Translations under genes and position numbers: made by a program
DNA from: Anaerotignum sp.
GTDB lineage: Bacteria; Bacillota; Clostridia; Lachnospirales; Anaerotignaceae
Assembly: GCF_017483025.1 (NCBI RefSeq)
Contig: NZ_JAFUMA010000010.1
Coordinates: forward strand, 1-64,000
Length of the DNA stretch: 64,000 nucleotides
Direction of reading: 5' to 3'
Shown here: piece after piece, positions 1 through 64,000 of the stretch
How the letters are laid out: every line of letters begins with the position of its first letter
Position numbering within the stretch: the first letter of the stretch is position 1
Notes under the pieces: generated by a model
What the model was told of the DNA's origin: nothing
What the model saw: the letters and a program-made list of their open reading frames with translations, nothing else
Database searches by the model: none

Positions 1-1581
1 GGCGGCGGAAAAGATGCCAGAGTGGAGGAGGAATATCTGACAGAAGAAGCCCAGAGAAGGGATATTGCCGAAAGCATTTCCGGCAGCGGCACCCTGGAGC
101 CTGCCGATTCCTATACCATCACCACATTGGTGGAAGGGGATGTATTGTCTGCGAATTTTGAAGTGGGAGATGAGGTAGAGAAAGATGCAGTCCTCTATGA
201 GATCGACAGTTCCGATGCGGCAAACAGCATCGAACAGGCACAGATATCCCTGTCTGAATCTCAGCTGAGTTATCAAAGAAAACTGGAAAATCTGGCAGAC
301 CTGAACGTAAAATCTCCTGTAAAGGGCACGGTAGTGGAAATTGCCGTAGATAAAGGCGATGAAGTAAAGGCAGGCGATACCATTGCAGTGGTAAGAGATG
401 CTTCTTCTATGAGCATCAAACTACCTTTCCCCTCTGCAGATGCCAGCAGTTTTTATGTGGGCCAGAGAGCGGAAGTAACGCTGTATGGCTCCTTTGAAAC
501 CCTGGCGGGCAAGGTAACAGCGGTCAGCGGTGCGGATACCATTCTGAATGGTAATGTACTGGTAAAATACGTTACCATTGAAGTGGATAACCCCGGCGCC
601 ATTTCCGATACTCAGAAAGCAACGGCAGAAATCGGCAGCAGTGGTGCTTCTTCCGCAGGTACCTTTACATATAAGGAATCCCGCACGGTAACAGCAGCCG
701 TCAGCGGCGAAGTCATTTCTATTCCTGTCAAGGAAGGGGATACTGTAGGGAAAAATGCTACACTGGTGGTTCTGGAAAGCAGCGATGTTTCTGATTCTGT
801 TACATCTGCGGCAAATCAGGTGCGCAATTCTCAACTGTCTCTGGAAAGCAGGCAGGATCAGTTGGATTCCTATACGATCAAATCTCCCATCAAAGGTACG
901 ATCATCGAAAAGAATTTCAAGCAGGGCGATACGATCTCTGATGCAGGGGAAAGTCTTTGTACCGTTTACGACCTGTCCTATCTGAAAATCACACTGAATG
1001 TGGATGAATTGGATATCAGCAGCATTGAAGAGGGACAGAAGGTAAACATCACAGCCGATGCGGTGGAAGGTAAGACCTATGAAGGCACTGTCACAAGCAT
1101 CACCATGATGGGTACAACTACCAATGGTGTAACCACATATCCTGTAGAAATTCAGCTGACGGAAACAGAAGGCTTGATGCCTGGCATGAACGTTTCCACG
1201 GAAATTTTGATTCAGAATGCGGAAAACGTGGTAGCAGTTCCCATTTCCGCTGTGGAAAAAGGCAATCGCGTTCTGGTAAAGGGTGGCGAAATTGAAGCCA
1301 AAGGCGACAATATTCCCGCAGGCTATGGCTATCGTGAAGTAGAAGTCGGCGTTAGCGATGATAGCTATATCGAAATCGTCAGCGGGATCGAAGAAGGCGA
1401 AAGTATTGCTTATATGCAGATTACTGCAGGAGACAGTGAAGAAATGACCATGATGCCCGGTATGGGCGGCGGTATGCCTGGTGGCGGAATGCAGCAGGGC
1501 GGCGGAATGCAAGGAGGCCCTAGCGGCGGCAATATGGGCGGCGATCGCAGTGGCGGTGCTCCCGGCGGCGGAATGAGGTGA
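1..1581 (+). CDS. RND/MacA-type efflux adaptor (membrane fusion) protein, 5' partial
   Basis: The reading frame is open from the first base, so the true start and membrane anchor lie upstream of the window. The visible 526 residues contain two successive biotinyl-lipoyl/HlyD-like units (about residues 30-150 and 225-345), each with a paired 'SPVKGTVVE' / 'SPIKGTIIE' strand, followed by a beta-barrel region and a Gly/Met-rich tail (about 480-526, repeated MGGGM and GGGM). Adaptors of this class join an inner-membrane ABC transporter to an outer partner; in a Gram-positive they act at the outer face of the membrane. The ATPase and permease genes follow directly (4 bp gap), so the three form a MacAB-like exporter. 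Substrate is not apparent. The duplicated lipoyl module is longer than the usual single-module adaptor. Confidence 0.85.
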   Translation, partial: GGGKDARVEEEYLTEEAQRRDIAESISGSGTLEPADSYTITTLVEGDVLSANFEVGDEVEKDAVLYEIDSSDAANSIEQAQISLSESQLSYQRKLENLADLNVKSPVKGTVVEIAVDKGDEVKAGDTIAVVRDASSMSIKLPFPSADASSFYVGQRAEVTLYGSFETLAGKVTAVSGADTILNGNVLVKYVTIEVDNPGAISDTQKATAEIGSSGASSAGTFTYKESRTVTAAVSGEVISIPVKEGDTVGKNATLVVLESSDVSDSVTSAANQVRNSQLSLESRQDQLDSYTIKSPIKGTIIEKNFKQGDTISDAGESLCTVYDLSYLKITLNVDELDISSIEEGQKVNITADAVEGKTYEGTVTSITMMGTTTNGVTTYPVEIQLTETEGLMPGMNVSTEILIQNAENVVAVPISAVEKGNRVLVKGGEIEAKGDNIPAGYGYREVEVGVSDDSYIEIVSGIEEGESIAYMQITAGDSEEMTMMPGMGGGMPGGGMQQGGGMQGGPSGGNMGGDRSGGAPGGGMR

Positions 1582-1585
1582 TCAG

Positions 1586-2326
1586 ATGGAACCGATCATT
1601 GAATTTTGCGATGTTTCTAAAATTTATCCTATGGGCGATACCACAGTTATTGCAGCGGATAAGATCAATTTCAAAATATATAAGGGAGAATTCCTATCCA
1701 TCGTCGGTCAGTCCGGTTCGGGGAAATCCACCTGCATGAATATCATCGGTTGCCTGGATGTTCCCAGCGAAGGGACATATCTTCTGGACGGCAGAGACGT
1801 TGGCTCCATGAATAAAGATGAACTGGCAGCCATTCGAAATGAAAAATTAGGGTTTATCTTCCAGCAGTATAATCTACTGCCGAAACTGAATCTTCTGGAA
1901 AATGTAGAGGTGCCCCTGATGTATGCTGGGGTGCCCAAAGAAGAGCGCCATGCATTGGCGCAGCAGGCATTGGAGCGGGTTGGCCTGGGGGATAAAACAA
2001 GGCATTTGCCCAATCAGCTTTCCGGCGGGCAGCAGCAGCGTGTTTCCATTGCCCGCGCGTTAGTTGGAAATCCTTCGGTCATCCTTGCGGACGAACCCAC
2101 AGGCGCGCTGGATTCCAAAACAGGCCGTGAAGTGCTGAAAATGCTGCAGACTTTGCATAAAGAGGGCAATACGGTCGTTCTTATTACTCACGATAACGGC
2201 ATAGCCGCAACGGCCCAAAGAGTCATCCGTCTGGATGACGGCAAGGTAGTCTATGATGGCTCTGCCGATGATCCGAAGGCTTTCGTACAGGCAAACCTGA
2301 TGCTGGATGAGGAGGTGGAAGAATGA
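1586..2326 (+). CDS. MacB/LolD-type ABC transporter ATP-binding protein
   Basis: This 246-residue protein energises the exporter made with the flanking adaptor and permease. Walker A is GQSGSGKST (residues 41-49), the signature is LSGGQQQRV (about 145), and Walker B is [10 protein letters not shown] (about 168), followed by the switch histidine in ITHD. The sequence is typical of the MacB/LolD family that works by mechanotransmission rather than by moving substrate through the membrane domain. It starts 4 bp after the adaptor gene and its stop overlaps the ATG of the permease (ATGA type), so the three genes are translationally coupled. Confidence 0.93.
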
Positions 2327-3516
2327 GTTTTTCTGAAACCTTTTTGCTGGCGTGGAAAAACATCATGTCCAGCAAGACCCGCTCCATTCTGACGATGCTG
2401 GGCATTATCATTGGTGTCACGGCGGTCGTTGTTATCATGGGGCTTGGCAACGGTATGGAAAATTATATGCGAGACAGTTTCAAAAGTCTGGGCACCAATA
2501 CTATGACCGTCAATCTGATGGGCCGTGGTTCTTCTTCCAAAACACTGAAGGTAGAAGATATGGAAACCATTGTGGAAGAAAACGCCGATTATTTCGATTT
2601 GCTTTCTCCTACAGTCAGCGTCAATGGTACAGTAAAAATCGGTACAGACAGCATGGATTACACTACGGTAACAGGCGTTGGGAAGGATTATTTCGAGATC
2701 AAATCTTTGGAGCTGGTGAATGGGCGTCTGTTGCAGTATGTCGATGAACTGAAACGAATGAATACCTGTGTAGTAGGCAGTTATATCAATCAGACAATGT
2801 TTATGGGCAATGCCGTAGGGCAGAGTCTGAAGATCAATGGGAAGGAATTTACCGTTGTTGGCGTGCTGGATGAAAAGGCGGAAAGTGAAGAGAACAGCAC
2901 CGACGATGCAATTTATATCCCTTATACCACAGCTTCCCGTATGAGCTATGGTTCTATCAATTCTTTTGTAGTGACGATGGTTTCCGAAGATACCGCTACA
3001 CAGAGTAAGGAACTTCTGGAACAGGAGCTCTATGAATTTTATCGGGATGAGGATTCCTATATGGTATCCAGCGTTTCCGAAATGCTGGAATCTATGACAA
3101 GTATGACCAATGTCCTTATCACCGTTCTGGCGGTCATTGCGGGCATTTCTCTGGTGGTTGGTGGCATCGGTATTATGAATATCATGCTGGTCTCCGTAAC
3201 GGAAAGAACAAAGGAGATCGGTATCCGTAAGGCTTTAGGAGCGAAAGAAAAATATATCATGCGCCAGTTTGTGACAGAGGCGGCAGTGACCAGCGCTTTG
3301 GGCGGCATCATCGGCATCATTCTGAGCTATATCCTGTCCTTTGCAGCGACTCGGGTTATCCGAAGTGTGATGGAAGCGGAAATGACCGTTTCTCCTACAT
3401 TGTTCTCAGTGCTTCTGGCATTTGGCATTTCCGCAGGTATCGGTATTTTCTTCGGCTATATGCCCGCCAAAAAAGCGGCACAGCTGAATCCCATTGATGC
3501 TTTGCGTTATGATTAA
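2323..3516 (+). CDS. MacB/FtsX-family ABC transporter permease
   Basis: The 397-residue protein has one transmembrane helix near the N-terminus (about 20-42), a large extracytoplasmic MacB-type core domain (about 45-255), and three C-terminal helices (about 265-295, 320-345, 365-385). The segment 'SVTERTKEIGIRKALGA' is the hallmark of MacB/LolE permeases and contacts the ATPase. It overlaps the ATPase gene by 4 bp and lies just ahead of an SLH surface protein gene. Role in export of a peptide, lipid or drug is inferred from family only. Confidence 0.92.
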   Translation: MSFSETFLLAWKNIMSSKTRSILTMLGIIIGVTAVVVIMGLGNGMENYMRDSFKSLGTNTMTVNLMGRGSSSKTLKVEDMETIVEENADYFDLLSPTVSVNGTVKIGTDSMDYTTVTGVGKDYFEIKSLELVNGRLLQYVDELKRMNTCVVGSYINQTMFMGNAVGQSLKINGKEFTVVGVLDEKAESEENSTDDAIYIPYTTASRMSYGSINSFVVTMVSEDTATQSKELLEQELYEFYRDEDSYMVSSVSEMLESMTSMTNVLITVLAVIAGISLVVGGIGIMNIMLVSVTERTKEIGIRKALGAKEKYIMRQFVTEAAVTSALGGIIGIILSYILSFAATRVIRSVMEAEMTVSPTLFSVLLAFGISAGIGIFFGYMPAKKAAQLNPIDALRYD

Positions 3517-3526
3517 GGAGGTTTGT

Positions 3527-5356
3527 ATGAAAAGACGATTATGTATGATCTTAGCGGCAGCCATGCTCTGCGCTGCATTCCCGCAGATGACATTTGCTGC
3601 GGATTTTGCCACAGCCCAGCAGACAGTGAAGGCATTGGGCATCCTGTCCGACACAAGTTCTGCCACAGCGACCCGTGGGGAATTTGCAAAAATGCTGGTT
3701 TCCGCTTCTGAATATAAAGATGAAGTAGAGGAGGAGGGCATCAGCGCCCTTTACCCCGATGTGCCCAAAAGCCATTGGGCTTCGGAATATATCCGCGTAG
3801 CTGTGGAAAAGGGCTGGATGACGGGCAGTGTCAGCGGCAAATTCCGCGTAAATGACGGTATCCGCACAGAAGAAGCGGCGGCTTCTCTGCTGGAATTGTT
3901 GGGCTATGATCCTGCTTCTCTGGCAGGTACTTTCCCGTATGCTCAGATCTCTAAGGCGAAGGCTTTGGGGCTGGCAGATGGCATTTCCTTTACCAAAGGG
4001 GAGACCCTGACAAAACAGGATTGCGTTTACCTGTTTTACAATTTGATGAATGCAGATACAGCAACAGGTCAGAGCTATGCGGAAACGCTTGGCTACAGTA
4101 TGAGCGGCGACACCCTGAATTATTCTGCAATCGTTTCCGAAGACCTGAAAGGCCCCTTTGTTCTGGAAACAGACGGCGGTTTGTCTGCAGTTGTACCTTT
4201 CTCTATCGGTGCTGTTTACAAAAACGGCGTGGCTTCTACAGCGGCAGAAGCGAAGGCTTACGACGTTTACTACTACAACGAAGGCATGCAGACCGTATGG
4301 CTTTATAGCAACCACGTTACAGGTACTTATACTGCAGCTTCTCCTAATGCAGTGGCTCCTGAAACAGCGACAGTAGCAGGCTGCACATACAAACTGGAAG
4401 CAGCGGCAGCATATAAACTGTCTACATTGGGCGATTATAAGATCGGCGACATCGTAACACTGTTGATCGGTATGGATGGCTCTGCGGTGGATGTAGTTTC
4501 CACCAGCGCATACAGCGGCAGTTATATCGGTATCGTGACCAGCACAGGTGTAACAAACTATGTCGACGAAACAGGCGTGGCTACAGTAGATGAAGTGCTT
4601 TACGTGACATGTACCGACGGTACCACAAGAACATTTACTGCTGACGATGACGATTATGAAGCAGGCGATCTGGTATCCATCACCTTCTCCGGCAGCGATT
4701 TCAACATCAAGGAACTGAATAAACGTACTCTGTCTGGCACTGTAAGCAAAGATGGTACAAAGATCGGTTCCCGTGAATTTGCTGATGATGTGAAGATCAT
4801 CAATGTTTCTCAGGATGGTTCTGCAACACGTATCTATGTAAGCAAGCTGCTGGGCGTTTCCATCTCTTCCAACGACGTATATTATTATGCTGTGAACAAC
4901 AGCAATGAGATCACCGATCTGATCCTGTATGATGCAGTCAGCGAGGGTAGAGGCTATGGTATCGTTTACTCTGTGGATGAATCTTATACTGGTGAAAAAG
5001 ATGAAGATGGAGAAAGAGAAACACTTTATACCTTTAAGTACATCATGGATGGCGTGGTATATACTGGTACATCTACAAACAGCGTGAAGAGCGGTCCTGC
5101 GGTATTCCGTATGGTGGATGGCACATGGACCTATTCTATCAGCTTGCCCTCTAAGTCTTTGAGCAGCGTAGATTATCTGACAGCATACAGCGGCAGCACG
5201 AAGCTGGGTGTTAGTGAAGAAGTTCAGTGCTACATCAAGACAGACAGCAGGACATATACGAAGGTAAACATCAACACGATGGATGCTGAGAAATATTATC
5301 TGGAAGGATATACCTTTGATGATGCGGTAAGGATCATCATTGCACGGGAAAAATGA
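3527..5356 (+). CDS. S-layer homology (SLH) domain surface protein
   Basis: The start is ATG 3527, because AAGGAGG lies just upstream and a signal peptide follows at once (MKRRLCMILAAAMLCAAF). Mature residues carry SLH-like units: a first one containing TRGEFAKMLV, a clear second (YPDVPKSHWASEYIRVAV, GKFRVNDGIRTEEAA) and a weaker third (ISKAKALGLADGI). SLH triplets bind pyruvylated secondary cell-wall polymer, so the protein should sit on the cell surface. The remaining 430 residues are rich in Thr, Ser, Asp and beta-strand-like repeats with no recognised catalytic motif. It lies 10 bp after the exporter permease and is probably co-transcribed with it; a terminator follows. Confidence 0.85.
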   Translation: MKRRLCMILAAAMLCAAFPQMTFAADFATAQQTVKALGILSDTSSATATRGEFAKMLVSASEYKDEVEEEGISALYPDVPKSHWASEYIRVAVEKGWMTGSVSGKFRVNDGIRTEEAAASLLELLGYDPASLAGTFPYAQISKAKALGLADGISFTKGETLTKQDCVYLFYNLMNADTATGQSYAETLGYSMSGDTLNYSAIVSEDLKGPFVLETDGGLSAVVPFSIGAVYKNGVASTAAEAKAYDVYYYNEGMQTVWLYSNHVTGTYTAASPNAVAPETATVAGCTYKLEAAAAYKLSTLGDYKIGDIVTLLIGMDGSAVDVVSTSAYSGSYIGIVTSTGVTNYVDETGVATVDEVLYVTCTDGTTRTFTADDDDYEAGDLVSITFSGSDFNIKELNKRTLSGTVSKDGTKIGSREFADDVKIINVSQDGSATRIYVSKLLGVSISSNDVYYYAVNNSNEITDLILYDAVSEGRGYGIVYSVDESYTGEKDEDGERETLYTFKYIMDGVVYTGTSTNSVKSGPAVFRMVDGTWTYSISLPSKSLSSVDYLTAYSGSTKLGVSEEVQCYIKTDSRTYTKVNINTMDAEKYYLEGYTFDDAVRIIIAREK

Positions 5357-5387
5357 TCCAAATCTCATAGAAAATAGCAATTAAAAG

Positions 5388-5457
5388 AACGGCTTTCTCA
5401 GGCGAAAGGATTCGAAATAGGACATTTTGAATAAAAAAACCTGCAGAAAGCCGTTTT
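5388..5457 (+). terminator. Intrinsic terminator after the SLH gene
   Basis: The arm AACGGCTTTCT (5389-5399) pairs with AGAAAGCCGTT (about 5445-5455), followed by a T-run. The loop is unusually long, about 45 nt. Confidence 0.65.
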
Positions 5458-5567
5458 TTCATCGAAAAAACAGGTGAAATTGCTGATGGTTGCCGAAATC
5501 GCTGTGAAAAATGCTGCAAAGATGAAGTTTGTTTTTGTTCTTCTCTACAAAAATGCACAAAGGGGGA

Positions 5568-5596
5568 TTGACGGTGAGACAAAAAGTTGCTATCAT
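5568..5596 (+). promoter_or_regulatory. Promoter of the lacI-type repressor gene
   Basis: TTGACG (5568-5573) and TATCAT (5591-5596) are separated by 17 bp. Transcription should begin near 5603, just before the operator array. The stretch between the upstream terminator and this promoter (5460-5567) shows no convincing gene. Confidence 0.75.
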
Positions 5597-5605
5597 TTAT
5601 ATAAA

Positions 5606-5650
5606 GTTTCTGGAAACGTTCCCGGTAACGTTTCTGGAAACGTTTTCGAA
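5606..5650 (+). promoter_or_regulatory. Three-core LacI/CcpA-like operator array
   Basis: The hexamer AACGTT occurs at 5615-5620, 5627-5632 and 5639-5644, exactly 12 bp apart. The 15-mer GTTTCTGGAAACGTT is repeated at 5606-5620 and 5630-5644. The sites lie immediately downstream of the predicted transcription start and upstream of the repressor start codon, as expected for autoregulation. TGGAAACGTT also resembles half of a catabolite-responsive element. Confidence 0.7.
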
Positions 5651-5682
5651 AATCTTTTTACGGAAGAAATGAGGTGCGGAGG

Positions 5683-6696
5683 ATGACGATCAAGGATATT
5701 GCAGAGCGCTGCGGTGTGTCTGTCAGTACAGTCTCCCGTGTCCTCAATGACCATCCTGATGTCAGCGAAAAGGTGCGCGAAAAGGTTATGCAGGTGGTAG
5801 AGGAAGTCCATTATGTGCCCAATGGCAGCGCCAGGGATCTGGTAAAGCCCAAAAGCAACTCCATTGGCCTGGTGGTGCGTGGTGTCGGCAACCCCTTTTT
5901 TACGGAAGTCATCCGTTCTATCGAAAATGCGGTGGGGCAGGCAGGCTATACCATGATCTTCCATCAGATCGCCAGCGGCGAAGATGAACTGAGCGCAGGG
6001 GCAAGCCTGGTGCAATCCAAAAGACTGCGGGGGCTGATCCTTCTGGGTGGCTGCTTCGATTATTCCAAGGAGCAGATCGCAGTGCTGAAGGTGCCTTTCG
6101 TCTGCTGTTCCTATACCAACAGCTTTGGCGGGCTGAAGGAAGATGCCTATTCTTCTGTTACCATCAATGACCAGAAGGAAGCCTATAAAGCGGTGGAACT
6201 GCTGATCGAACAGGGGCATAAAAAAATTGCCCTGATCCTGGATTCCAGACATGACCATTCCGTATCAGAGCTGCGCTATAAAGGATATTGTCAGGCTTTG
6301 CTCGATCATGGCATTGAACTGGATGAAGAACTGGTGGAAGAAACGGGAAAATTCGATATGGAATCTGCCTATGGCGCTATGCACAGGCTGGCCCGGCGCA
6401 GAAAAGATTTCACAGCGGCTTTTGTTATTGCTGATTCCATGGCAGTGGCAGCTATGAAGGCTCTTTCTGATGAAGGCTGGAACGTACCTGAGGATTGTTC
6501 CGTCATCGCCATTGATGGCATTACCATGTCGACCTATACAGTGCCGACGCTGACGACCCTGGTGCAGCCGGCGGAAGAGCTGGGCGAACGTTCCGTGCGT
6601 ATCCTGCTGGATATGGTAGAAAAGAAAGCGGGTAATCGCCATATGGAATTGGAAACATCCCTGAGAGAGGGCGGCAGTATCCGTAAACTGGATTGA
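5683..6696 (+). CDS. LacI-family transcriptional regulator of the maltodextrin region
   Basis: ATG 5683 is preferred over the GTG at 5674 because GAGGTG (5671-5676) then sits at normal distance and the protein begins as family members do (MTIKDIAERCGVS). Residues 1-50 form the helix-turn-helix and hinge helix (VSVSTVSRVLNDH, VPNGSARDLV). Residues 60-330 form the periplasmic-binding-protein-like effector domain. It precedes a sugar-binding protein, two permeases and malQ, so a maltodextrin effector is inferred. Three AACGTT operators lie in its own leader. Paralogy with CcpA is possible, but its local context argues for a pathway-specific regulator. Confidence 0.88.
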   Translation: MTIKDIAERCGVSVSTVSRVLNDHPDVSEKVREKVMQVVEEVHYVPNGSARDLVKPKSNSIGLVVRGVGNPFFTEVIRSIENAVGQAGYTMIFHQIASGEDELSAGASLVQSKRLRGLILLGGCFDYSKEQIAVLKVPFVCCSYTNSFGGLKEDAYSSVTINDQKEAYKAVELLIEQGHKKIALILDSRHDHSVSELRYKGYCQALLDHGIELDEELVEETGKFDMESAYGAMHRLARRRKDFTAAFVIADSMAVAAMKALSDEGWNVPEDCSVIAIDGITMSTYTVPTLTTLVQPAEELGERSVRILLDMVEKKAGNRHMELETSLREGGSIRKLD

Positions 6697-6729
6697 TTTT
6701 TATATCCTACGGAATATGAAAATATTCCG
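6693..6729 (+). promoter_or_regulatory. Probable promoter with overlapping palindrome before the sugar-binding protein gene
   Basis: TTGATT (6693-6698) and TATGAA (6715-6720) are 16 bp apart. The -10 region is embedded in a perfect inverted repeat, CGGAATAT (6710-6717) and ATATTCCG (6722-6729), with a 4-nt centre. It could be an operator or a hairpin at the end of the repressor transcript; no T-run follows. This repeat does not resemble the AACGTT operators. Confidence 0.45.
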
Positions 6730-6781
6730 GGGGTATGAAGATATATTTTAAAACAATGAAAGAATGAAAGGGAGATGTAAC

Positions 6782-8107
6782 ATGAAAAGAGTATTAGCAC
6801 TTATGATGTCTCTGGTTATGTGTGCAGGCCTGGCAGCATGCGGCGGCAGCACAGATTCTTCCAGCGACGACACAGCATCTGTGTACTACCTGAACTTCAA
6901 ACCCGAACAGGATGCACAGTGGCAGGAACTGGCAGCAGCTTATACAGAAGAAACAGGCGTGCCTGTAACAGTTGTAACAGCAGCTTCCGGTGACTATGAA
7001 ACAACTCTGATGGCAGAAATGGGTAAATCTGATGCACCCACACTGTTCCAGGTTAACGGCCCCGTTGGCCTGAAAAACTGGGCAGATTACTGCTATGACC
7101 TGACAGGCACAGATGTACTGAGCCAGCTGACAAGCGACTCTTTTGCTCTGAAAAATGAAGATGGTTCCGTAGCAGGTATCGCTTATGTAATCGAATCCTA
7201 TGGTATTATCGCAAACAAAACTCTGCTGGCAAAAGCAGGCCACTCTGTAGATGAAATCACATCCTTCGAAACACTGAAGGCTGTAGCAGAAGACATCACA
7301 GCAAATAAAGACACACTGGGCTTCGCAGCATTCTCCTCCGCAGGTATGGATGGCTCCTCCGACTGGAGATTCAAAACACATCTGGCTAACCTGCCCATCT
7401 ACTTCGAATATCAGGCAGACGGCATCGGCTCCACAGATGCGATCAAGGGTACATACCTGGATAACTACCGCGCAATGTGGGATCTGTATATCAACAACAG
7501 CACATGCGATCCTTCTGAACTGTCTGCAAAAACAGGCGATGACTCCAGAAATGAATTCCTGGCAGGCGAAGCAGTATTCTTCCAGAATGGTTCCTGGGAA
7601 TACGGCAACCTGGTAGGCGAAGGTAAATTCGCAGATGAAGACCTGGCTATGATCCCTATCTACTTCGGCGTTGGCGATGAAGCAAACCAGGGTCTGTGCA
7701 CAGGTACAGAAAACTACTGGTGTGTAAACAACACAGCATCTGAAGCTGATATCCAGGCAACTCTGGACTTCATGAACTGGTGCGTAACATCTGAAGTTGG
7801 TACAACAGCTATGTGCGGCGGCGAAGGCGCAATGCCCAGCGGCGCAGCAGGCATGGGCTTCGTAATTCCTTTCCAGGGTGCTCAGGAATCCACAAACCTG
7901 TTCGTAAAACAGGATGCTGGACTGACAGCAGCAGGCAAAACACCTGTATCCTGGAACTTCCCTACAATGCCCTCCGAAGAATGGAAAAACGGCGTTGGCT
8001 CTGCTCTGACAGCTTATGCTGCTGATCAGACAGATGATAACTGGGCTGCAGTTGTTTCCGCATTCGTTGACGGTTGGGTAACAGAATATCAGTTGGCAAA
8101 CAATTGA
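6782..8107 (+). CDS. Maltodextrin-type ABC transporter substrate-binding lipoprotein
   Basis: ATG 6782 follows AAAGGGAG and opens a lipoprotein signal with lipobox LAAC (Cys20). The 441-residue product matches extracellular solute-binding protein family 1 in length and in its mixed alpha/beta pattern. Specificity for maltose or maltodextrin is inferred from malQ, the MalF/MalG-like permeases and the MsmX-type ATPase downstream. The coding sequence uses ACA, GCA and GTA codons much more heavily than the neighbouring regulator, a pattern shared with other probably highly expressed genes here. A hairpin after the stop would leave this gene more abundant than the permeases, usual for binding proteins. 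Confidence 0.88.
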   Translation: MKRVLALMMSLVMCAGLAACGGSTDSSSDDTASVYYLNFKPEQDAQWQELAAAYTEETGVPVTVVTAASGDYETTLMAEMGKSDAPTLFQVNGPVGLKNWADYCYDLTGTDVLSQLTSDSFALKNEDGSVAGIAYVIESYGIIANKTLLAKAGHSVDEITSFETLKAVAEDITANKDTLGFAAFSSAGMDGSSDWRFKTHLANLPIYFEYQADGIGSTDAIKGTYLDNYRAMWDLYINNSTCDPSELSAKTGDDSRNEFLAGEAVFFQNGSWEYGNLVGEGKFADEDLAMIPIYFGVGDEANQGLCTGTENYWCVNNTASEADIQATLDFMNWCVTSEVGTTAMCGGEGAMPSGAAGMGFVIPFQGAQESTNLFVKQDAGLTAAGKTPVSWNFPTMPSEEWKNGVGSALTAYAADQTDDNWAAVVSAFVDGWVTEYQLANN

Positions 8108-8158
8108 TTAGCTGGTAAACAATTCCGACTGAAATGAATTCTTACGAAAGATAAAGAG

Positions 8159-8188
8159 TGGGGAAGCGCATGCTTCCCCATTATTTTT
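8159..8188 (+). terminator. Intercistronic hairpin (partial terminator) between binding protein and permease genes
   Basis: TGGGGAAGC (8159-8167) and GCTTCCCCA (8172-8180) form a perfect 9-bp stem with a GCAT loop, followed by TTATTTTT. No promoter is evident before the permease, so readthrough or 3'-end protection is likely. Confidence 0.8.
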
Positions 8189-8234
8189 GGCAAATATCCC
8201 TTACATTCAAAAAAGAAAGTGAGATGAACTACCC

Positions 8235-9086
8235 GTGGAAAAAACTTTAAAAAGGTGGTTTCCTATATTTGTAGCCCCCACGCTGGCGGCCTTTTGTGTA
8301 GGGTTTATCTGGCCCTTCCTGCATGGCCTGTATCTGTCCTTCTGCCAGTTTACGACAGTAGATAATGCGAAATTCACAGGCGTTTCCAACTATGTGAAAG
8401 CCCTGACAGATACATCCTTTATTGATTCCTTCTGGTTCACAGTTGCCTTCGTGATCGTGGCAACGCTGATCATCAATGTGACAGCCTTTGCTATCGCCCT
8501 GGCGCTGACAAAAGAACTGAAAGGCACAAATGTTTTCAGAACTGTATTCTTCATGCCCAACCTGATCGGTGGTATCGTGCTGGGTTATATCTGGCAGACA
8601 TTGTTCAATGCCGTTCTGATGAAACTGGGCGAACCCCTGCTGGCGCTGAATACTCAGGCCGGTTACTGGGGTCTGATCATTCTGCTTTGCTGGCAGCAGA
8701 TTGGTTATATGATGATCATTTATGTTGCAGGCCTGCAGAACGTACCTCCTGATCTGATGGAAGCGGCTTCCATCGATGGCGCGACCAGCTGGCAGACACT
8801 GCTGAAGGTAAAATTGCCTATGGTTATGCCTTCTATTACGATCTGTTTGTTCCTGACAATCACAAACGCATTCAAGCTCTTCGACCAGAACCTGTCCCTG
8901 ACAGCAGGTGACCCCGGTCATACAACAGAAATGATGGCTCTGAATATCTACTATACATTCTATGCCCGCGCAGGCGCGGCCTGGAAAGGTATCGGTCAGG
9001 CGAAAGCGGTTATTTTCTTCATCCTGGTCGTTATCATTGGTTTGACACAGCTTCGTGCAACACGTTCTAAGGAGGTGCAGCAGTAA
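8235..9086 (+). CDS. MalF-like sugar ABC transporter permease
   Basis: The start is GTG 8235; no in-frame ATG fits and AAAGAAAGTGAG lies upstream. The 283-residue protein has six predicted membrane helices and the EAA loop that docks on the ATPase (EAASIDGATSWQTL, about residues 176-190). It lacks the extra N-terminal domain of enteric MalF. It overlaps the next permease by one base (TAATG), so the two are coupled. An ATG at 8224 begins an overlapping frame of only eight codons. Confidence 0.9.
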   Translation: MEKTLKRWFPIFVAPTLAAFCVGFIWPFLHGLYLSFCQFTTVDNAKFTGVSNYVKALTDTSFIDSFWFTVAFVIVATLIINVTAFAIALALTKELKGTNVFRTVFFMPNLIGGIVLGYIWQTLFNAVLMKLGEPLLALNTQAGYWGLIILLCWQQIGYMMIIYVAGLQNVPPDLMEAASIDGATSWQTLLKVKLPMVMPSITICLFLTITNAFKLFDQNLSLTAGDPGHTTEMMALNIYYTFYARAGAAWKGIGQAKAVIFFILVVIIGLTQLRATRSKEVQQ

Positions 9087-9946
9087 TGAACAATGCGAAA
9101 AAATCCATGTGGAGCACTATTGGTACAATTTTCTTCTCTGTTATCTGCGTGCTGTACATGTATCCTATCGTGATGGTTGTAATGAACTCCTTTAAAAAGG
9201 AAACAGCTATCACCACAGCAGAAACATTTACACTGCCCAATGCGGATACCTTCGCGGGGCTGAAAAACTATATCAGCGCTTTAGGCGCCCAGGGCTTCCT
9301 GCAGAGCTTTGCCTACAGCGCATTTATCACCGTATCTTCCGTAGTACTGATCCTGCTGTGCTGCTCCATGTGTGCATGGTACATCACAAGGGTAAATACA
9401 AAGCTCTCCAAGCTGATTTATCTCCTGTGTGCCTTTTCCATGGTAGTGCCTTTCCAGATGGTAATGTTCACATTGTCCCAGACAGCGGACAGCCTGAATA
9501 TTTTCGGTCTGCGCTTCAATACTCCCTGGACGATCTGCTTCATCTATCTTGGCTTTGGTGCGGGTCTGGCAGTATTCATGTTCTCCGGCTTTGTGAAATC
9601 TATCCCTGTGGAGCTGGAAGAAGCAGCAATGATCGATGGCTGCAACCCTTTGCAGACCTATTTTAAAGTAGTATTTCCGCTGCTGAAGCCTACGATGATC
9701 TCTGTAGGTGTTCTGGAGACCATGTGGGTATGGAACGACTACCTTCTGCCTACACTGGTTCTGGATATCAAGCAGTATCGAACCATTCCCATGCTGATCC
9801 AGTATTTCCGCGGCAGCTATGGCCGAGTAGAAATGGGCCCTATGATGGCTTGTATCGTTATGACTGTCCTGCCTGTCGTTATCATCTATCTGGCGGGTCA
9901 GAAGCATATCATCAAAGGTGTTCTGGCTGGTGCTGTTAAAGGGTAA
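9086..9946 (+). CDS. MalG-like sugar ABC transporter permease
   Basis: The 286-residue protein has six hydrophobic segments and the conserved EAA loop (EEAAMIDGCNPLQTYF, about residues 178-193). AAGGAGGTG lies in the end of the preceding gene. It forms the second half of the transmembrane channel with the upstream permease and would share the ATPase encoded at 11446. The gene following is malQ, 6 to 12 bp downstream, which points to alpha-glucan uptake. Confidence 0.9.
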   Translation: MNNAKKSMWSTIGTIFFSVICVLYMYPIVMVVMNSFKKETAITTAETFTLPNADTFAGLKNYISALGAQGFLQSFAYSAFITVSSVVLILLCCSMCAWYITRVNTKLSKLIYLLCAFSMVVPFQMVMFTLSQTADSLNIFGLRFNTPWTICFIYLGFGAGLAVFMFSGFVKSIPVELEEAAMIDGCNPLQTYFKVVFPLLKPTMISVGVLETMWVWNDYLLPTLVLDIKQYRTIPMLIQYFRGSYGRVEMGPMMACIVMTVLPVVIIYLAGQKHIIKGVLAGAVKG

Positions 9947-9958
9947 GGAGGAATGGCT

Positions 9959-11458
9959 ATGGAAAGAAGTTCCGGCATTTTGATGCCGATTTCTGCATTG
10001 CCTTCTCCCTATGGTATCGGTTCCCTGGGCAAAGCGGCCTATGATTTCATCGATTTTCTGGTGAAAGCCGAACAGAAATGGTGGCAGATCCTTCCCGTTG
10101 GCCCTACCAGCTATGGGGATTCGCCTTATCAGAGTTTTTCTACCTTCGCAGGCAACCCTTATTTCGTCGATCTGGAGGTCCTTTGCAAGGAGGGTCTGCT
10201 GGAACAGGCGGAAATCGATGCTGCCAATTGGGGCAGTGACCCTGCAAAGGTAGATTATGCAAAAGTTTACGAAAGCCGCTTTGATCTGCTGGAAAAAGCA
10301 AAACAGCGCGGCTGGGAAAAAGATGCAGAAGAAATTGAAAAATATACAGAAGAAAATAAAAGCTGGCTTCCTGACTACGCTCTGTATATGGCGCTGAAAC
10401 GCAATTTCGGCATGAAAGCATGGACAGAATGGGAGGATGAAGACATCCGCCTGAGAAAGAATGATGCTTTGGCGAAATACCGTCGGGAACTGGCAGAAGA
10501 TATCAGATTGTTTACATATATCCAGTATCTGTTCTTCAAACAGTGGAACGCACTGCGCTCCTATGCGAAAGAACAGGGCATCGGCATCATTGGCGATATG
10601 CCTATTTATGTGGCTATGGATTCTGCTGATGTTTGGGCAGAACCCCATTTCTTCCAGTTGGATGAAAAGAATGTACCTCATGAAGTTTCCGGTGTACCTC
10701 CCGATGCATTCAGTGCAGAAGGGCAGCTTTGGGGCAATCCTCTTTATGACTGGGATGCCATGAAAGCAGATGGCTATGGCTGGTGGATCAGACGCATCGA
10801 CGGCGCATCCAAATTGTATGACGTCATTCGTATCGACCATTTCCGTGGTCTGGAAAGCTATTGGGCAGTGCCCTATGGCGATACCAATGCGAAAAATGGC
10901 CATTGGGTAAAGGGCCCCGGCATGGGGCTGGTCTCTGTGCTGAAAAACTGGTTCCCTCATGTTTCCTTTATTGCGGAAGACCTGGGCTATCTGACCCCCG
11001 AGGTACAGCAGCTTTTAAAGGATTCCGAATTCCCCGGGATGAAGGTGCTGGAATTTGCCTTTGATTCCCGTGAACCCAGCGACTATTTGCCCCATACCTA
11101 CACATCCCATTGTGTATGCTATGTAGGCACCCATGATAATGAAACTGTGATGGCATGGAAAGATGCCGCAGCGGCCGAAGATATCACCATGGCGGTAAAA
11201 TATCTGGGCCTGAATGAAGAGGAAGGCTTCCATTGGGGCATCCTCAGAGGCGGCATGAGTTCTGTTGCGGATCTCTTTCTGGCACAGATGCAGGATTTTC
11301 TGGGTCTGGGCGCAGAGGCCCGCATGAATACCCCCAGCACCCTGGGCAGCAACTGGCAGTGGAGACTGACGGAAGGCCAGATCACCGATGAATTGACCGA
11401 AAAGATCGCCGAAATGACGCGGCTTTATGGAAGGAGCAAGAAAAAATGGCAAGCGTAA
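9959..11458 (+). CDS. malQ: 4-alpha-glucanotransferase (amylomaltase, GH77)
   Basis: MalQ transfers alpha-1,4-glucan segments between maltodextrins and releases glucose in the cytoplasm. ATG 9959 is preferred over ATG 9953, which is only 1 bp from AGGAGG (9946-9951). GH77 motifs are complete: nucleophile Asp in [13 protein letters not shown], acid/base Glu in [10 protein letters not shown], and GTHDNET with the third carboxylate. The 499-residue length is normal for bacterial amylomaltase of the short type. It lies inside the transporter operon and overlaps the ATPase gene by 13 bp. No maltodextrin phosphorylase or alpha-glucosidase gene is in the window. Confidence 0.95.
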
Positions 11459-12627
11459 CGCTGAAAAATATCAAGAAAATTTATCCTCATGCACAAAAGC
11501 AAAAGAAGAAAAAAGGCGAGCCTGAAAAGAAATCCAATCTGAAGATCACAGCGGAAGGCGTTGTGGCCGTTGAGGATTTCAACTTAGAGATCGCCGATAA
11601 GGAATTTATCGTACTGGTTGGCCCTTCCGGCTGCGGCAAATCCACAACGCTGCGTATGGTTGCCGGCCTGGAAGAGATCAGCGGCGGCGAACTGCTGATC
11701 GATGGTGTAAAAGTAAACGATGTATCTCCTAAGGACAGAGATATTGCAATGGTATTCCAGAGCTATGCTCTGTATCCTCATATGACAGTATACGATAACA
11801 TGGCTTTCTCTCTGAAAATGAGAAAACTGCCCAAAGAAGAAATCGACCAGAAGGTGCGCGAAGCGGCTGAAATTCTGGATATCACACAGTATCTGGACAG
11901 AAAACCCAAAGCCCTGTCCGGCGGTCAGCGTCAGCGTGTAGCCATCGGCCGTGCTATCGTTAGAAACCCTAAAGTATTCCTGATGGACGAACCTCTGTCC
12001 AACCTGGATGCAAAACTGCGTAACCAGATGCGTGCAGAAATCATCAAGCTGCGCCAGAAGATCGATACAACATTCATCTATGTAACCCATGACCAGACAG
12101 AAGCCATGACACTGGGTGATCGTATCGTTATCATGCGCGATGGTGTTGTACAGCAGATTGGTACACCCCAGGAAGTATTCGATCATCCTGCAAATAAATT
12201 CGTTGCAGGCTTCATCGGTATGCCTCAGATGAACTTCTATGATGCAGAACTGGTGAAAGAAGACGGAAAATATGCTGTTGTTCTGGATGGTGCAAAAGTG
12301 GTTCTTTCTGAAGACAAACAGGCAAATCTGGCGAAGAAGGATGTAAAACCCCAGTCCGTTACACTGGGTGTGCGTCCCGAACACCTGCTGCTGAAGGGCG
12401 ATGCAGATAAGATGATCCACGGTAAAGTAGATGTCAGTGAAATGATGGGCTCTGCTATCCATCTGCATGTGGATGCCTGCGGTCAGGACAGCATCATGAT
12501 CGTACAGATGAACGATATCCATGATGAAAATCTGGATTTCTCCATCGGCGCACCTGTTTCCTTTACCTTCCGCGGCAAAAATGTGAATATTTTTGATAAA
12601 GAAACTGAGAAAAATCTCGAGTTTTAA
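11446..12627 (+). CDS. MsmX/UgpC-type carbohydrate ABC transporter ATP-binding protein
   Basis: Motifs are Walker [10 protein letters not shown], signature [14 protein letters not shown] and Walker [13 protein letters not shown], followed by the C-terminal regulatory beta-barrel (about residues 260-393) found in MalK, UgpC and MsmX. The protein has a lysine-rich insertion near residues 14-34 ([14 protein letters not shown]) before the Walker A. The gene overlaps malQ by 13 bp and closes the maltodextrin operon. MsmX-type ATPases often serve several sugar importers, so its role may extend beyond this operon. Confidence 0.92.
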
Positions 12628-12668
12628 TACTTCCTCTCTAAAAATTAGGTTACTCTTTTCTTAAATAT

Positions 12669-12714
12669 AGCGGCAAAGTTTGTTGTGAGCGAACTTTGCC
12701 GCTTTCCCTTTTTG
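12669..12714 (+). terminator. Terminator of the maltodextrin operon
   Basis: AGCGGCAAAGTT (12669-12680) pairs perfectly with AACTTTGCCGCT (12692-12703), followed by TTCCCTTTTT. Confidence 0.88.
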
Positions 12715-12734
12715 TTAAATATAATGAAACCTAC

Positions 12735-12763
12735 TTGTAAAGTAGAATTTTGGATGGTATAGT
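12735..12763 (+). promoter_or_regulatory. Promoter of the diguanylate cyclase gene
   Basis: TTGTAA (12735-12740) and TATAGT (12758-12763) have 17-bp spacing. The start site near 12770 favours translation from ATG 12802 rather than ATG 12772. Confidence 0.65.
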
Positions 12764-12801
12764 ATTTAAGAATGACAAATGTTTGCTTGAGGTGTACGAA
12801 G

Positions 12802-14430
12802 ATGAGCTTATCCTTTCAAACAAAATCGAATACAAAGACAGACTGCATCCTGCGCAGGGGATATGGTGTCCTTGTGCTTCTGGTGGCTGTGATACTGCTT
12901 TATCTGGGGTGTTTTGAAAACGTTTCTGTTTCTCAGACGCGGGAGAGCGGTGAGTATCAGACCATAGATGCTTACGATTATCAGGTGTTGGAGGACGCAG
13001 AAGCACCTATTGGCATCTGCCGGGAATATAAGTGGGTACTGGAGGATATCCCTGCAAGCGGCAACTGCTTTGCTTTTTATCTGGTGCATCATTGGGCGGA
13101 AGTTTTCATTGGCGGGGAAGTGGTCTATCAGCTGATGCCGCAAGAAGGAAATCGGATCGGCGGTACCATTGGCTGCAACTGGGTCATGCTGCACCTGCGG
13201 ACAGCGGATATCGGGAAGGAAATCAAGGTAGACCTGTATCCTATTTATGAATCTGTGGCAGAAAATGATGTTACCTTTTATCTTGGTTCTCAGATGCAGT
13301 TTTGTCTGGATCAGTTCCGCATGGATCTGCCATTGATCATTCTGAGTGCGCTGGCCATTCTGGCAGGGATCATTTTTCTCGCCACCACGGCCTTTGATCT
13401 GTATCTGAAGCGGAAAAGCCGAAATCTTGGATATCTGGGGCTGTTTTCCATCATGGTGGGCCTTTGGAAGCTGACAGATCTGCGGACAGCACCTCTGTTG
13501 TTTGCTGGGAATCCTATGCTTTTATCCTATATCACGCTGGCGATGCTTTTGACCTTTCCTGTTGCGCTGATGCTGTTTATCCGAGGGGAATTCCAAAAAC
13601 GGCGTTACCCTTTGTACGATATCGTTTGTGGGATCGTGATTCTTTATGGCGTTGTCGTTACGATATTGCAGATGACGGGCATCTGCGATTTCAAGGAAAC
13701 CCTGCATCTGACCCATATTGCGATTATATTGTTTGTTTTTTCCATCGTTTCTCTGATGGTCTACGAATGGAAACGCGGAAAAAACGACTTCCGCATGAAG
13801 ATCAATATGGTCTGTTTTTTGCTGTGTGCAGGCGGCGCTGCGCTGGATATAGTGTCCTTTTATTTCCACGGCAATTCCGCGGGGCTGCAATTTACGCTGA
13901 CGTCATTTTTGATCTTTGTTTCGGTGAAGGCCATCTTCTCCAACAGAGAGCTGACGAAAAGGGCCCGCATGGATCGCCATACAGGGCTGTTTAACAAGAG
14001 CAGCTGTAATGAATTGATCGAAGATGAAACTATTCTGGAGGGGAATGTTTCTCTAATTATGTTCGACCTGAACTATCTGAAAAAGGTCAATGATACACTG
14101 GGACATAAGGCGGGGGATCAGATGATCGCGGACTTTGCGGCTATTCTTCGGAAAACCATCCGTATCAGTGATTTTGTAGGCCGCTATGGCGGAGATGAAT
14201 TCATCGTTATTGCCAAGGGTGCCGGAAAAGAAAATGCAGAACGTATCCTGCGGGATATGTCGGCGGCTGTGGAAAAATATAATGCAGAGACAAAAAATGC
14301 GAAAATCAGTTATGCGGCCGGCTTTGCTGTTTCTGTAGAATTCGAAAACTGTACCATGCATACACTGCTGGAAAAGGCCGACGAAAGAATGTATATACAT
14401 AAACAGGAAATGCACCGGGAGATGGAATAA
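12802..14430 (+). CDS. Membrane diguanylate cyclase with extracytoplasmic sensor region
   Basis: ATG 12802 has GAGGTG at 12789-12794, which suits it better than ATG 12772. The protein (542 residues) has one N-terminal helix, an outer domain of about 150 residues, a block of six to seven membrane helices (about 175-385), and a C-terminal GGDEF domain. The catalytic loop is intact (RYGGDEF) and a product-inhibition I-site RISD lies five residues before it, so it should make cyclic-di-GMP. The layout resembles 7TMR-DISM-type receptors, but the outer domain is not assigned. It is a single gene with its own promoter and a short terminator. Confidence 0.88.
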   Translation: MSLSFQTKSNTKTDCILRRGYGVLVLLVAVILLYLGCFENVSVSQTRESGEYQTIDAYDYQVLEDAEAPIGICREYKWVLEDIPASGNCFAFYLVHHWAEVFIGGEVVYQLMPQEGNRIGGTIGCNWVMLHLRTADIGKEIKVDLYPIYESVAENDVTFYLGSQMQFCLDQFRMDLPLIILSALAILAGIIFLATTAFDLYLKRKSRNLGYLGLFSIMVGLWKLTDLRTAPLLFAGNPMLLSYITLAMLLTFPVALMLFIRGEFQKRRYPLYDIVCGIVILYGVVVTILQMTGICDFKETLHLTHIAIILFVFSIVSLMVYEWKRGKNDFRMKINMVCFLLCAGGAALDIVSFYFHGNSAGLQFTLTSFLIFVSVKAIFSNRELTKRARMDRHTGLFNKSSCNELIEDETILEGNVSLIMFDLNYLKKVNDTLGHKAGDQMIADFAAILRKTIRISDFVGRYGGDEFIVIAKGAGKENAERILRDMSAAVEKYNAETKNAKISYAAGFAVSVEFENCTMHTLLEKADERMYIHKQEMHREME

Positions 14431-14447
14431 AACCGTTCCCGGTTTTT
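14429..14447 (+). terminator. Short terminator after the diguanylate cyclase gene
   Basis: AAACCG and CGGTTT pair across a 4-nt loop and are followed by TTTATA. The stem is short. Confidence 0.5.
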
Positions 14448-14502
14448 ATATAGAAAAATACAGGTGGATATGATATCCTAAGAAAAGAATGGAGGGATGA
14501 AT

Positions 14503-16440
14503 ATGGTTTTTACACCATTTAGAATTCGAGAGTTAGAATTGAAAAACCGCTGGATCATGCTGGCGATGCACACGGGCTTCGCTGGGGGAAATGCTTTGAC
14601 GGAGCGGGATTATGCTTATTATGAAGAAATAGCAAAAGGTGGCGCAGCGGCAGTGACCTGTTTGCTTGCGGTAAATGAAGCAGGCGCCCTGAAAGGTATG
14701 TATGACGCAGAAACAGTGGATAAGGAAAGCCTGAAAACGCTTGCAGATCGCGTCCATGCCCATGATTGTAAACTGATCGTGCAGTTGTTCCACTGTGGAC
14801 GAAATGAAAACGAAAAAAATCACGGTGAAAAGCCTTTGCTGGCGCCTTCCGCAGTAGCTTCTCCCATTTTTAAAACGGAGCCAAAGGAAATGACAGCGGA
14901 AGACCTTTCTGCAACAAAAAATGCTTTCGCAAAAGCGGCGGCACTTTGCAAAGAAATTGGCGCAGATATGGTGGAGATAAGTGCTTCTGCGGGCTATCTG
15001 CTTTCTGAATTTTTCTCTCCCATCACCAACCTGAGAGAAGATGTATATGGTTATAAAAACGAAAACGGCATGACTTATCCTTTGGAAGTTTTGGCGGCGG
15101 TAAGAGACGCAGTAGGCGAATATCCTGTATTGGTGAAAGTCTCTGCAGCCCAGATGGTGGAGGGTGGCTACGAGCTGACAGATACGCTGATGTTCTGCAA
15201 AAAAGCCGTAGATGCAGGCTCTATTGACGGCATCACCGTCACAGGCGGCTGGCATGAATCTCTCATCGAGCAGATTTCCTATCACGTATCAAAGGGGGCC
15301 TATGCGCCTTTCGCAGGTATTTTGAAAAAGTATCTGAATGTGCCTGTTATCGCCTGCAACCGCATCCATGATGCGGAAACAGCGGAACGCCTGCTGGCGG
15401 AAGGTTTGTGCGATTTCTGTGGTACGGCAAGAGCATTCCTTGCCGACCCTGCTTTTGCCAATAAGATGCAGGAAGGCAAGCCTTATCTGCCCTGTCAGGG
15501 CTGCAATAAATGCATTGCAGCTGTGCTGAAAGGCGAGGAGATTACCTGTGCCTTTAACCCCGAAGCGGGCAGAGAGGAATTTGAAAATCAGCGAAGAAAA
15601 ATCGCTACCAGAAAGGAATGTATCGTCATCGGCGGCGGCCCTGCAGCCATGGAAGCGGCGAAAAAATCTGCGGAACGTGGCTTTAAAACGACCATCGTCT
15701 GCAAGGAAAAGGAACTGGGCGGTCAGCTGAGATTGGCGGCACTGCCTCCCAAAAAGGGCGATCTGCTGAAATATATCGATTATATGAAGTACACGCTGGA
15801 AGAATTAGGCGTGAATATTTTGACAGAAACAGAAGGCACATTGGATTTTATCAAAGACAAAACACCTTATTTCACGGTTCTGGCGACGGGCAGTCAGCCT
15901 GAAAAACAGTCCATTGAAGGCCTATCGGATGAAAAATATTTCACTGCACAGGAAGTTTTGCAGATGAAGGAAGAAAAAATAGAAGAACTGCTGCAAGGTG
16001 AAGTGGTCATCCTTGGCGGCGGCGCCATCGGCCTGGAAACAGCGGCATTCCTGGCGGAACGACTAGAGACGGTAGAGGAATATTCTCCCATCAAGGTCAT
16101 CGGTAAAGAAAAGAAAATGGGCATGGATATGGGCGCCATGGCGAGACCTTTGCTGAATGATCTGAAAAGGAAAGGTATCAGCATGCTGACAACAACGGAA
16201 GCGACTTTGATGGAAGACAGAAAACTATATGTAAAGATCGGCGCCATGACGATGTTTGTTTCTGCAGATACGGTTATCTGGGCCGGCGGCAGCGAATCCT
16301 CTGTGGATACGGAACTGACCATGTGGCTGATGGATGAACGTATGAGCTACGCCATCGTGGGCGATGCCAATGAGGTAGGCGACGGCGGCAATGCCATCCA
16401 TGATGCTTACGATCTTTTTACCCGCATGTACCTTGCATGA
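14503..16440 (+). CDS. NADH:flavin oxidoreductase/2,4-dienoyl-CoA reductase-like Fe-S flavoenzyme
   Basis: ATG 14503 is spaced better from GGAGG (14491-14495) than ATG 14497. Residues 1-340 form an Old-Yellow-Enzyme-like FMN barrel. A Cys cluster follows (CQGCNKC, then Cys after 11 residues), expected to hold a 4Fe-4S centre. Residues 375-645 form a FAD/NAD domain (VIGGGPAAMEAA and VILGGGAIGLETA). This is the architecture of FadH, enoate reductases and the bile-acid BaiCD/BaiH group; which enoate or other substrate is used cannot be read from sequence. The third Cys comes after two residues, not three as in FadH. It appears to be monocistronic. Confidence 0.87.
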   Translation: MVFTPFRIRELELKNRWIMLAMHTGFAGGNALTERDYAYYEEIAKGGAAAVTCLLAVNEAGALKGMYDAETVDKESLKTLADRVHAHDCKLIVQLFHCGRNENEKNHGEKPLLAPSAVASPIFKTEPKEMTAEDLSATKNAFAKAAALCKEIGADMVEISASAGYLLSEFFSPITNLREDVYGYKNENGMTYPLEVLAAVRDAVGEYPVLVKVSAAQMVEGGYELTDTLMFCKKAVDAGSIDGITVTGGWHESLIEQISYHVSKGAYAPFAGILKKYLNVPVIACNRIHDAETAERLLAEGLCDFCGTARAFLADPAFANKMQEGKPYLPCQGCNKCIAAVLKGEEITCAFNPEAGREEFENQRRKIATRKECIVIGGGPAAMEAAKKSAERGFKTTIVCKEKELGGQLRLAALPPKKGDLLKYIDYMKYTLEELGVNILTETEGTLDFIKDKTPYFTVLATGSQPEKQSIEGLSDEKYFTAQEVLQMKEEKIEELLQGEVVILGGGAIGLETAAFLAERLETVEEYSPIKVIGKEKKMGMDMGAMARPLLNDLKRKGISMLTTTEATLMEDRKLYVKIGAMTMFVSADTVIWAGGSESSVDTELTMWLMDERMSYAIVGDANEVGDGGNAIHDAYDLFTRMYLA

Positions 16441-16498
16441 CAAGGTCTGGGAATATTGTATTTTTTTCCTCTAAGACTGAAATAATTTTTAGTAGATA

Positions 16499-16527
16499 TT
16501 GTCAAACGAGCTTCATTGTGCTATATT
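16499..16527 (+). promoter_or_regulatory. Promoter of alr
   Basis: TTGTCA (16499-16504) and TATATT (16522-16527) are 17 bp apart. The transcribed leader is about 135 nt long. Confidence 0.65.
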
Positions 16528-16561
16528 AAATACAAGTGTTAAATAATTGCCAATCATGAAA

Positions 16562-16574
16562 GATGATTATCATC
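16562..16574 (+). promoter_or_regulatory. 13-bp perfect palindrome in the alr leader
   Basis: GATGATTATCATC is a perfect inverted repeat around a central T, about 30 bp past the predicted transcription start. It is reminiscent of Fur-family half-sites but short; the bound regulator, if any, is unknown. Confidence 0.35.
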
Positions 16575-16665
16575 CTCCATGGGAAAAAACGCAGTGATTT
16601 TCTTTTTGGCAATGAAAAAATACTGGAAAAATCAACCATTTTTTCTTGGAAAGGAAGCGGAATTT

Positions 16666-17859
16666 ATGGATTTTATCAAAAGAACATGGGCTGAAATCGA
16701 CCTGGATGCACTGGATTACAACATCAAGAGCATCAAATCTAAAATGGCTCCCGAACACAAAGTTATGGGTATCGTAAAAGCTGACGCTTACGGCCACGGC
16801 GATGGTTTCGTAGCACGTAAACTGCAGGCTGGCGGCTTCGACTGGTTCGGTGTATCCAATATCGAAGAAGGTATGAGCCTGAGAAACGAAGGTATCACAA
16901 AACCCATCCTGGTTCTGGGCTACACACCTGCTACATGCGTTGAAATCATGTGCCAGCAGAGCATCACAAATGCTATCGTTGGTATCGAACATGCAAGAAG
17001 CCTGCAGGAAGCAGCTGCAGCAGCAGGCGTTGTTGTAGAAGGCCACATTAAACTGGATACAGGTATGACACGTGTTGGCTTCCAGACAGATGATGAAGAT
17101 TTTGAACAGTCCCTGAAAGATATCATCGAAGTAAGCAAAATGCCTAACGTTAAGATCACAGGTATCTTCACACACCATGCAGTAGCTGACTCCTACACAG
17201 GCGATCATCCTGATTTCACAAAAATGCAGTTCGATCGTTTCGACAAGATGGTAAAAGCTCTGCAGGATGCAGGCGTAAATGTTGGTATCCGTCACTGTGC
17301 AAACAGTGCAACAACAATCGCTTACCCTGAAAGACACATCGATATGTGCCGTTCCGGTATCATTACATACGGTATGCTGCCCTCCGGCGAATGCGAAGGC
17401 ATGATCGACCTGAAACCTCTGATGACAGTAAAATCCACAATCGGTCTGGTTAAGAAAGTTCCCGCTGGTTCTCAGCTGTCCTACGGCAGAACATACACAG
17501 CAGAAACAGAAAGAATCATCGCAACAGTACCTATCGGCTATGCTGATGGTTACAACAGAGCACTGTCCAACAAAGCGAACATGATCGTTAACGGTCAGTA
17601 CGCTCCCGTTGTTGGCCGTGTTTGCATGGACCAGCTGATGATCGACGTTACAGGTATCCCCGGCGTTGAAATGGGCACAGAAGTAATCGTTGTTGGTACA
17701 GATGGCGACAAACACGTAACATTCGATGACCTGGCAGCTATCCTGGGCACAATCAACTATGAACTGCCTTGCGTTATCACAAAACGTGTTCCTCGTGTTT
17801 ACAAAGAAAATGGTGAAATCGTTGGTATCGTAGACCACGTTCTGCACCAGTACAAATAA
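16666..17859 (+). CDS. alr: Alanine racemase
   Basis: Alr interconverts L- and D-alanine with pyridoxal phosphate and supplies D-Ala for peptidoglycan. ATG 16666 follows AAAGGAAG and starts at the family-typical position (MDFIKRTWAEIDLDAL); an upstream in-frame ATG at 16579 would add 29 unconserved residues. The PLP lysine is in IVKADAYGHG (Lys38), and the catalytic tyrosine is in QLSYGRTY in the C-terminal barrel half. The 397 residues are close to family length. Codon choice is strongly biased toward ACA, GTA and GCA, as in the sugar-binding protein and psuG, suggesting high expression. Confidence 0.96.
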   Translation: MDFIKRTWAEIDLDALDYNIKSIKSKMAPEHKVMGIVKADAYGHGDGFVARKLQAGGFDWFGVSNIEEGMSLRNEGITKPILVLGYTPATCVEIMCQQSITNAIVGIEHARSLQEAAAAAGVVVEGHIKLDTGMTRVGFQTDDEDFEQSLKDIIEVSKMPNVKITGIFTHHAVADSYTGDHPDFTKMQFDRFDKMVKALQDAGVNVGIRHCANSATTIAYPERHIDMCRSGIITYGMLPSGECEGMIDLKPLMTVKSTIGLVKKVPAGSQLSYGRTYTAETERIIATVPIGYADGYNRALSNKANMIVNGQYAPVVGRVCMDQLMIDVTGIPGVEMGTEVIVVGTDGDKHVTFDDLAAILGTINYELPCVITKRVPRVYKENGEIVGIVDHVLHQYK

Positions 17860-17875
17860 GAAACACTTGAAATTT

Positions 17876-17904
17876 AAGGAGCGACCTTGTCGCTCCTTTC
17901 TTTT
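17876..17904 (+). terminator. Terminator of alr
   Basis: AAGGAGCGA (17876-17884) and TCGCTCCTT (17890-17898) form a perfect stem with loop CCTTG, followed by TCTTTTT. Confidence 0.9.
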
Positions 17905-17942
17905 TGCAAAAAATAACCTCAAGTCTTTTTTGACTTGAGGTT
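17905..17942 (-). terminator. Terminator of degV
   Basis: AACCTCAAGTC (17915-17925) and GACTTGAGGTT (17932-17942) form an 11-bp stem. T-runs on either side mean it can work on both strands; on the minus strand it lies 6 bp beyond the degV stop. Confidence 0.88.
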
Positions 17943-17948
17943 TGTTTT

Positions 17949-18842
17949 TTAGAAACCGTAATGTTCGTATTTTTTTACAAAGCAGAAACCGGTCGTGCCA
18001 GGGCCTGTATGGGCGGAGATGGTAGCGCCGATCTGGAAGGGGGGCAGAAATTCCATGCCGGGCAGGGCTTCCTGTATTTTTGCGTAAAATCCTTCCATGT
18101 CATCCCAGATGGTATTCGTACCGGGAGTAGCGATATAGTGGGCAGGGTTTTCGCCTGTTTCCCTGAAGTGCTTCACTGTTACATCAACGATTTGAGAAAG
18201 CCCTTTTTTTCTGGCACGGCAAACACCGCCAACGCCGATCTCGCCACCTTTCAGTATAATGATAGGTTTGATCTTTAACAGACCGCCGGAAACAGTAGCT
18301 ACTTTGCCGATACGACCGCCGATTTCCAGATAGCTCAGATCGCCTACCATAAAGTGGATACGACCATCCGCCTTTGCTTTTTCCACATAAGCGACTACAT
18401 CTTCCAGAGATTTTCCGTTTTTCTGCATGCGGGCCATTTCCATCAAAAGCAGGCTCTGGGCGCCGGTCGCCAGCCAGGAATTGATGACGTGGATCTTTGC
18501 ACGGGGGAAATCCTCTTCCAGCATGGATTTTGCTGTCATGGCGGATTCCAGAGAGGCGGTCAGGCTGCGGGTCATGGTGATGCAGAGGATGTCCTTGCCT
18601 GCTTCCAGGGCAGGGGTGAAGGCATCGATATAATCCTGGATAGAGGGCAGGGATGTTTTGGGATAGCCCTTTTCCTGTGTCATATAGCGGAAATAATCAT
18701 CCAAAGAGATTTCCAGGATCTCTTTATAATAGTTTTCGTGGTCGATGGAAACATAAAAGGGGATCAGCTGAATGCCCAGTTCTTCTGCTTTTTCAAAGCC
18801 GATATCGCAGGCACCATCGCTGAAGATTTGATATTCTGCCAT
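17949..18842 (-). CDS. DegV family fatty-acid-binding protein
   Basis: The 297-residue product begins with the family hallmark (YQIFSDGACDIGFE) and has the DegV two-domain pattern, including KTSLPSIQDY and ITMTRSLTASLES. DegV/FakB proteins bind a single fatty acid and, with a FakA kinase, present it for phosphorylation; no fakA is visible here. The start codon is preceded by AAGGAGAGG. It is transcribed on its own, divergently from the yacL-like gene, with a 19-bp palindrome in the shared upstream region. Confidence 0.9.
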   Translation of the reverse strand: MAEYQIFSDGACDIGFEKAEELGIQLIPFYVSIDHENYYKEILEISLDDYFRYMTQEKGYPKTSLPSIQDYIDAFTPALEAGKDILCITMTRSLTASLESAMTAKSMLEEDFPRAKIHVINSWLATGAQSLLLMEMARMQKNGKSLEDVVAYVEKAKADGRIHFMVGDLSYLEIGGRIGKVATVSGGLLKIKPIIILKGGEIGVGGVCRARKKGLSQIVDVTVKHFRETGENPAHYIATPGTNTIWDDMEGFYAKIQEALPGMEFLPPFQIGATISAHTGPGTTGFCFVKKYEHYGF

Positions 18843-18938
18843 AACATCCTCTCCTTACTTTCTGGCGTTTTTTCTATTCTGAATACAGGTTTCTCTACTG
18901 GAATTTTTTGATTTTTTCAAAGAATAATATAGCAAATC

Positions 18939-18957
18939 ATATTGAAAATTTCAATAT
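18939..18957. promoter_or_regulatory. 19-bp palindrome between degV and the yacL-like gene
   Basis: ATATTGAAA and TTTCAATAT flank a central A, giving a perfect inverted repeat in the 349-bp divergent region. It looks like an operator for a dimeric regulator; apart from this and the promoter below I see no gene in the region. Confidence 0.5.
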
Positions 18958-19084
18958 CAGAAACAGATTATGTAGTCAGGGAAACCATGAAGCATGTTTT
19001 TCGAATCGAAATTGGAACGTTTTTGAAGAAAGCGAAAGTTATCTGAATCAGGAAGAGCTTTACGCCAACAGGAAAAAGAACTCC

Positions 19085-19113
19085 TTGCCAAATGGATAAA
19101 AATAAGATAAAAT
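19085..19113 (+). promoter_or_regulatory. Promoter of the yacL-like gene
   Basis: TTGCCA (19085-19090) and TAAAAT (19108-19113) have 17-bp spacing. Confidence 0.6.
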
Positions 19114-19191
19114 TTCAGTATGGTAAAGTGAGGGGATTATATCCATTTCTTTCTTTACCTGTGAAAAATACATAAAAAGGAGGTGAAATAA

Positions 19192-20268
19192 ATGAAAAGA
19201 GCGTTAGAATTGATCATGAGCTTGATCGTTACAGCGGCTACCTACGCATTGATGCATGTTGTGCTTTTTATGGACTTATTCAATTTTCAACATAGATTGC
19301 CTGCTTATGTGCCTACTGCCATATCGGTGATCGTCGGATTCATATTTTATTTTATTTTTTCCTCGTCGCTGGCAAATCTGCTTATGAAACGTTTGAAACA
19401 AACGGAAGATCGCCTTTCTAAAATGAACCTGAAAGAGCTTTCTCTTTCCGTTATTGGCTGTATTGTCGGGCTGGTCCTGGCAAATCTGATCGGCCTTGCC
19501 TTTACGGGCTTTGGTGCCCTGGGGACATTCATTATCGTTCTTTTGAATGTCATTTTCGGTATTCTGGGTATCCGCGTAGCCAGAAGGAAAAAGGATGATG
19601 TCAATGTTCGTACATTGAAAGAGGTGCTGATGACAACACCACCCAGCACCACGGAGGACTCCATTTACGGCAGACCTAAGATTCTGGATACCAGCGTTAT
19701 CATCGATGGGCGTATCCTTGACCTGCTGCAGACGGGCTTTATCGAAGGGAAGATCATCATTCCTGATTTTGTGCTGGAGGAATTGCGCCATATTGCCGAT
19801 TCCGCAGATAGCCTGAAACGACAGAGAGGACGCCGTGGCCTGGATATCCTTAATGAGATACAGAAGCAGCTGGCAGTGCCTGTAGAGATTCAGAGTTTTA
19901 CCACGCCCCAGTCCATGGAGGTGGATTCCATGCTGCTGAAAATGGCGGACAGCATGGATGCTTTCGTTGTGACAAACGATTTCAATCTGAATAAGGTGGC
20001 GGAATTCCAAGGCGTTCGTGTACTGAATATCAATGAACTGGCAAATGCCATCAAACCTGTGGTACTGCCTGGGGAAGAGATGAAGGTCACTATCATCAAA
20101 GCCGGCAAGGAACAGGGACAGGGCGTTGCCTATCTGAACGACGGTACGATGATTGTCGTAGACGGTGGTAGCAGACATATTGGCGAAACAAAAACCGTTA
20201 TCGTTACCAGCGTGCTGCAGACAGCGGCAGGCCGTATGATTTTTACAAAAATGATCGCTGCGGCGTGA
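19192..20268 (+). CDS. YacL-like membrane PIN/TRAM domain protein
   Basis: The 358-residue protein has four N-terminal membrane helices (about 10-130), a PIN nuclease domain (about 160-285) and a C-terminal TRAM domain (about 290-355). PIN acidic residues are visible in ILDTSVIIDGR, VLEEL and VVTNDFNLN. Bacillus YacL has the same build and also lies upstream of ispD, which supports the assignment. The cellular RNA substrate is not established. It is preceded by AAGGAGGTG and followed by a complex hairpin region. Confidence 0.93.
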   Translation: MKRALELIMSLIVTAATYALMHVVLFMDLFNFQHRLPAYVPTAISVIVGFIFYFIFSSSLANLLMKRLKQTEDRLSKMNLKELSLSVIGCIVGLVLANLIGLAFTGFGALGTFIIVLLNVIFGILGIRVARRKKDDVNVRTLKEVLMTTPPSTTEDSIYGRPKILDTSVIIDGRILDLLQTGFIEGKIIIPDFVLEELRHIADSADSLKRQRGRRGLDILNEIQKQLAVPVEIQSFTTPQSMEVDSMLLKMADSMDAFVVTNDFNLNKVAEFQGVRVLNINELANAIKPVVLPGEEMKVTIIKAGKEQGQGVAYLNDGTMIVVDGGSRHIGETKTVIVTSVLQTAAGRMIFTKMIAAA

Positions 20269-20282
20269 AAAGCGGAGAATGC

Positions 20283-20343
20283 CTCTTCATGAAATAAAAT
20301 GCGAAATCAGCTTGCTTGGTTTCGCATTTTTATTCATGAAGAG
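20283..20343 (+). terminator. Two-tier hairpin between the yacL-like gene and ispD
   Basis: An outer stem CTCTTCATGAA (20283-20293) with TTCATGAAGAG (20333-20343) encloses an inner stem AAAATGCGAAA (20296-20306) with TTTCGCATTTT (20320-20330). It may end the upstream transcript; there is no strong T-run after the outer stem. Confidence 0.65.
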
Positions 20344-20380
20344 ATTTGTGGAGCAAATCATGAGTAAAACGTAGTTTTAC
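20343..20380 (+). repeat. Two small adjacent inverted repeats before ispD
   Basis: GATTTG/CAAATC (20343-20348, 20354-20359) and GTAAAAC/GTTTTAC (20364-20370, 20374-20380) follow the large hairpin. Such palindromic tracts can be dispersed intergenic repeats; this cannot be tested from one window. Confidence 0.5.
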
Positions 20381-20409
20381 GAATAGGCTTCTTAGAGGGA
20401 GGTATAAGT

Positions 20410-21105
20410 ATGAGACCCATCAGCACAGCTGTCATTGTGGCAGCAGGGAAGGGCAAACGCATGGGGACGGAGATCAGCAAGCAGTTTTTGCCCCTTTACG
20501 GAAAGGAGATCCTTGCCCATACCGTAGAAAAATTTGAAAAGACAGAAGCAGTTCGGGATATCGTTCTGGTAACAGGAACAGATTCCCTGCAGGATGTAAA
20601 GGATATGGCCTGGGAATACGGCTGGAAAAAGGTCGTTTCCATCACAGAAGGTGGCAAGGAACGGCAGGATTCTGTTTGCAATGGCCTGAAACGGGTCAGC
20701 GAGGATACGGAGATCGTCCTCATCCATGATGGGGTGCGGCCCTTTGTGACAGAAGAGATTATAGAGAATTCCATCGCAGTTGCGCTGGAAATGGGCGGCT
20801 GTGTGGCAGGTGTTCCGGCGAAGGATACTATTAAGGTCTGCGATGCAAATAATATTGCCATTGCCACTCCTGACAGAAGCACCCTTTGGCAGATCCAGAC
20901 CCCGCAGACCTTCCGTAAAGATCTGATTTTAAAGGCATATGAAGCAGCGAAAACCGATGGTTTTATGGGCACAGATGATGCTTCCCTGGCGGAACACTGC
21001 GGCTATCCTGTCAAAATCATTATGGGAAGCTACCGCAATATCAAGATTACGACGAAGGAAGACCTTCTCATCGGTGAAGCATTTTTAAAGGAGGAAACGC
21101 CATGA
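20410..21105 (+). CDS. ispD: 2-C-methyl-D-erythritol 4-phosphate cytidylyltransferase
   Basis: IspD joins CTP and methylerythritol phosphate in the non-mevalonate isoprenoid pathway. The nucleotide-binding N-terminus [10 protein letters not shown] and the lysine in SKQFLPL are conserved, as are HDGVRPFV and [15 protein letters not shown]. Its 231 residues are the usual length. GGGAGGT lies at the right distance upstream. The stop overlaps the start of rnhA by 4 bp. IspF, often its neighbour, is absent here. Confidence 0.96.
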
Positions 21106-21569
21106 AAACAGTAACGATCTATACGGACGGTGCCTGCTCCGGCAACCCCGGCCCCGGGGGCTATGGCGTTGTTTTGCTCTACGGTGCGGCAAAAAAGGAG
21201 CTTTCTGAAGGCTACAGACTGACTACCAATAACCGTATGGAGGTGCTGGCGGTCATCAAGGGGCTGGAGGCTCTGAAGGAGCCTTGTAAGGTGAACCTTT
21301 ACAGCGATTCCAAATATGTGGTGGATGCCATCGAAAAGGGCTGGGTTGTGAAATGGAGACAGAATGGCTGGATGCGTAATAAAAAGGAAAAAGCGTCCAA
21401 TGTTGACCTTTGGGAACGTCTGCTTGTGTTGCTGGAAAAGCATGAAGTATCTTTCATCTGGGTAAAGGGCCATGCGGACAATCCGGGTAATGAAAGATGT
21501 GATGAACTGGCCCGTATGGCCATCCAGAATGGAAATCTGCTGGAGGACGAAAACTACGGGAAAATGTAA
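21102..21569 (+). CDS. rnhA: Ribonuclease HI
   Basis: RNase HI cuts the RNA strand of RNA:DNA hybrids. All four catalytic acids are visible: Asp in [11 protein letters not shown], Glu in NNRMEV, Asp in YSDSKYV and Asp in NERCDELA, with the WVKGHA histidine loop. The 155 residues match Escherichia coli RnhA length, including the basic handle segment ([13 protein letters not shown]). It is coupled to ispD through an ATGA overlap. Confidence 0.96.
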
Positions 21570-21611
21570 GTTATTGTAAACCGAATTCCAAGTGGAGTGG
21601 TAGAAATCTGA

Positions 21612-21640
21612 TTGACACTGACGGAAATATATGTTAGTAT
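21612..21640 (+). promoter_or_regulatory. Promoter of the cold shock gene
   Basis: A consensus TTGACA (21612-21617) and TAGTAT (21635-21640) are 17 bp apart. The leader is only about 40 nt, shorter than the thermosensor leaders of enteric cspA. Confidence 0.85.
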
Positions 21641-21687
21641 CAGTCTGTAACAAATTTTATCTATCTCAAGTAGGAGGATTTTAAGTA

Positions 21688-21888
21688 ATGAAAAAAGGTA
21701 CAGTAAAATGGTTCAACGCAGAAAAAGGTTTTGGTTTCATCTCCGTACCTGGTGAAGACGATGTATTCGTACATTTCTCCGCAATTCAGGCTGAAGGCTA
21801 CAAAACACTGGAAGAAGGCCAGGAAGTAGAATTCGAAGTAGTTCAGGGTGCAAAAGGCCCTCAGGCTGCAAACGTAACACGTGCTTAA
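21688..21888 (+). CDS. csp: Cold shock domain protein
   Basis: This 66-residue OB-fold protein binds single-stranded RNA and DNA as a chaperone. RNP1 (KGFGFI) and RNP2 (VFVHF) are intact, and the N-terminus KGTVKWFN is canonical. AGGAGG precedes the start. Biased codons and a strong promoter suggest abundance. It is flanked by its own promoter and terminator. Confidence 0.96.
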
Positions 21889-21955
21889 TCGATTTTAATT
21901 ATAGAATAGACTGCGAAAGCATTCAAAATTATACATTTAGATTTGGTTATGCAAA

Positions 21956-21992
21956 AAAGGCTCTCCGTTTTTCGGAGGGCCTTTCTTTATTC
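21956..21992 (+). terminator. Terminator of the cold shock gene
   Basis: AAAGGCTCTCCG (21956-21967) pairs with CGGAGGGCCTTT (21973-21984) with one G-T pair; TTTATT follows. Confidence 0.85.
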
Positions 21993-22085
21993 CAACTTTA
22001 ACGAAAAATTTATATCAATTAATGGTGACAAAGTGAAATTTCTTAAAGAATCGGTAATATTTTCTGTAACTTTTGTAATTTTTCA

Positions 22086-22114
22086 TTGAAAACACTTTTT
22101 GTTCGTGCTATTAT
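22086..22114 (+). promoter_or_regulatory. Promoter of the methyltransferase-GH3-HD-GYP operon
   Basis: TTGAAA (22086-22091) and TATTAT (22109-22114) have 17-bp spacing. The leader of about 64 nt shows no cyclic-di-GMP riboswitch-like structure that I could recognise. Confidence 0.65.
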
Positions 22115-22184
22115 CAAAGATGACTTAATGTCGATTTTTATGTATATCAATAGAAATTGCTGAAAATATGCAAGAGGATGGAAC

Positions 22185-22760
22185 ATGGGAGAGACGATCA
22201 TTGGCACAATTGCATTCATTTTGTTCATGGTTTACGACCTGGAACAGGCGGGTGTGGTGTCCCATCGTTTTCATAAAGGAACGAAGTTTTTCTTTACGAT
22301 CGGTTCGTTCCTGCTTTGTGTTGCAACGGTTTTGTTGCTGGGCAAAGAAGTATCCCTTTCATTAGAACTGAAGCAGATCGTGTTTCTGATTTTAGCGGTG
22401 GTGTTCCTGCTGCTGCTTATCTACACACTGTTTTTTGCACTGCCCTTTGAGGAGACCTATGTGGCCCAGGAAGTCCATAAGATCTACGATAAAAAGATGT
22501 ACGCCTTGTGCAGACACCCCGGTGTGCTGTGGTTTACAGGCTTTTATTTCTGCCTGTGGCTGGCCTTTGGCGGCGGGGCGTTGCTTTGGGCGGCCATTTG
22601 GTTCAGCAGTTTGAATGTTGCTTATATCATCCTGCAGGATGTTTATACATTTCCTCGGATCTTTTCTGATTATGGGGATTATAAAAAACACGTACCATTT
22701 TTATTCCCCAATGGGAAAAGTCTGAAACATTGTCTGGATACTTTCAAGGAGAGCCGGTGA
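22185..22760 (+). CDS. ICMT/PEMT-like integral membrane methyltransferase
   Basis: The 191-residue protein has about five membrane helices and the C-terminal signature of isoprenylcysteine carboxyl methyltransferase-like enzymes: YALCRHPGVLWF (about residues 105-116) and, after further helices, FPRIFSDYGDYKKHVP. In characterised relatives these segments bind S-adenosylmethionine. Bacteria lack prenylated proteins of the eukaryotic type, so the acceptor, perhaps a small carboxylic acid, lipid or quinone-like molecule, is unknown. AGAGGA precedes the start. The GH3-like gene begins 7 bp after its stop. Confidence 0.75.
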   Translation: MGETIIGTIAFILFMVYDLEQAGVVSHRFHKGTKFFFTIGSFLLCVATVLLLGKEVSLSLELKQIVFLILAVVFLLLLIYTLFFALPFEETYVAQEVHKIYDKKMYALCRHPGVLWFTGFYFCLWLAFGGGALLWAAIWFSSLNVAYIILQDVYTFPRIFSDYGDYKKHVPFLFPNGKSLKHCLDTFKESR

Positions 22761-22767
22761 CTGGATT

Positions 22768-24405
22768 ATGAGATTTGAAGAAAAACTGAAAACATTATCT
22801 CAGGAAGAGATCTGGCAGGAATACTGTGGTTTCCTTGATCTGTCCATTGAGGAATATATGCAGATCCAGAATCGTCTGATGGAAGAGCAGATCGCCCTCT
22901 GGAGCAACTGCGCTTTGGGGCAGCGTTTCCTGAAAGGAAAGCAAATCAGCAGTATCGATGAATTCCGTAAGGAAATCCCTCTGACGACCTATGGCGATTA
23001 TGCCGATGTGCTGCTGCAGAAGCAGGGCAGTATGCTTCCTGATGACCCTATCATCTGGATACAGACTACATGGGAAGGCGGACGCCATCCCGTTAAAGTT
23101 GCGCCTTATACAAAGAGCATGCTGGATACCTACCGCAATAACGTGCTGGCCTGCATGATTCTGACAACAGCCCATGAAAAGAAAAAATTTGACCTGAAGG
23201 CCAAGGATACTTTCCTTTACGCACTGGCACCTTTGCCTTATGCGACAGGTCTGTTCCCTCTGGCGCTGAACGATGAAATTGAGATCGACTTCCTGCCTCC
23301 TGTAAAAGAAGCGGTGCAGATGTCCTTCAGTGAAAGAAACGTGAAGGGCTTCAAGATGGGCATGAAGCGGGGCATTGATTTCTTCTTTGGCCTGGGCAGT
23401 GTGGCTTATTTTGTCAGTCTTAGCGTGGCTGCTATGGGCAGCGGCGGCAGCGGCAAATCCAGCCTGAAATCCATCTCTCCCGCTATGCTGGCTCGCCTTA
23501 TCAAGGCAAAGCATACCTGCAAAAAAGAGGGTAGAGAGCTGATGCCCAAAGACCTTTTCAAACCCAAGGGCTTCGTTGTTGCCGGTACGGATAACAACAG
23601 CTATAAAGATGACTTGGAACGTTTGTGGGGTATCCGTCCCATGGAACTGTTCGCAGGGACAGAACCCAGCTGTATCGGCACAGAAACATGGACAAAAGAC
23701 GGGATGTATTTCTTCCCCGATACCTGCTTCTATGAATTCATTCCTGAAAAGGAGATGGAGCTGAGTCTGGATGATCCCAGCTATCAGCCGAAGACGTATC
23801 TGATGAATGAAGTCATTCCCGGTGAAAAATATGAACTGGTCATCTCTGTATTGAAGGGTGGCGCTTTCGTTCGCTATCGCGTGGGCGATGTATATCGCTG
23901 CGTGGGTCTGGAAAATGCAGAGGATGAAACAAGAATTCCAAGATTCCATTATATCGACCGTATCCCTACGGTCATCGATATCGCAGGTTTTACCCGTATC
24001 ACTGAAAATTCCATTCAGAATGTTATTGAACTCTCTAGACTGGAGATCGAGGATTGGGTAGCCATCAAGGAGTATAATGAAGAAAAACGGCCTTTGCTGC
24101 ATCTTTATGTGGAAATGTCGCCCAAATCTCTGGTTTCTCAGGCAGTCAGCAAGGAGATCTTAAGAGAGCATTTGAGCGTTTACTTTAAATATGTCGATCA
24201 GGATTATAAAGACCTGAAACGCATTCTGGGCGTGGATCCCCTGAAGATCACCATCCTGAAGTGCGGCACTTTCGCTGAATATCATAGAAAGAGCGGAAAG
24301 AAGCTGCGTAAGATCAATCCTTCCAAATATGAAGTGATGGAGCTTTTGCAGACAGAAGAATCCGTTGACCTGTGGTATCAGTTCCGGGGAGGTGGGCGCT
24401 TATGA
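22768..24405 (+). CDS. GH3-superfamily acyl-adenylating enzyme
   Basis: GH3 enzymes adenylate a carboxylic acid and, in plants, couple it to an amino acid. The 545-residue length and motif order fit: an ATP-loop region with the form TTWEGGRHPVKVAPYT (about 110-125), LFAGTEPSCIG (about 297-307), the hallmark RYRVGDVYR (about 369-377), and a hinge IDRIPTVIDIAGFTRITE before a C-terminal lid. The first loop departs from the usual S/T-S-G-T-T-x-G-x-x-K, keeping only the Thr pair, Gly pair and Lys, so activity is uncertain. It lies between an ICMT-like methyltransferase and an HD-GYP protein and overlaps the latter by 4 bp. No carrier protein or amide partner is nearby. Confidence 0.82.
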   Translation: MRFEEKLKTLSQEEIWQEYCGFLDLSIEEYMQIQNRLMEEQIALWSNCALGQRFLKGKQISSIDEFRKEIPLTTYGDYADVLLQKQGSMLPDDPIIWIQTTWEGGRHPVKVAPYTKSMLDTYRNNVLACMILTTAHEKKKFDLKAKDTFLYALAPLPYATGLFPLALNDEIEIDFLPPVKEAVQMSFSERNVKGFKMGMKRGIDFFFGLGSVAYFVSLSVAAMGSGGSGKSSLKSISPAMLARLIKAKHTCKKEGRELMPKDLFKPKGFVVAGTDNNSYKDDLERLWGIRPMELFAGTEPSCIGTETWTKDGMYFFPDTCFYEFIPEKEMELSLDDPSYQPKTYLMNEVIPGEKYELVISVLKGGAFVRYRVGDVYRCVGLENAEDETRIPRFHYIDRIPTVIDIAGFTRITENSIQNVIELSRLEIEDWVAIKEYNEEKRPLLHLYVEMSPKSLVSQAVSKEILREHLSVYFKYVDQDYKDLKRILGVDPLKITILKCGTFAEYHRKSGKKLRKINPSKYEVMELLQTEESVDLWYQFRGGGRL

Positions 24406-26939
24406 CAACTGGCTATGCCTTCATCTCCATCATTGCGCTGGTGTGCTATGTATTCCTTTTCCTCACATTCTTTGCGGCGAAAAAGAATAAGCATATCAAT
24501 CAGTTTATGCTGATTTTGACTACAATGATCCTTTGGACAGGCGGTTCCTTCTTCATGCGTGCCCAATTCTGGCCGGGCGTGAAGTTCTGGTATGATGTTT
24601 CCGTTCTTGGGTTGACGCTGTGTCCTTATGTATCCTTCCTGTTTGCCGTGGATTTCGGCGGCATTAGGGTCGGCATTTCCCGCAGGGTGTGGCTGATCCT
24701 GGCGGTCATTGCCAATGCATTCAATATCCTGACCAACAGCCTGCTGGCAGCGCCCGAAGTGGTGACGATGGCGGATGGTTCTGTGTCTTTCATTTATGAA
24801 ACGACATGGAAGGTTATCTTCCTGTATGGTGTTACTTTTGGTGCCAGTGTGCATATGTTCTGGCTGATCTGGAAAGCAGGGAAGAAGGATGAAATGCTGA
24901 AACGTCAGCTGGCTCCCATCGTTGTGGGGCTGCTGATCATGTATGCCGGTAACGTATTGATCTTCCTGCCTCCTTTCATCGGGGTGCCTGTGGATATCAT
25001 GATGGGTATCGTGAACGTGCTTTGCCTGGTATACGCTTTGTATGCAAGACGTATGTTCCGACTGACACTGTTGGCTTCTAAAGGCAGCTGCTATGTGATC
25101 GCTGGGATCTGCTCGCTGCTGATTTTCAGTAATGCGATTTTCCCTCTGCGTAAATTTATCAACAAAACATTCTCTGTTGCAGGGGAGTATGATATCCTGA
25201 TCGTTTCTGTGGTCTTTATGATCGCTACGATCGTGATCTACACAGCCATGAAGCATCTGATCGATAAGATCTTCATCCGTGATGAACTGGCCCGCTCTGA
25301 GACTCTGAAGGAATTCAGCGCAGCCGTATCCAAGAGCTTGAAGATCAATGAAATCCTGGATGTCATGGTTCAGGTCATCCAAACCACTATTGGCGTGAAA
25401 AAAGTTTATGTCTGCCTGGTCAATAATGATGGTGATCAGTATCAGGTAAGCTACAGCACCAGCCCTCTGGATAAGCGCAGCTATTCTCTGACAGCGGATA
25501 ATCCCGTTGTCCTTTGGCTGAAACAGAATCATACATACCTGCTAATGAAGGATTTCCGCCGCACAGTGGCCTATAAATCCATGTGGGAAACGGAAAAACG
25601 CATGCTGCAGCTTCTGGAGATCGAATGTATCGTTCCTCTGGAAGACGATAACCAGCTGGTAGGCTTCGTGATGGTAACGGAAAAAGAAAGAAAGGCCATC
25701 CTGAATATGGATGACCTGGCTTTCCTGGATTCCGTTGGTTCCATCGGCTCTATCGCTGTTAAAAATTCTCATCTGTACGAAAAGGTTTACATGGAAGCCC
25801 GCATCGATGAACTGACAGGCCTCCTGAACCGTAAATATTTCTATGAAACACTGGAAGCGGAAGTAGAAAAGAACAGACACCTTTCTCTGAGCCTGCTGAT
25901 GGTCAGCATCGATGACTTCAAGCTGTATAACCAGCTTTATGGCACAGAAGAAGGGGACAAGGCCCTCCGCAATGTAGCCATGGTGCTGCAGGCCAGCGTA
26001 GGGGAAAACGGCTATGTAGCCCGTTATAATGGCAAGGAATTTGCCATCATCCTGCCTCAGTTTGATATCCTGGCTGCAAAAAATATGGCGAACAATATCC
26101 GTATGCAGATCATGGAGATCAACAAGCAGCAGAGAGGACAGATGTATCGTCAGAAGGCACTGACGGCCAGCGTCGGCATCTGTTCCATCCCGTATGCGGC
26201 TTCCAATATGAAGCAGCTTCTGGATAATGCGGATATGGCATTGTATCAGGCGAAGCATACGGGTAAAAACAAAGTTATGATCTATTCTATCGGTGAGGTG
26301 GAAGATTCCCGCGCGGCACAGATGGATAATGGCACAGGCTACCGTGAAGGTATCTATTCCGAATATGCTTCTACCATCTATGCCTTGACGGCAGCCATCG
26401 ATACGAAGGACCATTATACCTTCCGTCATTCCAAAAACGTGGCAGAATATGCCACAAAGCTGGCGAAGGCTTATGGCCTGAATAAGGAAAGCGTTTCCAT
26501 CATCGAAGAAGCAGCTCTGCTCCACGATATCGGCAAGATCGGTATCCCCGAGAATATCCTGAATAAGCCCGGCAGACTGGAAGCGGAAGAATACGAAGTG
26601 ATGAAGGAACATGTAGAAAACTCCATCGGTATCATCCGTCATCTGCCTTCTCTGGATTACGTTATCCCCGCAGTCATCGGTCACCATGAACGCTGGGATG
26701 GCAAGGGCTATCCCCGTCGCATTGCCGGAGAAGATATCCCTCTTTCTGCTCGTATCCTTTGCATCGCAGACTCCTTCGATGCCATGGTCTCCAAGCGCTC
26801 CTATAAAGACGCTTATGACACAGATCGTGCGCTGAATATCGTAAGAAGCGAAGCCGGCAGACAATTTGACCCTCAGCTGGCGGAATTGTTTGTAAAACTG
26901 GTAGAAAACGGCACCATCACAGTATTGAAAGATGAATAA
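24402..26939 (+). CDS. 7TM-GAF-GGDEF-HD-GYP signalling protein (probable cyclic-di-GMP phosphodiesterase)
   Basis: ATG 24402 overlaps the GH3 stop and has GGGGAGGTGGG upstream. Residues 1-225 hold about seven helices resembling the HisKA_7TM sensor, and two more helices end near 290. A GAF domain follows (about 305-460), then a GGDEF domain (about 465-630) whose active loop is YNGKEF, predicted inactive as a cyclase. The C-terminal HD-GYP domain (about 660-840) is complete, with HDIGKIGIPENIL and HHERWDGKGYP, so cyclic-di-GMP hydrolysis is likely. Co-translation with the GH3 gene suggests that its signal relates to that enzyme's product. Confidence 0.9.
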   Translation: MTTGYAFISIIALVCYVFLFLTFFAAKKNKHINQFMLILTTMILWTGGSFFMRAQFWPGVKFWYDVSVLGLTLCPYVSFLFAVDFGGIRVGISRRVWLILAVIANAFNILTNSLLAAPEVVTMADGSVSFIYETTWKVIFLYGVTFGASVHMFWLIWKAGKKDEMLKRQLAPIVVGLLIMYAGNVLIFLPPFIGVPVDIMMGIVNVLCLVYALYARRMFRLTLLASKGSCYVIAGICSLLIFSNAIFPLRKFINKTFSVAGEYDILIVSVVFMIATIVIYTAMKHLIDKIFIRDELARSETLKEFSAAVSKSLKINEILDVMVQVIQTTIGVKKVYVCLVNNDGDQYQVSYSTSPLDKRSYSLTADNPVVLWLKQNHTYLLMKDFRRTVAYKSMWETEKRMLQLLEIECIVPLEDDNQLVGFVMVTEKERKAILNMDDLAFLDSVGSIGSIAVKNSHLYEKVYMEARIDELTGLLNRKYFYETLEAEVEKNRHLSLSLLMVSIDDFKLYNQLYGTEEGDKALRNVAMVLQASVGENGYVARYNGKEFAIILPQFDILAAKNMANNIRMQIMEINKQQRGQMYRQKALTASVGICSIPYAASNMKQLLDNADMALYQAKHTGKNKVMIYSIGEVEDSRAAQMDNGTGYREGIYSEYASTIYALTAAIDTKDHYTFRHSKNVAEYATKLAKAYGLNKESVSIIEEAALLHDIGKIGIPENILNKPGRLEAEEYEVMKEHVENSIGIIRHLPSLDYVIPAVIGHHERWDGKGYPRRIAGEDIPLSARILCIADSFDAMVSKRSYKDAYDTDRALNIVRSEAGRQFDPQLAELFVKLVENGTITVLKDE

Positions 26940-26976
26940 AACTCTCTTGTTTTCCTGCAAAATAAGAGAGTTTTTT
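26938..26976 (+). terminator. Terminator of the GH3 operon
   Basis: AAAACTCTCTT (26938-26948) pairs with AAGAGAGTTTT (26964-26974) and overlaps the stop codon; a T-run follows. Confidence 0.88.
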
Positions 26977-26988
26977 TCTTTGGAAAGA

Positions 26989-27017
26989 TTGCATCGAGGG
27001 GAACAGTGTGCTACAAT
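26989..27017 (+). promoter_or_regulatory. Promoter of typA
   Basis: TTGCAT (26989-26994) and TACAAT (27012-27017) are 17 bp apart. Confidence 0.75.
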
Positions 27018-27067
27018 TAAGTGTCGTACGTAAGAGAAAATTGTTTATATGATTGGAGTAATTCTAT

Positions 27068-28900
27068 ATGAATCAGAATATTGAAAATATCAGAAACGTA
27101 GCAATCATCGCCCATGTTGACCATGGTAAAACGACCCTGGTAGATCAGCTGCTGAAACAGAGTGGTATCTTCCGTTCCAACCAGGCAGTGCAGGAAAGAG
27201 TCATGGACAGCGGCGATATCGAAAGAGAAAGAGGCATCACCATTCTTTCCAAAAACACAGCTGTAAATTATGGCGATATCAAGATCAACATCATCGATAC
27301 TCCTGGTCACGCTGACTTCGGCGGCGAAGTGGAACGCGTACTGAAAATGGTTGACGGTGTTGTTCTGGTGGTAGACGCTTTCGAAGGCCCCATGCCCCAG
27401 ACAAAATTCGTTCTGCGCAAGGCGCTGGAACTGAATCACCCCGTAGTAGTCTGTGTCAATAAAGTGGACAGACCTGAAGCTCGCCCCGATGAAGTTATCG
27501 ACGAAGTTCTGGAATTGTTTATGGAGCTGGATGCAAATGACGATCAGTTGGATTCTCCCTTTGTGTTTGCTTCCGCAAGAGGCGGCTATGCTTCCGAAGA
27601 ACCTTCCGCAAGAGAAGGGGATATGAAACCTTTGTTTGAAGCGATCATCAACCATATTCCCGCACCCAAGGGCGATGTGGAGGCTCCTGCCCAAGCGCTG
27701 ATCTCCACCATTGACTACAGCGAATATCTGGGTCGCATCGGTATCGGTAAAATCGAAAACGGCGTACTGCGTGTCAATGACGAAGTAGTCGTTCTGAATA
27801 TGCATAATGCAGAAACACAGAAAAAAGTTCGTATCACAAAGCTGTATGAATTCGAAGGTCTGCAGAGAGTAGAAGTAAAAGAAGCCAGCGTTGGCAATAT
27901 CGTTGCGCTGAGCGGTATCGAAAATATCATGATCGGCGATACCATTTGCTCTCCCGAAAAGCCGGAAGCACTGCCTTTCGTAAAGATCTCCGAACCTACA
28001 CTTTCCATGAACTTCTCCGTAAACGACAGCCCCTTCGCAGGTCAGGAAGGGAAATATGTTACATCTCGTCAGATCCGCGACAGACTGTTCAAGGAATTGA
28101 ACACAGATGTCAGCCTGCGCGTAGAAGATACAGATAATCTGGACAGTGTAAAGGTATCCGGCAGAGGCGAACTGCATCTGTCCATCCTGATCGAAACTCT
28201 GAGAAGAGAAGGCTATGAATTCCAGGTTTCCAAGCCTGAAGTTCTGTATAAAGAAATCGAAGGCAAAAAATGTGAACCCATGGAAGCTGTTACCATCGAT
28301 GTTCCTGAAGAATTTGTGGGTAATGTCATCGAAAAACTGGGCAGCAGAAAGGGCGAAATGACAAATATGTACCCCGCAAAGGGCGGCTACACAAGACTGG
28401 AATTTTCCATCCCTGCCCGTGGCCTGATCGGCTACCGCAGTGAATTTATGACAGATACAAAGGGTAATGGTATCCTGAACTCCCTGTTTGATGGCTATGA
28501 ACCTTACAAAGGCGATATCGTGACACGTTCCCAGGGTTCCCTGGTGGCTTTTGAAAGCGGCGAAGCCATCACATACGGTCTGTATAACGCCCAGGAACGC
28601 GGCGATTTGTTCATTGGCGCAGGCGTGAAGGTATATGAAGGTATGGTAGTTGGCAGAAACTCCAGGGCTGACGATATGGATATCAACGTATGTAAGAAAA
28701 AACAGCTGACAAATACCCGTGCCAGTGGTTCCGATGATGCATTGAAACTGACACCCCATATCACCATGTCTCTGGAACAGTGCATGGAATTCATCAGCGA
28801 TGATGAATTGCTGGAGGTTACACCCCAGAGCCTGCGTATGCGTAAGAAGATCCTGGATAACACACAGCGCAGAAAAGCGAGAAACCGCGCAAACAGTTAA
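27068..28900 (+). CDS. typA: Translational GTPase TypA/BipA
   Basis: TypA is a ribosome-binding GTPase needed for stress adaptation and large-subunit assembly. G-motifs are [10 protein letters not shown] (G1), RERGITI (G2), [10 protein letters not shown] (G3) and NKVDRP (G4). The order of GTPase, beta-barrel, two EF-G-like alpha/beta domains and the TypA-specific C-terminal domain fits 610 residues. It has its own promoter, and the flippase gene begins 33 bp after its stop. Confidence 0.97.
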
Positions 28901-28933
28901 GAAATAAAGTTGTATTGAAATAAGAGGTGCACC

Positions 28934-30568
28934 ATGGCAGCAAGAGCAAAGAAAAAAGGCGGATCCTTCATCAAACAGGCGGCGATTTTGGCAGCGGCCA
29001 GTTTGCTTGTGCGCTTTTTGGGCTTCGTTTACCGTCTGCCCCTGACCAATATGATCGGGGACGAGGGGAATGCCATCTATGCAGGGGGCTATTATATCTA
29101 TACCTTCCTGCTGATCCTTTCCTCTGCGGGGCTGCCTGCGGCCATTTCCAAGCTGGTTTCCGAGCGAATTGCTTTGAAGCAGTATCGAAATGCCCATCGG
29201 GTGTTTCAGGCGGCACTGGTCATCTCTACCACTTTGGGTACGTTTTTTGCTGTCGTGATGGGCTTGACGGCACATCAGCTGGCAGATCTGATTGGTATCC
29301 CCGACAGCTACTATTCTCTGCTGACCCTTTGCCCTACGCTGATCATCGTAGCCATCATGTCTGTTTTCCGCGGATATTTTCAGGGGATGCATACTATGGT
29401 GCCTACAGCTATTTCTCAGATCATCGAACAGGTATTCAATGCCTTTTTCAGCGTATATCTGGCGTGGGTGTTCCTGAGTGTGAATGTGCCCGAAGGCATG
29501 ACGGAAAATATCCCTCTGGCATCTGCCGGGGGCACCATGGGTACCGGTATCGGCGCCCTGGCAGGTCTGATCGTAGTCATTTTTGCCTACAGCCTGATCC
29601 GTCCATATCTGCTGTGGCGTGCAAAACGCTGCAAGCAGCCCTATGAAGAAAGCAAGAAACAGCTCATCAGCAAGGTTTTGCAGACAGCTTGGCCTATCAT
29701 TGCTGGTACGGCAGTATTCAGCATCACCAACCTGATCGACATGAGCATGGTTGTGAATATCCTGCAGGAAACAGGCTTCTCTGCGACAGAAGCAAACGCT
29801 CTGTATGGTCAGCTTTCCGGGAAATATGTGACACTGACCACATTGCCTGTAACGATTTCCACAGCCATTGCAACGGCAGTCCTGCCCAGCATTGCTGCAT
29901 CTGTGAAGCTGAAAGAAAAGAAACAGGTACGCAGAAAAATGGCGCTGACCTATCGCATTTCCATGATCATTTCCGTGCCTGCGGCGGTGGGCATTAGTGC
30001 ATTAGGCCCTCAGATCATCCAAATGCTGTTCCCTAACGCCAGCGATGGTGGCATGTTGCTGACTGTAGGTGGCATCTCCATCATCTTCCTGGCTCTGTGT
30101 CAGACTTCTACAGGTATCCTGCAAGGCATCGGGCATATCAAGGTTCCCGTTGTGGGGGCGATTTTGGGTGCCATTGCTAAAGTCATCCTGAATGCAACGC
30201 TGATCCGCATCCCTTCCATCAATGTATTGGGTGCGGTGCTTTCTACAACAGGCTGCTATCTGGTGGCGGCAGTATTTGACGTCATCATGCTGTCCCGCAA
30301 AACAGGTACGAAGTTCGACTTCACGGGCAGCTTCCTGAAGCCTGTCATCGGCTCCATCGCCATGGCGGCGGCAACTATCGGCAGCTACAATCTGTTCTTT
30401 GCCCTCATCAGCAGCAATACCATTGCCACATTGCTGGCCATTTGTGTAGCTGTTGCTGTGTATGGTCTGGTGATGCTTCTCATCAGAGGTATCGTGGAGG
30501 AAGATTTGCAGGCTGTGCCTGGCGGCGGCAAACTGATTCGTATTTTGAAGAGATTGCGTTTATTATAA
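28934..30568 (+). CDS. MurJ/SpoVB/YtgP-family lipid-linked polysaccharide flippase
   Basis: The 544-residue protein has about 14 membrane helices and the MOP-superfamily features of SpoVB and YtgP, such as the N-terminal LVRFLGFVYRLPL and FRGYFQGMHTMVPT. Members translocate lipid II or related polysaccharide precursors across the membrane. Whether this copy is the vegetative MurJ or the sporulation version cannot be settled, as no spore gene is adjacent. AAGAGGTG precedes the ATG. Its transcript ends at a strong hairpin. Confidence 0.88.
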   Translation: MAARAKKKGGSFIKQAAILAAASLLVRFLGFVYRLPLTNMIGDEGNAIYAGGYYIYTFLLILSSAGLPAAISKLVSERIALKQYRNAHRVFQAALVISTTLGTFFAVVMGLTAHQLADLIGIPDSYYSLLTLCPTLIIVAIMSVFRGYFQGMHTMVPTAISQIIEQVFNAFFSVYLAWVFLSVNVPEGMTENIPLASAGGTMGTGIGALAGLIVVIFAYSLIRPYLLWRAKRCKQPYEESKKQLISKVLQTAWPIIAGTAVFSITNLIDMSMVVNILQETGFSATEANALYGQLSGKYVTLTTLPVTISTAIATAVLPSIAASVKLKEKKQVRRKMALTYRISMIISVPAAVGISALGPQIIQMLFPNASDGGMLLTVGGISIIFLALCQTSTGILQGIGHIKVPVVGAILGAIAKVILNATLIRIPSINVLGAVLSTTGCYLVAAVFDVIMLSRKTGTKFDFTGSFLKPVIGSIAMAAATIGSYNLFFALISSNTIATLLAICVAVAVYGLVMLLIRGIVEEDLQAVPGGGKLIRILKRLRLL

Positions 30569-30579
30569 GTTGAAAATAC

Positions 30580-30614
30580 AAAAGGAGCGTTTGAGATAAA
30601 GACGCTCCTTTTTT
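30580..30614 (+). terminator. Terminator after the flippase gene
   Basis: AAAAGGAGCGT (30580-30590) and ACGCTCCTTTT (30602-30612) form an 11-bp stem followed by T residues. Confidence 0.9.
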
Positions 30615-30642
30615 TACAAAACAGAGAAAAGAGGTGAGGTCT

Positions 30643-32508
30643 ATGTTTGATATTCAGGAAGAGTTGAAAAAACTGCCCCAGAAGCCGGGAGTCTATCTGA
30701 TGAAGGATGAAAACGGTCATGTCATTTACGTTGGCAAGGCCATCAATCTGAAAAACCGCGTGCGCCAGTATTTCCAGAGCAGCCGTAACCAGACAGCAAA
30801 AACCCGCTCCATGGTTCCGAATATCAGAGAATTTGAATATATCGTGACAGACTCCGAAATGGAAGCCCTGCTGTTGGAGTGTAACCTCATCAAAAAATAC
30901 CATCCCTATTACAACATCCTTTTGAAGGATGACAAGACCTATCCTTATATCAAGGTGACGGTGCAGGAGCAATTCCCCCGTATTTTCATCACCCGACGCA
31001 TGGAGAAGGATAAGGCGAAATATTATGGGCCTTTCACAGACGTTCTGGCGGCAAAAGAGACTGTGGAAACGCTGCATAAGCTGTTTCCTATCCGTAAATG
31101 CAAGAAGGTCTTTCCGAGGGATATCGGGAAGGAACGGCCTTGCCTGAACCATCATATCGGCCAGTGCCTTGCGCCCTGCAGCGGGAATGTATCTGCGGAG
31201 GAATATCAGGCGTACATCAAGGATGCCATGGATTTTCTCGAAGGCAAGCATGAAGATATCCTGAAAAAGATGGAACAGGGAATGATGGACTCGGCGGAAA
31301 ATATGGAATTTGAAAAAGCCGCTTCCTTAAGAGATAAAATTCGCGCCATCAAGAGCGTGGCAGAGCGCCAGAAAATTTCCAATACAGGGCTGGGAGATGC
31401 GGATGTTATCGCCTTTGTGCGTGCTTTTGAGGAATGTCTGGTGCAGGTGTTCTTCATCCGCAGCGGCAAAATGACAGGCAGAGAGAATTTTACTCTGACG
31501 GCCTTCGAAGACCAGAGCCGCGCAGAGATTTTGACCGCTTTCGTAAAGCAGTTCTACAGCGGCACGGCTTATGTTCCAAAAGAAATCATTCTGCAGGAAG
31601 CGTTGGTGGAAGAGGAAACGGAACTGATTGCGGAATATCTTTCCGAACGAAGAGGAAGCAAAGTGACTTTGACTGTGCCTGTGAAGGGCGAGAAGCATAA
31701 GCTGGTGGAGCTGGCCCATAAAAATGCTATACTGATCTTCGAGCAGTTCGGTGAAAAATTAAAGAGAGAAGAACAGCGCACCAAAGGAGCCATGGAAGAG
31801 CTGCGGAAGGCTTTGGGCCTGATGGGAGAATTGAAAAGGGTAGAGGCCTACGATATTTCCAATACCCAGGGCTTCGAATCTGTCGGTTCTATGGTCGTTT
31901 TCGAGGATGGTCGCTCCAAAAACAGCGATTATCGTAAATTCAAGATCAAAACTGTCGTTGGCCCAAACGATTACGCTTCCATGAAAGAAGTCATCACCCG
32001 TCGTTTGAACCACGCTATCAAGGAAAAAACGGAAGGCAAGGCCAGCAGCTTTACCCGTCTGCCCGATCTGATTTTGATGGACGGCGGCAAGACCCAGGTA
32101 CACGCGGCGGAAGAGGTTCTGATGGCCTTTGGCATGGATATCCCCGTTTGCGGTATGGTAAAGGATGATAAACATAGAACCAGAGGGCTTTTGTTCCGTG
32201 AAGAGGAAATACACATTCCCTTGACATCTGAAGGCTTCAAACTGGTGACAAGGATTCAGGATGAAGTCCATCGTTTTGCCATCACCTATCACAGAAAGCT
32301 GCGGGATGAACGGAATCTCCATTCTGTTCTGGATGATATCAAGGGCATCGGGCAGGTGCGCCGTAAGGCTTTGATGCGTCATTTTGGCTCCATTGAGAAG
32401 ATCGCTGAAGCGGAAGTGGCAGACCTTTTGGAAGTGGATGGCATGACGATCCCTGCAGCAGAGCAGGTATATCTCTTTTTCCATCAGGAAGAATTGCAAA
32501 ACGGATGA
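30643..32508 (+). CDS. uvrC: Excinuclease ABC subunit C
   Basis: UvrC makes both incisions in nucleotide excision repair. ATG 30643 is chosen over the GTG at 30634, which lies inside the GAGGTGAGG ribosome site. Domains in order are GIY-YIG (PGVYLMKDENG, IYVGKAINLKNR), UVR motif (EFEKAASLRDKI, about 205-240), the RNase H-like endonuclease domain (MVVFEDGRSKNSDYR, LILMDGGKTQV) and C-terminal helix-hairpin-helix units (IKGIGQVRRKALM). Length of 621 residues is normal. No separate promoter is seen between the upstream terminator and the start, so readthrough is possible. Confidence 0.97.
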   Translation: MFDIQEELKKLPQKPGVYLMKDENGHVIYVGKAINLKNRVRQYFQSSRNQTAKTRSMVPNIREFEYIVTDSEMEALLLECNLIKKYHPYYNILLKDDKTYPYIKVTVQEQFPRIFITRRMEKDKAKYYGPFTDVLAAKETVETLHKLFPIRKCKKVFPRDIGKERPCLNHHIGQCLAPCSGNVSAEEYQAYIKDAMDFLEGKHEDILKKMEQGMMDSAENMEFEKAASLRDKIRAIKSVAERQKISNTGLGDADVIAFVRAFEECLVQVFFIRSGKMTGRENFTLTAFEDQSRAEILTAFVKQFYSGTAYVPKEIILQEALVEEETELIAEYLSERRGSKVTLTVPVKGEKHKLVELAHKNAILIFEQFGEKLKREEQRTKGAMEELRKALGLMGELKRVEAYDISNTQGFESVGSMVVFEDGRSKNSDYRKFKIKTVVGPNDYASMKEVITRRLNHAIKEKTEGKASSFTRLPDLILMDGGKTQVHAAEEVLMAFGMDIPVCGMVKDDKHRTRGLLFREEEIHIPLTSEGFKLVTRIQDEVHRFAITYHRKLRDERNLHSVLDDIKGIGQVRRKALMRHFGSIEKIAEAEVADLLEVDGMTIPAAEQVYLFFHQEELQNG

Positions 32509-32580
32509 TTTTCATATAAGATATAATCAGGAGAATATTTGGTTTTATTTTTGTGGAAAACAAAAGAAAGGATGAAAAGC

Positions 32581-33492
32581 ATGTATTCTGCGGAGTTAAA
32601 AAAGATCGTAGAGGCTTTCGAGCTTGAAAATATGCTGCCCGAACTGAGTTTGGAAGGGCGTTCTATCATTAGAAAAGAGATCAACCGACCGGCTCTGCAG
32701 CTGGCGGGATTTTATGAACGCTTCGACAGCGACCGTCTGCAGGTCATTGGTCGGGTAGAATATAGCTATCTGCTGAGCCTGAGCGAGGAAAAGAGAAAGG
32801 AATCCATCCACCATCTGTTCCAGTATCGTATCCCTTGCCTGATCGTCTGCAAGCAGCTGGAGATTTTTCCTGAAATGCTGGAATATGGCATGGAATATGG
32901 TGTGCCTATTTTCCGTACAGCTCAGACAACAACAGATTTTACAGCTGAGCTGATCTTCTGGCTGCGGGAAGAGCTGGCAGACCGTGTGATGATGCACGGG
33001 GTTTTGGTGGATATCTACGGCGAAGGCGTTCTGATTACTGGTGCCAGCGGCATTGGTAAGAGTGAAACAGCGCTGGAACTGATCAAAAGAGGCCATCGTC
33101 TCATTGCCGATGATGCGGTAGAGATCAAGCGCATCGCCGACAGAAGGCTGATCGGTTCCTGCCCTGAAATTATTCGTTACCTTATCGAACTGAGAGGTAT
33201 CGGTATCATCAATGTAAAAGAATTGTTCGGTGTTGGTTCTGTCAAAGACCAGAAAACGGTCGATCTTGTCATCAAGCTAGAGGTTTGGGATGGTAAGACA
33301 GGCTCCTATGACAGACTGGGGCTGAATGAAGAATATATCGATATTCTGGGGAATAAGGTGCAGTTGAATACCATTCCCGTGCGCCCTGGCAGAAACGTTG
33401 CCATGATCTGCGAATCTGCAGCCATGACCAACCGCCAGAAGAAAATGGGCAGAAATACGGCTCAGGATTTCGCAAATCGAATTGGGAAATAA
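32581..33492 (+). CDS. hprK: HPr kinase/phosphorylase
   Basis: HprK phosphorylates and dephosphorylates the regulatory serine of HPr and Crh, which then act with CcpA in carbon catabolite repression. ATG 32581 lies 9 bp from GAAAGGA; ATG 32572 abuts it. The N-terminal domain covers about residues 1-125 and the kinase domain has Walker A GASGIGKSE, the ADDAVEI segment and the family-specific LRGIGIINV. The 303 residues are typical. It begins the hprK-murB-rapZ-whiA-HPr-like operon; a possible -10 TATAAT lies at 32522. Confidence 0.96.
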   Translation: MYSAELKKIVEAFELENMLPELSLEGRSIIRKEINRPALQLAGFYERFDSDRLQVIGRVEYSYLLSLSEEKRKESIHHLFQYRIPCLIVCKQLEIFPEMLEYGMEYGVPIFRTAQTTTDFTAELIFWLREELADRVMMHGVLVDIYGEGVLITGASGIGKSETALELIKRGHRLIADDAVEIKRIADRRLIGSCPEIIRYLIELRGIGIINVKELFGVGSVKDQKTVDLVIKLEVWDGKTGSYDRLGLNEEYIDILGNKVQLNTIPVRPGRNVAMICESAAMTNRQKKMGRNTAQDFANRIGK

Positions 33493-33504
33493 GAAGGTGA
33501 ACTT

Positions 33505-34413
33505 ATGGAAAAATTGATACAGGAACTGCAAGTAAGACTGGGCGAAGAAGGTCTGAAGCTGCAGGAAATGATGAGAGAGCATACCACATTCCGTGTGGGC
33601 GGCCCTGCGGAGTTCTTCATCCAGCCAAAGGATGCAGAGGAGCTGAAGGACGCCATCGGGATTTTAAGAAAATATGATGTGCCTGTGATGGTCATTGGGA
33701 ACGGCAGCAATCTGCTGGTGCGGGATAAAGGCATCCGCGGCGCAGTCATCCAGATTTATAGCAGAATGGCAGATGTCGTTGTAGATGGTGATATCATCGA
33801 AGCCAAGGGGGGAGCGCTTTTGAGTGCCGTTGCGGCGAAAGCGGCAGATGCATCCTTGACAGGTCTGGAATTTGCCAGCGGCATTCCCGGCAGCATCGGC
33901 GGTGCAGTTGTCATGAATGCAGGTGCGTATGGCGGCGAAATGAAGGATGTTCTGGTGAGTGTGGATGTTTTGACGAAGGACTTGGAAATCAAGACTATTC
34001 CCGCGGAAGAACTTGACTTAGGATATAGACACAGCATCGTGCCTGAAGCAGGCTATATCGTTCTGGGGGCAAAAATGAAGCTGACAAAAGGCGACGAAAG
34101 TGCTATCCGTGGCCGTATGGCAGAGCTGGCAGAGCAGAGAAGAGAAAAACAGCCTTTGCAGTATCCCAGCGCAGGCAGCACATTCAAGCGCCCTGTGGGC
34201 TATTTTGCGGGCAAGCTGGTGCAGGATGCAGGTTTGAAAGGCAAGACCATCGGCGGTGCCCAGGTTTCCGAGAAGCATTCCGGCTTCCTGATCAACATTG
34301 GCGGGGCAACGGCGCAGGATATTTTAGATCTGATCGCATTCTGTCAGAAGGAAGTCAAAGATCAGTTTGGTGTAACATTGGAAACAGAAGTAAAAATTGT
34401 TGGGGAAGAATAA
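33505..34413 (+). CDS. murB: UDP-N-acetylenolpyruvoylglucosamine reductase
   Basis: MurB makes UDP-MurNAc with FAD and NADPH in peptidoglycan synthesis. FAD-binding signatures are TTFRVGGPAEFF and VIGNGSNLLVRDKG; the catalytic serine is in YPSAGSTFKRP, and a late Glu lies in the C-terminal segment. The 302 residues fit the type IIb enzymes of Firmicutes. It starts 12 bp after hprK with AAGGTGA upstream. Confidence 0.97.
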   Translation: MEKLIQELQVRLGEEGLKLQEMMREHTTFRVGGPAEFFIQPKDAEELKDAIGILRKYDVPVMVIGNGSNLLVRDKGIRGAVIQIYSRMADVVVDGDIIEAKGGALLSAVAAKAADASLTGLEFASGIPGSIGGAVVMNAGAYGGEMKDVLVSVDVLTKDLEIKTIPAEELDLGYRHSIVPEAGYIVLGAKMKLTKGDESAIRGRMAELAEQRREKQPLQYPSAGSTFKRPVGYFAGKLVQDAGLKGKTIGGAQVSEKHSGFLINIGGATAQDILDLIAFCQKEVKDQFGVTLETEVKIVGEE

Positions 34414-34449
34414 AGGAGAAACAGGAAAAGGGAAGGCTGGTGAAGGTTT

Positions 34450-35322
34450 ATGAGATTTGTGATTGTAACAGGGATGTCCGGTGCGGGGAAGACATCTGTG
34501 CTGAAATTTTTGGAGGATATCAATTTTTTCTGCGTAGATAATCTGCCTCCTGCGCTGCTGCCCAAATTTGCCGAATTGTGCTATGAGCAGGAAGGGGAGA
34601 TCGAACGTGTTGCTATGGGGATCGATATCCGCGGCGGCAAGTTGTTTAACGATCTTTTTGAGGTATTGTCTGACCTGCAGGAAAAGGGCTATGAATATGA
34701 AATTCTGTTCCTGGATGCTTCCGATGATGTCCTCATCAAGCGTTATAAGGAGACCAGAAGAAGCCATCCGCTTTCCAGGAATGGTTCTATTCAGGAAGGC
34801 ATCCGCAAAGAAAGAGAAATGTTGAAGGATGTCAAAACAAAGGCGACGTATATCATCGATACCAGCCAGATCCTGACCAGACAACTGAAAGAGCAGATCA
34901 ACAGCATTTTCGTAGAGAATAAAAAATATGAAAATCTTGTGATCACCATCCAGTCCTTCGGGTTCAAATATGGCATCCCTACGGATAGCGATCTGGTGTT
35001 TGACGTGCGTTTCCTACCCAACCCCTTCTATATTCAGGAGCTGAAGGAAATGACGGGTAACGATGAGCCTGTCAGCAGCTATGTGATGAATTTCGAGGAA
35101 AGTCAGATTTTCCTGAAGAAACTGGTGGATATGGTGGAATTCCTCATCCCTCATTACATCAAGGAGGGCAAGAATAATCTCGTCATCAGCATCGGCTGTA
35201 CCGGCGGCAAGCATCGTTCCGTCACGCTGGCGAACGCCCTTTATGGTGCGCTGGATAAGGACAAGCATACTATGCTCCTGAAACATCATGACATCGAAAA
35301 GGATGCAAGACACAAAAAATAA
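34450..35322 (+). CDS. rapZ: RapZ/YvcJ-family P-loop nucleotide- and RNA-binding protein
   Basis: The N-terminal P-loop is GMSGAGKTS (residues 8-16), and the C-terminal domain has the family-defining [10 protein letters not shown]. In E. coli RapZ guides RNase E to a small RNA; in Firmicutes YvcJ is linked to competence and to growth on certain carbon sources, and its RNA role is not settled. Its place between murB and whiA is a conserved Firmicutes arrangement. Length is 290 residues, as expected. Confidence 0.95.
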
Positions 35323-35366
35323 GAAATTTTTAATTTATGAAATCTTAACGGAAAGGAGGGGCAATT

Positions 35367-36317
35367 TTGTCATTTTCGTCTAAGGTTAAGGGTGAGTTAT
35401 CCCTTCATTTTGGAAATGGGCGACATTGCGAAATCGCGGAAACGGCAGCCTTTGTCAATATCTGTGGACAGACGGCAGCCTTTGACGGTGATTTTTGTTT
35501 AAAAATCCAAACGGAAAATTTACATGTCGTGAAAAAGTGCTTTACATTATTGCAAAATACTTTTAATATTATAGCGGATGTATCTGTACGAACCAGCGGG
35601 CAGAAGCACCAGTATACACTTCTGGTGAGAGACCCCGCTCAGACAGAAACGCTTCTGCGGGCAACAGGGATGTTGTTTGCGGAAGAGGGGAAGAAAAAAT
35701 TAGTGAAGCGGATTTATCCGCCCGTTGTCGGCAGTATTTGCTGCCGCAGGGCTTATATCCGCGGAGCTTTTCTTTCTGTTGGTTCTGTGAGCGATCCGGA
35801 GAAGAATTACCATCTGGAATTCGTCTTGGCAGATATGACATCCGCTGAGCAGCTGCGAGATCTGGTCAATGCCTTTGGGCTGGATGCGAAGGTGGTGGAA
35901 CGGAAGGAACACTTCGTCGTATATCTGAAGGAGGGCGAGCAGATCGTTGATTTGCTGAACGTGATGGAAGCGCCTCTGGCGTTGATGGATCTGGAAAATG
36001 TCCGTATCGTCAAGGAAATGCGCAATGACATCAATCGTAAGGTCAACTGCGAAACAGCGAACCTGAACAAAGTGGTCGGGGCGGCTGTGAAGCAGCTGGA
36101 GGATATCAATTATATCGAAGCGACCATTGGCCTGAACAGCCTGCCTGAGCAGCTGGCAGAAGTGGCAAGGCTTCGATTGGAATATCCGGATAAAAGCTTG
36201 AAAGAACTGGGTTCTTTCCTGATGACGCCTGTAGGCAAATCCGGCGTCAACCACAGACTGCGTAAGATCAGCAACATTGCTGAAGCGCTAAGAGAGGGTA
36301 AAGGTGAGGTAGAATGA
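35367..36317 (+). CDS. whiA: WhiA, DNA-binding sporulation/cell division regulator
   Basis: Translation starts at TTG 35367 behind AAAGGAGGG, giving the conserved start SFSSKVKGELS. The first 200 residues form a LAGLIDADG-like double domain without nuclease residues, as is usual in WhiA. The C-terminal part contains a helix-turn-helix (about 245-300; SLKELGSFLMTPVGKSGVNHR). In Bacillus WhiA affects division and chromosome segregation. It overlaps the HPr-like gene by 4 bp (ATGA). Confidence 0.95.
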   Translation: MSFSSKVKGELSLHFGNGRHCEIAETAAFVNICGQTAAFDGDFCLKIQTENLHVVKKCFTLLQNTFNIIADVSVRTSGQKHQYTLLVRDPAQTETLLRATGMLFAEEGKKKLVKRIYPPVVGSICCRRAYIRGAFLSVGSVSDPEKNYHLEFVLADMTSAEQLRDLVNAFGLDAKVVERKEHFVVYLKEGEQIVDLLNVMEAPLALMDLENVRIVKEMRNDINRKVNCETANLNKVVGAAVKQLEDINYIEATIGLNSLPEQLAEVARLRLEYPDKSLKELGSFLMTPVGKSGVNHRLRKISNIAEALREGKGEVE

Positions 36318-36556
36318 CACAGAAATCAATTACCATCAAAGCATCCCTGGATGCAAGACAGGCTGCATATTTTGTGCAGACAGCAGGCAAATTTGAATCT
36401 GAAATCCAGGTGAGCATTGATGAAAAAAGAATCAATGCAAAAAGCATCATGGGTACCATCGCCCTGAATATGCAGGAAGGTCAGACAGCACTGATCACAG
36501 CGGAAGGTGCTGATGAAGCAGCAGCAGTAGAAGAACTGGCAGCTGTACTGGCATGA
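36314..36556 (+). CDS. HPr-like (Crh-like) protein without the phosphotransfer histidine
   Basis: The 80-residue product has the HPr fold length and pattern, but the active-site motif G-L-H-A-R-P is S-L-D-A-R-Q: the phosphotransfer His15 position is Asp13 here and the following Pro is Gln. The regulatory serine is kept (NAKSIMG, Ser44, matching Ser46 of HPr). It cannot carry PTS phosphate on His, but could still be a substrate of HprK, encoded four genes upstream. Bacillus Crh has the same logic with Gln at the His site. It is translationally coupled to whiA. Confidence 0.88.
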   Translation: MTQKSITIKASLDARQAAYFVQTAGKFESEIQVSIDEKRINAKSIMGTIALNMQEGQTALITAEGADEAAAVEELAAVLA

Positions 36557-36588
36557 TTTTTTAACCGCAATCATACTTACATAAAAAA

Positions 36589-36617
36589 AGCCCCGCAAAA
36601 GCGGGGTTGATTTATTT
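36589..36617 (+). terminator. Terminator of the hprK-whiA cluster
   Basis: AGCCCCGC (36589-36596) and GCGGGGTT (36601-36608) form a stem with AAAA loop, followed by TGATTTATTT. Confidence 0.8.
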
Positions 36618-36654
36618 CAGAAAATACGCTATAATAACGAAGCAAATCAATAAA

Positions 36655-36730
36655 GCGAGATGTACCTGCGAAGGATACCGGAAACGACCAGGGTATCTGA
36701 CCATCTCGTAAAACAAAAAACAGGAGGTCA
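36655..36730 (+). ncRNA. Candidate pseudoknot riboswitch in the queT leader
   Basis: P1 pairs CGAGATG (36656-36662) with CATCTCG (36702-36708). Inside is a hairpin GATACC (36674-36679) with GGTATC (36692-36697). The P1-proximal CCTG (36665-36668) can pair with CAGG (36721-36724), which overlaps the ribosome site CAGGAGGT, across an A-rich linker. TGACC (36698-36702) is also complementary to GGTCA (36726-36730). A ligand-controlled H-type pseudoknot that hides the ribosome site is inferred; preQ1 or a related queuosine precursor is suggested by the gene. I cannot match it securely to preQ1-I, -II or -III. Confidence 0.55.
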
Positions 36731-36737
36731 TTTTTTA

Positions 36738-37223
36738 ATGGAAAAAAACAGAGTGAACACAAAATTTTTAGTTTCTACGGCATTGATCGCAGCGGTCTAT
36801 GTGGTGATGACACTGGCAATCGCACCTTTGAGCTTCAGCATGATCCAAGTGCGTGTTTCAGAAGTGTTGATGCTGATGGCATTCATTGATAAGAAGTATG
36901 CCCCCGGTTTGGTTCTGGGCTGCTTCATCGCCAATTGCTTCAGTCCTTTTGGTCTGATGGATATTGCCTTTGGCACGACCTGCACAGCGGCGGCTCTCTG
37001 GGGCATCACAAGACACAGCAAGACCCTTTTCGGCGCAAGCCTCTGGGCGGTGTTCTGCAATGCTTTCATCGGCATTGAGCTGTATTTGTTTGGCAGTCCA
37101 CTGCTCTTGAGCATGGTGACAGTAGCCATCGGGGAATTCCTTTCCGTATCCGTTGTGGGTTATGCATTGTTCCGCCAGTTGATGAAAAATCCTATGCTGA
37201 TGGAGAGATTGAAAATCGCATAA
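36738..37223 (+). CDS. queT: QueT-family queuosine precursor transporter
   Basis: The 161-residue membrane protein has five to six helices and QueT features, including VRVSEVLMLMAF and the conserved FGLMDIAFGT. QueT proteins are the substrate-binding components of ECF-type importers and supply a 7-deazaguanine precursor such as preQ1 for tRNA queuosine. ATG 36738 is 9 bp from AGGAGGT. No tgt or ECF energising genes are nearby, so a shared ECF module is assumed. Confidence 0.85.
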   Translation: MEKNRVNTKFLVSTALIAAVYVVMTLAIAPLSFSMIQVRVSEVLMLMAFIDKKYAPGLVLGCFIANCFSPFGLMDIAFGTTCTAAALWGITRHSKTLFGASLWAVFCNAFIGIELYLFGSPLLLSMVTVAIGEFLSVSVVGYALFRQLMKNPMLMERLKIA

Positions 37224-37236
37224 AAATGACAAAATG

Positions 37237-37268
37237 AGGACTTTCTAGACTGGAAGTCCTTATCTTTT
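37237..37268 (+). terminator. Terminator of queT
   Basis: AGGACTTTC (37237-37245) pairs with GGAAGTCCT (37252-37260); TATCTTTT follows. Confidence 0.8.
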
Positions 37269-37295
37269 ACATTTGTCCTTTTTACAGAAACACTA

Positions 37296-37323
37296 TTGAC
37301 AAATAAAAACAGAGTGATATAAT
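37296..37323 (+). promoter_or_regulatory. Promoter of the T-box tryptophan transporter operon
   Basis: Fully consensus TTGACA (37296-37301) and TATAAT (37318-37323) with 16-bp spacing. Confidence 0.88.
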
Positions 37324-37334
37324 CAAGATATCCA

Positions 37335-37608
37335 AATAGAGAAACCAGTGATTAAGAGGAGTAGCCTTTCAAATCAGCTTACAGAGAGCCGCGGATGGTG
37401 GGAGCGTGGCAGTGTGAGGATTGGTGAATGGACTTATGAGGGCGGTCGAAAGCAAAAGCGAGTAGAAACCGACGGGGAGCGCACCCGTTACCAGGGCGTG
37501 ACTGTATGGCTGTACAGTGGTAAGAGCGGATGATTTTTCATCAATTTGGGTGGTACCGCAGGATATTCAAGTCTTGTCCCATAGAAATATGTGGATAAGG
37601 CTTTTTTT
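37335..37608 (+). ncRNA. T-box leader, probably tRNA-Trp responsive
   Basis: The universally conserved T-box GGGTGGTACCGC lies at 37548-37559. The specifier loop reads GTGAATGGAC, placing codon TGG at 37429-37431 (Trp). A terminator GTCTTGTCC (37571-37579) with GGATAAGGC (37593-37601) and seven T follows. Uncharged tRNA-Trp would stabilise the antiterminator and turn on the transporter. The UGGU bulge would pair with a G discriminator by wobble. This explains the 476-bp gap; no protein gene lies in it. Confidence 0.93.
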
Positions 37609-37699
37609 ATTATCTGCGGAAGAAAAGCTCACATAAACAGTCGAGAAGAGAATAGACGAGAAAAAGAAATAAAACAAGATTAGAAAAGGAGAGAGTATT

Positions 37700-38677
37700 A
37701 TGAAGAAATTTATGGCAATGACAATGGCAATGGTAATGACAGCAATGGCACTGACAGGCTGCGGCGGCGGTGCGGAAGAAGGCACGGCAAGCGGTGATAT
37801 CCCTGTGATCGGCATCAACCAGTACGGCCAGCATGCATCTCTGGATAACTGCCGTGAAGGGTTCCTGTTGGGTCTGGAAGAAGCAGGCCTGGTGGAAGGC
37901 GTTGACTTTGAAATTGATTACCAGAATGCCGGTTTTGATGATAATATCGCAACACAGATCGCACAGAACTTCTCTGCAAACGATGTTGCATTGATGTGCG
38001 CTATCGCAACACCTTCTGCAACAGCATGCTACGCAGCAGCAGAAGATAAAGACATCCCTGTAATCTTCACAGCGATCACAGACCCTGAAGAAGCAAAACT
38101 GACAGGCGGCAACATCACAGGCACCAGCGATAAGTTGCCCATCGAAGGCCAGCTGCAGCTGATCCGCCAGATGCAGCCCGATGCAAAAACCATCGGTATC
38201 CTTTACACAACAAGCGAACCGAACTCTGTTTCCGCAGTAAGAGAATATGAAGAAAAAGCAGGCGACTATGGCTTTACCATCGAAGCTTTGGGCGTTATGA
38301 CACAGGCTGAAGTAAACCAGGCAACAGATACCCTGATCTCCAAAGGCGTTGATTGCTTCACAAATCTGACAGATAATAACGTAGTAGGCGTTCTGCCTTC
38401 TATCCTGGAAAAAACAAATGAAGCTGGTATCCCCGTATATGGTTCCGAAATCGAACAGGTAAAACTGGGCTGTGTTGCTTCCGCAGGTATCGAATATATC
38501 GCTCTGGGTAAGCAGACAGGCGCAATGGCAGCAAAGATCCTGAAAGGCGAAGCAGCTGCAACAGATATGCCTTACGAAACAATTTCCGAATTTGAAATCT
38601 ATGTAAATCCCGATGCAATGGCTGCTCTGGGCGTTAGTGCAGAGGTAGAAAATGCCATCGATGTAACTGCAGAATGA
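37700..38677 (+). CDS. trpX: Tryptophan-type ABC transporter substrate-binding lipoprotein
   Basis: The signal peptide ends in a lipobox (LTGC, Cys23) and the remaining 300 residues match the COG2984 family of binding proteins. Genes of this family preceded by a tryptophan T-box were assigned to tryptophan transport; the T-box here carries a UGG specifier. AAAGGAGAG lies before ATG 37700. Permease and ATPase genes follow at once, so this is a complete importer. Substrate is inferred from regulation. Confidence 0.88.
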   Translation: MKKFMAMTMAMVMTAMALTGCGGGAEEGTASGDIPVIGINQYGQHASLDNCREGFLLGLEEAGLVEGVDFEIDYQNAGFDDNIATQIAQNFSANDVALMCAIATPSATACYAAAEDKDIPVIFTAITDPEEAKLTGGNITGTSDKLPIEGQLQLIRQMQPDAKTIGILYTTSEPNSVSAVREYEEKAGDYGFTIEALGVMTQAEVNQATDTLISKGVDCFTNLTDNNVVGVLPSILEKTNEAGIPVYGSEIEQVKLGCVASAGIEYIALGKQTGAMAAKILKGEAAATDMPYETISEFEIYVNPDAMAALGVSAEVENAIDVTAE

Positions 38678-38702
38678 TTTTCTGCATAGAAAGAGGTAAC
38701 CC

Positions 38703-39587
38703 ATGTTTGATTTGATCATCAGCACGTTGACGCAGGGCTTTATTTACGCCCTGCTGTCCTACGGCATTTATATCACATATAAAATACTGGACTTTCCTGA
38801 TCTGACGGTAGACGGCAGCTTCCCTTTGGGGGCAGCCATTGCCGCGGTGCTTCTGGTAAAGGGTATGAATCCCTTTGTGGCACTTCTGGCAGCGATTCTG
38901 GTGGGGGCAGTGGCAGGTCTGGTCACAGGCATCATCCATGTAAAATTTGGCGTCAGAGACCTGCTGGCAGGTATCATTACCATGACAGCTCTGTTTTCCA
39001 TCAACCTGCAGATCGCAGGCTCCAATCTGGCAGTGGAACGCGCCATCGATACCATCTTCACATCCGGCCCCATCATGACAATTATGGGGAATTCTTCCCT
39101 GATGATGCGCAAATTCGTGATGTCCCTGATCGTAGCGCTGATCTTCAAATTCATTCTGGACTGGTATCTCAGCACAAAGAGCGGCATGCTGCTTCGTGCC
39201 GTTGGTGATAACAGCACACTGGTGACTACATTGGCGAAGGATAAAGGCATCGTAAAGATCGTTGGTCTGGTCGTTGCAAATGCTCTGGTGGCACTTTCCG
39301 GCGCCATGGTTTGTATGGAACAGAGAGCCTTCTCCAGCACTATGGGTACAGGTCAGATGGTCTTTGGTCTGGCGGCAGTTATCATCGGTACGACTTTGTT
39401 CCGTAAGCTGAGCTTTGCAAAAGGTACGACAGCTGTTCTGGTGGGCAGCGTGTTCTATAAAGCATGTATCCAGGTTGCCATCAGCCTGGGCTTGCCTGCA
39501 AACCTGATGAAACTGGCAACAGCAGTGCTGTTCCTGGTGGTTCTGGTTTTAGGCAACAAACAGAAGGGTGGTGCGGAACGTGCTTGA
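38703..39587 (+). CDS. trpY: Tryptophan-type ABC transporter permease
   Basis: The 294-residue protein has about eight to nine hydrophobic segments, as in the COG4120 permeases related to the branched-chain amino acid and ribose types. KILDFPDLTVDGSFPLGA near the N-terminus is strongly conserved in this family. It is between the T-box-controlled binding protein and the ATPase, and overlaps the latter by 8 bp at the preferred start. Confidence 0.88.
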   Translation: MFDLIISTLTQGFIYALLSYGIYITYKILDFPDLTVDGSFPLGAAIAAVLLVKGMNPFVALLAAILVGAVAGLVTGIIHVKFGVRDLLAGIITMTALFSINLQIAGSNLAVERAIDTIFTSGPIMTIMGNSSLMMRKFVMSLIVALIFKFILDWYLSTKSGMLLRAVGDNSTLVTTLAKDKGIVKIVGLVVANALVALSGAMVCMEQRAFSSTMGTGQMVFGLAAVIIGTTLFRKLSFAKGTTAVLVGSVFYKACIQVAISLGLPANLMKLATAVLFLVVLVLGNKQKGGAERA

Positions 39588-40353
39588 ACTGAAACACATT
39601 AAAAAAATCTATAACCCTGGCACCATTTCCGAAACCCAGTTGTTTGATGACTTTAACCTGACAGTGCCCGATGGGGAATTCCTTTCCATCGTTGGCAGTA
39701 ATGGTTCCGGTAAAACATCCATGCTGAATATCATCTGTGGCAGCATTCCCATTCAGGGTGGCGAAGTGCTGATTGGAGGCAAGGATATTGCAAAAATGAA
39801 GGATTTCCAGAGATATCGCACCATTGGTCGTGTCTATCAGGACCCTTCTGCAGGCACATGCCCCAATCTGACTATGCTGGAAAATATGTCTCTGGCAGAT
39901 AATAAGGGCAAACCCTTTGGCCTGGGCAGAGGTATTAATAAAGCAAGAGAAAATTATTACAAAGAACAGCTTTCTATTCTGGGACTGGGCCTGGAAAATA
40001 AGATGAATGTGAAACTGGGTGCCCTTTCCGGTGGTCAGAGACAGGCAGCGACACTGATCATGGCGACCCTGACGCCTATCGAATTCCTTATTCTTGATGA
40101 ACATACAGCCGCTCTGGACCCTAAGACTGCAGACATCATCATGGAACTGACAGATAAGGTCGTAAAAGAAAAGAAATTGACAGCCATGATGGTAACCCAT
40201 AACCTGCGCTATGCGGCGGATTATGGCAGCAGACTGATCATGATGGATAAAGGTCATATCGTGCTGGATAAAGGCGGCGAGGAAAAGGCAAAAACGAAAG
40301 TGGATGATATTCTGGATATCTTCACGGAAATCAGTATCGAGTGCGGTAACTGA
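39580..40353 (+). CDS. trpZ: Tryptophan-type ABC transporter ATP-binding protein
   Basis: GTG 39580 is chosen because COG1101 relatives begin with (M)LELK; GTG codons at 39568 and 39571 are also in frame. Motifs are Walker A GSNGSGKTS, signature LSGGQRQAATL and Walker B LILDEHTAALDPKT, in which His replaces the usual Pro, normal for this family. The gene overlaps the permease and ends the operon at a strong bidirectional terminator. Confidence 0.9.
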   Translation: MLELKHIKKIYNPGTISETQLFDDFNLTVPDGEFLSIVGSNGSGKTSMLNIICGSIPIQGGEVLIGGKDIAKMKDFQRYRTIGRVYQDPSAGTCPNLTMLENMSLADNKGKPFGLGRGINKARENYYKEQLSILGLGLENKMNVKLGALSGGQRQAATLIMATLTPIEFLILDEHTAALDPKTADIIMELTDKVVKEKKLTAMMVTHNLRYAADYGSRLIMMDKGHIVLDKGGEEKAKTKVDDILDIFTEISIECGN

Positions 40354-40378
40354 TTCAATTATATAGGTAAAATAATAG

Positions 40379-40408
40379 ACCCCAAACCATTTGGTTTGGG
40401 GTTTTAAT
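40379..40408. terminator. Bidirectional terminator between trpZ and the D,D-carboxypeptidase gene
   Basis: ACCCCAAACC (40379-40388) and GGTTTGGGGT (40393-40402) form a 10-bp stem with an ATTT loop. T-rich tracts lie on both strands. Confidence 0.92.
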
Positions 40409-40415
40409 ATGTTTA

Positions 40416-41777
40416 TTAACGATGTCTTCTGGTAGTATTTCTGCGTCTTCTTCTGCGATTTTTTCGGCGTTTTTTATACTGCAGATACCCAATTGTACGA
40501 GTGATGCAGATGAGGATGATAAATACAAGAATGAGGATACCCACGCCAATGCCGATCTTCTTCAAAATGCCTGTAAAGGAGGATTTATCCAATTCCGCTT
40601 TCTGTTCGTCTGTCAGTGCATCTACGGCATTCTGGGCAACCAGATCGACAGTCTTGAGGGTTTCGCCGTTGAGAGTGACGTTCAGTGTGCCCACCACCTG
40701 GCCTTCTGTTACAGGGCCTTCCATGGTCTCAGGAATATCCATTTCTACTTTCACAGCAGAAACATCGGTTCCTTTGGGCAGGGTGGCGTATATGTCCTCT
40801 GCGGGGGCAACAGTGGCCGTACCCAGCTCCACAGGCTTTTCATTATAGGTTTCTGTTACCTTCACGGTAGCCGTATGGTCTGCGGCAGAAGCTACCTTTA
40901 CAGATTCATAATTTTGAAAGCCATAATCGAAAAGGGCGGCAGTATCGGTGTAATGTTCTGCACCATAGCATTTCATCACAACAGCGATCAACTCCATGCC
41001 GTCTCGTTCGGCGTAAGTCACCAGAGTGTTCAAGGCTTCATTGGTGAAGCCTGTTTTGCCGCCGGTGGCATCTTCATAATAATAAATGGAATTGGGGTTC
41101 AGCATCTGATGCTGTCCATGGAGATAGCGGGTCTCTGTCTGCAGATTGGTGGGAGGGATTTCGTAATCCGTTTCGCTCATGATATTGCGATATTCCTCGT
41201 GGGTCAGCAGTTCTTTTGCGATGAGAGCCATGTCGTAGGCGGTGGTGTAGTGGTTTTCATCATGAAGCCCATTGGCATTGACAAAATTCGTATTTTTACA
41301 GCCCAGTTCCTTAGCCCGTTCTGTCATATGCTTTGCAAATTCTTCCGTAGAGCCGTCTACATATTCTGCTACACCATTGGAGGCTTCATTGGCAGAGCGC
41401 AGGATGATGGCACGGAGTACCTGCTCCAGAGTCAGGGTTTCTCCTTCCATAATAGCGATATGGGCGCTGCCCGGTTCGATATTGTAGACAGCATCGTGGG
41501 AAAAGGTGATCTGGTCGGTCAGCTTGCCATGCTCTAAAGCCAGCAGGATGGTCATCAGCTTTGTGATGCTGGCGGGGTACATCTTCTGGTCAGCATTTTT
41601 GCTGTACAACACTTCGCCGCTGGCTGCGTCCATGAGGACGGCTGTTTCAGAGGCCAGGGTCAATTCGGGTGCAGTCACTGTATCATTTGTTTCGGAAGGG
41701 ACTTCTTCTGCAAAAACGGAAAAAGAAGGGAAAATAAAGGAAAGAGCCAACAAGAGTGGCAGAAATCTTTTTTTCAT
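40416..41777 (-). CDS. D-alanyl-D-alanine carboxypeptidase (DacF/PBP5 type)
   Basis: It trims the terminal D-Ala from peptidoglycan stem peptides outside the membrane. A signal peptide (about 1-23) is followed by the serine motif SITK (Ser70, Lys73), SAN in LRSANEAS and KTG in GGKTGFT. A PBP5-like beta domain covers about 290-385. A C-terminal helix (about 405-430) and a strongly basic tail with KKRRKNRRRRRR anchor it, unlike the amphipathic anchor of E. coli PBP5. It stands alone on the minus strand. Confidence 0.93.
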   Translation of the reverse strand: MKKRFLPLLLALSFIFPSFSVFAEEVPSETNDTVTAPELTLASETAVLMDAASGEVLYSKNADQKMYPASITKLMTILLALEHGKLTDQITFSHDAVYNIEPGSAHIAIMEGETLTLEQVLRAIILRSANEASNGVAEYVDGSTEEFAKHMTERAKELGCKNTNFVNANGLHDENHYTTAYDMALIAKELLTHEEYRNIMSETDYEIPPTNLQTETRYLHGQHQMLNPNSIYYYEDATGGKTGFTNEALNTLVTYAERDGMELIAVVMKCYGAEHYTDTAALFDYGFQNYESVKVASAADHTATVKVTETYNEKPVELGTATVAPAEDIYATLPKGTDVSAVKVEMDIPETMEGPVTEGQVVGTLNVTLNGETLKTVDLVAQNAVDALTDEQKAELDKSSFTGILKKIGIGVGILILVFIILICITRTIGYLQYKKRRKNRRRRRRNTTRRHR

Positions 41778-41844
41778 GGGATTCTCCTATATGTTTATTT
41801 GAAAAAATACGTTCGATATGTTAAAATGTCCATAGTCGTGTGGT

Positions 41845-42318
41845 ATGCACTTTTTTCGGAATAAGGCACGCACATTAAAAATTATACCAGAATTATTTGG
41901 AAAGAAAAAGAGGTTTGGATTAAAGTTGCGTGAAAAAGGCTTTGTTGCAAAAATCGGAATAGAACGGCTGAAGCTATTGGCAGTTATGGCATTTTTCCTG
42001 CTGAGCGGCGTTTTTTATAGCCACAGCTTTTATGCGGGGGAACTGGATATAGGTACACCCATTTCCGCGGAAGAGATCGGTGCGAAGGAAGAAAACACGG
42101 TCTATGCGGAGGAAATGATGGGGAAACTTGATATCAACACTGCTACGGCAGAGGAGCTGACTCGCCTTTCCGGCATCGGCAAAAAGCGCGCAGCGGATAT
42201 CATCACATACAGAGAAGCAAACGGAGGCTTTACCCGTATCGAGGATATCATGAATGTATCCGGCATTGGGGAGAAGACATTTGAAAAAATAAAAGAAGAG
42301 ATCACAGTGGGAGAATAA
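41845..42318 (+). CDS. ComEA-like helix-hairpin-helix DNA-binding protein
   Basis: The C-terminal 65 residues hold a ComEA domain with two helix-hairpin-helix units (LDINTATAEELTRLSGIG and IEDIMNVSGIGEKTF). An N-terminal membrane helix (about 42-60) would display it outside the cell, where ComEA binds incoming DNA. ATG 41845 has no good ribosome site; TTG 41926 or ATG 41986 are alternatives, so the start is uncertain. comEC lies 3 kb downstream, separated by a two-component system and a GerMN gene. It lacks the usual SLBB domain. Confidence 0.8.
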   Translation: MHFFRNKARTLKIIPELFGKKKRFGLKLREKGFVAKIGIERLKLLAVMAFFLLSGVFYSHSFYAGELDIGTPISAEEIGAKEENTVYAEEMMGKLDINTATAEELTRLSGIGKKRAADIITYREANGGFTRIEDIMNVSGIGEKTFEKIKEEITVGE

Positions 42319-42330
42319 GGAGGGCTGAAA

Positions 42331-43020
42331 ATGGCTTATCAGATTTTGGTAGTAGATGACGAAAAATTGATCGTAAAAGGCATCAAATTTTCTTTGGAAC
42401 AGGACGGCATGGAGGTAACAGCGGCATACGACGGGGAAGAAGCCCTGCAGTATATCAAGGAGAAAAACTTTGACCTGGTGGTGCTGGATGTAATGCTGCC
42501 CAAAATGGACGGCCTGCAGGTTTGCCGTGAGACAAGAGAATTTTCTCAGGTGCCCATCATCATGGTAACGGCAAAGGGCGAAGATATGGATAAGATCATG
42601 GGATTGGAATACGGCGCCGATGACTATATCACAAAACCCTTCAATATTCTGGAACTGAAGGCACGTATCAAGGCCATCCTGCGCCGCAGCGTAAAGAAAG
42701 CACCTGCGGAGCCTGCTGCGAAAAACGTATTGAAGGCAAGAGACCTGGAGCTTTCCTTTGACAGCAGACGCGTATTCATCAGTGGCAGGGAAGTGAACCT
42801 GACAGCCAAGGAATTCGACTTATTGGAGCTTTTGATGGAAAATCCCGGCAAAGTCTACAGCAGAGAAAAGTTGCTGGATACTGTATGGGGCTATGATTAT
42901 CCCGGCGATGTGCGTACGGTGGATGTGCATGTGCGCCGTTTGAGAGAAAAGATCGAAGCAAATCCTAGTGAACCAAAATATATCTTTACAAAATGGGGAG
43001 TTGGTTACTATTTTAACTAA
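42331..43020 (+). CDS. OmpR/PhoB-family response regulator
   Basis: The receiver domain has the acidic pair DD (residues 9-10), phospho-acceptor Asp53 in LDVMLPKMDG, a Thr in VTAKG and Lys in TKPF. The C-terminal winged helix ends with VRRLREKIEANP and GYYFN, as usual. It precedes a histidine kinase gene whose 3' part is out of frame. AAGGAGGG lies upstream. RR-kinase-GerMN order resembles the MtrA-MtrB-LpqB locus of Actinobacteria. Confidence 0.95.
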   Translation: MAYQILVVDDEKLIVKGIKFSLEQDGMEVTAAYDGEEALQYIKEKNFDLVVLDVMLPKMDGLQVCRETREFSQVPIIMVTAKGEDMDKIMGLEYGADDYITKPFNILELKARIKAILRRSVKKAPAEPAAKNVLKARDLELSFDSRRVFISGREVNLTAKEFDLLELLMENPGKVYSREKLLDTVWGYDYPGDVRTVDVHVRRLREKIEANPSEPKYIFTKWGVGYYFN

Positions 43021-44451
43021 TCAGAACGAGCAGAAAAAAATCCCGTTCATCAGCCTGCGCTGGTTCCTGCTTTTGGCCTATGCGGTGGCAGGTATCCTTC
43101 CGCTGCTGCTCCTTGCCAGCACCATGCTCCATTCTGTACAGGGCTATTTTGTAGAGGAACGCAAAAAGGAGCTGCTTAGTCAGGCCAATGTCATTTCAGG
43201 CCAGCTGACATCCTCCAGCTTTCTTTTTGATGAAGAGGACAGAGGCGATATGGAGGAACTGATCCTGGAGACCAGCCAGAATGAGGACTATCGTATCCTG
43301 GTTTTGGATTCCTCCTGCGTGGTGGTTTATGATACGGGTTATGAAGATGTAGGAAAAACCATCCTTTTGCCGGAAGTGGTACAGGCTTTGGATGATAAGG
43401 ATACAGCAAAAGAACAGAAGGATGGGTCTGTCCATGCGGCAGCTTCCATTATGGGCGCGGCAGACCGCAAGGTAGGTGTTGTGCTGATTGCCGACGGCAT
43501 GCGGGATGTCCATGATATCGTTGGGGATATCGGGAAGGAGGCTTATCTCCTGCTGGGCGCTATCGTTGTGCTTCTGTTCATCATTATGGTCGTAGTTTCC
43601 AAGGTATTTACAGAACCTGTGAAAAACCTGATCAGCGTCATCCAGAAAATGTCCGAAGGGCATTTTGAACAGCGGGCGAAGGTCAGCAGCAGGGTGCATA
43701 ACGAGATTGCGGATCTGGCCATTGCCTGCAATCAGATGGCGGATCAGCTGGAAAAGGTAGAATCCACCCGTCAGCAGTTTGTATCAAATGTATCCCATGA
43801 ATTGAAAACGCCCCTTAGCTCCGTGAAGGTGCTGAGTGAATCCATTTTGCTGATGGAAGATGTGCCCAAGGAAATGTATGTGGAATTCCTTCATGATATC
43901 AATTCCGAGGTCGACCGTATGACAGAAATCATCAATGACCTGCTGACCCTGGTTAAATTGGATCAGAAGGAAATCCCTCTGAATTTCAAGGAAACAGACC
44001 TGAACCAGATGATGGAAGGTATCATCAAACGGCTGCAGCCCCTGGCGGATAACAAAGGGGTATCCCTCCAATGGGAGGCAGCGAAGGAAGTGCGCGCAGA
44101 TGCTGATGAAATGAAACTTTCTCTGGCAATCTCCAATCTGGTGGATAATGCCATCAAATATACGCCTGCGGAGGCATCGTCAGGGTGGCGTTGGATGCAG
44201 ACCATCAGAATGTATTTTTCAGCGTGGCAGATACAGGTATTGGTATCCCTGAAAATGAAGTAGGTCGTATTTTTGAGCGATTCTATCGTGTAGATAAAAC
44301 AAGAGACAGAGAAACAGGCGGTACAGGTCTGGGTCTGTCTATCACCCATAGTACCATTATGATGCATAAAGGCAGCATCAAGGTAAACAGCAAGGAAGAG
44401 GAAGGCACGACGATCCTGGTACGTATCCCTCTGAAACAGCAAAACCAGTAA
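42968..44451 (+). pseudogene. Sensor histidine kinase with a frameshift in the ATPase domain
   Basis: The first frame (to 44263) encodes two membrane helices around an outer sensor region, HAMP, the His box FVSNVSHELKTPLSS and the N box NLVDNAIKYTP. It then reads nonsense and stops. The rest of the ATPase domain is in the -1 frame from about 44170: VALDADHQN, then ADTGIGIPENE, FERFYRVDK and GGTGLGLSI, to 44451. One missing G in a GCGGA/GCGGGA context restores the frame (TPAGGIVRVALD). No slippery heptamer is present, so this is either a true mutation or a sequence error. The start is unclear: GTG 42968 overlaps the regulator; TTG 43001 abuts GGGGAG. Confidence 0.85.
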
Positions 44452-44466
44452 GGGAGGAGGAATTTT

Positions 44467-45426
44467 ATGGCAAACCGAGAGGGGCTTTTTCGCAAAGCCA
44501 TTGCTTTGATCATTGCTCTGGTCATTTTGATTCCTTGTTCCGTTCTGATTTATGATGCGGTGATTGCATCAGGAGAGGAAAAAGTAGAATTTTATTATAT
44601 GATGAGTGACGGGAAGATGAAGCCCATCGAAAAAGATATTCGCGGCGAAAATATGGAAGATACGTTGCTGACAGCTTTGAATACCCTGAAGGAAGGACCG
44701 AAAACGGAAGGGGTATCTCCCTCTGTTCCCCAGGATGTGGAGTTCCTTTCTGTTGCGCTGGTCAATAACATTGCGATCATCGATGTTTCCGATGCATATT
44801 ACGCTATGAAGAGTACGGCTGAGGTCATCTGCCGCTCTTCCATCGTCTGGACATTGACTTCTCTGGATTTTGTAGAGGGGGTTGAAATTACCGTAGAAGG
44901 AAAATCTCTGTCTACGCCCACCGGGGAGAAAATCGGCCCCATGAATCGCAGCAACGTGATCATCGATGGGGAAGCGATCGCAGCAGAAACGACGGAATAT
45001 GCGATCCTGACGCTGTATTTTTCCAATGCGGACGGCACAGATCTGGCTGTGGAAGAACGTGTAGTGGAGGTAAATGCAAACCAGACCAGAGAAAAGACCA
45101 TTCTGGAACAGTTGATCGCCGGCCCTGTGGAAAAGGACTGCGTGGGCACGATTCCTGCGGAAACGAAGATCAGAGATGTGACAACGACCAATGATGGTAC
45201 CTGCTATGTAAATCTGAGCGAAGATTTCGTTCTGAAGCACAGCGGCGGGGAAAGGGCAGAACTCCTGACGGTGTATTCCATCGTCAATTCCCTTTGCGAA
45301 TTGGATCATGTCGATAAGGTGCAGTTCCTGATCGAAGGGAAGAAGCTGGATGAATTTAAGGGGAATTTGCAGTTTAAAACACCATTTACTGCGGTCAGCA
45401 GTTTGAAAACGGCAGAGATACAATAA
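44467..45426 (+). CDS. Membrane-anchored protein with two GerMN domains
   Basis: An N-terminal anchor (about residues 10-33) is followed by two GerMN domains (about 55-165 and 185-305), the second with LYFSNADGTDL and TILEQLIAGP. GerMN domains occur in spore germination GerM and in LpqB, the lipoprotein that modulates the MtrB kinase. It lies 15 bp after the kinase, so a role as an accessory to that two-component system is inferred. AGGGAGGAGG precedes the start. Confidence 0.88.
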   Translation: MANREGLFRKAIALIIALVILIPCSVLIYDAVIASGEEKVEFYYMMSDGKMKPIEKDIRGENMEDTLLTALNTLKEGPKTEGVSPSVPQDVEFLSVALVNNIAIIDVSDAYYAMKSTAEVICRSSIVWTLTSLDFVEGVEITVEGKSLSTPTGEKIGPMNRSNVIIDGEAIAAETTEYAILTLYFSNADGTDLAVEERVVEVNANQTREKTILEQLIAGPVEKDCVGTIPAETKIRDVTTTNDGTCYVNLSEDFVLKHSGGERAELLTVYSIVNSLCELDHVDKVQFLIEGKKLDEFKGNLQFKTPFTAVSSLKTAEIQ

Positions 45427-45442
45427 TTAGGAGTAAGGCAAC

Positions 45443-47794
45443 ATGAAACGTCCGATTGTTTGGGCAACAATTTTCACAATATGTGGCATTTATATGAGAC
45501 TAGGCATATCAGAGATGATGTGTCTGGTCTCTTTTATTTTTATAAGCGTAATAATATCACGATTTGTGATAAAAGAAAAAAGCGCGAGATATCTTCTGTT
45601 GCTGCTTTTTACCGTTTTTGGCTTTCTTTCTGCGGATTATCATTTGCAGCCAACGGATGATGGAATGCTGATAGGTGTTGTGAAAGGGGAAGGTGTGATC
45701 AGAGAAGCCGGGCTGACTGCATCGGGAAATCAGAAGTTGACGATTCTCTGTGATCTGGAGGATACAGATGGAACTGCTTTGCAGGATGTGAAGCTCTATG
45801 CTATCTGGAGCGGAGCAGACCGCTATTCGGTAGGGGAGCGGGTCGGCTTCTCCGGGGAACTGGTTCCTTTCTACGCTCCTTCCTATCCTGGTGGATACGA
45901 TGAGGAATTATTTCTGACAACAAAAGGGTATGACTGCAAGATGTATCCTGAAACGATAGAGTATCTGGGGAAGGACACCTTTCTTTTTTCTGTTCTTGCA
46001 AGAGGGCGCGCTCGTCTGCACTCTGTTTTGGACAGCATCCTGCCTGCGGAGGAAAGCGGCATTATGAAAGCCATGCTGACAGGGGAAAAGGATGATATAC
46101 CCGATGACGGATATAAATTGTATACAAAAGCAGGGGTCGTTCATGTCCTTTGTATTTCCGGCTTACATATGTCTATCCTTGCCATGTATGTGGCCGTTTT
46201 CGTAGAGAAAATACTGGGACAGAGCAGAAGAACATCCGCCCTGGTGACGATGGTGGCTGTCCTTGGCTTTCTGCTGTTCATCGGGCCATCGCCTTCTGCC
46301 GTGCGGGCGGCGACGATGATTTGTATCGTGATGCTGGGGAGGGTGTTCTTCCGCCTTTCGGACAGGCTGAATAATATTGCCGCTGCAGCGCTGCTGATTT
46401 TGACCATCCAGCCCTTGTATCTCTTTCATGCAGGCTTTCAGCTTTCCTTTATGACGGTCATTGGCATCTGCATCGGCATCAGCAAAATGGAGGAAAAACA
46501 GAAAAAGCACAGGGGCAAACTGGACTGGCTGAAGGAAAGTTTCCTGGTGTCTTTGTATGCATCTTTATTCAGCTATCCAATCGTGGCATATCATTTTTAT
46601 TCTGTTTCCACAGTGAGTATCCTGGCAAATCTTGTGATCGTGCCCTTGAGTGGGCTCCTGCTGGGTTTCGGTATCCTCAGTGCCATTCTAGGGTTATTTT
46701 GGCTTCCTGCGGGCGTTTTTGCTGCAGGCAGTGTTTATGCTATCCTGCGGATATTCAAAATCACCTGTACGCTGCTGATTCAATTGCCTTTTTCTTATGC
46801 ACTGACGGGGCGTCCCTCTGGGGCAGTGATCCTGCTGTATTATCTGATTTTATTTTGGTTCATCGAATTCGGAAAGAGGAAAGGCAGCTGGAAGGTTGGT
46901 GCGGCTCTTTCTGCAGCTATGTTCTGTGCAGTTTTCGAAAATGCCCTCTTTCGTAAGGAAAATAGCGTTACATTTCTTGATGTGGGTCAGGGGGATGCAG
47001 CAGTTATTTCCACATACGATGGGAAAATGTACCTCATCGATGGCGGCGGCGTTTACGGCAGGGAATTTGGGGAAAATGTAGGGAAAAAGATCGTTCTGCC
47101 TTATCTGGAATCCCTGGGCGCATCTAAGTTGGAGGGGGTATTCCTTTCCCATCCTGACAGCGACCATATGACGGGCCTGCTGGAGGTTTTGGAAACGATA
47201 CCGACAGATGGACTGTATCTTTCTGACTTTTCCTTTGAGGAAACAGAAGAACTGCTTCTTTTGAAAGAAAAGGTAGAAAATTTCCATGTTCCACTGTATA
47301 CTATAAAAATGAGCGACATGTCTGAGGAGAAGGATTTTGTGTGCTTGTATCCCATTGAAGATGTTGCCTTTCGTGATGGCGATGACAACCATGGCTCTAT
47401 GGTGCTGAAATATACCTATGGCGGCACAGAAGTTCTGTTTACAGGGGATATTTCTGCAGAGGATGAACGGTTCCTTTTGGAGCAGGGGGAGGATGTTTCC
47501 GCAGATATTTTGAAGGTGTCTCATCACGGCTCGAAATATAGCTCTGATGCAGCATTTCTGCAGGCTGTTTCGCCAAAGGCGGCAGTCATTTCCTGCGGCG
47601 CAAAAAACCTCTACGGGCACCCCCATGCCGATACCTTGAAAAGGCTGGAGGAAACGACAGGAGAAATTTATCGTACAGATACAGACGGTGCTGTTCTGGT
47701 GACATTGAAGCAGGATGGCACATTTGAAATAGAAACCATGACGGAAAGGAAGCCGTTATATGAAGACCTTAAAGAAAAACTGGAAAAACAATGA
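45443..47794 (+). CDS. comEC: ComEC/Rec2 DNA internalisation channel protein
   Basis: ComEC forms the membrane channel for single-stranded DNA in natural transformation. The 783-residue protein has N-terminal helices and an OB-like domain, a Competence domain (about 210-480, with CISGLHMSILAMY), and a C-terminal metallo-beta-lactamase domain (about 505-760). Metal-ligand motifs LSHPDSDHMTG and SHHGSKYS are present, consistent with nuclease activity. It overlaps holA by 35 bp. A ComEA-like gene lies upstream; pilus-type genes begin at 62004. Confidence 0.93.
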   Translation: MKRPIVWATIFTICGIYMRLGISEMMCLVSFIFISVIISRFVIKEKSARYLLLLLFTVFGFLSADYHLQPTDDGMLIGVVKGEGVIREAGLTASGNQKLTILCDLEDTDGTALQDVKLYAIWSGADRYSVGERVGFSGELVPFYAPSYPGGYDEELFLTTKGYDCKMYPETIEYLGKDTFLFSVLARGRARLHSVLDSILPAEESGIMKAMLTGEKDDIPDDGYKLYTKAGVVHVLCISGLHMSILAMYVAVFVEKILGQSRRTSALVTMVAVLGFLLFIGPSPSAVRAATMICIVMLGRVFFRLSDRLNNIAAAALLILTIQPLYLFHAGFQLSFMTVIGICIGISKMEEKQKKHRGKLDWLKESFLVSLYASLFSYPIVAYHFYSVSTVSILANLVIVPLSGLLLGFGILSAILGLFWLPAGVFAAGSVYAILRIFKITCTLLIQLPFSYALTGRPSGAVILLYYLILFWFIEFGKRKGSWKVGAALSAAMFCAVFENALFRKENSVTFLDVGQGDAAVISTYDGKMYLIDGGGVYGREFGENVGKKIVLPYLESLGASKLEGVFLSHPDSDHMTGLLEVLETIPTDGLYLSDFSFEETEELLLLKEKVENFHVPLYTIKMSDMSEEKDFVCLYPIEDVAFRDGDDNHGSMVLKYTYGGTEVLFTGDISAEDERFLLEQGEDVSADILKVSHHGSKYSSDAAFLQAVSPKAAVISCGAKNLYGHPHADTLKRLEETTGEIYRTDTDGAVLVTLKQDGTFEIETMTERKPLYEDLKEKLEKQ

Positions 47795-48761
47795 ATTCAG
47801 CCGATGCTATTTGTTTTACGGCACGGAGACTTATTTGATAAAGGATTATGAGGCAGCCCTAACAAAGGCCATCCTGCCCGATGGCGCAGAAATAATGAAT
47901 CACGATATTTTTGAGGAAAAGCGTACTACGGCGGCAGCTATCATGGATGCGGCGGAGACTATGCCGTTTCTCAACGAAAAGAGATTGGTGACGGTTCGCA
48001 ATAGTGAATTTTTCCAAAAAGGCGGCAGAAAGGAAGAGGGCGACAATCTGAAGGAATTTCTGGCTGACCTACCTGATACGGTCTGCCTGCTGTTTATCGA
48101 GGAAAAGGCGGAAAAGACCAACGGCCTCTATAAGGCGGTGGCAAAATACGGACAGGCAGTGGAATTTAAAAAACCTACAGAGAAAGACCTGGGCACCTGG
48201 ATCAAAAAGCGCTGCAAAGATAACGGCATGGAAATGAGCGAAGGGGTGCTGAACCTCTTTTTGCAGACCGTAGACCATGACATGGAAAATATCGATGGAG
48301 AACTGCAGAAGTTGATTGCCTATAAAGGAGAAGAAGCTGAGGTCAAAGCGGAGGATATCCGCGCCGTATGTACGGTCTCTCTGGAGGCCCGTGTGTTCGA
48401 TCTGGTGCGGGCTGTGGCGGAAAAACGTCCTGAAAAAGCTGTGCAGGTCTATCGCACATTGCTTTCCATGAAGGAATCGCCCTATATGGTGCTGTCTCTG
48501 ATCACCAGACAGTTTCGCCTGATTTTGGAGACTATGCTCCTTTCCAAAAGCGGCATGACCAATGATATGATTGCGGCAAAGCTGGAGATCAGAGATTTTG
48601 CTGTGAAGGAATATCTGCGGCAGTCGAAGCGTTTTCCTGTGGAGGGTTGGAAAAAGGCTTTGCGGGATTGTCTGCAGGCAGATCTGGATATCAAAACAGG
48701 CAAAGCCCAGGAAGAGACAGCCGTAGAAATGCTCATTATGAAATATAGTGCATCTGAATAA
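47760..48761 (+). CDS. holA: DNA polymerase III delta subunit
   Basis: HolA is the wrench of the clamp loader that opens the beta clamp. The N-terminus has the family pattern YLFYGTETYLIKDYE, followed by an AAA+-like fold and a C-terminal collar domain rich in helices. Length is 333 residues. It starts inside comEC (35-bp overlap), a common arrangement in Firmicutes where comEC and holA are neighbours. rpsT, often next, is not here. Confidence 0.93.
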   Translation: MKTLKKNWKNNEFSRCYLFYGTETYLIKDYEAALTKAILPDGAEIMNHDIFEEKRTTAAAIMDAAETMPFLNEKRLVTVRNSEFFQKGGRKEEGDNLKEFLADLPDTVCLLFIEEKAEKTNGLYKAVAKYGQAVEFKKPTEKDLGTWIKKRCKDNGMEMSEGVLNLFLQTVDHDMENIDGELQKLIAYKGEEAEVKAEDIRAVCTVSLEARVFDLVRAVAEKRPEKAVQVYRTLLSMKESPYMVLSLITRQFRLILETMLLSKSGMTNDMIAAKLEIRDFAVKEYLRQSKRFPVEGWKKALRDCLQADLDIKTGKAQEETAVEMLIMKYSASE

Positions 48762-48767
48762 AATGAT

Positions 48768-48815
48768 AAAACCAGAAGGAACCTTGAATAGAAAAGGTAC
48801 TTCTGGTTTTTATTT
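48768..48815. terminator. Bidirectional terminator between holA and dinB
   Basis: AAAACCAGAAG (48768-48778) pairs with CTTCTGGTTTT (48800-48810), with T-rich sequence on both strands. It overlaps the dinB stop. Confidence 0.85.
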
Positions 48816-50048
48816 TAAAATATCATTGTTTATTTTCATTTTTCCCGCAAAGGCTTTTCCTTCCCCGTTGGCGAAGGTGGAGCGGCGGACGGTGTTTTTC
48901 CCGTATTTCAGGCGGATGGCATCCATGGCGGTATCGGCCTTTTTCTGCTTGTTCCAGTCATTATCCAGGATGGAAAGCTGTACGCAGTCCTCTTCACAAA
49001 GCTTCCCTGCACGGATGCCTAAAAGTCGCAAAGGTTCCTTTTTCCAGACCTCATCAAAGATTTCTTTGGCTGTTTCATAGACGGCATTGGTGCAGTCAAC
49101 AGCATTAAGTAGCTGCTTCTGGTGGGAATAGACCTTGAAATCGGAAGATTTCAGGGTGACGGCAATTTCCTGGGCGCAAAGCTTGCTGCAGCGCAGGCGC
49201 ATGGAGACTGTTTCTGACAGAGAAAGCAGGATACGATAGGCGGTATCTTTATCCGTCACATCGAAGGGGGTAGTAGTGCTGTTGCCGATGGATTTCATTT
49301 CGGATTGATGGTCAGCGGGGGCAACGGGCGTGTCGTCGATGCCGTTGGCGTAGGCGTGCATCATCTTCCCGAAGCTTTTGAATTCCTTTTCCAGCAAGGC
49401 CTGAGGGTATTTTGCCAGTTCTCCGATGGTATGGATGCCCATTTCATGCAGACGGGGCACCGTGCGTCGTCCTACCATAAAAAGCTCACCCACAGGCAGC
49501 GGCCACAGTTTTTTTTCGATTTCTTCGGGGAAAAGGGTGATGAGCTTATCAGGTTTTTCCAGCTCGCCTGCCATCTTTGCCAGCAGCTTATTGGAGCTGA
49601 CGCCTACATTGACTGTGAAGCCCAGTTCCTTTTTGATGCGCTGGCGGATTTTTTCGGCGGTTTCCAAAGGTGGGCCGAGTAGCCGTTCCATGCCCGTATA
49701 ATCCAGAAAGCCCTCATCGATGCTGAATTGTTCGATACGGTCGGAATATTCCGAAAGGATTTCAAACATGGCTCTGGAGAACTGAGAATATAACGGAAAA
49801 TTGGGCGGGAAGCAGACCAACTCAGGGCATTTCTGCAAAGCCATGCCGATGGGCTCCCCTGTGGTGACGCCATATTTTTTTGCAGGGTTAGACTTAGCGA
49901 GGATGATGCCGTGGCGGCTTTCGCTGTCGCCTCCGATGGCAGAGGGGATGGTGCGGATATCCAGTTCTTCGCCCTGGTTCAGGCGGTCTACGGCTGTCCA
50001 ACTCAAAAATGCGCTGTTTACATCGATATGAAAAATAACTCTGGACAT
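48810..50048 (-). CDS. dinB: DNA polymerase IV/UmuC-type Y-family polymerase
   Basis: The start is the ATG at 50046-50048 (MSRVIFHIDVNSAFLSW), with AAGGAG upstream; an earlier in-frame ATG would add 13 unconserved residues. Catalytic acids lie in HIDVNSAF and SIDEGFLDYTG. Fingers, palm, thumb (helix-hairpin-helix, MVGRRTVPRLHEMGI) and little-finger domains fill 412 residues. It performs error-prone bypass of damaged DNA. It is transcribed alone. No LexA-type operator was recognised upstream. Confidence 0.95.
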   Translation of the reverse strand: MSRVIFHIDVNSAFLSWTAVDRLNQGEELDIRTIPSAIGGDSESRHGIILAKSNPAKKYGVTTGEPIGMALQKCPELVCFPPNFPLYSQFSRAMFEILSEYSDRIEQFSIDEGFLDYTGMERLLGPPLETAEKIRQRIKKELGFTVNVGVSSNKLLAKMAGELEKPDKLITLFPEEIEKKLWPLPVGELFMVGRRTVPRLHEMGIHTIGELAKYPQALLEKEFKSFGKMMHAYANGIDDTPVAPADHQSEMKSIGNSTTTPFDVTDKDTAYRILLSLSETVSMRLRCSKLCAQEIAVTLKSSDFKVYSHQKQLLNAVDCTNAVYETAKEIFDEVWKKEPLRLLGIRAGKLCEEDCVQLSILDNDWNKQKKADTAMDAIRLKYGKNTVRRSTFANGEGKAFAGKMKINNDILK

Positions 50049-50233
50049 GACATCATCTCCTTGTAAGTAAATTTGAAAACCGAACATATATTCTTATTTT
50101 AGTGTAGCACGTTTTTTGTATTTTTACAATGGGAAAGGGCAGATTTTTTAATCCAGTGTTCATTGAAAGAAAGGCATATCTCCTTTATAATGAAGAAAAG
50201 CGGAATGGCGCAAAAGAAAAGAGGGTGAAAACC

Positions 50234-51058
50234 ATGAAATATAAAAAGACCATGGGCTGTATCTGTGGAGGTCTGCTATTGGGGGCATTCCTTTACTGGC
50301 AGAATAACGGCCTGATGCTGACAAAAATGACATATAAAGGGGAAATCCCCGAAAGCTTTGATGGCTATAAGATTTTGCAGGTGGCAGACCTGCAGAATAA
50401 GGTCTTCGGTAAGGAGCAGGAGCCTCTCATTCGAAAAATCGAGCAGTCCTGCCCTGACATCATCGTGATGACAGGCGATCTGCTGGACAGACATGAAGGC
50501 AGAACAGACGTGGACAGTGCCATGGATTTCATCAAGGAGATTGTGAATATTGCCCCCGTGTATTTTGTTTCCGGTAACCATGAACATCAGAGCGGCGAAT
50601 GGGAAAGATTGTCCGAGGAACTGGTTGATGCAGGCGTAACGGTTTTGAACAATGGCAAATCCATTATCGAGCGAAACGGAGAAACAATCACCCTTCTTGG
50701 TCTGGCGGATAAAAAGGTGAATCCATATTATGATAAGATGCTCCATACCCTGATGGCAGGGCAGGAGGAAAGCTTCAATGTTCTCCTTTCCCACAGACCG
50801 GAGCTGTTTGAAACATATGTAAAAGAAAATATCGATCTGGCCTTCACAGGCCATGCCCACGGCGGACAGATCGTTATTCCTTTCCTGAGACAGGGTATCT
50901 TTGCGCCCCATCAAGGTTTCTTCCCCAAATATACGGAGGGGATGCATGAAAAGGACGGCACGGTCATGGTGGTGAGTCGCGGCCTAGGCAACAGCAGTTT
51001 TCCTTTCCGTATCTTCAACAGACCAGAGTTGGTAGAGGTCACTCTTGAAAAGGAATAA
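50234..51058 (+). CDS. YkuE/YaeI-like membrane metallophosphoesterase
   Basis: ATG 50234 follows AGAGGGTG; the first 20 residues form a membrane anchor. Calcineurin-like motifs are MTGDLLDRH, VSGNHEH and FTGHAHGGQ, but the first is VADLQNK, with Gln where the metal-binding DxH histidine is expected. Relatives cleave lipid-linked or small phosphoesters at the cell surface; the substrate is unknown. It is a single gene divergent from dinB. Confidence 0.85.
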   Translation: MKYKKTMGCICGGLLLGAFLYWQNNGLMLTKMTYKGEIPESFDGYKILQVADLQNKVFGKEQEPLIRKIEQSCPDIIVMTGDLLDRHEGRTDVDSAMDFIKEIVNIAPVYFVSGNHEHQSGEWERLSEELVDAGVTVLNNGKSIIERNGETITLLGLADKKVNPYYDKMLHTLMAGQEESFNVLLSHRPELFETYVKENIDLAFTGHAHGGQIVIPFLRQGIFAPHQGFFPKYTEGMHEKDGTVMVVSRGLGNSSFPFRIFNRPELVEVTLEKE

Positions 51059-51144
51059 GGGTTGTACAAATGGCAACGTTTGTGATAAACTAACTAAGAT
51101 ACGCGGAGACTTCCGCAAAATTTGAAAGAGAAAGGAAGATTCAA

Positions 51145-51660
51145 ATGAATCCTATCGTAACATTTGAAATGAACGACGGCAGCATCATCAAAGCTGAGCT
51201 GTATCCCGAAATTGCGCCCAACACAGTAAACAACTTTATCTCTCTGGTGAAAAAAGGTTTCTATGACGGCAAAATTTTCCACAGAGTTATCCGTGGCTTC
51301 ATGATCCAGGGCGGCTGCCCTGAAGGCACAGGCATGGGCGGCCCCGGCTATCATATTGCAGGCGAATTCAGCTGGGCAGGCTTCAAAAACGACCTGAAGC
51401 ATACACCCGGTGTGCTTTCCATGGCAAGAGCAATGCATCCTCACAGCGCAGGCTCCCAGTTCTTCATCATGCATGAAACAAGCCCCCATCTGGATGGCCA
51501 GTATGCAGGCTTCGGCAAAGTCATCGAAGGCATGGATGTGGTAAATAAGATTGCTGCAACAAAAACAAACAGACAGGACAGACCTCTGGAAGACCAGGTA
51601 ATGGTGAAAGTAACGGTAGATACTTTTGGGGTTGAGTATCCTGAGCCTACAAAAATGTAA
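51145..51660 (+). CDS. ppiB: Cyclophilin-type peptidyl-prolyl cis-trans isomerase
   Basis: The cytoplasmic 171-residue protein has the cyclophilin core: FHRVIRGFMIQGG with the catalytic Arg, GSQFFI and FGKVIEGMDVV. It speeds proline isomerisation in folding proteins. There is no signal peptide. GAAAGGAAG lies before the ATG; TTGTAC (51062) with a weak -10 may serve as its promoter. Confidence 0.96.
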   Translation: MNPIVTFEMNDGSIIKAELYPEIAPNTVNNFISLVKKGFYDGKIFHRVIRGFMIQGGCPEGTGMGGPGYHIAGEFSWAGFKNDLKHTPGVLSMARAMHPHSAGSQFFIMHETSPHLDGQYAGFGKVIEGMDVVNKIAATKTNRQDRPLEDQVMVKVTVDTFGVEYPEPTKM

Positions 51661-51676
51661 AAAATAAATTTACTGC

Positions 51677-51705
51677 TTGCATTTCTATCCAAACTGTGAT
51701 AGTAT
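51677..51705 (+). promoter_or_regulatory. Promoter of tRNA-Leu
   Basis: TTGCAT (51677-51682) and TAGTAT (51700-51705) with 17-bp spacing, 18 bp before the tRNA. Confidence 0.7.
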
Positions 51706-51722
51706 ATTCAAGCAGTTGATTT

Positions 51723-51806
51723 GCGGATATGGCGGAACTGGCAGACGCATCAGACTCAAAATCTGACGCTGGTGACAGCGTGTGGGTTCGAGTCCCACTA
51801 TCCGCA
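51723..51806 (+). tRNA. tRNA-Leu (anticodon CAA)
   Basis: Acceptor GCGGATA (51723-51729) pairs with TATCCGC (51799-51805), discriminator A follows. The anticodon stem TCAGA/TCTGA closes the loop CTCAAAA, giving CAA. A long variable arm (CGCTGGTGACAGCG) and T-loop GGTTCGAGTCC confirm a class II leucine tRNA. CCA is not encoded. Confidence 0.97.
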
Positions 51807-51815
51807 CTGTAATGG

Positions 51816-51843
51816 GGATCTTGATAGCAAGATCCTCTTTTTT
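51816..51843 (+). terminator. Terminator of tRNA-Leu
   Basis: GGATCTTG (51816-51823) and CAAGATCC (51828-51835) form a stem with ATAG loop, followed by TCTTTTTTT. Confidence 0.9.
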
Positions 51844-51898
51844 TGCATTAATGTTCCTCTAATAAACCTCTAAATAAAAAAACGAATTATTCACTGTA

Positions 51899-51932
51899 CG
51901 TTCATACTTCGTTCAAATTCAGACTATATAAT
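51899..51932 (+). promoter_or_regulatory. htrA promoter region with two direct repeats
   Basis: TATAAT lies at 51927-51932 without a good -35. In the -35 area CGTTCA occurs at 51899-51904 and 51910-51915, 11 bp apart, a spacing typical of OmpR-family regulator sites. Confidence 0.45.
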
Positions 51933-51983
51933 AACAGCATAAGATAAAAATAAAGCGAAGAAAAACGCATTGGAGGCATAGAT

Positions 51984-53387
51984 ATGTACGATTACGAAAA
52001 CGACCCTAAAAAGAATGAACATGATAATTCCGTGGAGGGTTCTGTGGAAGAAAGAAACGAAGAGCCCCATGTGGATGGAGAATCCATCGAAATGGATGCA
52101 GAGGTGATTTCTGCAGAAGAAAAAACCAAGGAAACCCCCATAGATCAGCAGGCAGAGCAGACAGAAGCCCAGGCGGAGAGCAGAGAAGAGATGCCCCGTC
52201 CCTCTGTCAGAGAGTATCATTATGAAGAAAAAGTGAAAAAGACGAAGAAACCGGGAAAGAAAAAGGGCTGGGCGAAGTTCATCGCGGGCTGCCTGATTGT
52301 CAGCATTGCAGGCGGTACATCCATCGGCGCAGGCTATGGCATGATGCAGTATCGCTTCCAGAAAGACGCGGGTCTGGATACCATTTCCGTGACAGATACA
52401 GAAAATGTTTCCTTCCTGACGGACGGCCTTTCCACGGTGGATATTGTTAAGAAGGTAAAGCCTTCTGTTGTCAGCGTTTCCACAACTGTAACAGGCACAG
52501 CGAAATATTTCGGCAAATATGCCGTGCCCTATGAATCCGAAGGGGCTGGCAGCGGCGTTATCTTCTATTCTGATGATGATAAAGTAGCCATTGCCACAAA
52601 TAACCACGTTATCGAAGGCGCAAATTCCATCTTCGTCACATTCGAAGGGGATATTAGTGTATCTGCAAAGGTCATCGGTACAAAGAGCGATTCTGACCTG
52701 GCGGTGCTGTCTGTTTCCTGGGACGACCTGAAGGCGGCAGGTATCGAAAAAGTAACAACAGCAACCTTCGGTGATTCCGATGCGCTGGAGGTGGGCGAAT
52801 GTGTCATCGCCATCGGTAATGCCATGGGCATGGGTCTTTCCGCCACAGACGGTATCATCAGCATGAAGGGACAGACCATTAATGTAGACGGCAACAACCT
52901 GACTGTACTGCAGACCAGCGCAGCCATCAACAGCGGCAACAGCGGCGGCGCACTGGTGAACAGCAAGGGCGAAGTCATCGGCATCAATACGGCAAAATAT
53001 AATTCTTCAATGGCGGAAGGTATGGGCTATGCTATTCCCAGCAACTACATCAAGCCTATCGTAGAAGAACTGCTGGAAACAGGCACACAGCCTAAACCCT
53101 ATATCGGCATCACAGGTACAAGCATTACAGAAGAAAATGCGGAGCTGTATAAGTTGCCTGTGGGCGCACTGATCATGGAAGTGACAGAGAATGGCCCTGC
53201 GGCGAAGGCAGGCCTGGAAGTGGGCGATGTCATCACCCAGTATAACGGCAAGACAGTTATGGATATGGATACACTGGTAGAGCTGGTGAATGCAACGGAG
53301 ATCGGCAAGACTGTGGATATCCATGTGGTGAGAAATGGACAGCAGAGCATCGATCTGAAAATTACGATTGGTGATAAAAATTCATAA
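51984..53387 (+). CDS. htrA: HtrA/DegP-like membrane-anchored serine protease
   Basis: The protein degrades or refolds damaged proteins outside the membrane. A charged cytoplasmic region (1-90) precedes one membrane helix (about 95-118), then a trypsin-like domain with His in NNHVIEGA, Asp in SDSDLAVL and Ser in NSGNSGGAL, and a PDZ domain (about 370-460). This is the HtrA/YyxA build of Firmicutes. Length is 467 residues. GAGGC-type weak ribosome site; its upstream direct repeats suggest control by a two-component regulator. Confidence 0.95.
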   Translation: MYDYENDPKKNEHDNSVEGSVEERNEEPHVDGESIEMDAEVISAEEKTKETPIDQQAEQTEAQAESREEMPRPSVREYHYEEKVKKTKKPGKKKGWAKFIAGCLIVSIAGGTSIGAGYGMMQYRFQKDAGLDTISVTDTENVSFLTDGLSTVDIVKKVKPSVVSVSTTVTGTAKYFGKYAVPYESEGAGSGVIFYSDDDKVAIATNNHVIEGANSIFVTFEGDISVSAKVIGTKSDSDLAVLSVSWDDLKAAGIEKVTTATFGDSDALEVGECVIAIGNAMGMGLSATDGIISMKGQTINVDGNNLTVLQTSAAINSGNSGGALVNSKGEVIGINTAKYNSSMAEGMGYAIPSNYIKPIVEELLETGTQPKPYIGITGTSITEENAELYKLPVGALIMEVTENGPAAKAGLEVGDVITQYNGKTVMDMDTLVELVNATEIGKTVDIHVVRNGQQSIDLKITIGDKNS

Positions 53388-53414
53388 ATAAAATATTAAA
53401 CAAAGAAAAAACAG

Positions 53415-53444
53415 ACCCCGGCCAAAAAGAGTCGGGGTTTTTCT
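53415..53444 (+). terminator. Terminator of htrA
   Basis: ACCCCG (53415-53420) pairs with CGGGGT (53433-53438) and is followed by TTTTTCT. Confidence 0.75.
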
Positions 53445-53482
53445 ATGAAAAAGATTTTTTTTAAAAAAATATATATTTGATA

Positions 53483-53510
53483 TTGACAGCAGCAGATGTT
53501 GTATTATAAT
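53483..53510 (+). promoter_or_regulatory. Promoter of psuK-psuG
   Basis: Consensus TTGACA (53483-53488) and TATAAT (53505-53510) with 16-bp spacing. Confidence 0.88.
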
Positions 53511-53554
53511 AAATATTAGTTTAGGACGTAAGCAAATGTAAAGAAGGTGAAGGC

Positions 53555-54652
53555 TTGACACAAAGAGAAAGGGAAATCTTTGAGATCATCAAAAAGAACC
53601 CGATGATCGAGCAAAGTCAGATCGCTGCGATGCTGAATATCGCCCGCAGTTCCGTAGCGGTACATATTTCCAACCTGCAGAGAAAAGGCTATATCCTTGG
53701 CAAAGGCTATCTCCTGAAAGAGCAGGATTATGTTGTGGGCATTGGTGCTGCCAATGTGGATATCCACGGCCACAGCAAAAAGGCGATCAATCTGAGAGAT
53801 TCCAACCCCGGCCATATGAACGTTTCTGCCGGCGGCGTGACCCGTAATGTCTGTGATAACCTTTCCAGACTGGGCGCCCCTGTCAAACTCATCACTGCTT
53901 TGGGTGATGACGTTTACGCAGAGCAGATTAAAAGTGAATGTGAAGCGGCGGGCATCGATCTGAGCCACAGCATGAAGGTGGAAAATCATCCATCTTCCAC
54001 ATATATCTCTATTTTGGATGAAAAAGGTGATATGTTTGTTGCCATGAGCGACATGAGCGTGCTGCAGAAGATGAGCGTGGAATTTCTGGAAACAAAAACA
54101 GGCGTTATCACTGGCGCAAAGATCATCACCTGCGACAGCGGCCTGCCTACGGAAGCACTGGAAGGCATCCTCGACCTTTTCGGCGCACAGCAGCCCGTAT
54201 TCATCGACCCTGTTTCCTGTGCCTATGCGGAAAAGATCAAACCCTACGTGGGCAAATTCCATACCATCAAGCCCAACCGCATGGAACTGGAAATTCTGGC
54301 AGATATGTCTATCCAGAATAACGAAGACCTGAAAAAGGCCTGCGATATCGTTCTGGAAAAGGGCGTGGAACGCCTCTTCGTCAGCTTGGGCGGCGATGGT
54401 TGCTTCTATATGGATAGAAGCGGCACACAGCTGCAGCGCAAGCTGAAACCCCTGGAAGAAATGGTAAACGCTACTGGCGGCGGCGACGCTTTCATGGCGG
54501 CGGTCATTTATTCCACATTGAACAACTTTAACATCGAACAGACATTGGATTATGCGCTGGCGGCAGGGCTGGCAGCCATTTCCCATGAAAAAACCATCAA
54601 CCCTTATATGAGTATCGACGTACTGGAAAAAATTTTAAAGGAGAGAAAATAA
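53555..54652 (+). CDS. psuK: Pseudouridine kinase with N-terminal winged helix (PfkB family)
   Basis: The start is TTG 53555 behind AGAAGGTGA. Residues 1-55 form a helix-turn-helix of the LexA/MarR type (IEQSQIAAMLNIARSSVAVHI). The remaining part is a PfkB kinase with GIGAANVDIHG, the GG dipeptide in SAGGVTRNV and catalytic NATGGGDAF. Pseudouridine is phosphorylated for cleavage by PsuG, encoded next (1 bp gap). The fused DNA-binding domain suggests that it may also regulate its own operon. Ribokinase-like substrates are possible, but the psuG neighbour decides it. Confidence 0.9.
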   Translation: MTQREREIFEIIKKNPMIEQSQIAAMLNIARSSVAVHISNLQRKGYILGKGYLLKEQDYVVGIGAANVDIHGHSKKAINLRDSNPGHMNVSAGGVTRNVCDNLSRLGAPVKLITALGDDVYAEQIKSECEAAGIDLSHSMKVENHPSSTYISILDEKGDMFVAMSDMSVLQKMSVEFLETKTGVITGAKIITCDSGLPTEALEGILDLFGAQQPVFIDPVSCAYAEKIKPYVGKFHTIKPNRMELEILADMSIQNNEDLKKACDIVLEKGVERLFVSLGGDGCFYMDRSGTQLQRKLKPLEEMVNATGGGDAFMAAVIYSTLNNFNIEQTLDYALAAGLAAISHEKTINPYMSIDVLEKILKERK

Positions 54653-54653
54653 A

Positions 54654-55574
54654 ATGAACCTGGAAAAATACCTGAGCATCACACCTGAAATCGAAGAAGC
54701 AATCAAAGCAGGCAAACCTGTTGTAGCACTGGAAAGCACAATCCTGAGCCATGGCATGCCTTTCCCTGAAAACGTAGAATTTGCACACAAAGTAGAAGAA
54801 ATCGTACGTGGCGAAGGCGCTATCCCTGCAACAACAGCTATCCTGGATGGTAAACTGAAAGTTGGCCTGACAGCAGAAGAACTGGATCTGATGTGCAAAG
54901 GCGAAGGCGTTGGCAAAGTAAGCCGCCGTGACGTAGCAGTTTACGTTGCAGCAGGCAAACCCGGCGCAACAACAGTAGCTACAACAATGATGATCGCAGC
55001 TATGGCTGGCATCAAAGTATTCGCAACAGGCGGTATCGGCGGTGTTCACCGTGGTGCTGAAACAACAATGGACATTTCTGCTGACCTGCAGGAACTGGCA
55101 AAAACACCCGTTGGCGTTGTTTGTGCTGGTGCAAAATCTCTGCTGGATATCGGCCTGACACTGGAATATCTGGAAACAATGGGCGTTCCCGTACTGGGCA
55201 TGGGTACAGATGATTTCCCTGCATTCTATTGCAGAAAGAGCGGCTTCGGCGTTGATTTCAATGTAGAAAGCCCTGAACTGTGTGCAAAGATCCTGAAAAC
55301 AAAATGGGATCTGGGCTTGGAAGGCGGCGCAGTTATTGCGAACCCCATCCCCGAAGAATGGGAACTGGACTTCGATGAAATGGAAGCAGTTATCAACAAA
55401 GCGCTGGAACTGGCAAAAGAACAGGGTATTAAAGGTAAAGCAACAACACCTTTCCTGCTGAGCCACATCAAAGAAATCACAAAAGGCGTAGCATTCGCAT
55501 CTAATAAAGAACTGGCATACAACAATGCGAGAATGGCATCCAAGATCGCAGTTGCAATGTCCAAAGAAGACTAA
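54654..55574 (+). CDS. psuG: Pseudouridine-5'-phosphate glycosidase
   Basis: PsuG cleaves the C-C bond of pseudouridine phosphate to uracil and ribose 5-phosphate with a Mn ion. The family start VALESTILSHGMPFP, GVGKVSRRD with the active-site Lys, and GGIGGVHRGAE are all conserved over 306 residues. AAAGGAGAG lies at the end of psuK. Codon use here is far more biased (ACA, GCA, GTA) than in psuK, which suggests much higher expression from the same transcript. Confidence 0.96.
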   Translation: MNLEKYLSITPEIEEAIKAGKPVVALESTILSHGMPFPENVEFAHKVEEIVRGEGAIPATTAILDGKLKVGLTAEELDLMCKGEGVGKVSRRDVAVYVAAGKPGATTVATTMMIAAMAGIKVFATGGIGGVHRGAETTMDISADLQELAKTPVGVVCAGAKSLLDIGLTLEYLETMGVPVLGMGTDDFPAFYCRKSGFGVDFNVESPELCAKILKTKWDLGLEGGAVIANPIPEEWELDFDEMEAVINKALELAKEQGIKGKATTPFLLSHIKEITKGVAFASNKELAYNNARMASKIAVAMSKED

Positions 55575-55585
55575 TTTAAAAAATC

Positions 55586-55625
55586 AGGCACCCATCGAAA
55601 ACCTCTTTTGTGGGTGCCTTTTTCA
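55586..55625 (+). terminator. Terminator of psuK-psuG
   Basis: AGGCACCCA (55586-55594) and TGGGTGCCT (55611-55619) form a 9-bp stem followed by TTTTTC. Confidence 0.88.
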
Positions 55626-55651
55626 TTCCTGAATTTCAGAGGCTGTTTTCC

Positions 55652-55679
55652 TTGCTTTTTCCTACCAATCTGCTACAAT
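55652..55679 (+). promoter_or_regulatory. Promoter of the radical SAM gene
   Basis: TTGCTT (55652-55657) and TACAAT (55674-55679) with 16-bp spacing. Confidence 0.55.
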
Positions 55680-55727
55680 AAATAGATTAAGAGAATTTTT
55701 GATTTTTTGAACAAAGGAGAAACAATA

Positions 55728-56882
55728 ATGGAAGAAATGGTTTTTCAAATCGGGCCTATTCGTCCCCCCAGCGAAGCCAATAGCCTGCTGCTGCGTGTGA
55801 CGGTAAACTGTCCTTGGAATAGATGTAAATTTTGCATGCTTTATAAAAAATACGATTTCCATACTCGCCCTGTGGAGGATGTCAAAAAAGATATCGACAC
55901 CATGGCGGAGTTGCGCGACCGTATCCTGCAGTATAAAACAGAAGACGACTGGGATATCGAAGCGATCAACAGAGATTATCAAACCCTGACAACAGACGAC
56001 CAGCGCTGGTGCTATCAGATGGTATTCCGCTGGATGACAGAAGGGGACTGCAACTCCATTTTCCTGCAGGATGCCAATACCATGTGTCTGCGTGTCGATT
56101 GGCTGGCAGAGATCATCCGCTATGTCCGCGTAAAGCTGCCTGAGATCAAACGTATCACATCCTACGGCAGAGCGAATACACTGGCAAAGATCAGCCCCGA
56201 GGATTACAAATTGCTGAAGGAAGCAGGCTTAGACCGTATCCATTCCGGCTATGAATCCGGTTCTGACAAGGTTCTGGCTCTTATTGAAAAAGGCTGTACT
56301 CAGGAAGAGCAGATCATAGGCGGCAGAAAGGTAAGAGAAGCGGGTATTGAACTGTCTATTTATTTCATGCCCGGCGTTGGCGGCAAGGAACTTTCCGATG
56401 ATAATGCAATCGAAACGGCAAAGGTTATCAATGCCGTAAACCCTAATTTCGTTCGTCTGCGTACTTTTGTTCTGCGTACAGGTTCCCTGATGGAGGAAGT
56501 CAGAGATGCCGGTGGATGGACGGAAGATACAGATATGAACAAACTGCTGGAAATCCGTAAATTGCTGGCGAATATTGATCCCAGCAAGGCAAATGGCAAG
56601 ATCACCAGCGACCATATTATCAATCTGCTGCAGGAAGTCAATGGCGATATGGACAGAGATCTGCCCTGGATGCTGGAATATATCGATTCCTTCCTGGCAT
56701 TGCCTGAATTGGAACAGAGAAAATACCAGCTGGCTCGCCGTATGGGCTTCCCTTTGGATTGGAAACAGCTTTGGCGTATGCGTGAAAGCGATAGACTTAT
56801 CATCGAAGATCTGGCGAAAAATCTGGTCGATGAAAAAGAATGGGAAAAGAAACTCCACGCTTACATGGATCACTATATTTAA
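55728..56882 (+). CDS. Radical SAM protein with CX4CX2C cluster motif
   Basis: ATG 55728 follows AAAGGAGA. The cluster motif is CPWNRCKFC (about residues 29-37), with four residues between the first two cysteines instead of three. The family-typical TIM-barrel segments follow: FLQDANTM, TSYGRANTLAKI, GLDRIHSGYESGSDKVL and YFMPGVGG. The C-terminal 120 residues are helical. The segments resemble the broad COG1032/HemN-like group; the reaction is unknown. It is followed 13 bp later by a small Cys-rich membrane protein gene. Confidence 0.85.
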   Translation: MEEMVFQIGPIRPPSEANSLLLRVTVNCPWNRCKFCMLYKKYDFHTRPVEDVKKDIDTMAELRDRILQYKTEDDWDIEAINRDYQTLTTDDQRWCYQMVFRWMTEGDCNSIFLQDANTMCLRVDWLAEIIRYVRVKLPEIKRITSYGRANTLAKISPEDYKLLKEAGLDRIHSGYESGSDKVLALIEKGCTQEEQIIGGRKVREAGIELSIYFMPGVGGKELSDDNAIETAKVINAVNPNFVRLRTFVLRTGSLMEEVRDAGGWTEDTDMNKLLEIRKLLANIDPSKANGKITSDHIINLLQEVNGDMDRDLPWMLEYIDSFLALPELEQRKYQLARRMGFPLDWKQLWRMRESDRLIIEDLAKNLVDEKEWEKKLHAYMDHYI

Positions 56883-56895
56883 GGAGGTGTTGTAA

Positions 56896-57093
56896 ATGAC
56901 AACAGAAACTCTTTTTACTGCTATTATCCCAGCGATACTGATTTTCTTCCTGGTATTCTTCAATATCCGCAAGATGCAGAAACAGGCAAAGATCATGCGT
57001 ATGGAACATGAAGGAAAATGCGGCAGTGGCTGTGCAGGCTGTGCCCACAGCAAAGGCTGCCATTCTGAAAAAAAGACAATCGATAAGAAATAA
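56896..57093 (+). CDS. FeoB-associated Cys-rich membrane protein-like
   Basis: The 65-residue protein has one N-terminal membrane helix (about 6-24), a charged linker and a Cys-rich tail (CGSGCAGCAHSKGC, four Cys and one His). This layout matches the small proteins found beside feoB, but no feo gene is visible here. AAGGAGGTG precedes the ATG. It may bind iron or another metal; ferritin is encoded 1 kb downstream. Confidence 0.75.
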   Translation: MTTETLFTAIIPAILIFFLVFFNIRKMQKQAKIMRMEHEGKCGSGCAGCAHSKGCHSEKKTIDKK

Positions 57094-57096
57094 TAC

Positions 57097-57124
57097 AAAA
57101 GCCCTCGATTTTCGGGGGCTTTTC
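57097..57124 (+). terminator. Terminator after the Cys-rich small protein gene
   Basis: AAAAGCCCTCG (57097-57107) pairs with CGGGGGCTTTT (57113-57123), with one G-T pair. Confidence 0.82.
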
Positions 57125-57131
57125 CCTCAAC

Positions 57132-57160
57132 TTGACAGAACGGCCGTTTGCCTTTAAACT
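57132..57160 (+). promoter_or_regulatory. Promoter of the CBS-pair protein gene
   Basis: TTGACA (57132-57137) and TAAACT (57155-57160) with 17-bp spacing. Confidence 0.6.
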
Positions 57161-57198
57161 GATACTATGACAAACTGTCGATTTTTATTTTTTGGAGG

Positions 57199-58125
57199 AT
57201 GATGATTTTGGAAGCTTATATAGCTTTGGTGTGTTCTCTTTTGTTGAATGCTGTTCTGCTGATCAAAATGGGGAACAAAAAAATTCGAGAACGTGAAAAC
57301 AACGTGACGGAAGAAGAAATCCGCCAGATGGTAGATGCCGGTGGTGATAACGGCTCTATTGATGAAAATGAAAAGGAAATGATCAACAATATCTTTGAAT
57401 TGGGGAATATTTCTGTAGGGAATATTGCTACCCATAGAACAGATATCGTTGCAGTCTCTTTGGATGCTACTCTGGAAGAAATCAAAAATGTAACTGCAGA
57501 AGAAAAATATTCCCGTATCGTGGTCTATGATGATAATATCGATAATATCGTCGGTGTATATCATGTAAAGGATATGGTCAAATATATTCTTGCGGACGTG
57601 ACCCGCGTAGAAGAGGGCCACTTTCATCTGGAAGATATCCTGATGCAGCCTTATTTCATCCCTTTTTCCAAAAAGGTAGACGAGCTTCTGCAGGAAATGC
57701 AGCTGGAAAAGGTGCATATGGCAATCGTTATCGATGAATACGGCGGCACAGCAGGTATCGTTACCATGGAAGATATTATGGAAGAGATCTTCGGCAATAT
57801 CTTCGACGAATATGACGAAGAGGAAGAAGAAGATATCACCCTTGTGGAAGAAAATGTTTACCGCATCGATGGTTCCACAGACCTGCCGGATGTGGAAGAA
57901 CAGCTGGAGATCACCTTTGAAGAAAACGAAGATTACGATACCCTTGGCGGCTATATGATCGGTCAGCTGGGCCGTATCCCTGAAGAGGATGAAGTGATCG
58001 AAATGCGCCTGTGCGGCTGGCTGTTCCAGGTGGAAGCATTTGAAGAAAAGCGTATTTTAAAGGTACTTGCGACCAAATTGCCGGAAGAAGAGACGGCAGA
58101 AGAGGTTGTTGAAGAAGAAGTATAA
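57199..58125 (+). CDS. HlyC/CorC-type CBS-domain protein with single membrane helix
   Basis: After one N-terminal helix, the protein has a CBS pair (about 70-195, with SRIVVYDDNIDNIVGVYHVKD region and VIDEYGGTAGIVTMEDIMEE region) and a CorC/HlyC C-terminal domain (about 215-295). Full-length CNNM-type magnesium or cobalt exporters have a four-helix DUF21 domain, missing here, so this may be a regulatory or partner subunit. GGAGG abuts ATG 57199; ATG 57202 or TTG 57208 are better spaced. The tail is very acidic. Confidence 0.85.
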   Translation: MMILEAYIALVCSLLLNAVLLIKMGNKKIRERENNVTEEEIRQMVDAGGDNGSIDENEKEMINNIFELGNISVGNIATHRTDIVAVSLDATLEEIKNVTAEEKYSRIVVYDDNIDNIVGVYHVKDMVKYILADVTRVEEGHFHLEDILMQPYFIPFSKKVDELLQEMQLEKVHMAIVIDEYGGTAGIVTMEDIMEEIFGNIFDEYDEEEEEDITLVEENVYRIDGSTDLPDVEEQLEITFEENEDYDTLGGYMIGQLGRIPEEDEVIEMRLCGWLFQVEAFEEKRILKVLATKLPEEETAEEVVEEEV

Positions 58126-58141
58126 AAAGGAGGAACTCATT

Positions 58142-58657
58142 ATGTTAAATGAAAAAGTAGTAGCACTGCTGAATGATCAGATCAATAAAGAATTTTATTC
58201 CGCATATCTGTATCTGGATTTTTCCAATTTCTATGAAGATAAGGGCCTTGACGGCTTTGCAAACTGGTATCGTATCCAGGCGCAGGAAGAAAGAGACCAT
58301 GCGCTGCTGTTCTATGATTACCTGCACAATAACAGTGAAAAAGTAACACTGGGCGCCATCGCTGCTCCCGATGTGGAAATGAATGAACTGGCTGATCCCC
58401 TGCATGCTGGCTTGAAACATGAACAGTATGTAACAGATCTGATCCATACGATCTATGCTGCAGCGAAGGAAGTGAATGATTTCCGCACAATGCAGTTCCG
58501 GGATTGGTTCGTAAAAGAACAGGGCGAAGAAGAAAAGAACGCCAACGACCTGATCACAAAAATGGAACTGTTCGGCAGCGACCCCAGATCTCTGTATCTG
58601 CTGGATCAGGAACTGGCTGCAAGAGTATACACAGCACCTTCTCTGGTTCTGGATTGA
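58142..58657 (+). CDS. Ferritin (non-haem bacterial FtnA type)
   Basis: ATG 58142 follows AAAAAGGAGG; it gives the typical ferritin start MLNEKVVALLNDQINKEFYS. The 171 residues show the four-helix bundle with ferroxidase ligands Glu17, then Glu and His in QEERDHA, Glu in the later EVNDF region and Gln in KEQGEEEKNA. It stores iron as ferrihydrite in the cytoplasm. It lies 16 bp after the CBS-pair gene and ends at a terminator. Confidence 0.95.
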   Translation: MLNEKVVALLNDQINKEFYSAYLYLDFSNFYEDKGLDGFANWYRIQAQEERDHALLFYDYLHNNSEKVTLGAIAAPDVEMNELADPLHAGLKHEQYVTDLIHTIYAAAKEVNDFRTMQFRDWFVKEQGEEEKNANDLITKMELFGSDPRSLYLLDQELAARVYTAPSLVLD

Positions 58658-58669
58658 TTTGTTCATAAG

Positions 58670-58697
58670 AGCACGGCGGATGCCGTGCTTTTTCTTT
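58670..58697 (+). terminator. Terminator of ferritin gene
   Basis: AGCACGGC (58670-58677) and GCCGTGCT (58682-58689) with GGAT loop, followed by TTTTCTTT. Confidence 0.88.
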
Positions 58698-58776
58698 GCA
58701 GATTTTTGTGTACAGGCACAGGGGATTTTGTCTATCCATACCTTGAAAGAGAAAAGAACGAGAGGATGGAATTTCT

Positions 58777-59583
58777 ATGCCCAATAATAACTGGTACGAA
58801 ACAAGTGACGATATGCTGATGCCCCTGCCTTTGACGATGGAACAGGTCAATGAAACGGTGGATGAGATGACCCTGACGGAGGAAATGACCGATGATATGG
58901 CACGCCGCCGTTTTCCAAGCATTACCTTGCCCAATAATACCAATATTACCGTTATTCCCATCATCCCCGGCATCACTCTATATGGCTATATCCGTTTCCT
59001 GAACGCCAGTCCCGGGGAACAGCGGGTGGATATCTATGCCAACGGGCGAAAAGTGGCTTCTAATCTGCTCTATCGGGAATTTACGGAATATATGAAGGTC
59101 TTCCCCGGCTGGTACCGCATTGCTGTTTATCGGGCGGGCACCATCCGCAACCCTTTGACAGTCATGCGGATGCAGGTGCAGGCAAACAGCATTACGACCC
59201 TGGCGGTCATCGGCCTTTCTGGGGATATTTCTACGCTTGCCATCAATGATAGCCGCCGTTTCCTAAATCGGAATCGAGCATATGTCCGCTTTGTGCAGCT
59301 TTCCCCTAATGCGCCCACTATGGATGCCTACTGGGATGATGCTCTGGTGGTTTCCGAACTGAATTATCAGGATATCAGCCGCTATATGACCGCTGCCCCC
59401 GGCAGCCATAATCTGAAAATGCGGGATAGCCTCAGCGGGGCAAACCTGGTGGAACATCCCAATGTGCAGCTGGAAGGCGGCAAGGCCTATACCATCTATG
59501 TGGTAGGGGATATCAACGACAGAACAGGGCTGCAGGTTCTGGTGCCTTTAGAAGGCACAACCTATCTGGACTTTGGTGATTGA
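58777..59583 (+). CDS. DUF4397 domain-containing protein
   Basis: The 268-residue protein has no signal peptide or membrane helix. After an acidic Met-rich start (1-45), it shows two similar beta-sandwich units (about 68-160 and 168-262) marked by YGYIRFLNASPGEQRVDIY and YVRFVQLSPNAPTMDAYW, each typical of DUF4397. The two are likely a tandem duplication. In spore formers related proteins are sometimes spore- or cell-surface-associated; that is only a guess here. GAGAGGATGG lies near the start. Confidence 0.8.
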   Translation: MPNNNWYETSDDMLMPLPLTMEQVNETVDEMTLTEEMTDDMARRRFPSITLPNNTNITVIPIIPGITLYGYIRFLNASPGEQRVDIYANGRKVASNLLYREFTEYMKVFPGWYRIAVYRAGTIRNPLTVMRMQVQANSITTLAVIGLSGDISTLAINDSRRFLNRNRAYVRFVQLSPNAPTMDAYWDDALVVSELNYQDISRYMTAAPGSHNLKMRDSLSGANLVEHPNVQLEGGKAYTIYVVGDINDRTGLQVLVPLEGTTYLDFGD

Positions 59584-59709
59584 TATTCGATAATTTAAAT
59601 GGATTTTTTCCCGAAAAACCTTTGCGAAAGCTGTAATCTATGTTAAACTACTGTCAATGAGTGCCGCACCGGGCGGCAAAAAAGTACGATCGAAAAAAGG
59701 AGAATTATC

Positions 59710-60903
59710 ATGTTAAAAGGGAAAACCGTTGTTTTAGGCGTAACAGGCAGTATCGCCGCTTATAAAATGGCAAATGTGGCAAGCATGCTGGTAAAGATGA
59801 ATGCAGATGTTCACGTTATTATGACACAGAATGCATGCCAGTTTATTACACCTGTTACTTTCGAAACACTGACAGGAAATAAATGTATGGTAGATACATT
59901 CGACCGTAATTTCCAGTTCCATGTGGCTCATGTTTCCATTGCGAAAAAGGCTGACGTGCTGCTGATCGCTCCCGCATCTGCAAATGTGATCGGCAAGCTG
60001 GCAAACGGCATCGCAGATGATATGCTGACAACAACAGCAATGGCCTGCACATGCAAGACTATTATTGCTCCTGCTATGAATACAAATATGTACCATAAAC
60101 CCATCCTGCAGGATAATCTGAAAAAACTGGAAGGTTATGGATTTGAGGTCATCGCTCCCGATAAGGGTGTTCTGGCATGCAGAGACGTCGGCGATGGTAA
60201 AATGCCCTCCGAAGATGTTCTGGTTGCTCATATCGTAAAAGAAATCGCTTACGAAAAAGATCTGGCAGGTATGAAGGTCATCGTAACAGCAGGCCCTACA
60301 CAGGAAAGCGTTGACCCTGTTCGCTATATCACAAACCATTCCACAGGCAAAATGGGCTATGAACTGGCGAAGGCGGCAATGCTGCGCGGTGCAGAGGTTA
60401 CACTGGTCAGCGGCGTCACATCTCTGGCAAAACCCCTGTTTGTAGATTATGTGCAGGTGAAAAGTGCAGGCGATATGTTCGAAGCCATGAAAGAACGCTT
60501 CCTGGATAACGATATCATCATCAAGGCGGCAGCCGTTGCGGATTATAAGCCCAAAAACTACAACGACGAAAAAACAAAGAAAAAAGACGGTGATATGTCT
60601 ATCGAACTGGACAGAACTCAGGACATTCTGAAATATATGGGTGAACATAGAAGAGAAGGTCAGTTCTACTGCGGCTTCTCCATGGAAACCCAGAACATGC
60701 TGGAAAATTCCCGTGTGAAGCTGACAAAGAAAAATATCGACATGGTCGTTGCAAACAACCTGAAAGTAGCAGGCAGCGGCTTTGGCACAGATACCAACGT
60801 GGTAACAATGATCTCCAAAGAAGAAGAAATCGAACTGGAACTCTTGACAAAAGAAGAAGTAGCCCATAAGATTCTGGATCAGATCCTGAAATTGAAAAAG
60901 TAA
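59710..60903 (+). CDS. coaBC: Phosphopantothenoylcysteine decarboxylase/synthetase
   Basis: The fused enzyme makes 4'-phosphopantetheine for coenzyme A. The CoaC half (1-190) has GVTGSIAAYK, the catalytic His in VAHVSIAKKAD, PAMNTNMY and the Cys loop ACRDVGDGKMPS. The CoaB half has AGPTQESVDPVRYI, the conserved Asn-His-Ser-Thr-Gly-Lys and KAAAVADYKPK. Length 397 is normal. It is preceded by AAAAGGAG and is alone, ending at a strong terminator. The 126 bp upstream contain a weak promoter-like TTGCGA. Confidence 0.97.
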   Translation: MLKGKTVVLGVTGSIAAYKMANVASMLVKMNADVHVIMTQNACQFITPVTFETLTGNKCMVDTFDRNFQFHVAHVSIAKKADVLLIAPASANVIGKLANGIADDMLTTTAMACTCKTIIAPAMNTNMYHKPILQDNLKKLEGYGFEVIAPDKGVLACRDVGDGKMPSEDVLVAHIVKEIAYEKDLAGMKVIVTAGPTQESVDPVRYITNHSTGKMGYELAKAAMLRGAEVTLVSGVTSLAKPLFVDYVQVKSAGDMFEAMKERFLDNDIIIKAAAVADYKPKNYNDEKTKKKDGDMSIELDRTQDILKYMGEHRREGQFYCGFSMETQNMLENSRVKLTKKNIDMVVANNLKVAGSGFGTDTNVVTMISKEEEIELELLTKEEVAHKILDQILKLKK

Positions 60904-60922
60904 TTGAAATAAAGTGCCTTTC

Positions 60923-60950
60923 AAGCCCCGAGTTTCGGGGCTTTTTTCGT
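60923..60950 (+). terminator. Terminator of coaBC
   Basis: AAGCCCCG (60923-60930) and CGGGGCTT (60936-60943) with AGTTT loop, followed by TTTTCG. Confidence 0.9.
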
Positions 60951-61019
60951 TGCGGATTTCTGTAAAATATTGTATGATAAAAGATAATGTATCTATCATA
61001 TGGAAAGGGGAAAAAGGGA

Positions 61020-61982
61020 ATGAAACAACGAGTGAAACGCTGCTTTGCCTTAGGGTTGGCATCCCTTTTCCTGTTTGCAGGATGCCAAGGGGAAACGGCA
61101 TCGGAGAATGTCTATGCGGAAGAACATACTGTGGAAGAAGCGGCGGGGGAAGCTATGCCCGCTTCCGGTGCAGAGTTTCAGGTAACGATGCCTGAAGCCA
61201 GCGGCGAAGTGACCTATGGGGAAAATGGTGTCACCATCGATGCGTCCCACACGGCGGACGGCTACGTGATGGTAAAATGCGAGGATGATTCTGCCATTTT
61301 GAAGGTCATTCTGGAGGGGCCAAATGGAACAAAATATACCTACGACCTGAATGGGCAGGGGGTATATGAGACCTACGGTCTTTCTGATGGGAATGGCATC
61401 TATTCCGTGGGCATCTATCAGAATATCGAAGGGGCGAAATACGCCGTCCTGTTCTCTCAGGAGATAGAGGTCGCCTTGAAGGACCCTTTCCTGCCGTTCC
61501 TCTGCCCCAATCAGTATGTGGATTATACGGCGGAAAGTGAAGCTGTGAAGCTGGCTGGGAAACTGACCGCAGGCCTAACGGACGAACTGGAACAGGTACA
61601 GGCCATCTATGATTATGTTATCAAAAATATCTCCTATGATACGGAGAAGGCAAGGAACGTGAAGAGTGGCTATCTGCCCGATATAGATGCCGTTTTGGCG
61701 GAGAAAAAAGGCATCTGCTTCGATTATGCTGCCCTGATGACAGCCATGCTCCGCTCTCAGGGTGTGCCGACGAAACTGGTAACAGGCTACACGGGCTCTT
61801 CATACCATGCCTGGATATCTACCTATTCCGAGGAAACAGGCTGGGTGGAAGGCGTTATCTTCTTTGACGGCACCACATGGAAGCTTATGGACCCCACCTT
61901 TGCTTCCAGCGGCGGAAGCAGTGAGGATATCATGGAATACATCGGCGACGGGAAAAATTACAAGGAAAAATACTTATATTGA
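61020..61982 (+). CDS. Transglutaminase-like domain lipoprotein
   Basis: ATG 61020 is chosen because AAAAAGGG precedes it and a lipoprotein signal follows, with lipobox FAGC (Cys22). A beta-rich domain (about 55-160) precedes a transglutaminase-like fold (about 185-300). The Cys-His-Asp triad is visible in KKGICFDYAAL, SYHAWIS and LMDPTFAS. Such proteins are usually cysteine proteases or peptide-crosslinking enzymes outside the cell. It lies 21 bp before the gspF-like gene and may belong to that cluster. Confidence 0.87.
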   Translation: MKQRVKRCFALGLASLFLFAGCQGETASENVYAEEHTVEEAAGEAMPASGAEFQVTMPEASGEVTYGENGVTIDASHTADGYVMVKCEDDSAILKVILEGPNGTKYTYDLNGQGVYETYGLSDGNGIYSVGIYQNIEGAKYAVLFSQEIEVALKDPFLPFLCPNQYVDYTAESEAVKLAGKLTAGLTDELEQVQAIYDYVIKNISYDTEKARNVKSGYLPDIDAVLAEKKGICFDYAALMTAMLRSQGVPTKLVTGYTGSSYHAWISTYSEETGWVEGVIFFDGTTWKLMDPTFASSGGSSEDIMEYIGDGKNYKEKYLY

Positions 61983-62003
61983 GATAGATTTTTGGAGGAA
62001 AAC

Positions 62004-63047
62004 ATGAAGGGGAAAGAATGGTCAAAAGAAGAAATCTCATCCTTCTGTCTGGAATTTTCGCTTCTTTTGCAGGCGGGTCTTCCGGGTACGGAATGCTTCT
62101 TCATCCTGGCGGAGGAGGAAAAGGACGGGGCGAAAAAGGATGTTTTGCTGGGTTTATATGAAACGACCAGCTATGGCGGTGCTTTGTATGAAGCCATGGA
62201 AGAAACGGGCGTTTTCCCTGCATATATGCTGAAAATGGTGCGAATGGGGGAAGAAACGGGTTATCTGGAGTCTGTGTTCCATTCTTTGTCTGTCTATTAT
62301 GAGGAACGCTGCAGAACGGAACAGGCGCTGAAAGAAACAGTGGTTTTCCCCATCGTTTTACTGATGATGATGCTGGCGGTGGTGGTGCTTCTGATGACAG
62401 AAGTTTTGCCTGTCTTTCAGGATGTCTTCGCCCAGCTGGGGGGCACGCTGTCTCCTGTTGCGCTCTTCTTTTTGAATCTGGGCGTCGCATTGCGCCACGG
62501 GAGGGGCGCCTTTGCTGTCATCGGCGTTTTGATCTTTGTCGCCGCGGCCATTATCCTTGTTCATGAACCCACAAGGGCGAAATGGAACGTTTTCTGGAGC
62601 AGAAATTTTGCAAAAACAAAGGCAGGCAGACTTTATGAAGAAGCCCACTTTGCTTCTGCCTTATATATGGGCGTATCAGGTGGTTTGAGCATCGACTATG
62701 CCCTGGAAATGGCAGGAACCTTTTGCGAAGGAGAGGAAGCCCAAAGAAAAATCAACGCCTGCATGGAGCAGACGGACATAGGCATGCCCTTTGCGGAAGC
62801 CATTGGAGAAACTGGGCTGCTGAAGCCCATGTATTGCCGCATGCTTTCCGTAGGTATCAAAACAGGCGCGCTGGATGCGGCTCTGGAAGAAATCAGCCGT
62901 CGAAGCCAAGAAGAAGCATCTTCTGCATTGGCGAAGCTGGCGGCGAAAGTGGAGCCTGCGGTGGTCATCCTGCTTTCTGTGGTGGTTGGCGTACTGCTTT
63001 TGAGTGTGATGTTCCCTCTGGTGGGTATCATGAATTCCCTGGGATAA
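62004..63047 (+). CDS. Type II secretion/type IV pilus inner-membrane protein GspF/PilC
   Basis: ATG 62004 follows TGGAGGA. The 347-residue protein has two GspF domains (about 10-130 and 210-335), each starting with a phenylalanine-rich helix (FCLEFSLLLQAGLPG and FASALYMGVSGGLSI), and three membrane helices near 115-140, 155-185 and 315-345. It is the platform protein of pseudopilus or pilus assembly. The GspE-type ATPase is not in the window. The next three genes encode small single-helix proteins, as expected of minor pilins. Confidence 0.9.
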   Translation: MKGKEWSKEEISSFCLEFSLLLQAGLPGTECFFILAEEEKDGAKKDVLLGLYETTSYGGALYEAMEETGVFPAYMLKMVRMGEETGYLESVFHSLSVYYEERCRTEQALKETVVFPIVLLMMMLAVVVLLMTEVLPVFQDVFAQLGGTLSPVALFFLNLGVALRHGRGAFAVIGVLIFVAAAIILVHEPTRAKWNVFWSRNFAKTKAGRLYEEAHFASALYMGVSGGLSIDYALEMAGTFCEGEEAQRKINACMEQTDIGMPFAEAIGETGLLKPMYCRMLSVGIKTGALDAALEEISRRSQEEASSALAKLAAKVEPAVVILLSVVVGVLLLSVMFPLVGIMNSLG

Positions 63048-63059
63048 GGGGGGTACAGG

Positions 63060-63380
63060 ATGAAGAAGAAAGAAAACAAATTGGTTGGGTTTCTGGCGGA
63101 ATATGCCATTTCCATCGTGCTTTTTGCGGCGGTGGCGGTGTTCTGCGTTGTTGGTATGAATCATGCAGAAGAAAAACAGCAGGCAGAAGCCCTGCGCATC
63201 GCGGAAGAAAGCATCCTGCGGGGAGCGGTCAGCTGCTATGCGCTGGAGGGATTTTATCCGCCCAGTTATGAATATTTGAAAGAAAATTACGGCATCCGTG
63301 TGGACGAAGAAAAATATATGGTGTTCTATACCGTTTTTGCCTCCAATATGATGCCCGATGTAACAGTTGTTGAGAAATGA
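63060..63380 (+). CDS. Small prepilin-like membrane protein
   Basis: The 106-residue protein has a basic start, then GFLAEYAISIVLFAAVAVF, a helix resembling the N-terminus of type IV prepilins. The acidic residue sits at +4 from the Gly-Phe junction rather than the usual +5, so peptidase processing is uncertain. The outer part is about 70 residues. It lies 12 bp after the gspF-like gene. I do not recognise a named family. Confidence 0.7.
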   Translation: MKKKENKLVGFLAEYAISIVLFAAVAVFCVVGMNHAEEKQQAEALRIAEESILRGAVSCYALEGFYPPSYEYLKENYGIRVDEEKYMVFYTVFASNMMPDVTVVEK

Positions 63381-63390
63381 GGGGAGAAGG

Positions 63391-63873
63391 ATGGGAAAAC
63401 AGTCCCGTTTGCTGGAAATACTGCCGAATGTTTTGCTGTTTTTCCTGTTCACCTGTTGTATGTTCCTCGTCCTTTTGACGGGAGCAAAAATATATCGTAC
63501 TATTTCCGATGTGATGGAAGAACAGTTCAGTGTCACCACCTGTGTGGGATATGTGACGGCGAAAGTGCGTCATTATGACACAGAGGATGCCGTTTCTGTT
63601 GGTATGCTTGGGAATGTGGAAAGCCTGATCTTAAAAGAGAAAATCAATGGGAAAGAATACCTGACCTATCTTTACTGCGCCGACGGAGACCTGATGGAGC
63701 TTTTCTGCGGGGCGGAGATGGAGGCCGAGCCCGTCGACGGGCAGAGCATCATGCCTTTGGATGGGCTGGATTTTGATTTAGAAGGAAATATTCTTTCCTT
63801 CACCTGTGAAGCAGAGGGAGAGACTGCGGAAGGAGTCGTTGCTCTGCAAAGTGGAAAGGGGGCGGCGGAATGA
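63391..63873 (+). CDS. DUF4860-like pilus-cluster protein
   Basis: ATG 63391 is preceded by GGGGAGAAGG. The 160-residue protein has one N-terminal helix (about 8-33) and an outer domain containing TTCVGYVTAKVRHYD and FDLEGNILSFTCE, the pattern I associate with DUF4860 of clostridial secretion clusters. Function is unknown. Its stop overlaps the start of the next gene by 4 bp, so it is part of the same operon as the gspF-like gene. Confidence 0.7.
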   Translation: MGKQSRLLEILPNVLLFFLFTCCMFLVLLTGAKIYRTISDVMEEQFSVTTCVGYVTAKVRHYDTEDAVSVGMLGNVESLILKEKINGKEYLTYLYCADGDLMELFCGAEMEAEPVDGQSIMPLDGLDFDLEGNILSFTCEAEGETAEGVVALQSGKGAAE

Positions 63874-64000
63874 AGACACGTTCCAAAACACCTTTGTTTC
63901 TGATGGAGTTTATCATCATGCTGCTGGTGTTTTCCATTTCTGCGGCGGTATGCCTGCAGGTTTTCACAGGGGCGAAACGTATTTCCGCTGAAAGCCAAAG
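63870..64000 (+). CDS. Pseudopilin-like membrane protein, 3' partial
   Basis: ATG 63870 opens a frame that runs off the window. The 43 visible residues are a basic start, then a helix (LFLMEFIIMLLVFSISAAV) and the beginning of an outer part. FLMEFIIM has the Glu placement of pilin-like helices, but the canonical Gly before the cleavage site is missing. It overlaps the previous gene (ATGA). Confidence 0.65.
   Translation, partial: MKTRSKTPLFLMEFIIMLLVFSISAAVCLQVFTGAKRISAESQ

Follow-up and report, generated by a model that had tools for sequence, protein, structure and literature searches.

The DSF/Rpf system (RpfF-RpfC-RpfG) links a fatty-acid-type signal and a membrane sensor to an HD-GYP output. 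For most c-di-GMP receptors the input is unknown, above all in gut Clostridia. One-component HD-GYP receptors with 7TM, GAF and GGDEF domains are already known and so, separately, are bacterial members of the GH3 family, whose plant representatives (JAR1/GH3.11, GH3.12) are acyl acid amido synthetases. Membrane proteins of the ICMT/PEMT/sterol-reductase superfamily are a further point of comparison. The closest bacterial GH3 precedent is OlsH, a planctomycete lyso-ornithine lipid synthetase with a methyltransferase gene in its operon; its motif I reads TSGTTQG and its serine is required, the S115A variant being inactive (PMC12493201).

Here we describe a clostridial locus that unites an ICMT-like integral membrane protein, a GH3-fold protein and a 7TM HD-GYP receptor (Table 1). 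It lies in a window of 64,000 nucleotides, by which we mean the whole stretch of DNA that was analysed. In a literature search that covered few subscription journals, we found no paper joining ICMT, GH3 and HD-GYP, and only general surveys for HisKA_7TM. Neither the obligate union of such a receptor and a GH3 protein with an ICMT-like partner nor a GH3 protein lacking the adenylation residues is described in the literature searched, in agreement with the initial annotation, which knew of no characterised counterpart. With a fatty-acid-type signal read by its membrane sensor, the trio would share the logic of DSF/Rpf, by analogy only: it has neither an RpfF-type synthase nor a histidine kinase and is not a member of that system. 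As an obligate gene set, it gives a lead to what one such receptor takes as its input, and makes that input testable.

Table 1. Features of the three-gene locus, with positions in the window.
Feature	Position	Strand	Details and basis
Putative sigma-A-type promoter of the trio	22086..22114	+	TTGAAA-N17-TATTAT; consensus scan; position fits
ICMT/PEMT-superfamily-like integral membrane protein gene	22185..22760	+	191 aa; ORF scan
GH3-fold protein gene	22768..24405	+	545 aa; Pfam, AF2 model, motif comparison
7TM (HisKA_7TM)-GAF-GGDEF-HD-GYP receptor/phosphodiesterase gene	24402..26939	+	845 aa, ATG start; Pfam, motif alignment
Intrinsic terminator of the trio	26938..26974	+	16 pairs + T run

The genes are tightly packed, with a gap of 7 bp between the ICMT-like and GH3 genes and an overlap of 4 bp (ATGA, 24402-24405) between the GH3 and receptor genes; the ORF coordinates agree with the layout first proposed. 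The motifs named at that stage, RYRVGDV, RHP and HD-GYP (HDIGKIGIP...HHERWDGKGYP), were all found in the sequence. Of the one promoter and one terminator then suggested, the terminator is present, and the upstream neighbour, cspA, has its own at 21956-21984. The promoter is plausible by position, which is as far as the claim goes because such sites are about as frequent in shuffled sequence (12 observed in the region against a shuffled mean of 9.0, near chance). An Rfam search of the window found no c-di-GMP riboswitch ahead of the trio.

Outside the window, gene order is strictly maintained. The ICMT-like gene lies immediately 5' of the trio-type GH3 gene in 33/33 further clostridial loci, obtained from a GTDB genome scan (20), a class survey (6) and a phylum survey (7 distinct), and a gene for a 7TM-GAF-GGDEF receptor lies immediately 3' of GH3 in all 32 loci where the contig goes on. 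Locus L026, whose contig stops within the GH3 gene, was excluded from the receptor count, and L102, probably the same contig as L010 (identical length and gene coordinates), was counted once. Frames are broken in two loci, in the GH3 gene of L022 and in the receptor gene of L061. Every one of the 20 loci from the GTDB scan belongs to clostridial or Bacillota records, isolates among them including Lactonifactor longoviformis, Oscillibacter valericigenes and Anoxynatronum buryatiense. The host lies close to Anaerotignum. The nearest named genome, an Anaerotignum sp. MAG, has the trio, with a GH3 protein 85% identical to that of the window, and a genome of the same genus (G007) gave a match at 87%.

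Because these further loci had been found through GH3, a further search was run with the ICMT-like profile alone. Among 391 Clostridia genomes, it returned seven positives at 151-253 bits (next score 34), and the trio-type GH3 profile returned seven at 644-1004 bits (next score 52); the two sets of genomes are identical (7/391 each). The chance of identical sevens is 4e-15 if genomes are assumed independent, which they are not fully; the pattern spans several families. Pairwise distances of the three proteins are also strongly correlated (GH3/ICMT 0.87, GH3/receptor 0.96, ICMT/receptor 0.88), with 0 of 2000 permutations as high. We conclude that the trio is a real functional unit with obligate linkage and co-inheritance. 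Conservation across Clostridia, a question raised with the initial annotation, is thus answered by the linkage counts and the identical genome sets. Trio-type GH3 genes were not found scattered without their partners: GH3-family genes are common in Clostridia, yet the trio-type clade is set apart by a large gap in score and is always linked.

The distribution of the trio among gut and anaerobic Clostridia is patchy, with two more genomes out of 58 in the host's family and about 2-3% of the genomes sampled at class and phylum level. Flanking genes vary among loci, and the sole recurrent adjoining neighbour is an EAL-GGDEF gene, immediately 5' of the trio in seven of them. As to plasmid carriage, there was no match in PLSDB.

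By profile and fold, the second gene encodes a member of the GH3 family (PF03321/PF23571/PF23572), as first annotated; the failed profile search that would have spoken against the initial annotation did not occur. Its matches to Pfam GH3_M (4.2e-14, 52.8 bits) and to the GH3 N-terminal model (2.3e-7, 30.8 bits) are both above the 23.6 cut-off, GH3_C scores 22.1 bits, just under cut-off, and GH3_M and GH3 N match 18/18 members of set A5 at E up to 1. The AF2 model (pLDDT 85.6) aligns with JAR1 (4epl) over 475 residues (VIA Z 29.5, rmsd 4.0), so that the whole fold is common to the window protein and the plant enzymes at ~15% identity. The protein keeps the two-domain ANL fold of GH3 enzymes and the adenosine/ribose and Mg-site residues, with motif II FAGTE (295-299) and motif III RYRVGD (369-374) in place. 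Motif I, in contrast, is a divergent P-loop, TTWEGG (residues 100-105).

To place this divergence, 32 trio-type GH3s were compared with 22 canonical clostridial GH3s, which align with plant enzymes over their full length (E to 1e-108). K110 of motif I, E299 of motif II and D374 of motif III, all common to the plant enzymes, occur in 54/54 sequences. The P-loop [ST]SG[ST] is found in 22/22 canonical and 0/32 trio-type proteins, and the same counts hold for the C-terminal lysine (NQxK), also present in plant GH3 chains, in place of which the trio-type proteins have N (27) or another non-K residue (5). At the hinge position, K in 22/22 canonical proteins faces R in 32/32 trio-type ones. For an aryl-CoA ligase, changes in the P-loop carry a 1000-2000-fold penalty, and the alpha-phosphate of ATP is contacted by the A10 lysine (PMC8388817); judged by position, the NQxK lysine of GH3 would be its counterpart. 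The initial annotation had the GH3 protein activating a small acid, and activation in the usual way is not supported, since both the P-loop and the C-terminal lysine required for adenylation are absent from all 32 clade members. The protein is not an OlsH either: it lacks the OlsH motif and scores 14.5 bits on the OlsH equivalog NF052613 (NCBIfam), against a cut-off of 620. An alignment with the essential OlsH serine opposite E103 was rejected in favour of T101, as shown by deep members reading TSG[KR]; the loss of [ST]SG[ST] is unaffected.

Motif I changed stepwise, since the four deepest trio members read TSG[KR] and the remaining 28 TTW[EK][GC]G. The stem of the trio-type clade measures 3.27 changes per site. 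Its monophyly was recovered with 100/100 support in a smaller set, before the deepest members joined; with the GH3 set enlarged, support for the FastTree root node is low (0.55). Within the clade, GH3 evolves most slowly (mean identity 55%, against 37% and 41% for the other two proteins) and the ICMT-like protein fastest. Comparison of the window trio with its nearest relative gave dN/dS of about 0.07-0.13 (about 0.07, or 0.09/1.21, for GH3), and the trio is under purifying selection. The long stem, the high conservation of GH3 within the clade and the low dN/dS argue for a new function under constraint, not for decay, and stepwise loss followed by strong constraint favours a neofunctionalised, non-adenylating GH3. 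The protein has probably taken on a new job as its ATP-handling residues were lost. It offers a clear case of a GH3 lineage shedding these residues step by step while strong selection preserved its fold and ribose site, and automatic annotation of the trio GH3 as an acid-amido synthetase is probably wrong.

The ICMT-like protein has no accepted Pfam family, and in the window, with E values up to 1 admitted, it matches neither ICMT (PF04140) nor PEMT (PF04191). Weak ICMT profile matches occur in 8/21 of its relatives and weak PEMT matches in 5/21, one deep relative narrowly passes a steroid-dehydrogenase model, and the nearest clostridial outgroup proteins pass the ICMT/PEMT cut-offs. Its AF2 model (pLDDT 90.6) is closest to the sterol reductase 4quv (VIA Z 10.6), ICMT 5vg9 (9.4) and Ma-ICMT 4a2n (8.9). 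Each of the five best VIA rows is a member of the ICMT/PEMT/sterol-reductase superfamily, at Z 8.2-10.6, values that are middling for helical proteins (<13), with a Foldseek E of 0.14; 5-alpha-reductase structures are also among the best matches. The protein shares with this superfamily the RHP motif and the order acid...Y..Y...P, and differs in having RHPG, not RHPxY, and Asp for the usual Glu. RHPG and Y..Y...P...P are invariant in 30/30 members, which suggests a conserved cofactor site. Predicted fold and remote profile similarity being its whole basis, "ICMT-like" is a fair superfamily label, and the protein could be a reductase-type member.

The third gene had been described as encoding a membrane receptor with a full HD-GYP motif. 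Both features are borne out, and the description was incomplete: Pfam matches (HD_5 3.4e-41, GGDEF 6.5e-40, HisKA_7TM 1.8e-11, plus GAF) add the 7TM assignment, a GAF domain and a degenerate GGDEF. The signature HD...HHExxDGxGYP is intact in the window receptor and in nearly all aligned relatives having the domain, the exceptions being L100, which has an insertion, and the deep member L099, which has no HD-GYP and retains GGDEF. The GGDEF motif itself reads NGKEF in the window and xGKEF in most members, in place of the GG[DE]EF of an active diguanylate cyclase; deeper receptors with GGDEF or GGEEF belong to the same lineages as the least-changed GH3s. Since HD-GYP is intact while the receptor's own GGDEF is degenerate, the output is probably c-di-GMP hydrolysis. 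In domain set and complete signature the protein matches known one-component receptors, from which it differs by its obligate GH3-like and ICMT-like partners and its mostly degenerate GGDEF. In the host genome, GGDEF proteins number just three and HD_5 proteins two, alongside one c-di-GMP-I riboswitch; with so few c-di-GMP proteins, the receptor could matter greatly for the c-di-GMP level of the host. A reading of the locus as a defence system was rejected, PADLOC having given just HD/GGDEF-type cross-matches to Cas3/Cas10.

We favour, at slightly less than an even chance, the interpretation that the three clostridial proteins make up a self-contained signalling module at the membrane, with hydrolysis of c-di-GMP as its output and a non-ATP-adenylating GH3 protein as ligand handler. 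The receptor would read a ligand of hydrophobic or acyl type by way of its membrane domains, its GAF domain or both, and this reading would set HD-GYP activity and thereby c-di-GMP hydrolysis, the signal presumably running in that direction. The GH3-fold protein would not use ATP to activate a free acid; it would most likely bind, present or transfer the ligand, which may be an acyl, an acyl-adenylate or another adenine-nucleotide-linked compound. The ICMT-like protein would act on either the ligand or the receptor, with methylation as the simplest modification, and the three proteins may be in physical contact. More tentatively, and with doubt prevailing, this GH3 may have been stripped stepwise of ATP adenylation and recruited as the ligand-handling subunit of the membrane receptor, so that the receptor, this GH3 and the ICMT-like protein would together be a three-protein c-di-GMP input system of a new type.

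A different outcome would follow if the GH3 protein were an active amide synthetase making a conjugate from a fatty or other acid and an amino acid or amine. The ICMT-like protein would methylate this product, and the 7TM receptor would sense the resulting lipid-like compound and lower c-di-GMP in response, as to an autocrine or quorum signal whose logic recalls DSF/Rpf. We consider this unlikely, though far from negligible. It is in keeping with the GH3 family and fold and with OlsH, which makes N-acyl ornithine and likewise has a methyltransferase in its operon (PMC12493201), and it draws some probability from the pocket residues that are kept, on which altered chemistry could rest. An enzyme of that kind would likewise account for K110, E299, D374 and the conserved pocket, loss of the motif residues need not mean loss of adenylation, and a K/R two positions before the missing C-terminal lysine, present in 24/32 trio-type GH3s, could stand in for it. 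The P-loop and lysine losses throughout the clade, set against their presence in every canonical protein, speak against an active synthetase, as does the low OlsH score.

The OlsH precedent, and a membrane protein that falls in the PEMT/ICMT superfamily, would suit a lipid-modification operon. Here a membrane lipid would be the target of both the GH3-like and the ICMT-like protein, and the c-di-GMP protein would regulate the state of the envelope or react to it, with no dedicated signal molecule. Loss of the GH3 catalytic residues counts against this reading, and near the trio, where the EAL-GGDEF gene is the sole recurrent adjoining neighbour, neither an acyltransferase gene nor any other lipid gene was seen to be conserved; such an operon seems to us improbable. 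The combination of lost catalytic and retained ribose/Mg residues could also mean that the GH3-like protein simply senses a nucleotide or acyl-CoA as a subunit of the receptor, and that the ICMT-like protein is a non-catalytic membrane partner, as its fast evolution would allow. This arrangement has a rather low probability, given that the invariant motifs of the ICMT-like protein suggest a conserved cofactor site. That three unrelated genes came together as a chance operon has a probability close to nil, having already been refuted by conservation, in the form of the linkage, the identical genome sets and the distance correlations.

The GH3-like P-loop and the receptor GGDEF motif degenerate together across trio members. 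In the four deepest members (L097–L100) the P-loop is the least changed among trio members and the receptor keeps GGDEF/GGEEF; in L056–L059 the P-loop is intermediate (TTWKGG) and the receptor likewise keeps GGDEF/GGEEF; in the derived members both motifs are degenerate. The receptor of the deep member L099 has no HD-GYP domain and ends behind its intact GGDEF; the output of this module may accordingly be c-di-GMP synthesis instead of breakdown. In two further copies a trio gene is broken into two ORFs (GH3-like in L022, receptor in L061), as a result of frameshift or assembly error.

In seven loci (L013, L015, L016, L017, L018, L020 and L027) the gene immediately upstream of the trio codes for an EAL-GGDEF protein of ~790 aa, and this side-by-side arrangement makes a four-gene c-di-GMP cluster. 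Three GGDEF proteins were found in the host genome, all on a single contig: the trio receptor, a membrane protein with an intact domain and the product of contig position 73475–73909. The only c-di-GMP-I riboswitch match of the genome (contig locus L105) lies upstream of an ORF, partly overlapping its listed start; the ORF, truncated at the contig end, encodes a predicted secreted surface-type protein.

Rfam also matched a T-box leader and a cspA thermoregulator in the window, the latter spanning the cold-shock gene just 5′ of the trio.

Coordinates of the features discussed
Feature	Location	Strand	Remark
GH3-like gene, two ORFs	L022:5739-7335		
Receptor gene, two ORFs	L061:9378-11914		
Receptor of deep member	L099:8488-10467		
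Membrane protein, intact GGDEF	window 12772-14430		RYGGDEF; ~8 kb upstream of trio
c-di-GMP-I riboswitch	L105:912-995	minus	
cspA thermoregulator	window 21572-21987		Rfam
T-box leader	window 37339-37584		Rfam
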